Source of the DNA: Parvibaculum lavamentivorans DS-1
GTDB taxonomy: Bacteria > Pseudomonadota > Alphaproteobacteria > Parvibaculales > Parvibaculaceae
DNA length: 64,000 bases
Assembly: GCF_000017565.1 (NCBI RefSeq)
Contig: NC_009719.1
Span: 2,897,001-2,961,000, forward strand
Reading direction: 5' to 3'
Of this stretch, positions 1 through 64,000 are shown piece by piece. A program made the position numbers and the translations under genes. A model generated the notes under the pieces. It saw only the letters and a list, made by a program, of their open reading frames with translations, had not been told where the DNA came from and did not search any database. Numbering within the stretch: the first letter of the stretch is position 1; each line of letters opens with the position of its first letter.

Positions 1-102
1 GTGATCGATCCGGCGGAGACAAGGCACTGGATCACGCGGGGCTTGAAATCGCTGCCGCCGATGGAAGCGAAACCCTCCCGCGCCTTCATCGATACGTGGT
101 GA
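1..102 (+). CDS. Acyl-CoA carboxylase carboxyltransferase subunit, C-terminal fragment
   Basis: An open frame enters from the left edge and stops at the TGA at 100-102, giving the last 33 residues of a protein. The tail has IDPAETR followed by a Pro/Lys-rich stretch and ends FIDTW. This resembles the C-terminus of biotin-dependent acyl-CoA carboxylase carboxyltransferase (beta) subunits, which carboxylate an acyl-CoA using carboxybiotin. The start lies outside the window, so the substrate class (propionyl, methylcrotonyl, other) cannot be told. It converges on the reductase gene with a gap of only 3 bp. Confidence 0.45.
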   Translation: MIDPAETRHWITRGLKSLPPMEAKPSRAFIDTW

Positions 103-105
103 GGT

Positions 106-1197
106 TTACGCGGCCTCTTCGGCAACGAAGCCCTTCCAGCCGCGCATATAGGTGACGAAGGCGGAGCCGAGGCCTTCGTCGCGGAGATGCTGTTCCGTGA
201 CGGGGAGCGGCGGCGAGACATAGGCGGGGTCGGCGAGGGCCCGGCGCGGGAAATCGTGGCGCAGGATCGCGGCGCGGCCGATGATCGCGAAGTCGCAACC
301 GGCCTCGATGACTTCGGCGGCATCCTGCGCGGTCATGATCTTGCCGGCGGCGCCGAGGCGGACCGGCCCACGGGGCAGGTCCGTGAAGAGGCTCATCAGC
401 GAGCGGCCGTGGAATTCCTCTTCCACCGGCTCCTTCTTCACATCCCAGAGAGACATGTCGAGATAGTCGATCTTTGCGTCGGAGAGAAGTTCGGCGGCGA
501 CATCGCGTATCTCCGCGAGCTTCAGGCCGAAACGCTCCGGGGACAGACGAATGCCGAGCTGGAAGTCCGGGCGGCAGGCGGCGCGGATGCCGTTGACGAT
601 CTCGAAGACGAGGCGGGCGCGGTTTTCGAGCGAGCCGCCATAGATGTCGTCGCGACGGTTGAATTCGGGCGAAAGGAACTGCGCGAGGATGTAGCCATGC
701 GCGCCATGCACCTCGACGCCGTCGAAGCCCGCCTTCTCGGCGCGCTTTGCGGCGGCGATGAAATCGTCGCGCAGTTTTTCGACTTCGGCGGTGGTGAGCG
801 CGCGGCCGCCGGTGTCCTTGTCGTCGGAGGGGCCGACGACATCGCCCACGAGGTCCTTCGGCGAGCGGATGCCCGCATGATGAAGCTGGACGGAGGAGAC
901 CGAATCCTGCGCCTTGATGGCGGCGGCGAGGCGCGTCAGCCCTTCGAGGTGACGGTCGTCCCAGATGCCAAGCTGGCCGGGGAAGCCCTGTCCGCCCGCC
1001 TGGACATGGGCAGCGCAGGTCATGGTGAGGCCGAAGCCGCCTTCCGCGCGCATGGTGAGCCAGCGGAATTCATCGTCGGAGAGACGGCCATCGGGGTGGC
1101 TCTGCGTGTTGGTGAGCGGCGCCAGCATGAAGCGGTTCTTCATGGCGGGTCCGTGGGCGAGCGAAAGCGGCTCGGCAAGCTTTTCCGTTGTCAGCAT
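106..1197 (-). CDS. NADH:flavin oxidoreductase, Old Yellow Enzyme family
   Basis: This 363-residue protein should be an FMN-dependent ene-reductase or related oxidoreductase with a TIM-barrel fold. The family signature is clear: VEVHGAHGYILAQFLSP at residues 161-177 (HxxH substrate-binding pair H164/H167, Tyr169) followed by NRRDDIYGGS at 180-189. IIGRAAIL near the C-terminus fits the phosphate-binding part of the FMN site. There is no C-terminal Fe-S/FAD extension, so it is the single-domain type. GAGGACGG before the ATG is a good ribosome site. It is the last gene of a minus-strand run with a CoA-transferase and a GST, and a perfect palindrome lies 29-52 bp upstream. The substrate is unknown. 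Confidence 0.9.
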   Translation of the reverse strand: MLTTEKLAEPLSLAHGPAMKNRFMLAPLTNTQSHPDGRLSDDEFRWLTMRAEGGFGLTMTCAAHVQAGGQGFPGQLGIWDDRHLEGLTRLAAAIKAQDSVSSVQLHHAGIRSPKDLVGDVVGPSDDKDTGGRALTTAEVEKLRDDFIAAAKRAEKAGFDGVEVHGAHGYILAQFLSPEFNRRDDIYGGSLENRARLVFEIVNGIRAACRPDFQLGIRLSPERFGLKLAEIRDVAAELLSDAKIDYLDMSLWDVKKEPVEEEFHGRSLMSLFTDLPRGPVRLGAAGKIMTAQDAAEVIEAGCDFAIIGRAAILRHDFPRRALADPAYVSPPLPVTEQHLRDEGLGSAFVTYMRGWKGFVAEEAA

Positions 1198-1225
1198 TTC
1201 CGTCCTCGAAATGAAAGCGAATGGC

Positions 1226-1249
1226 GATGCCCCCTATATAGGGGGCATC
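1226..1249. promoter_or_regulatory. Perfect 24-bp palindrome, probable operator for the OYE gene
   Basis: A perfect inverted repeat lies between the GST stop and the OYE-family start. Each arm is GATG plus five C, around a central TATATA. It has no T-tract and is symmetric without a loop, which fits a dimeric repressor site better than a terminator. The central TATATA could act as a -10 element for the minus-strand OYE gene, whose ATG is 38 bp away. No regulator gene is adjacent. Confidence 0.55.
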
Positions 1250-1285
1250 TGTGCATTCATCCATCCGCCGGCAAAAAAGATGCCG

Positions 1286-2152
1286 TCAGCTTTCGGCCTT
1301 CGCGACTTTCTCGAAGTCCGAGGCGTCGTGGCGCTCGGGGAGCTGGCTCGAAGGCTCGCCCCAGGCGCGATTGACCATGCGGCCGCGCTTCACCGCCGGA
1401 CGTTCGGCGATTTCGTCGGTCCAGCGGATGACGTTCTTATATTCGTGGACGCTGAGGAACTCGGCGGCTTCGTAGAGGAGGCCTTTGGCGAGCGCGCCGT
1501 ACCAGGGCCAGATGGCCATGTCGGCGACGGTGTATTCGTCACCCGCGATGTAGCGGCTCTCGGCGAGGCGGCGATCGAGGACGTCGAGCTGGCGCTTGAT
1601 CTCCATGGCGAAGCGGTCGATCGCATATTCGATCTTGAACGGTGCATAGGCATAGAAATGGCCGAAGCCGCCGCCGAGATAAGGCGCGGAGCCCATCTGC
1701 CACATGAGCCAGGAATAGACCTCGGCGCGCTTCGTGAGGTCCTTCGGCATGAAGGCGCCGCCGAACTTCTCCGAGAGATAGAGGAGCATGGCGCCGCTTT
1801 CGAAGATGCGGGTCGGCGGATTGGTGCTGTGGTCCATCAAGGCGGGGATCTTCGAGTTCGGATTGACGGCGACGAAGCCTGAGCCGAACTGGTGGCCTTC
1901 CGAGATGTTGATGAGCCAGGCGTCGTATTCGGCGCCCTTGTGACCGGCTTCGAGAAGCTCTTCCAGCATGACCGTGACCTTGACGCCGTTCGGTGTCGCC
2001 AGCGAATAGAGCTGGAAGGGATGCTTGCCGACGGGAAGCTCCTTCTCATGCGTCGGGCCCGCGATGGGGCGATTGATGTTCGAGAAGCGGTTGGCGTTCT
2101 TGTCCTGGTTCCAGGTCCAGACTTTCGGCGGCGTGTAGGTTTGGTCGGTCAT
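1286..2152 (-). CDS. yghU: YghU-like glutathione S-transferase
   Basis: This 288-residue protein has the length and architecture of the YghU/Nu-class glutathione transferases, which bind glutathione (often two molecules) and show disulfide reductase and peroxidase activity. An N-terminal stretch of about 45 residues with TPPKVWTW precedes a thioredoxin-like domain (FQLYSLATPNGVKV). The glutathione-contact segment NPNSKIPALMD and the FESGAMLLYLSEKF motif follow, then an all-helical domain with YTVADMAIWPWYG. AAGGAAA precedes the ATG. It starts 42 bp after the CoA-transferase gene and probably shares its transcript. Confidence 0.9.
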   Translation of the reverse strand: MTDQTYTPPKVWTWNQDKNANRFSNINRPIAGPTHEKELPVGKHPFQLYSLATPNGVKVTVMLEELLEAGHKGAEYDAWLINISEGHQFGSGFVAVNPNSKIPALMDHSTNPPTRIFESGAMLLYLSEKFGGAFMPKDLTKRAEVYSWLMWQMGSAPYLGGGFGHFYAYAPFKIEYAIDRFAMEIKRQLDVLDRRLAESRYIAGDEYTVADMAIWPWYGALAKGLLYEAAEFLSVHEYKNVIRWTDEIAERPAVKRGRMVNRAWGEPSSQLPERHDASDFEKVAKAES

Positions 2153-2194
2153 GGAGCGTTTCCTTTGTGCGGCGAATGTCCGGATATGGGTGTT

Positions 2195-3391
2195 TTATTT
2201 TATGGCGCCAGAGGCGCGAAGGCTTTCAATTTCGGCGTCGCTGAAGCCGTGGGACTTCAATGTTTCGAGCGTGTGCTGGCCGAGCGCGGGTGAGGCCGAT
2301 TTCGGCGTGTCGTCGAAGCCGGGGAAGCGGATGGGCGAGGCGGGCGCGAGATAGGTGCCGGAGCCGTCTTCCTCCGGCACTTTGACATAGGCGCCTGCGG
2401 CGTGGGCCTGCGGATCCTCGAAGACGTCGCCGGGGCGCATGAGGGGCGCCCAGATAATGTCTTCAGCATCGAGCTTTGCGCGCCAGTAATCGACATCATG
2501 CGCGGCGAAGGCGGCATCGAGAATGTCGACCAGTTCGGCGGCGTTGGCTCGGCGCTTTTTCGGATTGTCGAACCGCTCGTCGGTTTCGAGCTCGGGTCTG
2601 CCGATGGCGCGGCAGACGGCCGTCCAGTCGACCGTGCCCTGGCGCGGGACGATGACGATCCAGGTGTCCTTCGTCTTGAAGAAATTGCTGATCGGCATGA
2701 GTGCTTCGTGGCGCGACTTGGTGGAGCCGAGCTTGCCGTAGCGGAGCTGGACGGCGGTGTCCGATCCGGCGGCATAGATGCCGGCGCGGAGCAGCGAGGC
2801 CTCGACGAGGCGGCCCTTGCCGGTTTTCTCGCGCTCGAAGATGGCGGCGAGGATGCCGCCCACCGTGGCCATGCTGGTGGTGTGGTCGCCGATGCCGGTG
2901 CGCAGCGTCGTCGGCTCCTTGCCTTTCACGGTCTGCAGCCAGCCGACGCCGGAGCGGGCATAGAAGGCGGCGATGTCGAAGCCGGGGCGGTCGCGGTCCG
3001 GGCCCTCGAGGCCGTAGCCGGTGACGCTCGCATAGACGAGGCGGGGGTTCACGGTTTTCAGGCTCTCGTAATCGAGGCCCGCGCGCTCCAGCCCGCCGGG
3101 GCGGACATTGGTGATGAAGATGTCGGCGTCTTTGACGAGGCGCTTCACGGCCTCGACGCCTTCCGGTTTCGAGGTGTCGATGGCGAGGCCTTTTTTTCCG
3201 CGATTATCGAGATCGAAGATCGGGCTGCCCTTCAGATGGTCGGCGCCGACATTCTGCATCGTATAGCGCATGGGGCAGCCGGAAAGCGGCTCCACCTTGA
3301 TGACGTCCGCGCCCCAGTCGGCAAGGATGCCGCCGGCGCCCGGCGCGGCGATGTAGGTGGCCATTTCAATGACCTTGAGGCCCTCAAGCAT
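2195..3391 (-). CDS. Family III CoA-transferase (CaiB/BaiF)
   Basis: This 398-residue enzyme should move CoA between carboxylic acids through an aspartyl-CoA mixed-anhydride mechanism. Family features are LEGLKVIEM at the N-terminus, GADVIKVEP at residues 28-35, TNVRPGGLERAGLDY at 94-108, SVTGYG at 122-127 and PGFDIAAFYARSG. D139 in PGFD is the likely catalytic aspartate. FALGQHTLE-like and LGQHTLETL sequence near the end is typical of the small domain. It is the first gene of the minus-strand CoA-transferase/GST/OYE group, suggesting breakdown of a CoA-activated acid. Substrates cannot be read from the sequence. Confidence 0.9.
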   Translation of the reverse strand: MLEGLKVIEMATYIAAPGAGGILADWGADVIKVEPLSGCPMRYTMQNVGADHLKGSPIFDLDNRGKKGLAIDTSKPEGVEAVKRLVKDADIFITNVRPGGLERAGLDYESLKTVNPRLVYASVTGYGLEGPDRDRPGFDIAAFYARSGVGWLQTVKGKEPTTLRTGIGDHTTSMATVGGILAAIFEREKTGKGRLVEASLLRAGIYAAGSDTAVQLRYGKLGSTKSRHEALMPISNFFKTKDTWIVIVPRQGTVDWTAVCRAIGRPELETDERFDNPKKRRANAAELVDILDAAFAAHDVDYWRAKLDAEDIIWAPLMRPGDVFEDPQAHAAGAYVKVPEEDGSGTYLAPASPIRFPGFDDTPKSASPALGQHTLETLKSHGFSDAEIESLRASGAIK

Positions 3392-3547
3392 GGTGTCCGA
3401 TCCCCGTTTAGCTGAATTTCTTGTTGGGGCGGATCATCCATGAAAAGGCGGGGGAGTCAAAGTGGGGGGTGAAGACGGAGGGGACTGGACAGAAATCGGG
3501 AGTGGGAGAATTATTTTCGGGGAGATTCTTTTGTCCGGGGGGACCAC

Positions 3548-3961
3548 ATGACACCAGGTTTTATTGCGGCCATTCTCGAAGCGCCGGCCGTCGCGGTGGC
3601 GACGCGGGTGCTGCTGACTTTCATGTTCTGGGCGAGCGGGCTGGGGCTGCTGGCCAATTTCAATCAGAGCGTGGAGATTTTCGGGGCGCTCGGCTTTGTC
3701 TATCCTGAGCTTGTCGTGATCGCGACGGCGGCAACGCAGCTCATCGGGTCGGCGCTGGTGATTTCGGGGCGCTATGTGTGGCTCGGGGCGGGGGCGCTCG
3801 GCGTCTTTACCTTCCTCACCATCCTCTTCGTCCATAATTTCTGGGCGATGCCGGAGGGGCCGCAACAGGTTAACAGTTTCCATACAGCGACGGAGCATGT
3901 GAGCGTGATCGGCGCGCTCGTTCTGGTAACGATTTTCATGCATCGGCGGGCCGCACGCTGA
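3548..3961 (+). CDS. DoxX-like small membrane protein
   Basis: A 137-residue protein with four predicted membrane segments (about residues 13-35, 50-72, 78-98 and 114-131). The spacing, the short N-terminal cytoplasmic tail and motifs such as RVLLTFMFWASGLG and LIGSALVISGRYVWLGA fit the DoxX/YphA family. Members sit in the inner membrane and are linked to oxidoreductase or respiratory functions, but their activity is poorly defined. A G-rich ribosome site (GGGGGG) lies just upstream. It is divergent from the CoA-transferase gene. Confidence 0.75.
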   Translation: MTPGFIAAILEAPAVAVATRVLLTFMFWASGLGLLANFNQSVEIFGALGFVYPELVVIATAATQLIGSALVISGRYVWLGAGALGVFTFLTILFVHNFWAMPEGPQQVNSFHTATEHVSVIGALVLVTIFMHRRAAR

Positions 3962-3988
3962 AATCATCCGTTTACTGCGTGTCTTTAT

Positions 3989-4015
3989 GTGAAACCGTTC
4001 GTTAAGCGGTTTCGC
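3989..4015. terminator. Short hairpin after the DoxX-like gene
   Basis: A 9-bp stem (GTGAAACCG / CGGTTTCGC, one G-U pair) with a 9-base loop lies 27 bp after the DoxX-like stop. No T-run follows, so it is at best a weak or Rho-assisted terminator, or an mRNA 3' stabiliser. Confidence 0.3.
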
Positions 4016-4072
4016 CTAGGCTCCAATCAGGGCGCTTTCCTGTGAGATGGCGCTGAATTTGGGCCCGAGGCG

Positions 4073-5209
4073 ATGATGGATTCGGAAAAGCTGACAGTCG
4101 CGGATGTGCAGCGTCTCCTTACGGATACGTCCGAAGACGCACGCGCGGCCGTGGCGGCGAAAGTCGCCAGCCAGTTCAGCACCATCACGCTGGCGCCGCG
4201 CGAGCGCGAGCTGGCGCATGAAATCCTCGGCTATCTGGTACGCGACGTTGCCGTCAATGTGCGCGAGGCGCTGTCGCGCTGCCTGAACGACAATCCGGCG
4301 GCGCCGCGCAACATCGTGCTGCATCTCGCGCGCGATATCGACCAGGTGGCCATTCCCATTCTCGAGCGTTCGCCGGTGCTGACGGATGAGGACCTTGTGG
4401 GGCTCGTCTATTACGGCAGTTCGGACAAGCAATGCGCGATTGCCGGGCGGGAAGAGGTGCGCGCGACCGTGTCCGAGGCGATTGCCCATCGCGGCGACCG
4501 CAGCGCGGTGCTGAAACTCATTCACAATAGCGGGGCCGTCATCAACGAAGCGGCGGCGACGATGCTGGTGCAACGCTATGCGGACGATGCGGACGTTGCA
4601 GCGCCGCTGGTGCAGCGGAACGAATTGCCGGCGCTGCTCGTCGAACGGCTGATCGCGATGGTCTCCGAACAGATGCGCGAATATCTCGTGTCGCATCACG
4701 AGGTCGACGGGCGCGTTGCGGCGACGCTGGAAGAGCAGGCGCGCGAGCGGGCGACGACCGACACGATCGGCCGCATGGGCAATGACGATCTGCGCGGGCT
4801 GGTGGCGCAGCTTGCGGAAAACAACCGGCTGACCGCGACGCTGATCCTGCGGGCGGCATGTGTCGGCGAAATCCGCTTCGTGGAAGCGGCCTTCGCGGAG
4901 CTGACCGGCGTGCCGGACGAGCGCATCTGGCGGCTCATTCACGATGTCGGCGCGCTCGGCTTCCGGGCCGTTTATGCGCGGGCGGGGATGCCGGAGGCGC
5001 TTTATCCGGCGTTCCGCTGCGTGCTCGACACCTATCATGCGGTTCGCAGCTCCGATGGCTCGCTGGAGCTCGATTTCTACCGGCTGCATGTGCTGGAAGG
5101 GCTGCAGGAGACGTTTGAAACGGTGGCCCCCGACCTCGACAGCATGATCGACAAGCTGGCGAAGATCATCGGCCCGCAGCCGGCGGTGCGCTCGCAGCAC
5201 GTCGCCTGA
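4073..5209 (+). CDS. DUF2336 domain protein
   Basis: A 378-residue soluble, helical protein. Repeated helical units with acidic and hydrophobic heptads (for example ELAHEILGYLVRDVAVNVREALS near residues 45-65 and FRAVYARAGMPEALYPAF near 300) match DUF2336, a family largely restricted to Alphaproteobacteria and built of HEAT-like helical repeats. No catalytic motif, signal peptide or membrane segment is visible. The gene stands alone, with GAGG before two in-frame ATGs (4073 and 4076). Its role is unknown. Confidence 0.75.
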   Translation: MMDSEKLTVADVQRLLTDTSEDARAAVAAKVASQFSTITLAPRERELAHEILGYLVRDVAVNVREALSRCLNDNPAAPRNIVLHLARDIDQVAIPILERSPVLTDEDLVGLVYYGSSDKQCAIAGREEVRATVSEAIAHRGDRSAVLKLIHNSGAVINEAAATMLVQRYADDADVAAPLVQRNELPALLVERLIAMVSEQMREYLVSHHEVDGRVAATLEEQARERATTDTIGRMGNDDLRGLVAQLAENNRLTATLILRAACVGEIRFVEAAFAELTGVPDERIWRLIHDVGALGFRAVYARAGMPEALYPAFRCVLDTYHAVRSSDGSLELDFYRLHVLEGLQETFETVAPDLDSMIDKLAKIIGPQPAVRSQHVA

Positions 5210-5291
5210 CCGCCTTAGCGGAGGGCGGGCTTTTATTCTCCCGAAAATGATCTAGTTTCGCCTACTTCAAACCGGAAGAGGCGGACAATTC

Positions 5292-6506
5292 ATGACCCAT
5301 CAGATCAGAGACGCTTTCATTTGCGACGCCGTGCGGACGCCTATCGGGCGCTATGCGGGGGCGCTGGCGCAGGTGCGCGCGGACGATCTCGGCGCGGTGC
5401 CGCTGATGGCGCTGATGGAGCGGAACCCGGATGTGAACTGGGAGCGGGTGGACGATGTGATCTTCGGCTGCGCCAACCAGGCGGGCGAGGACAACCGGAA
5501 CGTGGCGCGGATGTCGGCGCTGCTGGCGGGGCTGCCCGAAGGCGTGCCGGGATCGACGGTGAACCGGCTCTGCGGCTCGGGCATGGATGCCGTCGGCACG
5601 GCGGCGCGGGCAATCAAATCGGGCGAGGCATCGCTGATGATCGCCGGCGGCGTGGAGAGCATGTCGCGCGCGCCCTTCGTGATGGGGAAGGCGACGAGCG
5701 CCTTTTCGCGCGATGCGGAGATTTACGACACGACTATCGGCTGGCGCTTCGTGAACCCGCTGATGAAGCGGCAATATGGCGTCGACTCCATGCCGGAGAC
5801 GGCGGAGAACGTGGCCGAGGATTTCCAGATTTCACGCGCCGACCAGGATGCCTTTGCGTGGCGGAGCCAGCAGCGTGCCGGACGGGCCATCGAAGAGGGG
5901 CGTTTCGCGCAGGAGATCGTGCCGGTGACGATTGCGAGCCGCAAAGGCGAGACGGTGGTGAGCGCGGACGAGCACCCGCGGCCAGAAACGACGCTCGAGG
6001 CGCTCGGCAAGCTCAAGGCGCCGTTCCGCGAAGGCGGCACGGTGACGGCGGGGAACGCATCGGGCGTGAATGACGGTGCCTGCGCGCTCATCATTGCGTC
6101 GGCCGACGGAGCGGAGGCGAACGGGCTTCGCCCGCGGGCGCGGATCGTGGCGATGGCGACGGCGGGCGTTCCGCCGCGCATCATGGGTATGGGGCCGGCG
6201 CCAGCGACGCGCAAGGTGCTGGAAAAGACGGGGCTCAATATCGGCGATATCGACGTGATCGAACTCAACGAGGCTTTCGCCTCGCAGGGGCTTGCCGTGC
6301 TGCGCGATCTCGGGCTGCCGGACAATGCGGATCACGTGAACCCGAATGGCGGCGCCATCGCGCTCGGCCATCCGCTCGGCATGAGCGGGGCGCGGCTGGT
6401 GACGACGGCGATGTACGAACTGGAGAAGCGCGACGGGCGCTATGCGCTGTGCACGATGTGCATCGGCGTGGGGCAGGGCATTGCGATGGTGATCGAGAGG
6501 GTTTGA
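5292..6506 (+). CDS. pcaF: Acetyl-CoA acyltransferase, 3-oxoadipyl-CoA thiolase type
   Basis: This 404-residue thiolase cleaves a 3-oxoacyl-CoA with CoA to give acetyl-CoA and a shortened acyl-CoA. The acyl-accepting cysteine is C94 in [11 protein letters not shown]360 in GHPLGMSG and C390 in CIGVGQG complete the catalytic set. [20 protein letters not shown] (60-78) is characteristic of the 3-oxoadipyl-CoA thiolases PcaF/PaaJ, which give succinyl-CoA and acetyl-CoA in aromatic acid breakdown. No other pca or paa gene is nearby, so the exact substrate remains inferred. AAGAGG precedes the ATG. Confidence 0.85.
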
Positions 6507-6509
6507 GGG

Positions 6510-7706
6510 CTAGAAGCCCAAGGCGATCTGCACGAGGCTGGGGCGGGTGACGAGGCCGGAGGGGGTGCGGGGTTTGCGTTTCGGTGCGCGCGGGGCCAGC
6601 GGCTTTTCCGATTTCATTTTCGCCGGTTCGGGCGCGCGCGGCTTCGGCTCTTTCCGCGCCGGCTTTGCCATATGCGCGAGGCGGCGGGGGCGGCGGACGA
6701 GGGCGAGCAGGTGGCGGTCCGGCGAGAGGCAGGTGCGGTCGAGGCGCCAGGCGGCGATGGCGATTTCCTCGCCGGGGATCGCCGGGTCCACATCTTCCCA
6801 TGAATATTCCAGGACGGGCGCGGCAATCACGGGCTGCGGCACTTCCTCGATACAGGGCTCTTCCTCTTCGGGCAGGGGATCGGTGAGAAGGATTTCGGTT
6901 TCCGCCTCCTCCAGCGCGGAGACGAGATGCGGCGCGGACCAGAAGGTGAGGTCTTCGGGCGGCAAGGGGCGGCAGATATAGGCGCCTTGCGCGGCAGTAA
7001 AGCCGAGGGCGGAAAGGGCGGCGAGCGTCGTTTCATCCTCGACGCCGACGGCAGCGGCACCGAGGCCGCGCGAGGCGGCGAGGGCGACACGCTTGCCGAC
7101 GAAACCGAGGCCGGAGAGCTTCAGGCGGTGGGCGAACTGGATGATCGCGGCGCCACCGATTTTCACTTCGTCGAAATAGTCGGGCGAGATGAATTCATCC
7201 GGCACGATGACGGCGCCGCCGCCGTCGAGCGCGGTGCGGAAGCCGAGGCGGCGGAAGGCGGCAAGCGTTTGCGCGGCTGCCTCGCCATGGCGGGCAAAGG
7301 CGCCTTCGGGCACTTCGAGAATGAGGGTGGCGGGGTCGAGACCGCGCTCGGCCATGATGGCGTCGAGCGCGCCGGGGAGGCCCATATCGGCGAGATCAGG
7401 CGCGCCGAGATTGATGGAGAGCGGCCAGTCGCGACCCGCACCTTGCCGCTCGGCGAGCGTATCGGCCGCGGCCGACGCTACGTAACGCGTGAGTTCGCCG
7501 GCGCGTTCGCGGCGCTCGAAGAAGGAGAGGAAAAGGCCAGGCGGGAGCAGACCGTAATCCGGGTGGTTCCAGCGCACATAGGCTTCCGCGCCGATCGCCT
7601 CGCCGGTGGCCAGCGCGATCTTAGGCTGGCAGACGATGAAAAGATGGGCGGCCTCGAAAGCGAGGTCGATGTCGCGGTTGGTCAGGCGAAAGGAACTGCT
7701 GTACAT
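6510..7706 (-). CDS. Degenerate EAL-domain protein, probably not catalytic
   Basis: From the ATG at 7706 the protein has 398 residues: an EAL domain (about 10-245) and a long Pro/Lys/Arg-rich tail (about 330-398). The fold is recognisable: EAYVRW at 41-46 for EAL, N99, E131/E134 and QG in AAQGAYICRP. Metal and catalytic positions are damaged. The DDFG motif reads DGGG (D161, G162), KID reads KIG (G184), and AEGVE reads AVGVE (V220). It probably cannot hydrolyse c-di-GMP and may bind it or a protein partner. There is no GGDEF or membrane part. A longer reading frame upstream (to 7841) is possible, but it is low-complexity and overlaps the divergent promoter region. Confidence 0.75.
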   Translation of the reverse strand: MYSSSFRLTNRDIDLAFEAAHLFIVCQPKIALATGEAIGAEAYVRWNHPDYGLLPPGLFLSFFERRERAGELTRYVASAAADTLAERQGAGRDWPLSINLGAPDLADMGLPGALDAIMAERGLDPATLILEVPEGAFARHGEAAAQTLAAFRRLGFRTALDGGGAVIVPDEFISPDYFDEVKIGGAAIIQFAHRLKLSGLGFVGKRVALAASRGLGAAAVGVEDETTLAALSALGFTAAQGAYICRPLPPEDLTFWSAPHLVSALEEAETEILLTDPLPEEEEPCIEEVPQPVIAAPVLEYSWEDVDPAIPGEEIAIAAWRLDRTCLSPDRHLLALVRRPRRLAHMAKPARKEPKPRAPEPAKMKSEKPLAPRAPKRKPRTPSGLVTRPSLVQIALGF

Positions 7707-7854
7707 CTTGGTCCCGGGCGGCACACAACAATCGGGCTTCGGCACAGGGTGGGCCGAGTCTCTTTCCGAGTGCTTAACGGGATGAAACGAGCGGCGGACA
7801 GCGTCGCCAAAAGATAAAAAGAATGCTTCGAATTGAAGCAATGGGAGGTTTCAA

Positions 7855-8676
7855 GTGAGCAAATCCGCGGGCGATGCGCTGATTCCGGCGGCGACCATCC
7901 TTCTGCTGCGCGATGGCGCGGAAGGCGTCGAGGTTTTCATGGTGGTACGGCATCACCAGATCGACTTCGCTTCCGGCGCGCTCGTCTTTCCGGGCGGCAA
8001 GGTGGACAAGCTCGACCGCGAGCCGCATGTGCGCGAGCGCGTGGACGGCGCGGAGGGGCTGGACGACTGGGAATTTTCCATGCGCGTGGCGGCGATCCGC
8101 GAGGCGTTCGAGGAATCGGGCGTGCTGCTGGCGCGGAGCGAGCAGACGGGCAAGCTGGTCGATGCGGCGCGGCTGAAGATGCTGGAGCATTACCGCGATC
8201 CGCTGAACAAGGGGGAGGTCGGCATCGGCGATTTCCTCGCGAGGGAGGGCTTGCGGCTTTGCGGCGACGCGCTGACGCCCTTCGCGCACTGGATAACGCC
8301 GAGCATGATGCCGAAGCGGTTCGACACGCGGTTCTATCTCGCGGTGGCGCCGGAGGATCATCTGGCGGTGCATGACGGGTCGGAGTCGGTCGACAGCGTG
8401 TGGATCAGGCCGGTGCATGCGCTGGCCGAAGCGGAGGCGGGGACGCGGACGATCATCTTCCCGACACGGATGAATGTGGAGAAGCTCGGAGAGAGCCCGA
8501 GCGCCGCTCATGCCATAGAGGCGGCGCGGGGGCGGCCTGTGGTGACGGTGGAGCCGCAGGTGACGAAGAACGATGCGGGCGAACCGGTGCTGCGGATTCC
8601 TGTTGAGGCAGGTTATTCGGTGACGGAGGAGCCCTTGTCGGCGGTGGCGAATGTGGCCAAGCCGAAGGCGGGGTAG
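7855..8676 (+). CDS. NUDIX hydrolase, NUDT19-like
   Basis: This 273-residue protein should hydrolyse a nucleoside diphosphate linked to another group. The NUDIX box is split as in the NUDT19-type (CoA/acyl-CoA diphosphatase) group. FPGGKVD is near residue 44, then after an insertion AAIREAFEESGVLL (about 80-93) carries the REx2EExG metal site. An HWITPSMMPKRFDTRFYLA segment downstream is typical of this subgroup. The start is a GTG with GGGAGG at 7843-7848. It is divergent from the EAL gene. Confidence 0.85.
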   Translation: MSKSAGDALIPAATILLLRDGAEGVEVFMVVRHHQIDFASGALVFPGGKVDKLDREPHVRERVDGAEGLDDWEFSMRVAAIREAFEESGVLLARSEQTGKLVDAARLKMLEHYRDPLNKGEVGIGDFLAREGLRLCGDALTPFAHWITPSMMPKRFDTRFYLAVAPEDHLAVHDGSESVDSVWIRPVHALAEAEAGTRTIIFPTRMNVEKLGESPSAAHAIEAARGRPVVTVEPQVTKNDAGEPVLRIPVEAGYSVTEEPLSAVANVAKPKAG

Positions 8677-8715
8677 GGTTCGGCTTTCGGGATTATGCGC
8701 TGAGGTTCCACGCTT

Positions 8716-8772
8716 ACCCCTCCCCAAACGGCTTGCAGCCGTTTGACCCTCCCACAGGGGGAGGGTGGCAGG
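8716..8772 (+). repeat. Two-hairpin intergenic repeat, copy 1
   Basis: A C-rich lead is followed by a perfect 8-bp stem (AAACGGCT / AGCCGTTT, loop TGC). GACCCTCCC, an AGGGGGAGGGT partner and a GG-rich end form a second stem. It has the same layout as copies 2 and 3, but its first stem has a different sequence that still pairs. It lies in the convergent gap between the NUDIX and NAD kinase genes. Confidence 0.7.
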
Positions 8773-8810
8773 TGAAATTCGATAGCTTGTTCCATGGGAT
8801 GGAGGCTGTG

Positions 8811-8870
8811 ACCCCGCCCCAAAATTTGCTGTGCAAATTTTGACCCTCCCCCAAGGGGAGGGTGGGAAGA
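8811..8870 (+). repeat. Two-hairpin intergenic repeat, copy 2
   Basis: The layout is C-rich lead, stem 1 (AAAATTTGC / GCAAATTTT, loop TGT), then GACCCTCCCCC paired with GGGGAGGGT, ending GGGAAG. Flanks match copy 3 almost base for base. It sits 40 bp beyond the stop of nadK and in tandem with copy 1, so it may also end transcription from either side. Such C/G-rich REP-like elements are common between genes in Rhizobiales. Confidence 0.75.
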
Positions 8871-8910
8871 AGTGCAACGTGGCCAGCAAGCGTGGCGTTC
8901 TTTATCCGAC

Positions 8911-9678
8911 TCAGTACAGGAATTGTTCGGTGATGATGCGCTCTTCGAGGCCGTGGTCGGGGTCGAAGAGCATCAGCATGTCGATGGAGCCGTCTTCCTC
9001 GACCTCGACCTCGCGCACCTGGCGGAACTCGGTGTGGTCGGCCACGGCGCTGACGGGGCGCTTTTCGGCTTCCAGAATTTCGAAGCGCAGTTGCGCACGG
9101 TGCGAGAGCAATGCGCCACGCCAGCGGCGAGGGCGGAAGGCGCTGATCGGCGTCAGCGCGAGAAGCGCGGCGTCGATGGGCACGATGGGGCCTTGCGCGG
9201 AAAGATTATAAGCGGTGGAGCCGGCAGGCGTCGCGACGAGCACGCCGTCGCAGACGAGTTCTTCCATGCGCGTCTTGCCATCGATGGAGATGCGGATTTT
9301 GGCGGCCTGATAGGTTTCGCGGAAGAGGGCGACCTCGTTGATTGCCAGCGCCTCGTGACAGGAACCATCCGCGAGCGAGGCGCGCATCCGCAGGGGATGA
9401 ATGGTCGCGCATTCAGCGGCGGCGAGACGCTCCGTCAAATTATCGTCGCGATATTCGTTCATCAGGAAGCCGACCGAGCCCCGGTTCATGCCGTAGATCG
9501 GGATGCGGCGCTTCATGTGCTGGTGCATGGTCTGGAGCATGAGGCCGTCGCCGCCGAGCGCGACGATGACATCCGCCTCCTCGGGCTTGGCGTCGCCATA
9601 GCGCCGGCTGAGCGCCTTGCGCGCGGCCTCCGCTTCCGGCATTTCGGTCGCCACGAAGGCGATCTTCTCGAATTTCAT
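8911..9678 (-). CDS. nadK: NAD kinase
   Basis: A 255-residue cytoplasmic enzyme that phosphorylates NAD to NADP. The ATP/NAD-binding GGDG motif is at residues 42-45 ([12 protein letters not shown]). Family blocks follow: [13 protein letters not shown], the NE of [32 protein letters not shown], and [15 protein letters not shown]. Length fits the short bacterial form. It is divergent from cutA, with a shared 76-bp promoter gap, and convergent with the NUDIX gene across the repeats. Confidence 0.95.
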
Positions 9679-9754
9679 TATCTTCCCCTCGAGGGCGGCG
9701 GATAATTTTCCTCACGAAACGGTAAATTAACCGCCGACACAAGGAGGTAAGCAT

Positions 9755-10096
9755 ATGGGCGGAGATACGCAAGCCAAGGATGAATTCGTGTTCGTCTACA
9801 CGACGCTTGGCTCGGCGGCGGATGCGGAGCGGGTCGCGGAGGTGCTGGTGCGCGAGAAGCTGGCGGCCTGCGTCAATATCCATCCCGGCATGCGCTCCGT
9901 TTACGAATGGAAGGGCGCGGTGGAGCGGGAGGACGAGGCGGCGGCATTCATCAAGACAAGACGGGCGCTTGTGGATGAGGTGATGGTGCGGCTGAGGGCA
10001 CTGCATCCTTATGAGGTGCCGGCGATGCTGGTGCTGCCGATCGAGGGCGGGAATGAGGATTATTTGGCCTGGGCGAGGGGGCAGACCGGAGGCTAG
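9755..10096 (+). CDS. cutA: Divalent-cation tolerance protein CutA
   Basis: A 113-residue PII-like small trimeric protein linked to copper and other divalent metal tolerance. Motifs are [19 protein letters not shown], the [16 protein letters not shown] strand-turn block, and [13 protein letters not shown] near the end with YLAWA. A strong ribosome site (AGGAGG at 9742-9747) precedes the ATG. It overlaps the 3' end of moaA by 4 bp on the opposite strand. Confidence 0.93.
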
Positions 10097-11130
10097 CCGC
10101 CCGTCAGCGACATGTGGCGGGGGACGGCGGGGCCTTTGTGGGTGCGGTCGATGATGAAGTCGTGGCCTTTGGGTTTGCGGCCTATTGCTTCGTCGATGGC
10201 GGCGTTGAGGATTTCGTCGGTTTCGCTCGCGCGGACGGCGCTGCGGAGGTCGGCGGCGTCTTCCTGGCCGAGGCACATATAGAGCGTGCCGGTGCAGGTG
10301 AGGCGGACGCGGTTGCAGCTTTCGCAGAAGTTGTGCGTCAGCGGCGTGATGAGGCCGAGCTTACCGCTGGTTTCCTTGACGCGGAGATAGCGCGCGGGGC
10401 CGCCGGTGCGGAAATCCATTTCGTCGAGTGTCCAGCTTTCGGCGAGCGCGCGGCGGACTTGCGAGAGCGGCAGGTATTGTTCGGTGCGGTCGCCGTCGAT
10501 GTCGCCCATCGGCATGGTTTCGATCAGCGTGATGTCGTGGCCTTCGCCATGCGCCCATTCGATGAGCGAGGGGAGCTCGGCTTCATTGACGCCCTTGAGC
10601 GCGACCGTGTTGATCTTGATCTGGAGGCCGGCGCGCTTTGCGGCGGCGATGCCGTCGAGCACTTGCGGCAGGCGGCCCCAACGGGTGATTTCGGCGAAGA
10701 GATCGGGGTTCAGCGTGTCGAGCGAAACGTTGATGCGGCGAATGCCGGCGGCATGGAGATCGTCAGCGTAGCGCGCGAGCTGGCTGCCATTCGTGGTGAG
10801 CGTCAGTTCGTCGAGCGCGCCTGATTCCAGGTGGCGGCCGAGGGAGCGGATCAGCGTCATGACATCGCGGCGGACCAGCGGCTCGCCGCCGGTGAGGCGG
10901 AGCTTGCGGACACCCTTGGCGATAAAGGCGGAACAGACGCGGTCGAGTTCTTCCAGCGTCAGCAATTCGGGCTTCGGCAGGAAGTTCATGTGCTCGGACA
11001 TGCAATAGACACAGCGGAAGTCGCAGCGGTCCGTCACCGAGACGCGCAGATAGGTGACCGCGCGGCCGAAGGGATCGATCATCGGCGTGGCGGGCGTTCC
11101 GGCGGGGAAAAGAGGCGCTTCCAGGTCCAT
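10093..11130 (-). CDS. moaA: GTP 3',8-cyclase MoaA (molybdenum cofactor biosynthesis)
   Basis: A radical-SAM enzyme that, with MoaC, turns GTP into cyclic pyranopterin phosphate, the first step of molybdopterin synthesis. From the ATG at 11130 it has 345 residues. The SAM cluster is CxxxCxxC at C36, C40, C43 in [11 protein letters not shown]. The second 4Fe-4S site is in [15 protein letters not shown], and the protein ends in the Gly-Gly needed for activity. The frame stays open upstream to 11220, but 345 residues matches the family. It may supply cofactor to the CoxL-like protein 4-6 kb away. It overlaps cutA by 4 bp tail to tail. Confidence 0.95.
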
Positions 11131-11240
11131 GACCGGAATATAGCATCGGGTCAGCCGGATTTCGCCCCCTGTGTGAGAGGGGTTTTGCCGGGTGCCGGAG
11201 CGGGATAGCCTCTGCCTCAATCAAGACGAGGGGGACGTTC

Positions 11241-12734
11241 ATGGCGGCCGACTACATTCTTTCCATCGATCAGGGGACGACGAGCACGCGGGCGCTGCTG
11301 TTCGACCGGTCGGGTTCGCCGATGCGGGTGCGGCAGAAGGATTTGCGGCAGATATTTCCGCAGGATGGCTGGGTGGAGCATGACGCGGCCGAGATCTGGG
11401 CGGCGACGCTGGAGGTTTGCCGGGGGCTGCTGACGGCGGGAACGACGGCGGGGAATGTCGCGGCCATCGGCATCACCAATCAACGCGAGACGACGGTGCT
11501 TTGGGAGCGGGCGACGGGGAAGCCCTTGCACAATGCCATCGTGTGGCAGGACCGGCGGACGGCGCAGCTTTGCGCGAAGCTGAAGGCGGAGGGCAAGGAG
11601 CCCGTCGTACAGGCGAAGACGGGGCTGCTGCTCGATCCTTATTTTTCGGGGACGAAGCTCGCATGGCTGCTCGACCGTGTGGAGGGCGCGCGGGAGAGGG
11701 CGAAGAAGGGCGAGCTCTGCTTCGGGACCATCGACTCGTGGCTCATCTTCAATCTCACGGGCAGGAAAGTGCATGCGACCGACGCGACGAATGCGTCGCG
11801 GACGTTGCTCTTCAACATCGAGACACAGGACTGGGACGACGAGCTGCTCGGCTGGTTCGACATTCCGCGCGAGATACTGCCGGAGGTAAAGGATTGCTGC
11901 GCGGATTTCGGCGTGACCGAGAAAGAGTTGTTCGGCATCGAGATCCCGGTGGCGGGCGTGGCAGGGGACCAGCAGGCGGCGACGGTGGGGCAGGCATGTT
12001 TCGAGCCGGGGCTCATCAAATCGACCTATGGGACGGGTTGCTTCGCGGTGGTGAATACGGGCGAGCGGCGCGTCGAAAGCCGGAACAGGCTGCTTGGGAC
12101 CGTCGCCTACCGGATCGGCGGCAAGACGACCTATGCGCTGGAGGGTTCGATCTTCATGGCGGGGGCGATCGTGCAATGGCTGCGCGACGAGATGGGGCTG
12201 GTGGCGAAGTCCGAAGACAGTGAGGCGATGGCGCGCGATGCGAACCCGAACAGCCATGCCGTGCTGGTGCCGGCGTTCACGGGGCTCGGCGCGCCTTACT
12301 GGGAGCCGGATGCCCGGGCGGCGCTGTTCGGCATGACGCGGGATACGGGCGCGAAGGAGATCGTACGGGCGGCGCTCGAAAGCGTGTCCTACCAGACGCG
12401 GGACCTGATGGATGCGATGGCGGCGGACATGAAGGCGGCGGGGCTCAAAAGCCCGCAGGCGCTGCGCGTCGATGGCGGGATGGTGGCGAACAACTGGTTC
12501 GCGCAGAACCTCGCCGACATTCTGGCGCGGCCGGTGGAACGGCCGGAAATCACCGAGACGACGGCCTTGGGCGCGGCCTATCTGGCGGGGATGCATGTGG
12601 GGTTTTACGGCGACATGAGCGACGTCGCCGCGCATTGGCGCTGCGAGCGGGCGTTTTCGCCGAAGATGGCGGAAGCTGAGCGGGCGGAGCGGTATGAGCG
12701 GTGGCGGGGGTGCGTGAAGCGGGTGATCGGATGA
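11241..12734 (+). CDS. glpK: Glycerol kinase
   Basis: This 497-residue FGGY-family kinase phosphorylates glycerol to sn-glycerol 3-phosphate. Diagnostic blocks are [13 protein letters not shown] near residue 10, the glycerol-contact NQRETTVLW and [23 protein letters not shown], the ATP-site [30 protein letters not shown], and [20 protein letters not shown] near 410. No glpF or glpD lies next to it. It is divergent from moaA and followed by repeat copy 3. Confidence 0.95.
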
Positions 12735-12761
12735 GGTTGCCGTTCCGTGGTTTGCGCCGCG

Positions 12762-12822
12762 CCCCCGCCCCGAAATTTGCAGCGCAAATTTCGACCCTCC
12801 CCCGAGGGGAGGGTGGGAAGAA
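12762..12822 (+). repeat. Two-hairpin intergenic repeat, copy 3
   Basis: The layout is C-rich lead, stem 1 (GAAATTTGC / GCAAATTTC, two-base loop AG), then GACCCTCCCCC paired with GGGGAGGGT, ending GGGAAGAA. It is nearly identical in the flanks to copy 2, with a paired change at the end of stem 1. It lies 28 bp after glpK and 65 bp before the flavin oxidase gene, in the same orientation as the other two copies. Confidence 0.75.
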
Positions 12823-12886
12823 GCCGGGCCATTCCAGCCTGATCGCGCTATAGTTTCTGAAAGAACGCTGATCCCGGGAGGATGAC

Positions 12887-14296
12887 ATGGCGTCGGACGA
12901 TCTTATTGCGAAGCTGAAGGCGGCGCTGGGTGATGCCGGTGTGCTTACCGGCAAGGATGCCGAGGAGAAGGCGCAAGGGGGCTGGAGCAAGCTCGGGGTG
13001 CCCGCCGCGGTGCTCAGGCCTGCATCGACCGAAGAGGTCTCGAAGGCGCTGAAGCTTTGCCATGCGGCGGGCGAGGGCGTGGTGCCGTGGGGCGGCAAGA
13101 CGGGGCTTGTGGAAGGCGGCGAGGCAGAGGGGCATATTGCGCTGTCGCTCGAGCGCATGAACAAGATCGAGGAGATCGACACGCTGGGCGGCACGATGAG
13201 CGTGCAGGCAGGTTGCGTGCTGCAGGCGGTGTGCGAGGCGGCGGAGGCGAAGGGGTTGCTGTTTCCGCTCGATCTCGGCGCGCGTGGCTCGGCGACCATC
13301 GGCGGCAACATTTCCACCAATGCGGGCGGCAACCGCGTGATCCGCTACGGGATGACGCGCGACCTGGTGCTGGGGCTCGAAGTCGTGCTGGCGGACGGCA
13401 CGGTGATGAGCTCGATGAACAAGCTCATCAAGAACAATGCAGGCTACGACCTGAAGCAGATGTTCATCGGTTCCGAAGGGACGCTTGGCGTCGTCACGCG
13501 GGCGGTGCTGCGCGTGCGGCCGAAGCCGGTGTCGCAGGATACGGGATTTGTGGCGGTCGAGAGTTTCGACCAGTTGCCGAAGTTTCTGCGTCACATGGAG
13601 CGGGCGCTGGGCGGTACGCTCTCGGCCTTCGAGGTGATGTGGGAGGATTTCTACAAGCTGGTGACGATGGAACCCGCGAAGGGGAAGCCGATCGTGCCGC
13701 ATGGCCACCCCTATTATGTGCTGGTGGAATCCATGGGCGGCGACCAGGAGGCCGATAGCGCGCGCTTCGAGGCGGCGATGATGGAGGCGCTGGAAGCGGG
13801 CGAGATTTCGGATGCCGTGATCGCGAAGAGCCAGGCGGAGCGCGACGCGATGTGGGCGCTGCGCGACGATGTGGGGCAGGTGGTGCATACCTATCCGATG
13901 TTCACTTTCGATGTGAGCCTCAAGATCGCCGACATGGAAAGCTATATCGCCGATGTGAAGAAGGGGCTTGCCGCGAAATGGCCGGATAGTTCGCTGATGG
14001 TGTTCGGGCATCTGGGCGACGGCAACCTGCATGTCATTCCGGGGCGCTTTCCCGATGCGGGGCCGGAGACGCGGCATGGTGTCGAGGCGGTGGTCTATGG
14101 ACGGCTGCGGGACAGGCAGGGATCGGTTTCGGCGGAACACGGGATCGGCCTCGAAAAGCGGCCCTATCTCGACTGGTCGCGGAGCGCGGAAGAAGTGGCG
14201 CTGATGCGGATGCTGAAGCGGACGCTCGATCCGAAGAATATTCTCAATCCCGGCAAGGTGCTTGAGCCCTTGCCGCAAGCGAAGGCGGCGGAATGA
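12887..14296 (+). CDS. FAD-linked oxidase, GlcD / D-2-hydroxyacid dehydrogenase type
   Basis: A 469-residue flavoprotein of the VAO/PCMH fold, likely oxidising a D-2-hydroxy acid such as D-lactate, glycolate or D-2-hydroxyglutarate. The FAD-binding part holds GVVPWGGKTGLVEGG, GNISTNAGGNRVIRYG and FIGSEGTLGVVTRAVLRVRP. The C-terminal domain has the metal/substrate motif FGHLGDGNLH and SAEHGIGLEKR, then LDPKNILNPGK. No cysteine-rich Fe-S partner is adjacent, so it is the single-subunit kind. GGGAGG precedes the ATG. Its stop overlaps the next gene as ATGA. Confidence 0.88.
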   Translation: MASDDLIAKLKAALGDAGVLTGKDAEEKAQGGWSKLGVPAAVLRPASTEEVSKALKLCHAAGEGVVPWGGKTGLVEGGEAEGHIALSLERMNKIEEIDTLGGTMSVQAGCVLQAVCEAAEAKGLLFPLDLGARGSATIGGNISTNAGGNRVIRYGMTRDLVLGLEVVLADGTVMSSMNKLIKNNAGYDLKQMFIGSEGTLGVVTRAVLRVRPKPVSQDTGFVAVESFDQLPKFLRHMERALGGTLSAFEVMWEDFYKLVTMEPAKGKPIVPHGHPYYVLVESMGGDQEADSARFEAAMMEALEAGEISDAVIAKSQAERDAMWALRDDVGQVVHTYPMFTFDVSLKIADMESYIADVKKGLAAKWPDSSLMVFGHLGDGNLHVIPGRFPDAGPETRHGVEAVVYGRLRDRQGSVSAEHGIGLEKRPYLDWSRSAEEVALMRMLKRTLDPKNILNPGKVLEPLPQAKAAE

Positions 14297-14601
14297 AGCG
14301 GACGGCAATGGCGGCGGGTATTGCGATGGTGCTGAGCGCCGGGACGATCGTGGCGTGGGCCTCTTCGCCCGATGCCTGGGACGAGTTGAAGAAGCGCGCG
14401 GAGGCGGCCTGCATGGCGGCGTCGGGGCTCGACGCGCCGAGCATCGCCGCGCCGGTGACGAATTTTGAGCATCATGTATTCGCCGTGGTGGACGGGAGAT
14501 GGCCGGAGGGTTCCGCGATGGCGGGGCAGACGGCGCAGTGGGCCTGTCTTTACGACAAGGAGCACGAAACGGCCGAGGCGCGGGAACCGGGCTTTCCGTG
14601 A
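14293..14601 (+). CDS. Small secreted protein of unknown function
   Basis: A 102-residue protein starting with a signal-peptide-like stretch (KR, then a hydrophobic core to about residue 22, with WAS-S near the probable cut). The mature part has two cysteines (AACMAAS and QWACLYD) that could form a disulfide. I do not recognise the family. It overlaps the flavin oxidase stop by 4 bp (ATGA), so it is probably translated with it, but the cytoplasmic oxidase does not explain a periplasmic partner. Confidence 0.6.
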   Translation: MKRTAMAAGIAMVLSAGTIVAWASSPDAWDELKKRAEAACMAASGLDAPSIAAPVTNFEHHVFAVVDGRWPEGSAMAGQTAQWACLYDKEHETAEAREPGFP

Positions 14602-14688
14602 GGCAATTTGCGGCGCGGGTGATGGCGTGGCAGACTGACCGGAACACAGAATCCGGTTTTTCATAATGAGTGACGGAAGGCGGCCCCC

Positions 14689-15465
14689 ATGTCGGTAGCG
14701 GAGGATTTCAGCGGCGTTTCAGTGCGCGACCAGGTTTCGGAAGCCGAATGGCAGGTGCGCGTCGATCTCGCGGCAACCTACCGGCTGGTGGCGCATTACG
14801 GCTGGAGCGACCTCATCTATACGCATATCTCGGCGCGCGTGCCGGGGCCGGAGCATCACTTTCTGATCAACCCCTATGGCATGAGCTTCGACGAGATCAC
14901 GGCGTCGAGCCTTGTGAAGATCGATCTCGACGGCAATATCGTCATGCCGACGGAATATGCGGTGAACCCGGCGGGCTTCACGATCCACAGCGCGGTGCAT
15001 ATGTCGGTGCCGGATGCGAATGCCGTGATCCACACGCATTCGGATGACGGGGTCGCGGTGTCGGCGCAGGCAGACGGGCTGCTGCCGCTGTCGCAGACGG
15101 CGATGATCGTGCTCGAGGACCTTGCCTATCACGATTATGAAGGCATCGCGCTCGAACATGACGAGCGCGAGCGGCTGGTGCGCGATCTCGGCAACAAGCA
15201 TTGCATGATCCTGCGCAATCACGGATTGCTGACGGCGGGCGCGAGCTGCCCCGACGCCTTCCTGCGGCTTTATTTTCTGGAGCGGGCTTGCACGATGCAG
15301 GTGCGCGCTCTTTCCGGCGGCGTGAAGCTGACCATGCCGAACCAGGGCGTGCCGGAGAAGACCGCCGACCAGGGCATGTTCCACAAGAAGCACGGCATCG
15401 GCAAACTCGCCTGGCCGGCGCTTCTGCGTACGCTCGACCGGATCGATCCGTCCTATCGCGATTGA
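14689..15465 (+). CDS. Class II aldolase/adducin family protein
   Basis: A 258-residue protein of the fuculose/ribulose-phosphate aldolase and adducin-head fold. The metal-binding pair HTH is at H115/H117 (VIHTHSDDG), and the third histidine is H178 in LRNHGLLT. GWSDLIYTHISARVPG near the start and HYxAE-like C-terminal spacing are typical of the group closest to adducin heads, found widely in proteobacteria without known substrate. It precedes the CoxL-like gene by 94 bp and may be cotranscribed. Confidence 0.85.
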   Translation: MSVAEDFSGVSVRDQVSEAEWQVRVDLAATYRLVAHYGWSDLIYTHISARVPGPEHHFLINPYGMSFDEITASSLVKIDLDGNIVMPTEYAVNPAGFTIHSAVHMSVPDANAVIHTHSDDGVAVSAQADGLLPLSQTAMIVLEDLAYHDYEGIALEHDERERLVRDLGNKHCMILRNHGLLTAGASCPDAFLRLYFLERACTMQVRALSGGVKLTMPNQGVPEKTADQGMFHKKHGIGKLAWPALLRTLDRIDPSYRD

Positions 15466-15559
15466 TCCGTTTCAGGAGCGCGCGCTTCAACGACTTTCCA
15501 ATTGAGATGGGGAGGCTTTCGGCCTTCCGCATCCGTTACGCATTGAAAGAGGTCCGTTC

Positions 15560-17899
15560 ATGGTGAAGTTCGGTGTGGGGCAGCCGGCGCGGCGCGTCGA
15601 GGACATGCGGCTGATTTCGGGCAAGGGGCGGTTTACCGACGATATTTCGCTTCCGAACGAGGCGCATGCCTACATGGTGCGGAGCCCGCGTGCCCATGCC
15701 GTCATCACCGGCATCGACGCGGAAGACGCGAAGGCGGCGCCGGGCGTGATCGCGGTCATCACCGGCGCGGATGCGGAAGCGGCGGGGCTCGGCATCGTCG
15801 CGAGCCCGGCGGCGGACATGCTGAAGAACAAGGACGGGACGGCGATCTTCAAGACCACGCGCAACCTGATCTCGCGGGAGCGGGTGCGCCATGTCGGCGA
15901 CACGGTGGCGGTGATCGTTGCCGAGACGGCGGCGCAGGCACGCGACGCGGCGGAACTTCTCATCATCGACTATGACGATCTGCCGTCGGTCGCGGATACG
16001 GCAGGCGCCATTGCCGATGGCGCGCCGGTGATCTGGGAGGAGAACGGCAGCAACCTTGCCTATGACTGGGAGATCGGCGACGCCGCGAAAGTGGAAGAGG
16101 GCTTGAAGGCCGCGCATCACGTGACGCGGATCAAGCTCATCAACAACCGCATCGTCGTGAACGCGATGGAGCCGCGCGCGGCGCTCGGACATTACGAGGC
16201 GGACCGCGACCACTACACGCTCTATACCGGCAGCCAGGGCGTGCATTCGATGCGCAACTATATCGCGCAGTTCTCGCTCAAGATTCCGGTCGAGAAGCTG
16301 CGCGTGGTGACGGAAGATGTGGGCGGCGGCTTCGGCATGAAGACCTTCGTCTATCCCGAATATCCGCTGGTGCTTTATGCGTCGAAGCTGACGGGGCGGC
16401 CGATAAAGTGGACGGCGGACCGCTCCGACAGTTTCGTCACCGACAGCCAGGGGCGCGACCATGTGACGGAAGCGGCGGTGGCGCTCGACAAGGACGGGAA
16501 AATTCTCGCCGTGCAGGTGTCGACGATCGCCAATCTCGGCGCCTATCAGAGCCAGTTCGGGCCGTTCATTCCGTCGCTCGCGCCGCGCGGCATGCATGTC
16601 GGCGTCTATATGGTGCCGGCGATGCATAACCGCGTGCGCGCGGTCTATACGAACACGGTGCCGGTGGACGCCTATCGCGGGGCGGGACGGCCGGAAGCTT
16701 CCTATGTGATCGAACGGCTGATGGAGAAGGCGGCGCGGGAGATGAACCTTGCGCCGGACGAAATCCGCCGGCGCAATTTCGTGCCGCCGAGCGCGATGCC
16801 GCTCAATGCGCCGCCGTCGCTGCCTTTCGACTCCGGCGATTTCGAGCGCAACCTCAACGATGCGATGAAGCGCGCCGATGTGACGGGCTTCGAGGCGCGG
16901 CGCGCGGCGGCGGCGAAAGAAGGCAAGCTGCTCGGACTCGGCTACAGCTATTACGTGGAACGGACGGCGGCGGGCATGACCGATTATGCGCGTATCGCCG
17001 TCGACGGGAAGGACGGCATCGTGCATGTCTGGACCGGACAGCAGACGAACGGGCAGGGCCACGAGACGGCGTGGACACAGCTCATCTCGTCGCGGCTCGG
17101 CGTGGAGGCGGAAAAGATCAAGGTGCATCTTGGCGACTCGGACGTGTTGCCGGGCGGCGCGGGCACGGGCGGATCGAAGGCCGTCTACATGGTGTCGGGC
17201 GCGATTTCCGACGCGGGCGACAAGCTGATCGAGAAGGGACGCGAGATTGCGGCGAACGAACTCGAAGCGGCGAAGGCCGACATCGAGTATCGAGGTGCGG
17301 ACGGCGAGCCTGTGTTCGCGGTGGCGGGCACGGACAAGGTGATCGACCTGTTCGCGGTGGCGCGGCTCGCAGAGGGGCAGGCCGATCTCGGCGAGTTCGC
17401 GGGCGACGGCGAATATTCGCAGAAGGGCAACACGTTCCCGAACGGCGCTCATATCTGCGAGGTCGAGATCGACACGGATACCGGCGTCTATCATGTGACG
17501 CGGTTTACGGCTGTCGACGATTTCGGGCAGATCCTCAATCCGATGCTGGTGGCGGGGCAGGTGCATGGCGGCATCGTGCAGGGGCTCGGCCAGGCGATGG
17601 GCGAGCATGCGGTCTACGATGCGAACGGCCAGCTCGTGACCGGCTCCTTCATGGATTACTGGATGCCGCGTGCGGGCGATTTCCCGCATTTCGATGTGAG
17701 CTACAACGAGATTCCGGCGCAGTCGAACGCGCTGGGCGTGAAAGGTGCGGGTGAAGCCGGGACAGTCGGCGCGCCGGCGGCCTTCATCAACGCGGTGATC
17801 GACGCGCTTCGGCCATACGGGATCGAGGAAATCGACATGCCGGTGACGCCGCTGAAACTCTGGAATATCGTGCGGGGCGAGCGCAGCGCGGCGGAGTAG
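15560..17899 (+). CDS. Xanthine dehydrogenase-family molybdopterin-binding subunit (form II CoxL-like)
   Basis: A 779-residue large subunit of a molybdenum hydroxylase. The N-terminal a/b hammerhead domain (GKGRFTDDI onward) is followed by the two cofactor-binding domains. The active-site loop reads AYRGAGR at 371-377, the form II CoxL-like sequence and not the AYRCSFR of true CO dehydrogenase. The catalytic base is E732 in KGAGEAG (728-734). GGGFGMK and TGQQTNGQGHETA are cofactor contacts. The FAD (M) and 2Fe-2S (S) subunit genes that normally adjoin are absent. The substrate is unknown, and CO oxidation is unlikely. AAAGAGG precedes the ATG. Confidence 0.92.
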   Translation: MVKFGVGQPARRVEDMRLISGKGRFTDDISLPNEAHAYMVRSPRAHAVITGIDAEDAKAAPGVIAVITGADAEAAGLGIVASPAADMLKNKDGTAIFKTTRNLISRERVRHVGDTVAVIVAETAAQARDAAELLIIDYDDLPSVADTAGAIADGAPVIWEENGSNLAYDWEIGDAAKVEEGLKAAHHVTRIKLINNRIVVNAMEPRAALGHYEADRDHYTLYTGSQGVHSMRNYIAQFSLKIPVEKLRVVTEDVGGGFGMKTFVYPEYPLVLYASKLTGRPIKWTADRSDSFVTDSQGRDHVTEAAVALDKDGKILAVQVSTIANLGAYQSQFGPFIPSLAPRGMHVGVYMVPAMHNRVRAVYTNTVPVDAYRGAGRPEASYVIERLMEKAAREMNLAPDEIRRRNFVPPSAMPLNAPPSLPFDSGDFERNLNDAMKRADVTGFEARRAAAAKEGKLLGLGYSYYVERTAAGMTDYARIAVDGKDGIVHVWTGQQTNGQGHETAWTQLISSRLGVEAEKIKVHLGDSDVLPGGAGTGGSKAVYMVSGAISDAGDKLIEKGREIAANELEAAKADIEYRGADGEPVFAVAGTDKVIDLFAVARLAEGQADLGEFAGDGEYSQKGNTFPNGAHICEVEIDTDTGVYHVTRFTAVDDFGQILNPMLVAGQVHGGIVQGLGQAMGEHAVYDANGQLVTGSFMDYWMPRAGDFPHFDVSYNEIPAQSNALGVKGAGEAGTVGAPAAFINAVIDALRPYGIEEIDMPVTPLKLWNIVRGERSAAE

Positions 17900-18006
17900 A
17901 CAACAAAGGGGGGATTGCGGTCGCCATTTTCTTCATGGCTGCCGCAAAAGATTTCTGCCTTCCGCCGGATGCGCATGGCGGCCGGCTGGGAACGAGGGGT
18001 CGCGTC

Positions 18007-18711
18007 ATGTGGGCCGGGCGGTTCGAATTCGGCGACGGATGGGCTGTCTATCGCGGGCCGGCGGATGCGAACACGGCACATCGCCATGCCGCGATCCAGA
18101 TTGCGGTGGCGAGAGAGGGTATGGTGGGGGTACGGTGCGGCGATGTTACGACGCGCGCCCGGACGGTGATCATTCCCTCGATGGTGCGCCATGAATTGCT
18201 GTCGCAGGCAACATCCGTGACGGCGTTTTATCTGGAGGCGGAAGGGCTTCCGGGACGTGCGTTGCGGACCCTTTGTCCAGGCGATCAGGCGATGCCCGCG
18301 CCACCTGCCATTGATGGTTTGCTCGGGGAGAGCGATCCGCCGGAAGCGATGGAAGGACTGTCGGCGCTGCTTGCAGTACGCGAGACGGGGCCCATCGACC
18401 CAAGGCTTTCCAGCGCGCTTGCCTGCTTGCGGCATGGGCCCGGCGCTCCCGGCGCCGTGGGAAAGGCCGCAAAGGCGGCAGGCATATCTGCTCCGCGATT
18501 GCGCGAACTGGCGCGAGCGGAGTTGGGTGTTGCGCTGTCACAATGGCTGTTATGGCAAAAGCTTGCGCGTGCTTCTCATGCGATTGCCGACGGCGCCGGG
18601 CTTGCAGAGGCGGCGGCGACAGGCGGCTTTGCCGATCAGGCACATTTCGCGCGGACGATGCGGCGCATGTTCGGTGTGACGCCGCGCATCGCCGCAGACC
18701 TGCTCGCCTGA
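18007..18711 (+). CDS. AraC-family transcriptional regulator
   Basis: A 234-residue regulator. The N-terminal half looks like a small cupin sensor (AHRHAAIQIAVAREG). The C-terminal third has the double helix-turn-helix: GAVGKAAKAAGISAPRLRELARAELG, then LAEAAATGGFADQAHFARTMRRMFGVTPR. I chose the ATG at 18007 because GAGGGG lies 7 bases upstream; a frame start at 17935 would add 24 residues but lacks a good ribosome site. It follows the CoxL-like gene and ends 3 bp from the convergent methyltransferase stop. Confidence 0.88.
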   Translation: MWAGRFEFGDGWAVYRGPADANTAHRHAAIQIAVAREGMVGVRCGDVTTRARTVIIPSMVRHELLSQATSVTAFYLEAEGLPGRALRTLCPGDQAMPAPPAIDGLLGESDPPEAMEGLSALLAVRETGPIDPRLSSALACLRHGPGAPGAVGKAAKAAGISAPRLRELARAELGVALSQWLLWQKLARASHAIADGAGLAEAAATGGFADQAHFARTMRRMFGVTPRIAADLLA

Positions 18712-18714
18712 ATT

Positions 18715-19374
18715 TCAGCTCGGTTTCAAGGCACAATATATGCTGATCGAACCGGTATGTGTCGGGAAGACGTGCCGCTCCTCGAAATTGGTGAAGCCTG
18801 CCGCCGGGATCAACTCCGCCAGGATGCCCTCGGCGTTCGGCTGTGTGTATTCATAGCCATCGACTGCCTGAACCTGCCGAAAGAGCGTACGCATCAAGAA
18901 GGTGCGCTGGAGGCCGAAATCGGCGATGACGAGACGACCACCCGGTTTCAGAACACGGTTCGCCGCCGCAAGGATGCCGGATTTTACCTCCATCGGGCAT
19001 TGATGGAGGACGAGACTCGACACGACCGCATCCGCAATTTCAGAGCCTGCGATCTGGTCCGCTTCATCGCCGAAGCCCTGCCGCCAGTCGACCTCCACGG
19101 CGGCGGCCTCGGCCTTTGCGCGCGCGATGGCGAGTACATCGGGGTCGGGATCAATGCCAATGATGCGTATGCCGGGCACGGCCTGTTTCAGAAGGATTGC
19201 CTGCGAGCCGGTTCCGGCGCCAATGTCGACGACCGTCTCGCCTGTTTGAAGAGCGAGGGCGTTCACGACGAGCGGTCGCCAGCGTTTCTCGCGTGTCATT
19301 ACGGCGATCACCTTGTCGTAGCTGTTCGTGAATTCCGACTTCCCCAGGGCGGGGACGAAGCTGCGTTCCTGCAT
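18715..19374 (-). CDS. Class I SAM-dependent methyltransferase (UbiE/COQ5-like)
   Basis: A 219-residue methyltransferase. Motif I is VVDIGAGTG (glycine-rich SAM loop), motif II the acidic IIGIDPDPDVL, and motif IV ADAVVSSLVLHQCP; LKPGGRLVIADFG follows. The fold resembles UbiE/COQ5-type small-molecule methyltransferases, but the substrate is not evident. Two ATGs lie in frame at 19380 and 19374. AAAGGAG ends right at 19381, so the second, 6 bases away, is the better start. It is divergent from the MFS gene. Confidence 0.88.
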   Translation of the reverse strand: MQERSFVPALGKSEFTNSYDKVIAVMTREKRWRPLVVNALALQTGETVVDIGAGTGSQAILLKQAVPGIRIIGIDPDPDVLAIARAKAEAAAVEVDWRQGFGDEADQIAGSEIADAVVSSLVLHQCPMEVKSGILAAANRVLKPGGRLVIADFGLQRTFLMRTLFRQVQAVDGYEYTQPNAEGILAELIPAAGFTNFEERHVFPTHTGSISIYCALKPS

Positions 19375-19491
19375 GACCATCTCCTTTGTACGAGCGATAT
19401 CTAGGAGAAGCGGTTTGCACAGGTCTTGAACGAAACGCTGAGAGGGAACCGCAGGGCCGATGCGAGCGTTTCAGCGGCAGGGAGGGCATCC

Positions 19492-20934
19492 ATGAGAGAC
19501 AACCCCGAAGGTGAAGCCATCGAATGCGACGTGCCAGCGCGGCTAGACCGGCTGCCATGGGGACGCTTCCATACGCTGGTTGTGGCCGCGCTCGGTATCA
19601 CGTGGATACTCGACGGATTGGAAGTGACGCTGGCGGGGGCTGTCGCCGGCGCGTTGCGGGAGAGCCCGTCGCTCGACATGAACGCGTCGGATATCGGGCT
19701 CGCCGCAAGCGCCTATCTTGTCGGCGCGGTTTTTGGAGGCGTCTTTTTCGGCTGGCTTACCGACAGGTTCGGACGGCGGAAACTGTTTTTCATCACGCTG
19801 GCGCTTTACGTTGCTGCGACAATCGCCACGGCATTTTCCTGGAGCCTTGCGAGCTTCGCCTTTTTCCGATTTTTGACCGGGGCGGGGATCGGCGGCGAAT
19901 ACACGGCAATCAATTCGACAATCCAGGAACTCATTCCGGCGCGCTTCCGCGGGTGGACCGATCTTGCGATCAATGGAAGCTTCTGGCTCGGTGCGGCGCT
20001 GGGTGCGGGGTTATCCATCGTCCTTCTCGACCCGGACATTGCCGGTGGAGACCTCGGTTGGCGGCTTTGCTTCTTCATTGGCGGCGTTCTCGGGCTTTTC
20101 ATTTTTGCGATGCGGTTCTGGCTGCCGGAAAGCCCTCGCTGGCTGATGACGCATGGACGCGTCGCCGAGGCGAGCGGCATCCTCGCCGATATCGAGGGGC
20201 AGTATCGCAGACGGGGGCACGAGCTTGCCGAGGAAGGACTCGAATGCATAAAGCTGCGGCAGCACAGACCGCTGCGCGTTCGCGAGATTTTCCATACGCT
20301 GTTTCAGGTGCATCGCCGCCGCGCGCTGGTTGGGCTGGCGCTCATGTCGGCACAAGCCTTCTTCTACAATGCGATCTTCTTCACCTATGCGCTGGTGCTG
20401 ACGGATTTCTACGATATTCCGGCGGCGCAGGTCGGCTGGTACATCCTGCCCTTCGCGGCGGGGAATTTTTTCGGGCCGCTTATTCTTGGGCGGCTGTTCG
20501 ACACGGTGGGGCGGCGGATCATGATCGCATCCACTTACGCAATATCGGGCGTATTGCTTGCCTGCAGTGGCTATATGTTCGCCGAAGGGCTGCTGACCGC
20601 GCAGACACAGACGATTGCCTGGATGGTGATCTTCTTCTTCGCGTCAGCGGCGGCGAGCTCCGCCTATCTGACAGTGAGCGAGACCTTTCCGCTGGAAATG
20701 CGCGCGGTGGCGATTGCCGTTTTCTACGCCGTTGGGACGGGGCTCGGCGGGGTGGCAGGGCCGGCGCTCTTCGGATGGCTGATCGAATCCGGCTCGCGCG
20801 ACGCGGTGTTCGGCGGATACCTGGTGGGAGCAGGCTTCATGACAGCCGCAGCAATCGTGCAGGCGATCTGGGGCGTTGCCGCGGAACGCCAGGCTCTCGA
20901 GACAGTGACGAAGCCGCTGAGGGCGTGGGACTGA
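19492..20934 (+). CDS. MFS transporter, metabolite:H+ symporter / sugar transporter type
   Basis: A 480-residue inner-membrane permease with twelve predicted membrane segments. The loop 2-3 signature GWLTDRFGRRKLFF and its repeat LGRLFDTVGRRIM between segments 8 and 9 mark the major facilitator superfamily. WLPESPRWL after segment 6 and ETFPLEMRAVA near segment 10 are typical of the sugar and aromatic-acid branch. The start at 19492 follows GGGAGG; an upstream TTG at 19426 lacks such a site. The substrate is unknown. Confidence 0.9.
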   Translation: MRDNPEGEAIECDVPARLDRLPWGRFHTLVVAALGITWILDGLEVTLAGAVAGALRESPSLDMNASDIGLAASAYLVGAVFGGVFFGWLTDRFGRRKLFFITLALYVAATIATAFSWSLASFAFFRFLTGAGIGGEYTAINSTIQELIPARFRGWTDLAINGSFWLGAALGAGLSIVLLDPDIAGGDLGWRLCFFIGGVLGLFIFAMRFWLPESPRWLMTHGRVAEASGILADIEGQYRRRGHELAEEGLECIKLRQHRPLRVREIFHTLFQVHRRRALVGLALMSAQAFFYNAIFFTYALVLTDFYDIPAAQVGWYILPFAAGNFFGPLILGRLFDTVGRRIMIASTYAISGVLLACSGYMFAEGLLTAQTQTIAWMVIFFFASAAASSAYLTVSETFPLEMRAVAIAVFYAVGTGLGGVAGPALFGWLIESGSRDAVFGGYLVGAGFMTAAAIVQAIWGVAAERQALETVTKPLRAWD

Positions 20935-20975
20935 GGCAGGGAGAAAAAATGCCCTCAAAATTCATCCTGTTTTGT

Positions 20976-20988
20976 TGACATTTTGTCA
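20976..20988. promoter_or_regulatory. Inverted repeat TGACA-TTT-TGTCA before the TetR gene
   Basis: A 13-bp inverted repeat lies 21 bp before the TetR start and overlaps a perfect TTGACA -35 box (20975-20980). A repressor bound here would block the promoter, which fits autoregulation. No clear -10 box follows at 16-18 bp, so the promoter reading is tentative. Confidence 0.45.
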
Positions 20989-21009
20989 TTTTGATCCAAA
21001 GCTTTCTTC

Positions 21010-21693
21010 ATGACCACGGAGGAAGCGGGTTCCAGAACCCGAGAAGCCGCTGAAGCGGCCATTCTGGAGGATCGGCAAACAGGAGAGGCCACTGCCCCTG
21101 ACGAGGCAGACGGCCAGGGCGTGGCCGTGCTTACCGGCGCGTCGCGGCGGAAACTTGAAAGCCGCCGCAAACTCTTTGTCGAACGCGGCTATCACGAAAC
21201 GCGGCCGCAGGACATTTCCAAGGCGGCCGGCGTTGGCCACGGCACCTTCTATCTTCATTTCGAAGACAAGCTCGATTGCTTTCTCGCCTTCACGGAAGAG
21301 GCGGCGGATGAACTTGAAATCTTCGTGCAGACGCATCACGCGGTGGCGGGTTCCCTGGAGGAGGGCATCCGCGAACTGCTGACGGCCATCTTCGAATATT
21401 CGGACAAGAACCCGGGCGTGCTTGCCGCGGCGCTGACGGATATCAGCGTTTTGTCGACGGGGGACACCGGCAAGAAGATGCCGGTGGACCGCTGGGCGGA
21501 TGTCTGGGCGCAGCTCATGGAGCACTGGAAGGAAACCGGCGAGGCCTTCGCCGAGCTCGACACGAGGATGGCGGGCTATCTGATTGTAGGTGCGATCAAG
21601 CAGGGCGGGGCCTACGGTTTTCGCCGGAGGCTTGAGCGGGCGGATGTGATCGAAGGAATGGCGCGGCTGTTTGTTCGTGCGCTGAAAAAATAA
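21010..21693 (+). CDS. TetR-family transcriptional regulator
   Basis: A 227-residue repressor. A disordered acidic extension of about 40 residues precedes the HTH: RRKLFVERGYHETRPQDISKAAGV then GHGTFYLHFEDKLDCFLAF (about 52-95), the standard TetR DNA-binding unit. The rest is a helical ligand-binding domain. There is no Shine-Dalgarno before the ATG. It precedes the possible di-iron protein by 44 bp and may control it and the following SDR. Confidence 0.9.
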   Translation: MTTEEAGSRTREAAEAAILEDRQTGEATAPDEADGQGVAVLTGASRRKLESRRKLFVERGYHETRPQDISKAAGVGHGTFYLHFEDKLDCFLAFTEEAADELEIFVQTHHAVAGSLEEGIRELLTAIFEYSDKNPGVLAAALTDISVLSTGDTGKKMPVDRWADVWAQLMEHWKETGEAFAELDTRMAGYLIVGAIKQGGAYGFRRRLERADVIEGMARLFVRALKK

Positions 21694-21737
21694 CGCAAAC
21701 AATGACGGTCCGAAGAGGCCGAGCGGGAGGAAATCAC

Positions 21738-22772
21738 ATGGCGAAGCTGTCCTATACGCGAGATGAGCTGATGGCCTCGCATGACTATGCGAAGCCGCAC
21801 GAAGCAGTAGGCTACAAGCTGCATGGCGGGCTGCTGGCGGACGGCACTTATGTTTCGCCACGGGTTTTGAACCGGTGGCCCGCAGTGAAGGCCTGGCAGC
21901 GCGAATTGACGGCCAAGGGCTGGCCGCTGATTGACGCGACGGTGCAACTGCTGAAGCGCGGCAACTATCCGAACATTCCGCAGGAGAAATTTCTGCTTGC
22001 TCACGGTGTCGGCCAGTCGCTCTGGAACTCGCTGACCATCACCGGCGTGATCGAGGCACGGGGCCGCGCGCTTTGCGACCTGCAGGCGCCGGACTTCCAG
22101 GCGATCATCGAAGACGATATTTCGCAGACCTGCACAGGACATTTGCACAAGGGTCTTCTCTACGCGCATGGCGCGGATGAGGGCGGCGATCCGGACGAAC
22201 CGGAATATGGCGCGCATGACCAGATGTGGTATGCGGCGCGCGATCTGTGCTTCGGAAAGGACCGGTATCCGCTGCCGGAGATACCTGAGAGCATCGGGCG
22301 GCCGGATACGGGAAGGCTTATGCCGCAGCTTCCGGCGGGCTTCGAGCAGCTTATCCTTTTGCTGATGAATGTTTTGATGATCGAAGTTCGCGCGGAGAGC
22401 TTCTTCGCGTTCTGCTGCGAGATCATGCGCGACCCTGAAGCATTTCCGGAGCGGCGGGGCGACGCAGCCAAGGCGGCGGAAATGGTCGAGCGTATCCGCA
22501 CCGACGAAGCGATCCATGTCGGCTATTTGCAGACGACGATTTCGGAAATGCGGAGCTTCACCTTCAAGTCCGTCGATGGCGGGACGGTGAAGGGCAAGGA
22601 TCTGATCGATCCGATCTGGGAAGGCATGGTGCATTGGCATTCGGTAACGCAAGCCGATTTTTCACGCGAACAGACGCGCGAGGCGATCAAGGCCGGGCTT
22701 GCGAACGCGCCTGAGGGAGCGAAGCTTTTTTCCGAGTTCGACGCGCTTGAAAAAGAGAAGCAGGCAGCATGA
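21738..22772 (+). CDS. Conserved protein of unknown function, possible di-iron (ferritin-like) protein
   Basis: A 344-residue soluble protein I cannot assign to a named family. Three helical segments carry clustered acidic residues and histidines like those of ferritin-like di-iron proteins: E125-D126-D127 with H135/H137, E216 and E220 in MIEVRAES, and E257xxH260 in RTDEAIHVGYLQ. If they fold together they could hold a carboxylate-bridged metal pair, suggesting an oxygenase or oxidase. The start at 21738 has GGGAGGAA upstream. Its stop overlaps the SDR start as ATGA, so the two are translationally coupled. Metal binding is my inference. Confidence 0.65.
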   Translation: MAKLSYTRDELMASHDYAKPHEAVGYKLHGGLLADGTYVSPRVLNRWPAVKAWQRELTAKGWPLIDATVQLLKRGNYPNIPQEKFLLAHGVGQSLWNSLTITGVIEARGRALCDLQAPDFQAIIEDDISQTCTGHLHKGLLYAHGADEGGDPDEPEYGAHDQMWYAARDLCFGKDRYPLPEIPESIGRPDTGRLMPQLPAGFEQLILLLMNVLMIEVRAESFFAFCCEIMRDPEAFPERRGDAAKAAEMVERIRTDEAIHVGYLQTTISEMRSFTFKSVDGGTVKGKDLIDPIWEGMVHWHSVTQADFSREQTREAIKAGLANAPEGAKLFSEFDALEKEKQAA

Positions 22773-23653
22773 TGCGCGACCTGCAGGGCAAGACGGCGTT
22801 CGTAACGGGCGGCGCCAGCGGCATCGGCCTTTCGATGGCCAGGGCATTCGGCGCCGCCGGCATGAACGTCATGCTGGCCGACATCAACGAAGACGATCTC
22901 GGGGTGGCCGTCGCCGAGCTGAACGAGCGGCAAATCAAGGCGGCAGGCGTTCGCTGCGATGTCGCGGACCGCAAATCGCTGGAGCAGGCGGCGGAAGAAA
23001 CCGTCGCGACCTATGGCAAGGTGCATGTCGTCTGCAACAATGCAGGCGTGGGTGCAGGTGGCGCGATCGGCACTGTGAAGCCTGGCGACTGGGACTGGAC
23101 CATCGCAGTGAACCTGATGGGCGTCGTTTACGGCACGGAAGCCTTTCTCCCTCACATCCGCGCGCATGGCGAGGGCGGACATTTCGTCAACACGGCGTCG
23201 ATGGCGGGCATGATTTCCGTTCCCGGAATGGAGCCTTACACTGCGTCAAAATACGCCGTTGTCGGCATGTCGGAGGGATGGGCGGGACAGCTTGCGCCGG
23301 AGAATATCGGCGTATCGGTGCTTTGTCCCGGCTTCGTGCGTACCCGCATCCACGAAAGCGGGCGCGCGCGGCAAGAAAAGTTCGGGCCGGCCGCGACCGA
23401 CGAGCGGGATCCCGCTCGGATCGAGGCGGCGAAGCAACTGGTGCTTGGCGGGCTCGATCCGGACCGGGTCGGCGCGCGGGTGCTGGAAGCCATACAGGCC
23501 AACGAGCTCTATATTTTTACACATCCGGATATGGCGCCGCTCTTCGAGGAGCGTGCGCGCAATATCATGGCCGCCTTTTTGCGCGCGAGCGAAAGCCCCG
23601 CGCTCAGCGGCGCGGCATACCAGACGCCGAAGGAAATCAAGGTTTTCGACTAA
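22769..23653 (+). CDS. Short-chain dehydrogenase/reductase
   Basis: A 294-residue NAD(P)-dependent SDR with a Rossmann fold. The cofactor motif is TGGASGIG at 13-20. NNAG lies near residue 92, the catalytic Ser in NTASMAG, and Y157 with K161 in YTASK. D39 region (MLADINEDDL) suggests NAD preference. The C-terminal part extends past the usual 250 residues with a helical stretch. It is coupled by ATGA overlap to the possible di-iron protein gene. Confidence 0.92.
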   Translation: MMRDLQGKTAFVTGGASGIGLSMARAFGAAGMNVMLADINEDDLGVAVAELNERQIKAAGVRCDVADRKSLEQAAEETVATYGKVHVVCNNAGVGAGGAIGTVKPGDWDWTIAVNLMGVVYGTEAFLPHIRAHGEGGHFVNTASMAGMISVPGMEPYTASKYAVVGMSEGWAGQLAPENIGVSVLCPGFVRTRIHESGRARQEKFGPAATDERDPARIEAAKQLVLGGLDPDRVGARVLEAIQANELYIFTHPDMAPLFEERARNIMAAFLRASESPALSGAAYQTPKEIKVFD

Positions 23654-23779
23654 GAGTGTTTGGAAGCCGAACGAGGCTTTCTGGAAGCGCTCCTGATCTT
23701 TGTCGTCTTCAGATGGTTGACGGCAGGAGCGGTCGCATTAGTTGATGTTGAGGGCGGCGAGCCAGCAAGGAGAAGCAGA

Positions 23780-24220
23780 ATGAAAAAACTTGCCACTCTG
23801 ACATGTGGCGTCGCGCTTGCCGCCGTGATGTCTACAAGTGATGCATATGCGCAGAGAATAACGAAGGGCCCGGAGCTCGTCAGCGCGTGTCAATCGCTGA
23901 TTGACAGCGGCTCGCAGGACGGTTCCCCCGGCGCGCTCTGCAAGAATTTCCTTGTCGATATGGTGAAGACGCAGGAGCAGACCCTAACGGTGGGAGAGCC
24001 GTTTCGTGCACGCAGGCTCGGACCGAACGAGGACGAAACGGCTTGCTTCCAGTTGCCGAAAAGCCTGCCGTTCACGGGCTTCGCTGGGCAGGTTATTGCC
24101 TATGCCGATACAAATCCGGAAATGAAGCGCGCGCCTGCTTATGAACTCGCCGCGAGGGCGCTGGCGCAAAGCTATCCTTGTACTGAAGAGCAGCTCCGTC
24201 ACGAGCCACAGGAAGAGTAG
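23780..24220 (+). CDS. Secreted Rap1a/Tai-like protein, paralogue 1
   Basis: A 146-residue exported protein with a signal peptide (KK, hydrophobic core, AYAQ cut near residue 25). The mature part has four cysteines (VSACQSL, ALCKNF, TACFQLP, SYPC) and the layout of the Rap1a/Tai immunity-like family: a short helical domain with CFxLP in the middle and a PC at the end. Known members block type VI amidase effectors, but many are orphans. No effector gene is near. AAGGAG precedes the ATG. A related protein starts at 27829. Confidence 0.65.
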   Translation: MKKLATLTCGVALAAVMSTSDAYAQRITKGPELVSACQSLIDSGSQDGSPGALCKNFLVDMVKTQEQTLTVGEPFRARRLGPNEDETACFQLPKSLPFTGFAGQVIAYADTNPEMKRAPAYELAARALAQSYPCTEEQLRHEPQEE

Positions 24221-24229
24221 AGCGGGAGA

Positions 24230-24258
24230 AGCCGCAACGCCCTGAGGCTGTTGCGGCT
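24230..24258. terminator. Hairpin between convergent genes
   Basis: A 9-bp perfect stem (AGCCGCAAC / GTTGCGGCT) with an 11-base loop lies between the Rap1a-like gene and the DUF4142 gene, which run towards each other. It could end transcription from both sides, though no T-run follows in either direction. Confidence 0.4.
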
Positions 24259-24279
24259 CACCCCGTGCGACGCAAAGTG

Positions 24280-24837
24280 TCAGGAGGCGTCTTCGCTTTC
24301 GCGAAGACTTTTCACCTTTTCATGGTGGCCTTCGATCACGGGCACCATTTCGTCGGCAATATTTCGCAGCGCCTCATCGTCGCCATTCGCTGCATAGGCG
24401 CGGTGGAGTTGCAGAGCCTTCTCGTGTGCTTCCTCCTGCATTTCCAGATAGAGAGCGTCGAATTCGCCTTCGTCCGCATTCCGCAGCTGGCTGATTTTTT
24501 CTTCATGCGCCGGATCAAGTGTGGTCGGAATCTGGGCGCGACTGCCGCCTTCCGATACGGCGGCGCTCAGCTTGTCGGATGATGCGGTGTGATCTTCGAC
24601 CATCATCTCGGCGAAAGCCTTGATGTCGTCATTTCCCGACCTCGAGAGAGCGATTTCGCTCGATTGGATTTCAAAAAGGTCGCCTAAAGCGGCTTTGTTG
24701 ACGTATTGCTCGGTCGTGATTTCCTTCATTTCTTCCGCCATGCCAGGCGCGGCGTTCTGTGCGGCGAGCGGAACCGCGGAGAGCGGCGCGAAGGCGAGAA
24801 GAGCGGCTGTGACAGCCACATGGGTACGAATTCGCAT
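24280..24837 (-). CDS. DUF4142 periplasmic protein
   Basis: A 185-residue exported helical protein. The signal peptide runs to about residue 27 (PLAAQ). The mature part has the DUF4142 pattern: EQYVNKAALGDLFEIQSSEIALSR, FAEMMVEDHTASSDKL, and later paired His/Glu helices resembling a ferritin-like bundle. Function is unknown; members are often stress-related. The ATG at 24837 has AGGAGA upstream, whereas the open frame extends further without support. Confidence 0.8.
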   Translation of the reverse strand: MRIRTHVAVTAALLAFAPLSAVPLAAQNAAPGMAEEMKEITTEQYVNKAALGDLFEIQSSEIALSRSGNDDIKAFAEMMVEDHTASSDKLSAAVSEGGSRAQIPTTLDPAHEEKISQLRNADEGEFDALYLEMQEEAHEKALQLHRAYAANGDDEALRNIADEMVPVIEGHHEKVKSLRESEDAS

Positions 24838-24926
24838 AATGGTTCTCCTGTGAAGAGACTTCTCCTCATTTGAGAACACATAACCAACGGCCAAGGCCGT
24901 TGGTTCCTTTTCGCAGTGACAAGAAG

Positions 24927-26294
24927 TCAGGCGTTGCGAAGGTACCAGGCGAAATCGAGATCGCTGATTGCCGCGAAGAAGCGATCGCATTCCGCTTCCT
25001 TGATGGTGAGGAAGATGTTCATGAACTCCTTACCCAGATATTCGGACAAAAATGCGGAGCTGCGAGCGGCCTCCAGTGCTTTCCACCAGTTCATGGGCAA
25101 CGTGGCTTCCTGCTCATGCCTGTATCCATCTCCCGTGACCGGGGCGCTCGGCTCGATCTCATTTTCGATCCCCGTGGCTATGCCGGCAAGAACGGCGGCG
25201 AGGGCTACGTATGGATTTGCGTCGGCGCCGCAGACACGGTGCTCCAGGTGGCGCGTTTCGGGCTTGCCTGCCGTTATGCGGAGGGGCACCGAGCGGTTAT
25301 CGAAAGCCCATGCTGGATTGAGCGGGGCGTAGGTGTTGCGACGAAAGCGGCGGAAGGAATTGGCGTTGGGTGCGAAGATGGCCATGCTTTCCGCCATCGT
25401 TGCCTCAAGGCCGCCGATTGCATGACGAAGATGGTGCGTAAGCTCGATGCCGTTGCCAGCGAAGAGATTTTCATGCTCCTCGTCCGCGAGTGAGACATGG
25501 ACATGCATGCCGCTGCCGGAGGTTTCGGCATAGGGCTTGGCCATGAAAGTCGCGACATAGCCATGGCGATCCGCGACGCCTTTCACGAGACGCTTGTAGA
25601 GAATGGCATCATCGGCAGCGCGCATCGCGTCGGCGCGGTGCGCAAGCACGATCTCGAACTGGCCGGGTGCGTATTCGGAAATGAGCGTGCGGGCGGGCAG
25701 CCCCATCTTCTTTGCGCCGGCGAAGACCTCATTGAGGAAAGGTGCGAAGTCCTCAAGATCCTGCATCAGATAGGCCTGAAGGTGTGCGGGCGAGAAGCCG
25801 TTCGGCGCGGTGGGCGGCTTCGGCTTGCCGGAAAGGGCGACATCAGGGTCGATCAGATAGAACTCCAACTCGATGGCCACGACCGGAACGAGGCCTTTCG
25901 CTTCCAGCGCGGCGACGGTGCGTGCGAGTGCGTGGCGCGGGTCTGCCGGTGTCGGCGAGCCATCGCGTTCGTAAGATGCGAGAATTAATTGCGCGGTCGG
26001 CACGTCGTGCCAGGGCGCGTGGGTGAGGGTGCCGGCGACGGGATAGCAGGGACGGTCGCTGTCGCCCTCTTCCCAGACGAGGCCGGTTTCAAGAACGTCC
26101 GCGCCGAGCATATCGAGAGATTGGATGGAGCAGGGGAGTGGCCGCCCGTCACGATAGGCTGGAAGAAGTTCTTCCGGGCGCAGCACCTTGCCGCGCGCCA
26201 CGCCAGACGGGTCGGTGAGGAAAGCCTGAATCTGGACTGTATCCGGATGAGCGGCGAGAAACTCCGCTGCTTCACTTTCACTCGCGCGCGTCAT
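24927..26294 (-). CDS. Glutamine synthetase-family protein (gamma-glutamyl-amine synthetase type)
   Basis: A 455-residue member of the glutamine synthetase superfamily. The N-terminal beta-grasp is followed by the catalytic domain: AIELEFYL, ISEYAPGQFEIVL, SGSGMHVHVSL (metal and ammonia pocket), ANSFRRF, and LEHRVCGADANPYVALA near the end. It lacks the adenylylation tyrosine region of GlnA and is shorter, so it probably links glutamate to another amine, as PuuA does. Its ATG overlaps the aminotransferase stop by 4 bp (ATGA), which implies joint use in breakdown of an amine or amino acid. Confidence 0.85.
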   Translation of the reverse strand: MTRASESEAAEFLAAHPDTVQIQAFLTDPSGVARGKVLRPEELLPAYRDGRPLPCSIQSLDMLGADVLETGLVWEEGDSDRPCYPVAGTLTHAPWHDVPTAQLILASYERDGSPTPADPRHALARTVAALEAKGLVPVVAIELEFYLIDPDVALSGKPKPPTAPNGFSPAHLQAYLMQDLEDFAPFLNEVFAGAKKMGLPARTLISEYAPGQFEIVLAHRADAMRAADDAILYKRLVKGVADRHGYVATFMAKPYAETSGSGMHVHVSLADEEHENLFAGNGIELTHHLRHAIGGLEATMAESMAIFAPNANSFRRFRRNTYAPLNPAWAFDNRSVPLRITAGKPETRHLEHRVCGADANPYVALAAVLAGIATGIENEIEPSAPVTGDGYRHEQEATLPMNWWKALEAARSSAFLSEYLGKEFMNIFLTIKEAECDRFFAAISDLDFAWYLRNA

Positions 26295-27664
26295 TCGAAT
26301 TCTCCTTCGCCGCTGAGGGCGGACAATGCTTCGTCGAAGCGGATAACGAGGCTTTCGACATCCGCTTCGGTGGTGGTCGGCGCGACTAGCGTCATGTTGT
26401 GAAACGGCGTGACAAGCAGGTTGCGGTTCAGCAGAAAGAGATGAATGGCACGCTCGACCGCATGGTCGATTGCGGCGGCTGCTTCCGCGCCATTTCGGAG
26501 GGGCCGTTCGGAGAAGACGAGTTCCGCGCGCGCACCGAGCTGCGTAACGGTCCATGGCAAGTTGTGACGAGTTACGGCTGCGCGCATTCCATCGGCGAGC
26601 CGTGAGGCCAAAGCTGTCATGTGGCCGTAGTTCTTCGGTGTCATCACTTCTTCGAGGCAGGCGCGCATGGCGGCGAGAGCGAGCATGTTTCCTGAGAGCG
26701 TCGTGCCGATGCCGGAATAGCCCGGCGTTTTTGTTCCAAGAACGCGGCGCATGTCGTTTTCGACCTTATGCGTGAAGCCGAAGACGGCGGCAGGCAACCC
26801 TCCGGCGATGGGCTTGCCGAGGACGAAGAAATCCGGCGAAAGGTCATGCTCACGGGTGAAGCCGCCAGGCCCCGCGGAGATTGTATGGGTTTCGTCAAGA
26901 CAGAGCAGCGTGCCGTGGCGGCGGGCGGAGGCGACAAGGCCTTCGACAAAGCCGGGTTCCGGCAAAACCATTGCGGTGTTGGTGAGGGCGGGCTCCGTGA
27001 GGATGAGTGCGACGTCGCCTGCCGCCAGAATTTTCTCGACAGCTTCGAGATCATTGAACGGCGCGGCGATGCTGGTCGCGGAAATGTCCGTTACCTGGCC
27101 AAGCAGGCTCGGCTTCATTATGGTCCCGCCGCCATCGAGTTTCACGAAGGCATCTTCCACCTGACCGTGATAGCAGCCGTCGAAGACGAGAACCTTTGGC
27201 CTGTTCGTCAGCGCGCGCGCCCATCGAACGACCGCGCGGTTTGCGTCGCTGGCGGTTGCCGTTACCTGCCAGAATGGAAGGCCGAAGCGGGCGGCGAGCA
27301 ACGCACCGACCTGGGCTGTCAGATTCGAAGGCAGCATGGCGGTGAGGCCGCGCGCGGCTTGTTCGGAGATAGCCTTGGCGACAGGCGCGGGCGAGTGGCC
27401 GAACATGGCGCCGGTGTCGCCGAGACAGAAATCGGAATAGGCGTGGCCGTCGACATCAGTGACGGTGGAGCCCTTCGCTTCGCGTACGAAGATGGGGAAG
27501 GGCGTTTCCCAGTCGAGCATCCAATGAAGGGGTACGCCGCCGGGGAAATGGGCGGAAGCTTCCACCGCCATTTGACGCGAGCGGGGATGCAGCTCGTCAA
27601 AGCGGGTACTTTCGGCGGCGATGAGCGCTTCGGCGCGCTGCCTGATTTCAACAGGCATGGTCAT
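26291..27664 (-). CDS. Class III aminotransferase (glutamate-1-semialdehyde aminomutase-like)
   Basis: A 457-residue PLP enzyme of fold type I. The lysine that holds PLP is K284 in LGKPIAGG, and LDETHT holds D257. FDGCYHGQVE (161-170) is the usual ring-stacking block. In place of the SGTEA motif it has ATASDAN, a change from the usual sequence that may alter phosphate binding. ATG 27664 is preceded by GGAG. Coupling to the glutamine-synthetase-like gene suggests they act in one amine pathway. The true substrate is unknown, and it is not the haem-pathway HemL by context. Confidence 0.85.
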   Translation of the reverse strand: MTMPVEIRQRAEALIAAESTRFDELHPRSRQMAVEASAHFPGGVPLHWMLDWETPFPIFVREAKGSTVTDVDGHAYSDFCLGDTGAMFGHSPAPVAKAISEQAARGLTAMLPSNLTAQVGALLAARFGLPFWQVTATASDANRAVVRWARALTNRPKVLVFDGCYHGQVEDAFVKLDGGGTIMKPSLLGQVTDISATSIAAPFNDLEAVEKILAAGDVALILTEPALTNTAMVLPEPGFVEGLVASARRHGTLLCLDETHTISAGPGGFTREHDLSPDFFVLGKPIAGGLPAAVFGFTHKVENDMRRVLGTKTPGYSGIGTTLSGNMLALAAMRACLEEVMTPKNYGHMTALASRLADGMRAAVTRHNLPWTVTQLGARAELVFSERPLRNGAEAAAAIDHAVERAIHLFLLNRNLLVTPFHNMTLVAPTTTEADVESLVIRFDEALSALSGEGEFE

Positions 27665-27828
27665 TGTGGGGACTCCGGTGGGCAATACAGGTTTCTTTAG
27701 CGCAAGGCCGCCCCGCCGCATAGGGAGCGCGCCGCGGCTGCGCCCAAAGGACGCGCGACAAGCCGCACATGTTGAGCGCCATCTGCAAGGAGCAAAATGG
27801 AAAGTCTCAACAAAGCGGAGGATTTCAG

Positions 27829-28251
27829 ATGGAATGGCGAGGGAAATTAGCCGGGTTTTTGGTGGTTGCTGCGATGGTGCCCACGGGTTTGGCTTGGGCG
27901 CAGGTGCCGCGCATTGCGACGGGGGCTGAGCTTGTTTCGGCCTGTTCGATGGCTGTGGGCCCTGGCGGGTCGACCGATGACAGGATCGCGCGGGCCTCGT
28001 GCCATCAGTTTCTCGCCGGTCTGGTGGCGGGCGTTTATGGTTCGGTGGAGAAGGGGACGCCAATGGTTGTGCGGCGGCTGGGACCCGGAATGGACGAAGA
28101 AGTTTGCTTCCGGCTTCCCGAGAAGCTTGCTTATGCAACCTTTGCGGAGCAGGTGATCTCATTTGCGCCGGAGCATCCGGAACTTTACGACCGTTCGGCC
28201 TTTGAGATGGGCGCAAGGACGCTGGCCGAGCATTATCCTTGTCCTGATTAA
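27829..28251 (+). CDS. Secreted Rap1a/Tai-like protein, paralogue 2
   Basis: A 140-residue exported protein with a signal peptide ending near LAWAQ (residue 25). The mature part matches the protein at 23780 in layout: GAELVSAC, SCHQF, VCFRLPE, and HYPC close to the end, with four cysteines at equivalent places, so two disulfides are likely. The ATG at 27829 has GGAGG 7 bases upstream. It is followed by a clear terminator. It is divergent from the aminotransferase gene; no toxin or secretion genes adjoin. Confidence 0.65.
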   Translation: MEWRGKLAGFLVVAAMVPTGLAWAQVPRIATGAELVSACSMAVGPGGSTDDRIARASCHQFLAGLVAGVYGSVEKGTPMVVRRLGPGMDEEVCFRLPEKLAYATFAEQVISFAPEHPELYDRSAFEMGARTLAEHYPCPD

Positions 28252-28273
28252 AGCACCTCGTACCTCAAGAAAT

Positions 28274-28299
28274 AAAAGCCGTCCCTCGGGACGGCTTTT
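28274..28299 (+). terminator. Intrinsic terminator after Rap1a-like paralogue 2
   Basis: A perfect 11-bp stem AAAAGCCGTCC / GGACGGCTTTT has a four-base loop. The T-run is part of the 3' arm, and another TTTTT follows after a few bases. It begins 22 bp after the stop codon. Confidence 0.9.
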
Positions 28300-28486
28300 C
28301 TGCTTTTTGCTGCCTATTCGGCCCTGATCCGCAATCGTTTCCAGAATTGGACGCCACTCATAAAGGCTGGCAGCGGGCGCTCCGCCATCTTGGCGTATGG
28401 AGGAAGAGGATGGCGGGCCGGACCGCCGTTGCGACAATCCATTGTCACACTGGCGCGGCACCCTGGCACCGGCTAGTGAATAACGG

Positions 28487-28559
<73 letters not shown>

Positions 28560-28796
28560 GACCGTGCGCGCAAGATAGTTGCGGCGAGCGCGCGCGGCAA
28601 GCGAAGCTTCCTCGGGGGTGATGGCAGGTAAATGGCCGATCTCCCGGCGATTCCATGTTAACGCCAGATGAACGAGTGTCTCATTATGGGTTCAAGCTCC
28701 ATAATCTAGTTTGGTGCTGCTTGTGGGGGCGCTGGCGAGCTAGCCCCCGTCCTCCTTCGAGGGGCGCGCTCCCGCCGCCAAAAGGAGCATCGGGTT

Positions 28797-29882
28797 ATGT
28801 GGATGAGAATCGCTATTCTGCTCGCAGGTTTGTTGATCTGGGACGTCGTGACATCTGAGAACGAGCAATCCGCGTTGGAACGCAGCGGGCAGGCCCTGAT
28901 GAATTTCGGCCCTGTCCGCGATCTCGTGAGTTACGCTGAGGATGGCGCGCTGGTTGAAGACGTGCAGTCCCTGACTGCTCTGGTTTCCAGCGAAGCGGCG
29001 GCGGCCGTCGCGGCGCGAAACGTCGTCGAGGCGGAGCGGGCGGAGCGACGAGCGGCACGGGAAAGACGACGGGAACAACTTCGTCTTGCGCCAGAAGATG
29101 TCGACGCCATCGCCAAGGCGGTTACAGAACTCTATCGCGAGGAAGAAGAGCGCGCGGCGGAAGCTTCCGCACCGCAGGCGATGGCTGCGCCGGCACAGCC
29201 ACCTGCCCCCGAGCCGGAGATCGTCGAGCGTTCGGTGGTTTCACTCGGCCCGGATATTCTCGGCGCCATTGTGGACGCTTCCAAGAAGACCGGCGCCAAT
29301 TCAGGCTATCTGCTTCACATCGCCTTGCGGGAGAGCGGTCTGGCTCTTGGCGCGCAGGCGCCGACTTCGTCCGCGACCGGGCCTTTCCAATTCATTCAGC
29401 AGACCTGGTACCAGATGCTCGGCACGTATGGTCCCAAGCATGGGTTGAAGGCGGAAGCGGCGCTTCTGAAGAAAGCGGCGAACGGCACCTATGCGCCGGT
29501 TTCGGCGGCGGCACGGACGGAAGTGCTGGCTCTGCGGACTGATCCCAGCGTTGCGGCGCTGATGGCCGGCGAACTCACCATGGAGAACGCGAAGTCGATG
29601 GAGAGGCTGCTTGGCCGCTCGCCGGCACATGGCGAACTCTATGCGGCTCATGTCTTCGGTCCGGCGGGGGCAGCGAAGCTGGTACGAACGCGCGACACGG
29701 CGGCAGCTACCTCGGCGGCTTCGATCCTGCCATCCGCGGCAGCGGCCAATCGGTGGCTATTCTATACGTCGGGCGGGACGGCGCGCAGCGTCGCTTCGCT
29801 GTTCGACGAGCTGAGCCGGTTTATGTCCACTAGGGAGGTCGCGCAGGTATGCAATGCGAACCTGAACTTCCTGGGGGTCTAG
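28797..29882 (+). CDS. Membrane-anchored lytic transglycosylase-like (SLT domain) protein
   Basis: A 361-residue protein. The N-terminus is a hydrophobic segment (about 3-18) without a clear cut site, so probably an anchor. A charged coiled-coil region follows (70-120; Glu/Arg/Ala-rich), then a Pro/Ala linker (about 122-145). The C-terminal half has the soluble-lytic-transglycosylase fold: HIALRESGLALGA with the likely catalytic E179, then SATGPFQFIQQTWYQML. This suggests cleavage of peptidoglycan glycan strands in the periplasm. AAAGGAG lies upstream. The following rlmB gene is convergent and overlaps the stop by 4 bp. Confidence 0.75.
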   Translation: MWMRIAILLAGLLIWDVVTSENEQSALERSGQALMNFGPVRDLVSYAEDGALVEDVQSLTALVSSEAAAAVAARNVVEAERAERRAARERRREQLRLAPEDVDAIAKAVTELYREEEERAAEASAPQAMAAPAQPPAPEPEIVERSVVSLGPDILGAIVDASKKTGANSGYLLHIALRESGLALGAQAPTSSATGPFQFIQQTWYQMLGTYGPKHGLKAEAALLKKAANGTYAPVSAAARTEVLALRTDPSVAALMAGELTMENAKSMERLLGRSPAHGELYAAHVFGPAGAAKLVRTRDTAAATSAASILPSAAAANRWLFYTSGGTARSVASLFDELSRFMSTREVAQVCNANLNFLGV

Positions 29883-30709
29883 AGATTCCGACGAAAAAGC
29901 TCGTAGAGAGCAACGGCGGCGGCATTGGAGACATTGAGGCTCTTCATGCCGCCTGCCGCCGGAAGACGGGCCAGAAGATCGCAATGCTCGCGCGTTAACC
30001 GGCGCAAGCCAGCTCCCTCGGCACCCAGCACGAGAGCGACACGTGGCGAGAGTTTGAGATCGGGGAGGGAGGCTTCGCCTTCGCCATCCAGGCCAACCAC
30101 CTCGAAGCCCAGTTCCTTGAGTTCCTCGATCGCTCGAACAAGGTTTGTGATGCGGGCGACGCGGACCAGCTCAAGAGCGCCTGAGGCGGCCTTGGCAAGC
30201 ACGCCGCCCAGGGACGGGCTGTTGCGCTCGGTGGTTATCAGAGCGCCCGCCCCGAAGACGGCGGCGGAACGGAGAATCGCTCCAAAATTATGCGGGTCGG
30301 TGACCTGATCCAGCACCACAACGCGGTTTGTACCCTCGCACGCTTCGACCACATCGAGATCTGGCAGGGGAGAGGCACGAAGGGCGATTCCCTGATGAAC
30401 GGCGCCAGCGGGCAAAAGCGCGGCTATATCTTCGTTCTCCATAATCTCCAGGCGCACCGGAAGATCGGCCGGAAGGCGGGCGCCTTGCCGTGCCAGCTCG
30501 GTCTCGGCGTTGCGGGTCAGCACAAGGCGTTCGGCCAAGCGGGCCGGATTGGCCAAGGCGGCCAAAACCGCATGAAACCCATAGAGATAGGCATCATTTG
30601 CGCCGCCACCGCCCTTGCCGCCGGCTGGCGAACGGCCGTTGCGCCCCCGCGGGCTACCCGAGGTGGCGCTGCTATTGGAGAATTTACCCTGTTGCTTGCG
30701 TCGGCTCAT
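29879..30709 (-). CDS. rlmB: 23S rRNA (guanosine-2'-O-)-methyltransferase RlmB
   Basis: A SPOUT-class methyltransferase of the TrmH/RlmB group that methylates the ribose of a guanosine in 23S rRNA. From the ATG at 30709 it has 276 residues. A basic, Gly/Ser-rich N-terminal tail (about 40 residues) precedes the substrate-binding domain (YLYGFHAVLAAL). The knot motifs are VLDQVTDPHNFGAILRSA, VALVLGAEGAGLRRL and LNVSNAAAVALYE. A TTG at 30757 in the same frame would add 16 residues; neither start has a strong ribosome site. Its end overlaps the SLT gene by 4 bp. Confidence 0.9.
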   Translation of the reverse strand: MSRRKQQGKFSNSSATSGSPRGRNGRSPAGGKGGGGANDAYLYGFHAVLAALANPARLAERLVLTRNAETELARQGARLPADLPVRLEIMENEDIAALLPAGAVHQGIALRASPLPDLDVVEACEGTNRVVVLDQVTDPHNFGAILRSAAVFGAGALITTERNSPSLGGVLAKAASGALELVRVARITNLVRAIEELKELGFEVVGLDGEGEASLPDLKLSPRVALVLGAEGAGLRRLTREHCDLLARLPAAGGMKSLNVSNAAAVALYELFRRNL

Positions 30710-30831
30710 GCGGGCGCTTATATTGCTGCTCTCGGGCTCATGCAAATGCCCCCTCAACAGTATGCCTTGCCGCGCCGGTCGGCTGGAGGCACGCTGCGGG
30801 GGTGTTCACGTTTTCGGGACCGGGATTTTAG

Positions 30832-30860
30832 TTGACACAGGGGCGGCAAACCGGAATAAA
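30832..30860 (+). promoter_or_regulatory. Sigma-70-type promoter for the tRNA-Tyr/Gly-tuf transcript
   Basis: A perfect -35 TTGACA at 30832-30837 is separated by 17 bp from AATAAA at 30855-30860 (four of six matches to TATAAT). Start of transcription would fall about 70 bp before tRNA-Tyr. There is no terminator before tuf, so it probably also serves tuf, tRNA-Trp, secE and nusG. Confidence 0.75.
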
Positions 30861-30937
30861 GCCGCGCGTGTCCGTCAGAGGCCAAAACACAACCACATCC
30901 GCGAACTTATTGGGATTTCACAACATTCATCGGACAC

Positions 30938-31022
30938 GGAGGGGTGCCCGAGTGGCTAAAGGGGACGGACTGTAAATCCGTTGGCTATGCCTACGTTGGT
31001 TCGAATCCAACCCCCTCCACCA
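30938..31022 (+). tRNA. tRNA-Tyr (anticodon GUA)
   Basis: A class II tRNA of 85 bases including encoded CCA. The acceptor GGAGGGG pairs with CCCCTCC, the anticodon stem is CGGA/TCCG with loop CTGTAAA (GTA), a long variable arm follows (GGCTATGCC region), and the T loop is TTCGAAT. Confidence 0.96.
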
Positions 31023-31077
31023 TCCAGCGCAGGCAGGACGAAGACAGAGAGCAGGCAGGGTCGAACGGGATCCCGAG

Positions 31078-31151
31078 GCGGGTGTAGCTCAATGGTAGAG
31101 CAACAGCCTTCCAAGCTGATGACGAGGGTTCGATTCCCTTCACCCGCTCCA
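31078..31151 (+). tRNA. tRNA-Gly (anticodon UCC)
   Basis: The acceptor GCGGGTG pairs with CACCCGC. The D arm is GCTC/GAGC, the anticodon stem CAGC/GCTG with loop CTTCCAA (TCC), and the T loop TTCGATT. CCA is encoded at 31149-31151. It is 55 bp after tRNA-Tyr and 147 bp before tuf. Confidence 0.96.
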
Positions 31152-31298
31152 ACCGTTCGCCGCATGCGCGGCTTGGCCGGTGCGAAACCGGCGGAGACAG
31201 ACGAGCGATAAACCGGCCGAGGCCGGCGAGATAAATGAACGAATACGCGTCCGCCGAAATCGGATGCCAGTCGATCCAACTGAAGGTAGCTAACGCCC

Positions 31299-32489
<1,191 letters not shown>

Positions 32490-32515
32490 GGTTTGCCGCT
32501 CACGCGGCAGGACCT

Positions 32516-32591
32516 AGGAGTGTAGCTCAACTGGTAGAGCACCGGTCTCCAAAACCGGGGGTTGGGGGTTCGAGCCCCTCCACTCCTGCCA
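32516..32591 (+). tRNA. tRNA-Trp (anticodon CCA)
   Basis: 76 bases. The acceptor AGGAGTG pairs with CACTCCT, the D arm is GCTC/GAGC, the anticodon stem CCGGT/ACCGG with loop CTCCAAA (CCA), and the T loop TTCGAGC. CCA is encoded at 32589-32591. It lies 26 bp after tuf, just before secE. Confidence 0.96.
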
Positions 32592-32700
32592 CCGTCCACC
32601 GCGGACTCGATGCGGCGACGGAAGGGCAGGTCGGGGCCGGGCCCTTTGCGAAGCGGGCGACTGAACTGGATAAGGCGCCGAGAGGCAGTTGGTAGAGAAA

Positions 32701-32901
32701 ATGGCGAAAACCAATCCACTCGAATTTATCCAGCAGGTGCGGTCGGAGACTGCAAAGGTCACTTGGCCGACCCGCCGCGAGACCATTATCACGACGGTGA
32801 TGGTCTTCATCATGGTGGCCTTCGCGATGGTGTTCTTCTTTCTGGCCGATACCGCGCTGAGCTACATCGTCTCGCTCGTGCTCGGCTTCGGCGGCAATTG
32901 A
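32701..32901 (+). CDS. secE: Preprotein translocase subunit SecE
   Basis: A 66-residue single-span membrane protein that clamps SecY in the translocon. The amphipathic [20 protein letters not shown] is the conserved cytoplasmic helix, followed by one membrane segment (about 32-60). It is the short one-span form. An in-frame TTG at 32689 would add four residues, but the ATG at 32701 begins the conserved MAKTNP. It is 34 bp before nusG, the normal partner. Confidence 0.95.
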
Positions 32902-32935
32902 GGTCAGGGGTCTTCGGATCCCGTCGGAAACAAAT

Positions 32936-33466
32936 ATGGCTAAGCGCTGGTATATCGTTCACGCCTACTCGAACTTCGAAAAGAAGGTCGCGGAATCTCT
33001 GCGTGAGCAGGCCGAGCAGCAGGGCCTCTCGGAGCAGTTCGAGGAAATCCTCGTGCCGACCGAAGAGGTTGTCGAAGTGCGCCGCGGCCGCAAGATCAAC
33101 GCGGAACGCAAGTTCTTCCCCGGCTATGTGCTGGTGAAGGTGGATCTGACCGACGAGGCTTATCACCTTGTCAAGAATACGCCGAAAGTGACGGGCTTTC
33201 TCGGCGCGGACAACAAGCCGCAGCCGATCAGCCAGGCGGAAGTCGACCGCATCCTGCATCAGGTGCAGGAAGGCGTGGAGCGGCCGAAGCCCTCGATCAC
33301 ATTCGAGATCGGCGAGCAGGTTCGCGTGGCGGACGGTCCGTTCGCATCGTTCAATGGTTTCGTCGAGGAAGTCGACGAAGAGAAGGCACGGCTCAAGGTT
33401 GCCGTGTCGATTTTCGGCCGGGCGACTCCGGTCGAGCTTGAATACGCACAGGTCGAGAAGCTCTAG
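32936..33466 (+). CDS. nusG: Transcription termination/antitermination protein NusG
   Basis: A 176-residue factor that binds RNA polymerase and couples it to Rho or the ribosome (through S10). The N-terminal NGN domain starts [18 protein letters not shown], with FPGYVLVKV near 60. The C-terminal KOW domain is [20 protein letters not shown]. It lies in the standard secE-nusG-rplK order, 103 bp before rplK. Confidence 0.97.
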
Positions 33467-33569
33467 GGCTTTTCGCTTTTGCGCTTTGTGGGAGGCACGG
33501 CGGAACGCGTTCCAAGGTGCCGCTGACCACTAACCCAAAGCGCCGGCGAGTGGCCGGCAGGGGAAAGAC

Positions 33570-33998
33570 ATGGCGAAGAAAATCGAAGGTTACATAAAAC
33601 TGCAGGTGCCTGCAGGCGCGGCAAATCCGTCGCCGCCGATTGGCCCCGCGCTCGGTCAGCGCGGTCTCAACATCATGGAATTCTGCAAGGCATTTAATGC
33701 TGCCACGCAGAAGATGGAACAAGGCATGCCGATCCCGGTCGTGATTACGGCCTTCTCGGACCGTTCCTTTACTTTCGCGATGAAGACGCCGCCTGCCTCG
33801 TACTTCCTGAAGAAGGCCGCGAAGGTGACGTCGGGTTCCAAGACCCCGGGCCGCGCCAGCGCCGGCACCGTGACCGTCGCCCAGTGCCGCGAGATTGCCG
33901 AAGCGAAGATGGCGGACCTGAACGCCAACGATCTCGATCAGGCGACAAAGATTATTGCCGGTTCCGCCCGTTCCATGGGCCTTCAGGTAGTGGAGTGA
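33570..33998 (+). CDS. rplK: 50S ribosomal protein L11
   Basis: 142 residues, the same as in E. coli. The N-terminal [25 protein letters not shown] carries the proline pair where thiopeptides act, and the C-terminal rRNA-binding domain has [11 protein letters not shown]. It forms the GTPase-associated centre base with L10 and L7/L12. GGGGAAAG lies before the ATG; rplA follows after 5 bp. Confidence 0.98.
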
Positions 33999-34003
33999 GT
34001 GTC

Positions 34004-34705
34004 ATGGCAAAAGCAGGAAAGCGTATTGAGAAGGCTCGCGAGGGCATCGACCGCAAGAAGACTTATGGCCTCGACGAGGCTGTGAAGATGGTCAAGGACC
34101 GTGCGAGCGTGAAGTTCGACGAGACCATCGAAGTTGCGATCGCTCTCGGCGTCGACCCGCGTCACGCGGACCAGATGGTTCGCGGCGTCGTGGCGCTACC
34201 GAGCGGTTCAGGCCGTACCGTCCGTGTTGCGGTTTTCGCAAAGGGCGACAAGGCTGACCAGGCGCGCGCGGCAGGTGCGGATATTGTCGGTGACGACGAT
34301 CTCGCCGAGATCGTGCAGTCGGGCAAGATCGACTTCGATCGTTGCATTGCAACGCCGGACATGATGCCGCTGGTCGGCCGTCTCGGTAAGGTGCTCGGCC
34401 CGCGCGGCCTGATGCCGAACCCGAAGGTAGGCACGGTGACGCCGGATGTCGCAGAGGCCGTGAAGGCGGCCAAGGGTGGCGCCGTCGAATTCCGCGTCGA
34501 GAAGGCGGGCATCATTCATGCCGGTGTCGGCAAGGCGAGCTTCAGCGAAGACCAGATCCTGGTGAATATCCGGGCGCTGATTGACGCGGTGCAGAAGGCC
34601 AAGCCGACGGGTGCCAAGGGCACCTACATCAAGCGCATCGCGATCAGCTCGACGATGGGCCCCGGCGTAAAGGTCGAGCCGCAGAGCGTTGCGGCGAGCG
34701 CGTAA
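34004..34705 (+). CDS. rplA: 50S ribosomal protein L1
   Basis: 233 residues. Forms the L1 stalk that moves deacyl-tRNA out of the E site, and in many bacteria represses its own rplKA mRNA. Typical blocks are [21 protein letters not shown], the loop [20 protein letters not shown], and [17 protein letters not shown] at the end. The ATG at 34004 begins the conserved MAKAGKR. A 377-bp leader for rplJL follows. Confidence 0.98.
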
Positions 34706-35082
34706 GCGCTGGAAGAGTTTCCGGCCGTGCCTTCGGGTGCGGGCGGCAAGTGCGGACGGGAGTGTAACCACTTCGGCGTGAGCCGGAGTGGCTACGCCAT
34801 CGTCCGTTCACCTGTCCGAGACTGCGGGTGCCGAGGTTTTCGAGCCGAGGCTTAATCGCCAAAAGAGGGCGGCCGGCAATAGACGGGAGTTTGAACGATT
34901 TCACGGGCCTTCGGGGCCATGGGATCGGTTGGAGCCCGGGACGACAGGCAAGTGAGCGCCGCTCGGCAGTTGCGATATGCGACTGAGATAGAGCGGCAGA
35001 TGCCAATGGCGGCAAGGACGGAAGTTAACCGGCCGAACCGCCCCCAAGTGTACGAGGGTTTCGTACACACGGAGAGAGCAAA
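34706..35082 (+). promoter_or_regulatory. Leader region of rplJL (L10-type leader)
   Basis: 377 bp without a gene between rplA and rplJ. Clear RNA structures are: a 7-bp stem with a TTCG loop (34725-34742); a 14-bp stem with two G-U pairs and a GTGA loop (34764-34795), enclosed by a 6-bp outer stem CGGACG/CGTCCG (34753-34758 with 34801-34806); and an 8-bp hairpin GTGTACGA/TCGTACAC (35048-35068) that ends 2 bases before the rplJ ribosome site. In bacteria L10 or the L10-L12 complex binds such a leader to repress its own translation. No clear promoter was picked out. Confidence 0.7.
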
Positions 35083-35601
35083 GTGGACAGAGCTGAAAAG
35101 TCAGAGCTCGTGACGCATCTCAACGGCGTGTTTGCTAACGCCGGTGTGGTTGTCGTTGCCCACTACAGCGGCCTCACCGTGAACCAGATGTCTGATCTGC
35201 GTTCGCGGATGGCCAAGGCTGGTGCTTCGTTCAAGGTAACGAAGAACCGGCTGGCGAAGCTCGCTCTGGACGGCACCCCGATGACGGAGATCGGCGATCT
35301 CTTCGCGGGGCCGACGGCAATCGCCTATTCGCAGGACCCGGTGGCAGCCCCCAAGGTTGCGATCGAGTTTGCCAAGGAGAACCAGAAGCTGGTGATCCTC
35401 GGCGGCGCAATGGGCCAGACGGTTCTCGATGCCAAAGCAGTGAAGCAGCTTGCCGATCTGCCGTCGCTCGATGAACTGCGCGCGAAGATCGTGGGCATGA
35501 TCCAGACCCCGGCCACCCGCATTGCGGGCGTGCTGCAGGCTCCTGGCGGCCAGCTTGCGCGTGTCCTGAATGCCTATGCCACCAAGAGCGAAGCGGCTTG
35601 A
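35083..35601 (+). CDS. rplJ: 50S ribosomal protein L10
   Basis: 172 residues. It carries the L7/L12 dimers of the stalk on its C-terminal helix (the final part from about residue 135) and binds 23S rRNA by its N-terminal domain ([31 protein letters not shown]). The start is GTG at 35083 with GGAGAGA 6 bases upstream. A hairpin directly before the ribosome site fits translational control. Confidence 0.97.
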
Positions 35602-35649
35602 CCGCTGCGGTGACCCGAACCAACCGAATCCAACCAGAGAGACTTTGAA

Positions 35650-36021
35650 ATGACCGATCTTGCGAAAATTGTTGAAGACCTGTCGAACCTGACCGTCCTC
35701 GAGGCGGCCGAGCTGTCGAAGATGCTCGAAGAGAAGTGGGGCGTTTCCGCCGCTGCTCCGGTGGCTGTTGCCGCCGCGGGTGCCGCGCCTGCCGCCGCTG
35801 CCGAAGAGCAGACCGAATTCGACGTCATTCTTGCCGCCGCCGGCGACAAGAAGATCGAAGTGATCAAGGAAGTGCGTGCGATCACCGGTCTTGGCCTCAA
35901 GGAAGCCAAGGACCTGGTCGAAGGCGCTCCGAAGACCGTCAAGGAAGCCGCGTCCAAGGACGAAGCTGCCAAGATCAAGGCGCAGCTCGAGAAGGCCGGC
36001 GCGAAGGTCGAACTCAAGTAA
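35650..36021 (+). CDS. rplL: 50S ribosomal protein L7/L12
   Basis: 123 residues. The N-terminal dimerisation helices are followed by an Ala/Pro-rich hinge (about 36-52). The globular factor-binding domain has [20 protein letters not shown] and [12 protein letters not shown]. It recruits translation GTPases. It is 48 bp after rplJ; a hairpin and 179 bp separate it from rpoB. Confidence 0.98.
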
Positions 36022-36038
36022 GTTCGCTACACGAGTAT

Positions 36039-36076
36039 GGCCGGAACGAAAGGGCGCAGGTCCGCTCGTTCCGGCC
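36039..36076 (+). promoter_or_regulatory. Hairpin between rplL and rpoB
   Basis: A perfect 11-bp stem GGCCGGAACGA / TCGTTCCGGCC with a 16-base loop begins 17 bp after rplL. No T-run follows. The place matches the rplL-rpoB attenuator and RNase III site of enterobacteria, so partial termination or mRNA cutting is likely; this is inference from position and structure. Confidence 0.6.
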
Positions 36077-36200
36077 GACGCTCCGGCGCTCCATGTGCCG
36101 GATACCCCCCACGGAGAATACGGGCCTAAGACCGGGCTGCCCCTCTCTCCGACTGAAAGCCCGGCCGCCGTTCTAATGCAGAGCGTTGCGAGGAGCACAT

Positions 36201-40289
<4,089 letters not shown>

Positions 40290-40302
40290 CAAGAAAAGAC
40301 GA

Positions 40303-40330
40303 GGCGGCGCGCTTCACGAAGCGCGCCGCC
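40303..40330 (+). promoter_or_regulatory. Strong hairpin between rpoB and rpoC
   Basis: A perfect 12-bp GC-rich stem GGCGGCGCGCTT / AAGCGCGCCGCC with loop CACG begins 14 bp after rpoB, within a 169-bp gap. There is no U-run (GCCTTCTCCC follows), so it is not a standard terminator. It may protect or process the mRNA, or pause polymerase to balance beta and beta'. Confidence 0.6.
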
Positions 40331-40458
40331 GCCTTCTCCCGGCAGTCCGGGAATGCAGAAGGCAGAAATTTGGAATACGGGGTAAGCGGACGGAAGGCCC
40401 CACCGGACCGCACTTACACGATCCCCGTTGGCTTTGAGGCTGAGCTCAGGAGAAGTCC

Positions 40459-44652
<4,194 letters not shown>

Positions 44653-44678
44653 CGCTTCTCTTTAATATCAACGTTAGG

Positions 44679-44708
44679 AACAGGCCGCCCTCAGGGGCGG
44701 CCTGTTTC
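44679..44708 (+). terminator. Intrinsic terminator after rpoC
   Basis: A perfect 12-bp stem AACAGGCCGCCC / GGGCGGCCTGTT with loop TCAG is followed by TTCGTTT. It starts 26 bp after rpoC and ends the rpoBC transcript. Confidence 0.9.
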
Positions 44709-45393
44709 GTTTATGCCCCCCCCAGCGCTTGCCGGTACGGATGAGAAACAGAATGAACAGGGCGGCGAAGATCAGGTCGCCCGCTGTGGCGCCGATTGCC
44801 GGCGCGGGCAGGCTGGTGCTGGTCCATGTAAGGCTACGAGAACACACAGGCCCGGTTTGCCGATTGCGGCCCGGCTTTCATTAAATATGTCGCAGGCCGG
44901 GGGAATCACTCAGAGAATCAACTGTTAACCGGTGGCGATTTTCTCCTCGATGAAAGTCCGGAATGGGACGCGGGAGGGGGCATTTTTTGCGCCGAGGTCC
45001 GGATATGGCTGCTTCCAGGCCGGTTCGGAGGCGAAACGGCTCATCAATCGTTCCGAAGCGGGGTTTTGCGGGCAATTTTCAAGGATTGGGGTTGACGGGT
45101 AGGGACCCCCAGAGTAGTTTCCGCCCACTTTCGCTCCAGGTAGTAGAGGCACCCGGGCCGATGACCGTTAAATCCCTGAGGGGATTTGGTTTTTGGCCGG
45201 ATCTAGACACTGGGGCCGGTAAGCAGAATACGAGGAATGGCGCAAGATTCCGGGCGCAAGGCCGGAATCCTCTGCATTTGGACGCAAGGCCCTAAACGGG
45301 TTTCGTGTCCATGAGCGCGCGCAGCCCAATTCCGGACGATGTCCGGGGCGGCGCGGCTATTTTTTGTTTGGACAGACAGGATCGAGCAGGCGA
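44709..45393. other. Long gene-free interval before rpsL
   Basis: There is no convincing gene in these 685 bp. The left part has a possible small reading frame on the minus strand (see findings), which codes a membrane-like stretch but lacks a good start. A TTGACG at 45092-45097, 17 bp before TAGTTT, could be the promoter of the rpsL-rpsG-fusA-tuf operon. A hairpin AAATCCC/GGGATTT (45170-45187) with TTTTT at 45190-45194 lies in the leader. The rest is C/G-rich and unremarkable. Confidence 0.5.
45170..45194 (+). promoter_or_regulatory. Possible attenuator hairpin in the rpsL leader
   Basis: A perfect 7-bp stem AAATCCC / GGGATTT with loop TGAG is followed after two bases by TTTTT. This is the form of a weak intrinsic terminator, placed about 200 bp before rpsL and 50 bp after the putative promoter, so it may act as an attenuator. 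Confidence 0.45.
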
Positions 45394-45765
45394 ATGCCCA
45401 CCGTCAACCAACTGATCCGCAAGCCGCGCAAGCCGCTTGTGAAGCGAAATAAAGTACCGGCCATGCAGGCCTGCCCGCAGAAGCGCGGCGTCTGCACGCG
45501 TGTCTATACGACGACGCCGAAGAAGCCGAACTCCGCTCTGCGTAAGGTCGCCCGTGTGCGCCTGACCAACCAGTTCGAAGTGACGAGCTATATTCCCGGC
45601 GAAGGCCACAACCTGCAGGAGCACTCCGTGGTGCTCATCCGCGGCGGCCGCGTGAAGGATCTTCCCGGTGTCCGCTACCACATCATCCGCGGTGTGCTCG
45701 ATACGCAGGGCGTGAAAGACCGCCGCCAGCGTCGTTCGAAGTACGGCGCGAAGCGTCCGAAGTAA
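45394..45765 (+). CDS. rpsL: 30S ribosomal protein S12
   Basis: 123 residues. It lies at the decoding centre. [17 protein letters not shown] and the later [13 protein letters not shown] keep the lysines equal to E. coli K42 and K87, so it is of streptomycin-sensitive type. The ATG at 45394 begins [12 protein letters not shown], and the start of the frame upstream has no family match. First gene of the str cluster; rpsG follows after 11 bp. Confidence 0.98.
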
Positions 45766-45776
45766 GGGTCAGAGAT

Positions 45777-46247
45777 ATGTCCAGACGCCACCGCGCAGAA
45801 AAACGAGACGTTATCCCGGACGCCAAATATGGCGACGTGATCCTCGCGAAGTTCATGAACAGCCTGATGTATCACGGCAAGAAGTCCGCCGCCGAAACCA
45901 TCATTTACGGCGCGTTCGACCAGATGCAGCAGAAGGCCAGCGTCGATCCGCTGCGCACCTTCCATGAAGCCCTCGAAAACGTGATGCCGGCGCTTGAAGT
46001 TCGCTCGCGCCGCGTCGGTGGCGCGACCTACCAGGTGCCGGTCGAAGTTCGTCCGGACCGCCGCCGCGCGCTCGCCATTCGCTGGATCATTGCCGCCGCC
46101 CGCGCGCGCAACGAGACGACAATGGTTGCGCGTCTCTCGGGCGAGCTGCTCGACGCCGCAAACAATCGCGGTTCGGCCGTCAAGAAGCGTGAAGATACGC
46201 ATCGCATGGCCGAAGCCAACCGCGCCTTCTCGCACTACCGCTGGTAA
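45777..46247 (+). CDS. rpsG: 30S ribosomal protein S7
   Basis: 156 residues. Nucleates assembly of the 30S head and, in enteric bacteria, represses the str operon by binding its mRNA. Family blocks are SRRHRAEKR at the start, [32 protein letters not shown] and AFSHYRW at the end. fusA follows after 30 bp. Confidence 0.98.
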
Positions 46248-46277
46248 AGCGTTCAAGACCTCCAAAGGCAGACCGTT

Positions 46278-48353
<2,076 letters not shown>

Positions 48354-48394
48354 TTAGTTGATCGAAGTCAGTTCCTGAAGGATGGAGCGCCGAT

Positions 48395-49585
<1,191 letters not shown>

Positions 49586-49596
49586 GCAAGGTGACA

Positions 49597-49620
49597 GGGG
49601 CGCGGGAGAACTCGCGCCCC
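49597..49620 (+). terminator. GC hairpin between tuf and rpsJ
   Basis: An 8-bp stem GGGGCGCG / CGCGCCCC with an 8-base loop starts 11 bp after tuf. CACTTCTAAA follows with no true T-run, so read-through into the S10 operon is likely. Confidence 0.45.
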
Positions 49621-49668
49621 CACTTCTAAAGTCGCGAAAGCGCAGGGCCGAGAGGCACGAGGACGAAA

Positions 49669-49977
49669 ATGCAAAGGCAGAAGATCCGCATCCGGTTGAA
49701 AGGCTTCGATCACCGTGTGCTCGACGTTTCGACCAGGGAGATCGTCAACACAGCGAAACGTACCGGCGCTCAGGTGCTCGGTCCGATCCCGCTCCCGACC
49801 CGGCTCGAAAAGTTTACCGTGCTTCGCGGCCCGCACATCGACAAGAAGAGCCGCGAGCAATTTGAAATTCGGACACACAAGCGTGTGCTCGACATCGTAG
49901 ACCCCACACCCCAGACGGTCGATGCGCTGATGAAGCTCGATCTTGCGGCCGGTGTGGATGTCGAGATCAAGCTCTAA
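49669..49977 (+). CDS. rpsJ: 30S ribosomal protein S10
   Basis: 102 residues. The 30S head protein that also acts as NusE in antitermination with NusB and NusG. Typical sequence is [35 protein letters not shown] and the end [19 protein letters not shown]. First gene of the S10 cluster; rplC follows after 39 bp. Confidence 0.98.
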
Positions 49978-50016
49978 GTCGAGCCTGGTCGTCGATCAAA
50001 ACGAGGAATGGGACCC

Positions 50017-50772
50017 ATGCGTTCCGGTGTGATTGTCAAAAAGGTCGGTATGACCCGTCTCTTCATGGAAGACGGTCGTCATGTCCCGGTCACGGTGCTG
50101 AAGCTCGACAACTGCCAGGTTGTCAGCCAGCGTACGGATGAAAAGAACGGCTATACGGCGGTTCAGCTCGGCACAGGCCGTGCCAAGGCGAAGAATGTTG
50201 CGAATGCCCAGCGTGGCCAGTTCGCGCGCGCCTCGGTCGAGCCCAAGCTTGAGCTGGTCGAGTTCCGGGTGAGCCCCGACAACCTGCTCGATGTGGGTGT
50301 GGAGATCACCGCCGATCATTTCATCGCCGGCCAGTACGTCGATGTCAGCGGTACGTCGATCGGTAAGGGCTTCGCGGGCGTCATGAAGCGCCACAATTTC
50401 GGCGGTCTTCGCGCCACGCACGGCGTGTCCGTCAGCCATCGTAGCCACGGCTCGACCGGTCAGAACCAGGATCCGGGCAAGGTCTTCAAGGGCAAGAAGA
50501 TGGCCGGCCACATGGGCGCGACGCGCGTCACCACTCAGAACCTCGAGGTCGTCCGTACGGACGCCGACAAGGGCCTGATCATGGTGAAGGGCGCGGTGCC
50601 GGGTTCGAAGGGCGGCTGGGTGCTCGTTCGCGATGCCGTAAAGACCAAGTTGCCGGAAGGTGTTCCCGTTCCGGGCGCGTTCCGCCGCAACGGCGAGGAA
50701 GCTGCCGCCGCTCCGGCCGCGGAAGCTCCCGCAGAGACACCGGCTGAGGAAGCCGGGCAGGAAGGTGCGTGA
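50017..50772 (+). CDS. rplC: 50S ribosomal protein L3 with Ala/Glu-rich tail
   Basis: 251 residues, about 40 longer than in E. coli. The core has [35 protein letters not shown] and [23 protein letters not shown]. The extra part is an Ala/Pro/Glu-rich, acidic C-terminal tail (about 227-251), probably disordered. The ATG at 50017 has GAGGA 9 bases upstream; the ATG at 50008 is too close to it. The stop overlaps the rplD start (TGATG). Confidence 0.97.
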
Positions 50773-51392
50773 TGAAGATCGACGTAACGACACTTGAGGC
50801 CAAGAAGGCCGGTTCCGTCGACCTCACGGACGGTGTGTTCGCGCTCGAACCGCGCGGCGACATTCTGCATCGCATGGTCGCGTGGCAGCTGGCGAAGCGT
50901 CAGGCCGGCACGCACAAGACGAAGGGCCGCTCCGAGATCGCGCTCACGGGCAAGAAGTTCGTGAAGCAGAAGGGCTCCGGCGGCGCCCGTCACGGCGATC
51001 GCAAGGCGCCGCAGTTCCGCGGTGGCGGCAAGGCATTCGGACCGGTGGTTCGCAGCCATGCCTTCGACATGCCGAAGAAGGTGCGCGCGCTCGCTCTGAA
51101 GCTTGCGCTGTCGGCGAAGGCGAAGAGCGACAACCTCGTCATTCTCGATGAGGCGAAGCTTGCCGAACCGAGGACGAAAGCGGCAAAGGATGCGTTCGAG
51201 AAGCTCGGCCTCAAGTCGGTGCTGATCATTGACGGCGCGGAGCTGGATGCGAATTTCGCTCTCGCTGCTCGCAATCTTCCGAATGTTGATGTGCTGCCGG
51301 TTCAGGGTATCAACGTGTACGACATTCTGCGGCGCGAGAAGCTTGTGCTGACCAAGGCCGCGGTTGAGAGCCTGGAGGCTCGCTTCAAATGA
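50772..51392 (+). CDS. rplD: 50S ribosomal protein L4
   Basis: 206 residues. Lines the exit tunnel and, in E. coli, represses the S10 operon. The loop [11 protein letters not shown] and the block [21 protein letters not shown] form the tunnel extension. The C-terminal [20 protein letters not shown] is typical. The start overlaps the rplC stop by 1 bp and its stop overlaps rplW by 4 bp. Confidence 0.98.
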
Positions 51393-51679
51393 ACGAGCAT
51401 TATTACGACATCATCGTGTCGCCGGTCATTACCGAGAAAGCGACCATGGCTTCGGAAGCAAACCAGGTCATCTTCAAGGTGGCTCCGAATGCGACGAAGC
51501 CGAAGATCAAGGAAGCGGTCGAGAAGCTTTTCGACGTGAAGGTGAAAGCGGTCAATACGCTGATCCGGAAGGGCAAGACCAAGCGGTTTCGCGGTATCGC
51601 GGGACGGCAGAGCGATTTCAAGAAAGCGATCGTGACCCTCGAAGAAGGTCATTCGATCGATGTGACGACCGGGCTCTAA
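51389..51679 (+). CDS. rplW: 50S ribosomal protein L23
   Basis: 96 residues. Sits at the tunnel exit, docking site for trigger factor and SRP. Family pattern: [39 protein letters not shown] in parts, and [20 protein letters not shown]. The 4-bp ATGA overlap with rplD implies coupled translation. Confidence 0.98.
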
Positions 51680-51683
51680 GATC

Positions 51684-52520
51684 ATGGCATTGAAAAAATA
51701 TAAACCGACAAGCCCCGCGCAGCGCGGTCTCGTGCTGGTCGACCGCTCGGCCCTCTACAAGGGCAAGCCGGTCAAGGACCTCACCGAAGGACTGACCAAG
51801 TCCGGCGGCCGCAACAACCACGGCCGCATCACGGTGCGGTTCCGGGGCGGCGGGCACAAGCGCAGCTATCGCACGGTCGATTTCAAGCGCCGCAGGTATG
51901 ACGTGCCGGCGACGGTCGAGCGGCTCGAATACGATCCGAACCGTACCGCGTTCATCGCGCTCGTGAAGTATGAAGACGGTGAGCTCGCCTACATTCTGGC
52001 GCCGCAGCGTCTGCAGCCGGGCGATGTGGTGATCTCGGGTAGCCGCGTGGACGTGAAGCCGGGCAATGCGATGCCGCTGGCGAACATTCCGGTCGGCACC
52101 ATCGTCCACAATGTGGAGATGAAGCCGGGCAAGGGCGGTCAGATCGCGCGTTCGGCCGGCACTTATGTGCAGCTCGTCGGCCGCGACCAGGGTTACGCGC
52201 TGCTCCGTCTTTCGTCGGGCGAACAGCGCATGGTTCCGGCGACCTGCATGGCATCGATTGGCGCCGTCTCCAATCCGGACCACTCGAACATCACCATTGC
52301 GAAGGCGGGCCGCAATCGCTGGCTTGGCAAGCGTCCGCATGTTCGCGGCGTCGTCATGAACCCGGTCGACCATCCGCATGGCGGTGGTGAAGGCCGCACC
52401 TCGGGTGGCCGTCATCCGGTCACGCCTTGGGGCAAGCCGACCAAGGGCAAGAAGACACGCGCCAACAAGGCGACGGACAAGTATATCGTCCGCAGCCGTC
52501 ACCAGAAGAAGAAGGGTTAG
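51684..52520 (+). CDS. rplB: 50S ribosomal protein L2
   Basis: 278 residues. Needed for subunit joining and the peptidyl-transferase centre. Characteristic parts are [31 protein letters not shown], and the C-terminal [20 protein letters not shown] with its conserved histidine. It is 4 bp after rplW. Confidence 0.98.
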
Positions 52521-52530
52521 GGAGCTCGAT

Positions 52531-52809
52531 ATGTCACGTTCTCTCAAAAAGGGTCCCTTCGTGGATGGCTACCTTCTCAAGAAGGCGGAAACCACGCGTT
52601 CTTCGGGCCGCAAGGAAGTCATCAAGATGTGGAGCCGCCGCTCCACGATCCTGCCGCAGTTTGTCGGTCTCACCTTCGGTGTCCATAACGGCAAGAAGCA
52701 CGTTCCGGTGCTCGTGACCGAGGACATGGTGGGCCACAAGTTCGGCGAGTTTTCGCCGACGCGGACCTACTTCGGTCACACGTCCGACAAGAAAGCGAAG
52801 AAGGGCTAA
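52531..52809 (+). CDS. rpsS: 30S ribosomal protein S19
   Basis: 92 residues, the same as in E. coli. It begins [18 protein letters not shown] and has [21 protein letters not shown] and [14 protein letters not shown]. Binds 16S rRNA in the head with S13. The ATG at 52531 is 10 bp after rplB. Confidence 0.98.
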
Positions 52810-52812
52810 GTC

Positions 52813-53193
52813 ATGGGCAAAGCCGTAAACAAGCGTCGCCTGCCCGAGAATGAAGCGCAGGCCGTAGGCCGGATGCTTCGGGTGAGCCCGCAAAAGCTCA
52901 ATCTCGTCGCGCAGCTCATTCGCGGCAAGAAGGTCGAAACGGCGCTCGCCGATCTGACCTTCTCGCGCAAGCGGATTTCGGACGACGTGAAGAAGATCCT
53001 GCAGAGCGCCATCGCGAATGCGGAGAACAACCACGATCTCGACGTGGACGATCTCATCGTCGCGGAAGCTTATGTGGGCAAGAACCTGGTAATGAAGCGC
53101 TGGCATGCGCGCGCTCGCGGCCGCGTCGGCCGGATCGAGAAGCCGTTCAGCCAGATCACGATTGTCGTGCGCCAAGTCGAGGAGCAAGCCTGA
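52813..53193 (+). CDS. rplV: 50S ribosomal protein L22
   Basis: 126 residues. Its beta-hairpin reaches into the exit tunnel near the macrolide site ([19 protein letters not shown]). The core has [23 protein letters not shown]. It is 3 bp after rpsS; its stop overlaps rpsC (TGATG). Confidence 0.98.
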
Positions 53194-53903
53194 TGGGTCA
53201 CAAGGTCAATCCAATCGGACTGCGCCTGGGCATCAACCGGACCTGGGATTCGCGCTGGTTCGCCGGCCGTCACGAGTACGGCAAGCTGCTGCACGAAGAC
53301 ATCAAGATCCGCGAAGTCCTTGAGAAGCAGCTGAAGCAGGCTGGTATCTCGAAGATCGTGATCGAGCGTCCGCACAAGAAGTGCCGTGTGGCGATCCATA
53401 CGGCCCGTCCGGGCGTGGTGATCGGCAAGAAGGGCGCGGACATCGAAAAGCTGCGCCGCGAAATTGGCAAGATCACGGCGTCGGAAGTGCATCTCAACAT
53501 CGTTGAAGTGCGCAAGCCCGAGATCGATGCGACGCTTGTCGCGGAGAATATCGCCCAGCAGCTCGAGCGCCGTGTGGCGTTCCGCCGTGCGATGAAGCGG
53601 GCAGTGCAGTCCGCCATGCGTCTCGGCGCCGGCGGCATCCGCATCAACTGCGCGGGCCGTCTCGGCGGTGCCGAAATCGCGCGGACGGAGTGGTATCGTG
53701 AAGGCCGCGTGCCGCTGCACACGCTTCGCGCCGACATTGACTATGGCGTCGCGACGGCGAAGACAGCTTATGGCACCTGCGGTGTGAAAGTCTGGATCTA
53801 CAAGGGCGAGATCCTCGAGCACGATCCGATGGCGTCCGAACGTCGTGCGCTGGAAGGCGGCGACTCCGGCGGTGGCCGTTCGCGCCGCGACGATCGCGGC
53901 TGA
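53193..53903 (+). CDS. rpsC: 30S ribosomal protein S3
   Basis: 236 residues. Part of the mRNA entry helicase. It begins [13 protein letters not shown] and has the KH motif [13 protein letters not shown] and [20 protein letters not shown]. The C-terminal tail is Gly/Arg/Asp-rich. It overlaps rplV by 1 bp. Confidence 0.98.
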
Positions 53904-53936
53904 TACGGCAAGAATTGAGCGAAGAGAGTTTCGACC

Positions 53937-54356
53937 ATGTTGCAACCGAAGCGCACTAAGTTCCGCAAGGCTCACAAGGGCCGTATCCATGGCAAGGCCA
54001 AGGGCGGAATGCATCTCGACTTTGGGGCGTTCGGCCTCAAGGCGCAGGAGCCGGCTCGTATTACGGCCCGGCAGATCGAGGCGGCGCGCCGCGCGATCAC
54101 CCGTCACATGAAGCGTGCGGGCCGCGTGTGGATCCGGATTTTCCCGGACGTGCCGGTTTCCTCGAAGCCGACCGAAGTTCGAATGGGTAAGGGCAAGGGA
54201 GCGCCGGAATACTGGGCCGCTCGCGTGAAGCCGGGCCGCATCATGTTCGAGATCGATGGCGTCCCTCTCGCGGTCGCCGAAGAGGCCATGCGTCTCGGTG
54301 CGGCGAAGCTGCCGATCAAGACGCGGTTCGTAGCGCGTCCCGGCGAGCAGGCCTGA
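53937..54356 (+). CDS. rplP: 50S ribosomal protein L16
   Basis: 139 residues. Helps place the A-site tRNA. Begins [19 protein letters not shown]; middle [21 protein letters not shown]; the [17 protein letters not shown] block follows. The arginine hydroxylated in E. coli lies in that region. It is 33 bp after rpsC. Confidence 0.98.
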
Positions 54357-54402
54357 GGAACAAGACCCCGCCCCAGGGCGGAGCGAATGAAAGGGTAAGG
54401 CC

Positions 54403-54609
54403 ATGAAGGCCAGCGATGTACGAGATATGACGCCGGACCAGTTGCAGGATGAACTCCTGAAGCTGAAGAAGACGCAATTCAACCTGCGTTTCCAGGGTGC
54501 CAGCGGTCAACTCGAGAAGGTTCACCAGATGCGCCAGGTGCGTCGCGATATCGCGCGGATCAAGACGATCCAGCGGCAGCGCAGCGCCGAAACGGCAAGC
54601 AAGAGCTGA
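54403..54609 (+). CDS. rpmC: 50S ribosomal protein L29
   Basis: 68 residues of helical hairpin. [18 protein letters not shown] at the start, [20 protein letters not shown] in the middle, RRDIARIKT next. Located near L23 at the tunnel exit. It is 46 bp after rplP. Confidence 0.97.
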
Positions 54610-54619
54610 GGACACGAAA

Positions 54620-54856
54620 ATGCCGAAGAGAATCCTTCAAGGTGTCGTGGTCAGCGACAAAAACGAAAAGACGATCGTGGTGAACGTCGAGCGCCGCTTC
54701 CAGGACCCGCTCCTGAAGAAGATCGTGCGTCGTTCGAAGAAGTACCACGCGCACGACGAGAACAAATCGGCGAAGGTTGGCGATATCGTGAAGATCCGCG
54801 AATGCAAACCGGTTTCGAAGCTGAAAAAGTGGGAAGTTTTTACGGACGAGGCCTGA
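54620..54856 (+). CDS. rpsQ: 30S ribosomal protein S17
   Basis: 78 residues with an OB fold. [20 protein letters not shown], then [11 protein letters not shown] and [18 protein letters not shown]. Binds helix 11 of 16S rRNA. The ATG at 54620 begins the conserved block; 10 bp after rpmC. Confidence 0.97.
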
Positions 54857-54902
54857 TCCTTTCTGGATTGCAGGAACCGGTTCGAGCAAGGCGGATGAAG
54901 TC

Positions 54903-55271
54903 ATGATCCAGCAAGAGACCAACCTGGAGGTTGCCGACAACTCTGGCGCACGTCGTGTGATGTGCATCAAGGTGCTCGGTGGCTCCAAGCGGAAGTACGC
55001 TTCCGTCGGCGACATCATTGTCGTCAGCATCAAGGAAGCGATTCCGCGCGGCAAGGTGAAGAAGGGCGACGTCATGAAGGCGGTCGTCGTGCGCACGGCG
55101 AAGGATATTCGCCGCGCCGATGGCAGCGTCATCCGCTTCGACCGTAATGCCGCGGTCCTGATCAACAACCAGGGCGAGCCGATCGGTACGCGTATCTTCG
55201 GCCCGGTTACCCGCGAACTGCGTGCGAAGAACCACATGAAGATCGTTTCGCTCGCGCCGGAGGTGCTCTGA
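54903..55271 (+). CDS. rplN: 50S ribosomal protein L14
   Basis: 122 residues. [41 protein letters not shown] and [17 protein letters not shown] are family-standard. Contacts the 30S and is the RsfS site. Overlaps rplX by 1 bp (TGATG). Confidence 0.98.
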
Positions 55272-55588
55272 TGGCTGCGAAAATCAAAAAGGGTGACAAG
55301 GTCGTCATCCTGACCGGCAAGGATAAGGGCAAGAAGGGCGACGTCGTCGCTGTCTTCCCGAAGGAAAACAAGGCGCTCGTGCAGGGCGTCAACATGGTGA
55401 AGCGCCATGAAAAGCCCTCGCAGACGGCGACGGGCGGTATCGTGACGCGCGAAGCGAAGGTGCATCTGTCCAATATCGCGATCCAGGATCCGAAGACGGG
55501 CGCTCCCACGCGAGTTGGATTCAAGACGCTGGACGACGGCCGCAAGGTCCGTTTCGCCAAGGCGTCGGGAGAGACGATCGATGGCTGA
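55271..55588 (+). CDS. rplX: 50S ribosomal protein L24
   Basis: 105 residues with a KOW motif at the start ([20 protein letters not shown]). Then [18 protein letters not shown] and the C-terminal VHLSNIAI block. One of the first proteins in 50S assembly. Its last 8 bp overlap the start of rplE (ATGGCTGA). Confidence 0.98.
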
Positions 55589-56138
55589 AGCTCAATATAT
55601 TCCGCGGCTGAAGGTTCAGTATCTGGAGAAGTTTCGTCCGGAACTGACAGAAAAGTTCAGCTACAAGAACCTGCTTGAGGTTCCGCGGCTCGACAAGATC
55701 GTGCTCAACATGGGCGTCGGCGAGGCCGTCGGCGACTCCAAGAAGATCAAGAGCGCGTTCGAGGATTTGCAGGCGATTGCCGGCCAGAAGCCGGTCATCA
55801 CCAAGGCGAAGACGTCCATCGCGACGTTCAAGCTGCGTGAAGGCATGCCGATCGGCGTGAAGGTCACGCTGCGCAAGGATCGGATGTATGAGTTCCTGGA
55901 CCGCCTGGTCACGGTCGCGCTGCCGCGCGTGCGAGACTTTCGCGGCCTGAATGCGAAGAGCTTCGACGGTCGTGGCAACTATGCCATGGGCCTCAAGGAG
56001 CACATCGTGTTCCCGGAGATCGACTACGACAAGGTCGATCAGATCTGGGGCATGGACATCATCGTCTGCACGACGGCGAAGACGGACGACGAAGCGCGCG
56101 AGCTGCTTCGGAAGTTCAACTTCCCCTTCACGAAGTGA
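55581..56138 (+). CDS. rplE: 50S ribosomal protein L5
   Basis: 185 residues. Binds 5S rRNA and touches P-site tRNA. Typical: [60 protein letters not shown] and the end [19 protein letters not shown]. The ATG at 55581 lies inside rplX, preceded by GGGAGAGA. Confidence 0.98.
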
Positions 56139-56180
56139 TTTTTCAGCGGTCCGCTAGTGGCGGACCCGACGGAGGTTTGA

Positions 56181-56486
56181 ATGGCTAAGAAGAGCGCCAT
56201 TAATAGGGATCTGAAGCGGCGCAAGCTGACGGCGAAATACGCCGCCAAGCGGGCGAAGCTGAAGGCCGCCACGATGGACGAGGCGCTTTCGATGGAAGAC
56301 AGGTTCCAGGCGCAGCTGAAGCTCGCCGAGTTGCCGCGCAATTCCTCGAAGACCCGTATTCATAATCGCTGCGAGATTACCGGCCGCAGCAAGGCTTATT
56401 ACCGCAAGCTGCGCATGTCGCGTATCGCCCTTCGGGACCTCGCGTCCAGAGGGCAGATCCCCGGCATGGTGAAGTCGAGCTGGTAG
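56181..56486 (+). CDS. rpsN: 30S ribosomal protein S14, zinc-free form
   Basis: 101 residues, the long type. It has only one cysteine (NRCEITGR), so the CxxC zinc site of the short form is missing. [20 protein letters not shown] and [21 protein letters not shown] in parts define it. It is 42 bp after rplE and 11 bp before rpsH. Confidence 0.98.
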
Positions 56487-56497
56487 GAGACACGCGA

Positions 56498-56896
56498 ATG
56501 ACGATGACCGATCCTCTTGGCGATATGATTACGCGCATCCGCAATGCCCAGCTTCGCGGCAAGGGCAAGGTGGTGACGCCGGCCTCGAAGCTTCGCGGCT
56601 GGGTGCTGGACGTTCTCGCCGAAGAAGGTTTTATCCGGGGTTATGCGCGCGTCGAATATCCGGGCGGCAAAAGCGACTTCGAGATCGAACTGAAGTACAA
56701 CGAAGGCGCTCCGGTCATTCAGATGATCGAGCGGGTTTCGACGCCGGGCCGCCGTGTGTATTCGTCCGTCAAGACGATGCCGACGGTGCATAACGGCCTC
56801 GGAATTTCGATCCTCTCGACCCCGAAGGGCATCATGTCCGACGTGGCCGCGCGGGAGCAGAATGTGGGTGGCGAGGTGCTGTGCCGCGTCTTCTGA
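56498..56896 (+). CDS. rpsH: 30S ribosomal protein S8
   Basis: 132 residues. A 16S rRNA central-domain protein and the spc-operon repressor in E. coli. [18 protein letters not shown], then VSTPGRRVY and [16 protein letters not shown] are conserved. rplF follows after 45 bp. Confidence 0.98.
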
Positions 56897-56941
56897 TGAC
56901 GGCACTGCATTCGATGATACTGACGACAGGAAAAAGAGACC

Positions 56942-57475
56942 ATGTCGCGAATTGGTAAGTACCCCGTCGAAGTCCCCAAAGGGGTGACGGTGACACTCAA
57001 CGGCCAGGACCTGGCCGTGAAGGGCCCGAAGGGTGAGCTGAAGCTCACGCTGGTGGACGATGTGACGGTGGAGCAGGGCGAGAGCGGCCTCAAGGTTGCA
57101 CCGCGTGAGGACACGCAGCGCGCCCGCGCGATGTGGGGCCTCAGCCGTACCCTGGTCAAGAACATCGTCACGGGTGTGACGGATGGGTTCACGAAGACGC
57201 TCGAGATCAACGGCGTCGGCTACCGCGCCGCAATCCAGGGCAAGAACCTGCAGCTGAACCTCGGTTTCAGTCACGACGTGCTCTATCCGATCCCGGAAGG
57301 TATCGACATCAAGTGCACGAAGCCGACCGAGATCGTGATCACGGGCATCGACAAGCAGAAGGTCGGGCAGGTTGCTGCCGAGATCCGCGGCTATCGTGGA
57401 CCGGAGCCGTACAAGGGCAAGGGCGTGAAGTACGCCGGCGAATATATCTTCCGCAAGGAAGGCAAGAAGAAGTGA
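56942..57475 (+). CDS. rplF: 50S ribosomal protein L6
   Basis: 177 residues, two similar domains. [17 protein letters not shown] at the start; [17 protein letters not shown] in the middle; [20 protein letters not shown] near the end. Lies near the factor-binding site. It is 10 bp before rplR. Confidence 0.98.
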
Positions 57476-57485
57476 GCTGCGCGCG

Positions 57486-57842
57486 ATGAGCAACATGAAA
57501 ACACTCTCTCAACGCCGGGCCATGCGCAATCGCGCCAAGCTCGCGAAGGCATCAGTCGTCCGTCCGCGCCTTTCGGTGTTCCGGTCGTCCAAGCATATCT
57601 ATGCGCAGGTGATCGACGATACGCGTGGCGTAACGGTTGCGGCGGCGTCCTCGCTCGACGAGAAGTTCGGCAAGAAGGCCGGTACCGACGTTGCAGCGGC
57701 GGGCGAGGTCGGCAAGCTTCTCGCCCAGCGCGCGAAGGATGCCGGTATTACCGATGTCGTCTTCGACCGTGGCGGCTACATCTATCATGGGCGCGTCAAG
57801 GCGCTCGCTGAAGGCGCCCGCGAAGGCGGTCTCAACTTCTAA
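57486..57842 (+). CDS. rplR: 50S ribosomal protein L18
   Basis: 118 residues. Binds 5S rRNA. A basic N-terminal tail leads to [20 protein letters not shown], then [23 protein letters not shown]. An ATG three codons downstream (57495) is a possible alternative start. Confidence 0.97.
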
Positions 57843-57854
57843 AGGATTTTTGCT

Positions 57855-58415
57855 GTGGCACGTAAAGAGAACAGAGACCGGGATCGGGAAGAGCGCGACA
57901 GCGAATTTGTGGACAAGCTGGTCCACATCAATCGCGTTGCCAAGGTCGTCAAGGGCGGCCGGCGCTTCGGTTTTGCCGCGCTCGTCGTGGTCGGCGATCA
58001 GAAGGGCCGCGTTGGCTTCGGCCATGGCAAGGCGCGTGAAGTGCCGGAAGCGATCCGCAAGGCGACGGAAGCCGCGAAGCGCGCGATGATCCGCGTGCCG
58101 CTGCGCGAAGGCCGGACGCTGCATCACGATGTCGACGGCCGTCACGGCGCGGGCCGCGTGGTTCTCCGCGCGGCGCCTCCCGGCACCGGTATCATCGCGG
58201 GCGGTCCGATGCGTGCCGTGTTCGAGACGCTCGGCGTCCAGGACGTGGTGGCCAAGTCGCTCGGTTCGTCGAACCCCTACAACATGGTGCGCGCCACGTT
58301 CGACGCGCTGAAGAACGAGCAGAGCCCGCGTATGGTTGCGGCGCGCCGCGGCAAGAAGGTCAGCGAAATCGTCGGCCGCCGTTCGGATGCCGCCGCCGAG
58401 GCCGGCCTCGAATAA
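57855..58415 (+). CDS. rpsE: 30S ribosomal protein S5
   Basis: 186 residues. Involved in accuracy and mRNA unwinding. [40 protein letters not shown], and the second domain with [19 protein letters not shown]. The start is GTG at 57855 after AAAGGA. It is 12 bp after rplR. Confidence 0.98.
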
Positions 58416-58439
58416 GCCGAGATCAGAGGAAAACGAGCG

Positions 58440-58646
58440 ATGTCAGCGAAGAAGTCCGCCAGCAAGGCGACAGTTACCGTGCAGCAGATCGGCAGCCCGC
58501 TTCGGCGCGAGCCGTCGCAGCGCCAGACCCTGATCGGGCTTGGCCTGAACAAGATGCGCCGCACGAAGACGCTGGAAGACACGCCTGCCGTGCGCGGCAT
58601 GATCAACAAGGTGGCCCATCTCGTCCGCGTCGTGGACGAAGCTTAA
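58440..58646 (+). CDS. rpmD: 50S ribosomal protein L30
   Basis: 68 residues. [19 protein letters not shown], then [19 protein letters not shown] and [13 protein letters not shown] match the family; the N-terminus is about nine residues longer than in E. coli. It is 24 bp after rpsE and 35 bp before rplO. Confidence 0.97.
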
Positions 58647-58681
58647 TTCTGACAAGGGCGTAAGGCTCGCGAGGCAATCCG

Positions 58682-59164
58682 ATGAAACTGAACGAAATCC
58701 GGGATAACGAAGGCGCGCGCAAGTCGCGCATCCGTGTCGGTCGCGGTATCGGCTCCGGCAAAGGCAAGACCGGCGGCCGCGGCGTGAAGGGCCAGAAGTC
58801 CCGTACCGGCGTCGCGATCAAGGGCTATGAAGGCGGCCAGATGCCGATTCATATGCGCCTGCCGAAACGCGGCTTCAAAAACCTGTTCCGCCCCGATTAC
58901 AACTCGGTCAACCTCGGCCGGGTGCAGGCGGCGGTCGATGCCGGCAAGCTCGACAAGGGCGCGACGGTGGATGCGGCGGCGCTTGTTGCGGCCGGTGTCA
59001 TTCGCCGTGCGAAAGACGGTGTCCGTCTTCTCGCCCAGGGCGAACTGAAGGCGAAGCTCTCCTTCGAAGTCGCAGGCGTCTCCGCCAGCGCGAAGGAAGC
59101 CGTTGAAAAGGCCGGCGGCTCGGTCACGGTTGTTGGTCCGAAGGCGAAGGCGGCGGCCGAATAA
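58682..59164 (+). CDS. rplO: 50S ribosomal protein L15
   Basis: 160 residues. [20 protein letters not shown] then the Gly/Lys-rich [18 protein letters not shown] that threads into 23S rRNA, and [15 protein letters not shown]. The C-terminal domain is globular with an Ala/Lys tail. It is 57 bp before secY. Confidence 0.98.
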
Positions 59165-59221
59165 GGTCTGCGCTTCCTTGAAACATGCGCCTCCGGCTAC
59201 GGTGTGCACAGGGTGAGATGA

Positions 59222-60553
59222 ATGGCATCAGCGGCTGAACAGCTCGCGGCGAACCTCAACTTCGCGGCCTTCTCGAAGGCGACCGAGTTGAAGAAGCGCA
59301 TCTGGTTCACGCTGGGTGCGCTCATCGTCTACCGGCTTGGCACCTATGTGCCTCTGCCGGGAATCGACCCGTCGGCGCTTGCCCAGGTCTTCAGCCAGCA
59401 GCAGTCCGGCCTGCTCGGCGTCTTTGACATGTTCGCGGGCGGCGCCATCGGCCGCATGGCGATCTTCGCGCTGGCGATCATGCCATACATCTCGGCCTCG
59501 ATCATCATCCAGCTGATGACGACCGTGTCGCCCCATCTCGCGCAGCTCAAGAAAGAGGGCGAGCAGGGCCGCAAGCAGATCAACCAGTATACGCGCTACG
59601 GCACGGTGGTTCTGGCCACCCTGCAAGGCTACGGTATCGCCGTCGGCCTCGAAGGCGCGCAGAATGTCGTCATCGATCCGGGCATCTTCTTCCGCATCAC
59701 CACTGTCATCACGCTGGTCGGCGGTACTGTTTTCCTGATGTGGCTCGGCGAGCAGATCACGTCGCGCGGCGTCGGCAACGGTATCTCGCTCATCATCTTC
59801 GCCGGCATCGTCGCCGAGCTGCCTCGCGCGCTCGCGGGCACGCTGGAACTTGGCCGTCAGGGTGCGCTTTCCACCGCCATCATCCTTTTCCTCGCGGTCA
59901 TGGTCGTCATTGTCATCATGGCGATTGTCTTTGTGGAGCGGGCGCAGCGGCGCCTTCTCGTGCAGTATCCCAAGCGCCAGGTCGGCAACAAGCTTTATGG
60001 CGGTGACAGCTCGCATCTGCCGCTGAAGCTCAACACGGCCGGCGTCATCCCGCCGATCTTTGCCTCGTCGCTGCTGCTGCTGCCGGTGACGATCGCGAAT
60101 TTCACGTCGGGGCAGGGGCCTGACTGGCTCAACAGCGTCACGGCGCTGCTCGGCCACGGCCAGCCGCTCTATATGGCTTTCTATGCCGCGGGCATCATCT
60201 TCTTTGCCTTCTTCTACACGGCCATCGTCTTCAATCCGCAGGATACGGCCGACAACCTGAAGAAGTATGGCGGCTTCATTCCGGGCATCCGTCCGGGCCA
60301 GCGCACGGCGGAATATATCGACTATGTGCTGACACGGCTCACAGCCGTCGGTGCGATCTACCTGACGATCGTCTGCCTTCTGCCCGAGCTGCTGATCTCT
60401 CAATACAGCGTGCCCTTCTATTTTGGCGGCACCTCGCTTCTCATCGTGGTCAGCGTGACGATGGATACCGTCTCGCAGATACAGAGCCACTTGCTGGCGC
60501 ATCAGTATGAGGGGCTCATCAAGAAGTCCAAGCTGCGCGGGGGCAAGCGATGA
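59222..60553 (+). CDS. secY: Preprotein translocase channel SecY
   Basis: A 443-residue inner-membrane channel with ten membrane segments. [14 protein letters not shown] precedes the plug ([20 protein letters not shown]), [10 protein letters not shown] follows, and the long cytoplasmic loops have [15 protein letters not shown] and FKNPEDTAxNLKK-type sequence ([19 protein letters not shown]). It pairs with SecE (32701). Its stop overlaps adk by 4 bp. Confidence 0.98.
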
Positions 60554-61167
60554 AACTGATCCTGCTGGGCCCGCCCGGCGCCGGAAAGGGCACACAGGCG
60601 AAGCGTCTCGAGGAAGCCCATGGTCTCGTCCAGCTCTCGACCGGTGACATGCTCCGCGCGGCCGTCGCCCAGGGCAGCGAGGTCGGCAAGGTGGCCGAAG
60701 GCATCATGGCGCGGGGCGAGCTCGTGCCGGACGATGTCGTGGTCGGCATCATCGCCGACCGGATCGAGCAGCCGGATGCGGTGAATGGCTATATTCTGGA
60801 TGGTTTCCCGCGCAACGTGGCGCAGGCGGAAGCCCTCGACAAGATGCTTGCGGGCAAGGGCACGACGCTCGATGCCGTGGTCGAGCTCGGTGTCGATGAC
60901 AGCATCCTCCTGAAGCGGATCGAGACCCGCGCGGCGGAAACAGCAGGCGGCCCCCGGGCCGACGATAATGCGGAGGCGCTGGCGAAGCGCCTCAAGGTCT
61001 ATCATGAGCAGACGGCGCCCCTGATCGCCTATTACAAGGCCAAGGGCAAGCTGCGGACCGTAGACGGCATGAAGAGCATGGATGAGGTAACCGGCCAGAT
61101 CGAGACGGTCCTCGGGATTTCAAAAAGGAAAGGGAGTTGGCTTAGCCGGTTGACTGGGAAGAAGTAA
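60550..61167 (+). CDS. adk: Adenylate kinase, short-LID type
   Basis: 205 residues. Interconverts ATP + AMP and 2 ADP. The P-loop is GPPGAGKGT (7-15), the AMP site [10 protein letters not shown] and [13 protein letters not shown]. Between [12 protein letters not shown] and [11 protein letters not shown] there is only a short GGPR-containing linker, so the long zinc or hydrogen-bonded LID insert of E. coli is missing. A basic tail ([14 protein letters not shown]) closes it. ATGA overlap with secY; no map or infA follows. Confidence 0.97.
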
Positions 61168-61316
61168 ATTCTATAATCCCGGCCTTCGCGGCGGTGCTTT
61201 CAGAGAAAAAACCGGCTAACGGCTGAAAATGGCGGAATTCCGCGGTTTTCGGGCGCTTAGAGCCGGGTTTTTGCTCAGGTGCCGGGTTAGGCGATTCCCG
61301 TAGTTAGGAGATAAAA

Positions 61317-61685
61317 GTGGCTCGTATCGCTGGCGTCAACATCCCGACCAACAAGCGGGTGGTCATTGCGCTGACCTATATCCATGGCATTGGCAACACC
61401 AAGGCCAAGGAAATCTGCGGCACCGTCGGTATCCCGGCCGAGCGCCGCGTGAACGAGCTGACAGACGCCGAGGTCATCCAGATCCGCGAAGCGATCGACC
61501 GCGACTATCTGGTCGAAGGCGATCTGCGCCGCGAAGTTTCCATGAACATCAAACGTCTCATGGACCTCGGTTGCTATCGCGGCCTGCGCCACCGCAAGGG
61601 CCTGCCGGTGCGCGGCCAGCGGACGCACACCAACGCGCGCACCCGCAAGGGTCCGGCGAAGGCGATTGCCGGCAAGAAGAAGTAA
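61317..61685 (+). CDS. rpsM: 30S ribosomal protein S13
   Basis: 122 residues. Forms head bridges with the 50[21 protein letters not shown], then [13 protein letters not shown], and the end [19 protein letters not shown] (in parts). GTG start at 61317 with GGAG upstream. The 149-bp gap after adk contains a 12-bp palindrome GCGGAATTCCGC but no gene. Confidence 0.98.
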
Positions 61686-61751
61686 CGCCCTAGAGGCATT
61701 GAGCCGGGGCGCGTTCCTGCGTTTCCCGCGTGACACGAAGGTTTAAGACGG

Positions 61752-62141
61752 ATGGCTAAGGAAAAGACGCGCGTCAAGCGCAAGGAACGGAAGAATATCT
61801 CATCGGGCGTCGCCCATGTGAATTCGACGTTCAACAACACCATGATCACGATCGCGGACGCGCAGGGCAATGCGATTTCCTGGTCGTCGGCCGGGTTGAT
61901 GGGTTTCAAGGGCAGCCGCAAGTCGACGCCCTTCGCCGCGCAGATGGCGGCGGAAGATGCGGGCAAGAAGGCGATGGAACACGGCATGCGCACCCTCGAG
62001 GTCGAGGTGTGCGGTCCGGGTTCGGGCCGCGAGTCGGCGCTTCGCGCGCTGCAGTCGGTCGGCTTCACTGTCACGACCATTCGTGACGTCACGCCGATCC
62101 CGCATAATGGTTGCCGTCCGCCGAAGCGGCGCCGCGTCTAA
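61752..62141 (+). CDS. rpsK: 30S ribosomal protein S11
   Basis: 129 residues, the same as in E. coli. Lies on the platform near the mRNA exit. [54 protein letters not shown], and [16 protein letters not shown] at the end. It is 66 bp after rpsM. Confidence 0.98.
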
Positions 62142-62294
62142 CGACCGATATCCGGCCGCTGCCTTTCGGGGCAACCGGCCACGTCCGGGCTCGCACGATT
62201 GAATGGTGGAGCGGACGTTAAAGAGATCAGGTGGCGGATGTCTCCCGCCCGGGGCGCTTTCAAGCGTCCCGCAAACGACGACGAGGTACTTAAA

Positions 62295-63311
62295 TTGATC
62301 CAGAAGAACTGGGAAGAGCTGATCAAACCGAACAAGCTCGAAATCAATCCGGGCCATGACGCGCAGCGTTTCGCGACGGTCGTGGCAGAGCCGCTTGAGC
62401 GGGGCTTCGGCCTGACGCTTGGCAATGCGCTGCGTCGCGTGCTGATGTCGTCGCTGCAGGGCGCGGCCGTCACCGCCGTGCAGATCGACGGTGTGCTGCA
62501 CGAGTTCTCCTCGATTGCCGGTGTGCGCGAGGACGTGACGGACATCATCCTGAACATCAAGCAGCTTGCGCTGCGCCTTCATGCCGAAGGCCCGAAGCGC
62601 ATGTCGCTGTCGAAGAAGGGCCCCGGCGTCGTTACCGCCGGCGATATCACCGCCGGTGCGGATATCGAAGTGCTGAACCCCGATCTCGTTCTCTGCACGC
62701 TCGACGAGGGCGCCGAGATCCGCATGGAATTCACGGTCGCGCTCGGCAAGGGTTATGTCGCGTCGGATCGCAACCGTCCTGAAGATGCGCCGATCGGCCT
62801 GATGCCGGTCGACAGCCTCTACAGCCCGGTGAAGCGCGTTTCCTACAAGGTCGAGAACACCCGTGAGGGCCAGGTTCTCGACTATGACAAGCTCACGCTG
62901 CAGATCGAGACCAACGGCGCGATCACGCCGGACGATGCCGTCGCCTATGCCGCGCGCATCCTGCAGGACCAGCTCCAGACCTTCGTGAATTTCGAAGAGC
63001 CCGAGCAGAAGCATGTCGAGGAGAGCCGTCCGGAACTCGAGTTCAATGCCGCGCTCCTGAAGAAGGTGGACGAGCTCGAACTCTCCGTTCGGTCGGCCAA
63101 CTGCCTGAAGAACGACAACATCGTCTATATCGGCGACCTGATCCAGAAGACGGAAAGCGAAATGCTTCGCACTCCGAACTTCGGCCGCAAGTCGCTGAAC
63201 GAGATCAAGGAAGTTCTCGCCCAGATGGGTCTCCATCTCGGTATGGAAGTTCCGAACTGGCCGCCGGAGAATATCGAAGAACTGGCGAAGCGGTACGAAG
63301 ATCAGTATTGA
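62295..63311 (+). CDS. rpoA: DNA-directed RNA polymerase alpha subunit (TTG start)
   Basis: 338 residues when started at the TTG at 62295, which begins (M)[16 protein letters not shown] as in other alphaproteobacterial alpha subunits and has GAGG 8 bases upstream. The frame stays open to an ATG at 62199, but that would add 32 residues with no family match. The N-terminal domain has [19 protein letters not shown]-type sequence; the C-terminal domain (about 250-330) has [18 protein letters not shown] and [14 protein letters not shown] for UP-element and activator contact. Confidence 0.96.
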
Positions 63312-63420
63312 AGCATTTTCCGGTCAAGTGGATGCCGGTTAACCGCCGAAAATGCGATACGTGTATAAGTCAACGACTGCCGCGTCCTGACGACGCCGCA
63401 TAAAACGAGGAGTAGGGCCC

Positions 63421-63840
63421 ATGCGCCACGGAAATTCCGGCCGCAAGCTCAATCGGACCGCAAGCCACCGCAAGGCCATGTTCGCGAACATGGCGATCGC
63501 GCTCATCAAGCATGAGCAGATCGTCACGACGCTGCCGAAGGCCAAGGAACTTCGTCCCTATGTCGAAAAGCTCATCACGCTGGGCAAGCGGGGCGACCTG
63601 CATGCGCGCCGCCAGGCTTATGCGGCACTGCCGGACAAGGTCTGGGCGGCGAAGCTCTTCGATGTGCTGGGCCCCCGTTACCAGGAGCGTCAGGGCGGTT
63701 ACATCCGTGTGCTGAAGGCGGGCTTCCGCCACGGCGACAGCGCCCCGATGGCGGTCATCGAGTTCGTCGACCGCGACGAGAGCGCCAAGGGCCAGGATTC
63801 CGGCCCCGTCCATGTCGAGGGCGATGAAGAAGCCGCCTGA
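63421..63840 (+). CDS. rplQ: 50S ribosomal protein L17
   Basis: 139 residues. [20 protein letters not shown] at the start, then [20 protein letters not shown] and [20 protein letters not shown]. The tail is acidic (Glu/Ala). It is 109 bp after rpoA and the last gene of the alpha cluster; a terminator follows. Confidence 0.98.
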
Positions 63841-63864
63841 TCCTTCGGGCGCTTCTGAAGATTT

Positions 63865-63896
63865 AAGGGCGGTGCTTCGGCGCCGCCCTTTTTCTT
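63865..63896 (+). terminator. Intrinsic terminator after rplQ
   Basis: An 11-bp stem (one G-U pair) AAGGGCGGTGC / GCGCCGCCCTT with a TTCG tetraloop is followed by TTTCTTT. It closes the S10-spc-alpha transcript 24 bp after rplQ. Confidence 0.93.
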
Positions 63897-64000
63897 TGGG
63901 CGTTCTCCATGACAACACCGTAACGCTTCCTTCCCCAATTCCTTCTTGTCAGCGTCCACCGGCCCCCGCAAAATTCCCCCGCGGCATCTATCGGGGCTTT

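Follow-up and report, generated by a model that had tools for sequence, protein, structure and literature searches.

What might a protein of no named family do between a TetR-type regulator and a dehydrogenase? The operon that raises this question was found in Parvibaculum lavamentivorans DS-1, a degrader of laundry detergent whose order includes degraders of surfactants and alkanes. We analysed a window of 64,000 nt (NC_009719.1, forward strand), and all coordinates are positions in this window. Our tentative answer, which we hold at somewhat short of probable, is an inducible pathway by which alkyl or alicyclic compounds undergo hydroxylation, dehydrogenation and a Baeyer-Villiger step, with the unnamed protein (FER) as the hydroxylase.

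The operon and its partner genes

The locus (20976-23653) runs in the order operator palindrome, TetR gene, FER and SDR gene, with the three open reading frames located as in the original prediction:

20976..20988, no strand: palindrome TGACATTTTGTCA, putative TetR operator, with 21 bp between its end and the TetR ATG
21010..21693, + strand: TetR-family regulator, 227 aa, with a TetR_N HTH domain (PF00440, E 6.2e-12)
21738..22772, + strand: FER, 344 aa, without a named family (AlphaFold pLDDT 93.3, predicted ferritin-like fold)
22769..23653, + strand: short-chain dehydrogenase/reductase (SDR), 294 aa (PF00106, E 7.9e-51)

The FER stop and the SDR start overlap in ATGA, in agreement with the proposed coupling of the two genes. 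The SDR translation contains TGGASGIG and YTASK, which we take to be classical SDR motifs, and its closest PDB chains are the C-alpha-dehydrogenases 4ya6 and 4yae. The operon contains no reductase gene, which counts against our preferred reading.

Of 67 FER loci, 52 have a TetR relative on the same strand no more than 5 kb upstream and 46 have an SDR relative downstream, supporting the idea of an oxidation-plus-dehydrogenation module. To this we add a gene that the original prediction missed: a luciferase-type monooxygenase recurs with FER in the operons of relatives (25/67 loci). The NCBIfam scan covered neither ORF 2 of L027 nor L014's luciferase-type ORF. An upstream MFS gene was rejected as an operon member, being adjacent in just two of the 66 related loci (L008 and L062). 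In the available portion of a report on the progesterone pdc cluster, a luciferase-type (type II) enzyme that performs Baeyer-Villiger chemistry adjoins a TetR gene, and a homologue of this enzyme is placed on Novosphingobium plasmid NC_009427 (PMC12239570). The luciferase-type protein of one relative (L026) shares 32% identity with the only luciferase-type match that this 487-kb plasmid has and, by that figure, is not its orthologue.

The operator and its dispersed copies

An operator-like repeat had been noted ahead of the TetR gene. TGACA-N3-TGTCA indeed lies at 20976-20988; the window has a single copy of its wider form, TGAYANNNTRTCA, whereas shuffled sequence averages 0.04. Conservation in relatives shows that the palindrome is no product of chance: all 49 occurrences in the 737,697 bases of the 67 loci fall in the operon control region, as expected for TetR-family autoregulators, and 48 of the 53 loci with TetR have one. 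We therefore regard it as a putative operator. The repeat was also said to lie over a TTGACA box; the overlap is there, but a promoter scan of 20850-23900 found no sigma-70-like promoter, and we rejected TTGACA as part of one.

Palindromes of the same kind, beyond anything in the original prediction, also precede Baeyer-Villiger-type, P450 and SDR genes elsewhere. In the DS-1 genome, TGACANNNTGTCA occurs at four places, three of which have a G in the spacer and were treated as chance. Later searches used the AT-spacer form, a choice made after the operon sites had been seen. In the 40 genomes of the order this form has 110 sites and the reversed pattern 2; a further 18 genomes that carry the operon (the second lineage) gave 57 and 1, respectively. 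Binomial figures, which assume independent sites, were set aside. We fetched 56 of the 57 second-lineage sites, and the position of the last (G442 C12:440870) places it on the L039 operon. By position, 35 sites were assigned to FER operons. In DS-1 itself, one further site (genome position 1759100) lies 15 bp before the gene for a 606-aa Baeyer-Villiger monooxygenase, and another (1069912) is associated with a TonB receptor.

Gene classes behind the sites were assigned by tblastn to representatives from the same stretches, 15 of these proteins being typed by Pfam. The 71 non-operon sites in the order include 26 before FMO/BVMO-like, 11 before SDR and 9 before P450 genes; of the 46 in the second lineage, 14 are followed by FMO/BVMO-like genes, 6 by P450 genes and 5 by luciferase-type genes. 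We considered whether the luciferase-type gene and a regulated Baeyer-Villiger gene substitute for one another, and rejected this: by contig position, two loci with the former in their operon (L014 and L066) belong to genomes, G409 and G412, in which a site also precedes an EthA-like gene (our presumptive label; Pfam assigns it as FMO-like).

Some of these data count against our preferred reading. Nothing in the query set matched at 20/71 dispersed sites in the order and 15/46 in the second lineage, and eight of the 40 genomes of the order have a single site only, which belongs to the FER operon in six of them and to the TetR gene in the other two. Inspection by eye also placed TetR-like genes beside sites in L187, L226 and L231. 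Perhaps, then, different TetR-family repressors share the palindrome, and the operon's TetR does not act on the dispersed Baeyer-Villiger, P450 and SDR sites. Eight sites with one unrelated intergenic context would fit this, as would the presence of sites in 52 of 96 genomes across the class (sites alone were counted, regardless of the FER operon). The excess over the reversed pattern in both sets, with the same gene classes behind the sites, argues the other way, and we consider several repressors a serious if somewhat unlikely alternative.

Family, predicted fold and candidate ligands of FER

FER is present in 37 of the 40 genomes of its order and in 1 of 398 genomes sampled across the phylum, that one being its own. 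Searched as a single sequence, it had no hit to a Pfam or NCBIfam family (E <= 1); the PDB likewise gave no sequence match at E <= 10, whether to FER alone or to a 40-sequence profile. Searching Pfam with 40 FER members gave 12 models at E <= 1, none convincing, the best being Mn_catalase (0.013, two members) and Ferritin_2 (0.057, three members). With plasmid records likewise yielding no convincing match, we rejected membership of a known family by sequence, and the claim that the middle protein lies outside known families holds. Literature searches, mostly outside the reach of subscription papers, found no paper on FER.

The predicted structures are more informative. Two AlphaFold models of FER proteins (pLDDT 93.3 and 94.5) form a ferritin-type four-helix bundle. 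Structural comparison, a check suggested in the original prediction, places both models closest to aldehyde-deformylating oxygenase (ADO; 8fhc, 5ux1; Z 13.2, rmsd 3.1 over 197 residues, and Z 13.6, 3.2 over 199), followed by the tRNA hydroxylase MiaE (6zma, 8afj; Z 12.4 and 13.0), although a Z below about 13 may reflect no more than a common helical-bundle arrangement. For the DS-1 model, the AurF/CmlI N-oxygenases come lower (Z 9.3 and 9.8). By title or known fold, all 50 matches listed per model are ferritin-like or haem-oxygenase-like. Foldseek alone gave nothing at E <= 0.001 for either model, which we count against our reading. On these models, a ferritin-like fold is likely.

FER nevertheless differs from each of its closest matches. 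It is only 11-13% identical to ADO, without a sequence match; its N-terminus and loops carry long additions, it contains a single ExxH, and its partners are SDR and TetR genes. A local profile alignment sets the IEAR around FER E106 on the IEAR of MiaE, but this is not significant (hhalign probability 8.9%); no tested FER member matched the MiaE model in Pfam, and the gene context differs. AurF and CmlI have a ferritin-like di-iron fold, and a local alignment sets E216 and E257xxH260 on the helix-3 Glu and helix-4 ExxH of the AurF family, again without significance (P 0.027, probability 1.8%). FER lacks the helix-2 ExxH, and is not among the six AurF matches in its own genome.

We examined residue conservation in alignment A1, which comprises P0001 and 39 of the 66 related loci and leaves out 27 (near copies, truncated matches, L061 with a stop in the chosen range, L063 and L067); a second alignment, A2, comprises P0001 and 34 loci, including L063. 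Six residues, E106, H135, E216, E220, E257 and H260, are each present in all 40 A1 sequences and fall on four predicted helices, which supports the proposed placing of invariant Glu/His on helices of a probably ferritin-like bundle. The predicted ligand list thus had its numbering right and was largely sound for H135, E216, E220, E257, H260 and D127 (38/40), whereas E125 (6/40) and H137 (12/40) are poorly conserved and E106 was overlooked. The canonical di-iron class (R2, BMM, rubrerythrin and MiaE type) has the motif E-ExxH-E-ExxH. Two such halves had been expected in FER, yet its sole ExxH is the invariant E257xxH260; helix 2 has none, the residue three before H135 not being acidic. This counts against our reading, as do 11 additional invariant Asp/Glu/His. 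From the fold and these residues we infer a di-iron site, and FER is probably a metal-dependent enzyme. By comparison, haem-oxygenase-like di-metal oxidases have three His and three carboxylate ligands on core helices 1, 2 and 3, according to the accessible part of one paper (PMC13108848).

The reaction of FER

FER could be a ferritin-like metalloenzyme that catalyses something else (N-oxygenation, desaturation, C-C cleavage or detoxifying oxidation) and shares just an inducer with the oxidation genes. The listed structural matches span many reactions, including the N-oxygenases HrmI, AurF and CmlI, the decarboxylase UndA, BesC and R2 subunits (UndA, HrmI, BesC and also CADD rank below ADO and MiaE), and near-universal presence in the order could suit a housekeeping role. 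We nonetheless find this unlikely, as the conserved SDR and luciferase-type partners fit an oxidation pathway.

Alternatively, FER may make a primary alcohol, or make or remove an aldehyde, with the SDR yielding an aldehyde, which the luciferase-type enzyme, as an alkanal monooxygenase, would convert to the acid, and with the Baeyer-Villiger genes forming a parallel branch. The top structural match being an aldehyde-deformylating oxygenase fits such a terminal route, as does the match of the luciferase-type protein of relatives to bacterial luciferases in the PDB, by name alkanal monooxygenases. The site is also carried by CYP153A-like genes in L199 and L244; CYP153 enzymes are terminal hydroxylases, and this too counts against our preferred reading. 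Fold similarity does not fix the reaction, though, and the commonest class behind the dispersed sites is FMO/BVMO-like, enzymes whose usual substrates are ketones; we judge the terminal route quite unlikely. Very improbable is a metal-free FER that acts as a helical scaffold, carrier or cofactorless enzyme, its invariant Glu/His serving other roles: it could accommodate the lack of a significant sequence link to any metalloprotein, the many other invariant polar residues and the listing of PqqC (which is cofactorless) among the structural matches, but not readily E106, H135, E216xxxE220 and E257xxH260 on bundle helices.

We return to FER as a hydroxylase because both models are closest to ADO and MiaE with six invariant Glu/His on four predicted helices, because the TetR, SDR and luciferase-type genes recur under an operator confined to the control region, and because dispersed sites precede FMO/BVMO-like, P450 and SDR genes, including the Baeyer-Villiger gene of DS-1. 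FER would act as a di-metal oxygenase on an unactivated C-H bond, and we favour an alkyl or alicyclic substrate, where the original prediction had offered a lipid or terpenoid. The SDR would oxidise the resulting (secondary) alcohol to a ketone, and a flavin monooxygenase would insert oxygen beside the carbonyl; this could be the luciferase-type enzyme of the relatives' operons or a type I Baeyer-Villiger enzyme encoded at another genomic locus. Through TGAYAWWWTRTCA palindromes, TetR would repress the operon, and probably also part of the dispersed set of monooxygenase, P450 and SDR genes, until bound by a pathway compound.

There is precedent for alkane hydroxylation by an R2/ferritin-like protein in the Mn/Fe protein GkR2loxI (PMC10867098, available part), which belongs to the R2 family by sequence, whereas FER lies outside it. 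Subterminal alkane oxidation in Thalassolituus is described as hydroxylation, dehydrogenation, a Baeyer-Villiger step and an esterase, and in the available text its authors report no specific subterminal alkane monooxygenase (PMC6304351); pathway logic alone would link this route to FER. More boldly, FER may represent a new soluble class of di-metal hydroxylases, one carboxylate ligand of which is supplied by an ExxxE on helix 3 instead of by helix 2. It may also be the missing subterminal (secondary-alcohol-forming) alkyl/alkane hydroxylase of Parvibaculales, with a single TetR governing it together with Baeyer-Villiger, P450, SDR and transport genes. In this full form we consider the proposal improbable.

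What stands out is a family without a Pfam or NCBIfam model that is present in nearly all genomes sampled from a single order and is tied to oxidation genes by a conserved operator, itself a direct readout in a search for the inducer. Since the same genetic switch also precedes, in related bacteria, other oxygen-using enzymes, FER may be a missing step in the breakdown of oily molecules. If it is a hydroxylase, its ligand arrangement would depart from the canonical di-iron class, and it would qualify as a candidate for the missing enzyme that starts subterminal alkane oxidation.

The operon and its probable operator palindrome

All three genes of the original prediction, together with the palindrome and the ATGA overlap, are present in the window, and the arrangement extends to many relatives:

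20976-20988: palindrome TGACATTTTGTCA, candidate operator
21010-21693: TetR gene
21738-22772: FER, the middle protein, 344 aa
22769-23653: SDR gene, its start overlapping the FER stop by ATGA

FER is single-copy in the DS-1 genome (one contig of 3,914,745 bases), and the closest PDB chains to the SDR are the C-alpha-dehydrogenases 4ya6 and 4yae. A promoter scan found no sigma-70-like promoter at the operon. Within 20975-21010, TTGACA taken as a -35 box would put the transcription start at about the TetR ATG and make the message leaderless; the scan showed no -10. Just 3' of the SDR lies a small Rap1a-like gene (23777-24220; PF18602, E 9.6e-8); many Parvibaculum loci have relatives of it close to the operon. 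Upstream is a molybdenum-hydroxylase-like large subunit (15560-17899), assigned by similarity to a typed gene at 2039-4378 of the FER locus L026, with relatives upstream in 36 of 67 loci, in both lineages.

A scan of genome contigs returned 66 loci with FER relatives (50-92% identical), in taxa that include Parvibaculum and other Rhodobiaceae, uncultured Alphaproteobacteria, Caulobacteraceae, SAR86 and one Pseudomonadales record. FER is present in 37 of 40 genomes of the order Parvibaculales (26 of the 27 at ≥90% completeness and ≤5% contamination), and among 398 genomes drawn evenly across the phylum it occurs in one, DS-1 itself. Neighbours were counted over these 66 loci plus the window's own, some of which stop at contig edges, making the counts lower bounds: at least 52 loci have a TetR relative upstream, no more than 5 kb away and on the same strand, at least 46 have an SDR relative downstream, and at least 25 have a luciferase-type flavin monooxygenase within the operon. 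The luciferase-type copies are 79-100% identical to that of L026 (PF00296); the window's operon has none, and a 65% identical relative lies elsewhere in the same genome. In the SAR86-type loci L056, L057, L059 and L060, a glyoxalase-fold protein (PF13468 in L056) directly follows FER, in place of the SDR and TetR.

The proposed operator-like repeat is strongly supported. The 67 loci (737,697 bases) hold 49 copies of TGAYANNNTRTCA, every one in the operon control region: 34 before TetR, 14 between TetR and FER, and one before FER in L045, where no TetR was found. It is present in 48 of the 53 loci having a TetR, and was not found in L024 (truncated), L027, L031, L042 and L065.

Fold and candidate metal site of FER

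As originally proposed, FER belongs to no known family: Pfam and NCBIfam gave no model for it at E ≤ 1, and in the PDB neither the single sequence nor a 40-sequence profile found a chain at E ≤ 10. AlphaFold models of FER and of its SAR86-type homologue in L060 (52% identical) reached pLDDT 93.3 and 94.5. The suggested comparison with ferritin-like oxygenases was made against the PDB as a whole. Foldseek alone found nothing in the PDB at E ≤ 0.001 for either model, whereas re-alignment of its own candidates, the source of the Z scores here, ranked 8fhc, an aldehyde-deformylating oxygenase, at the top in both cases (Z 13.2, rmsd 3.1, 197 residues for FER; Z 13.6, rmsd 3.2, 199 residues for the homologue), followed by MiaE (Z 12.4 and 13.0). 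The best 50 matches per model include R2 subunits, multicomponent monooxygenases, UndA, HrmI, CADD, AurF, CmlI, ferritins and others, and by title, or by what we take the proteins to be, all are ferritin-like or haem-oxygenase-like. Because the comparison tool cautions that a Z below about 13 can reflect an arrangement common among helical bundles, we regard a ferritin-like fold as likely, rather than proved, from these models.

Six residues, E106, H135, E216, E220, E257 and H260, are invariant in the 40-sequence alignment and sit in model helices 93-107, 133-138, 200-230 and 237-273. Since 11 further Asp, Glu and His are equally invariant across the same sequences, these six are only putative metal ligands, put forward from conservation. 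The metal residues first listed stood in part: H135, E216, E220, E257 and H260 occur in 40/40 sequences and D127 in 38/40, but E125 in only 6/40 and H137 in 12/40, and E106 was missing from the list. The canonical di-iron reading did not hold. FER has one ExxH, at 257-260; the helix-2 ExxH was looked for and is absent, position 132, three before H135, not being acidic, and FER is therefore not filed as a canonical di-iron protein. It is probably a new, divergent family inside the ferritin-like fold. Local profile alignment sets E216 and E257xxH260 on the helix-3 Glu and helix-4 ExxH of the AurF family, not significantly (P 0.027, probability 1.8%), and pairs the IEAR around E106 with an IEAR of MiaE, likewise not significantly (P 0.0037, probability 8.9%). 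A review gives ligand sets in ferritin-like oxygenases ranging from four carboxylates and two His to one and nine (PMC13108848); that of FER would comprise four carboxylates and two His, with no carboxylate on helix 2.

Dispersed palindromes and the genes behind them

The DS-1 genome carries three TGAYAWWWTRTCA sites, where its base composition predicts about 0.23. One is at the FER operon; the second lies 15 bp ahead of an ORF of 606 aa, and the third 74 bp ahead of an ORF for a TonB receptor, which has an MFS gene after it. The 606-aa ORF best matches 5mq6 in the PDB, then phenylacetone monooxygenase, and is thus a type I Baeyer-Villiger enzyme. For scale, the genome paper (PMC3368416) counts 3 Baeyer-Villiger, 9 P450 and 44 COG1028 genes among 3,654. 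The genome also has six AurF-family matches (four above cut-off); one match adjoins the palindrome-bearing Baeyer-Villiger gene (stretch L125, 2910-4181, and genome 1756191-1756994).

Across the 40 genomes of the order there are 110 sites, compared with 2 for the reversed control pattern. By position, 35 were placed on FER operons, and the other 75 (74 stretches) were examined. Four lie at the operon TetR, in L223, L197, L200 and, at the edge of a contig, L157; in L197 (genome G417) and L200 (G418), TetR and palindrome are kept, FER and SDR are absent, and a Rap1a-like gene is next. Among the remaining 71, 26 precede FMO/BVMO-like genes of four types, nine (eight stretches) P450s, 11 SDRs other than the operon's, four a TonB receptor and one an ABC-permease-like ORF, while 20 had no match to the class queries; as the queries are themselves neighbours of the sites, assigned to a class afterwards through Pfam or PDB, these counts describe rather than blindly test, and related genomes are not independent samples. 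At the seven sites that precede P450_a, a UbiH-like gene diverges on the opposite side, so either gene could be the target. Eight of the 20 unmatched sites, in eight genomes (L192, L198, L202, L209, L211, L214, L219 and L222), fall by eye in one recurrent intergenic context with no oxidation gene adjoining. With just one site in eight of the 40 genomes, the wider regulon does not extend to all of them.

The 18 genomes of the second lineage, which has more distant FER loci, hold 57 sites, compared with 1 for the reversed pattern; the genome of L031 has none. We examined 56: ten at the operon and 46 others, which precede FMO/BVMO-like genes (14), P450s (six, of which one shares 69% identity with the CYP153A-like query), another luciferase-type gene (five) and Coq4-like genes (six), with 15 unmatched by the class queries. 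Five of these 15 were typed. At L241 the site is flanked by two diverging genes, for an AurF-family di-iron protein (just above cut-off) and an acyl-CoA synthetase; the other four have an aldehyde dehydrogenase, a zinc alcohol dehydrogenase, an acyl-CoA dehydrogenase and an alpha/beta hydrolase. In a class-wide control of 96 genomes the palindrome was missing from 44 and commonest in small genomes, yet it occurred 7-9 times in three genomes of 3.7-5.4 Mb. The case therefore rests more on the genes behind the sites than on site number.

A predicted oxidation pathway

CYP153A-like genes stand behind the palindrome in two lineages, at L199 (best PDB match CYP153A7) and L244, and point to hydrocarbons as substrates. 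G418, 99% complete and without FER, keeps TetR (L200) and has a CYP153A-like gene with two sites (L199), as if the P450 stood in for FER, although one genome cannot show this. CYP153A-like enzymes are terminal hydroxylases, and for this reason we keep open a FER, SDR and luciferase-type route through a primary alcohol and aldehyde.

The interpretation first offered is, overall, partly supported. FER or a P450 would hydroxylate, the SDR would dehydrogenate the alcohol, and a type I or luciferase-type enzyme would carry out the Baeyer-Villiger step. With progesterone, a luciferase-like enzyme is reported to carry out Baeyer-Villiger oxidation (PMC12239570), and a subterminal route in Thalassolituus is inferred from proteomics, with no specific subterminal alkane monooxygenase identified (PMC6304351). 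The chemistry and substrate of FER and the membership of the regulon are predictions; on these, a hydroxylase, an SDR and a Baeyer-Villiger enzyme would together supply the steps of a subterminal or alicyclic oxidation route.
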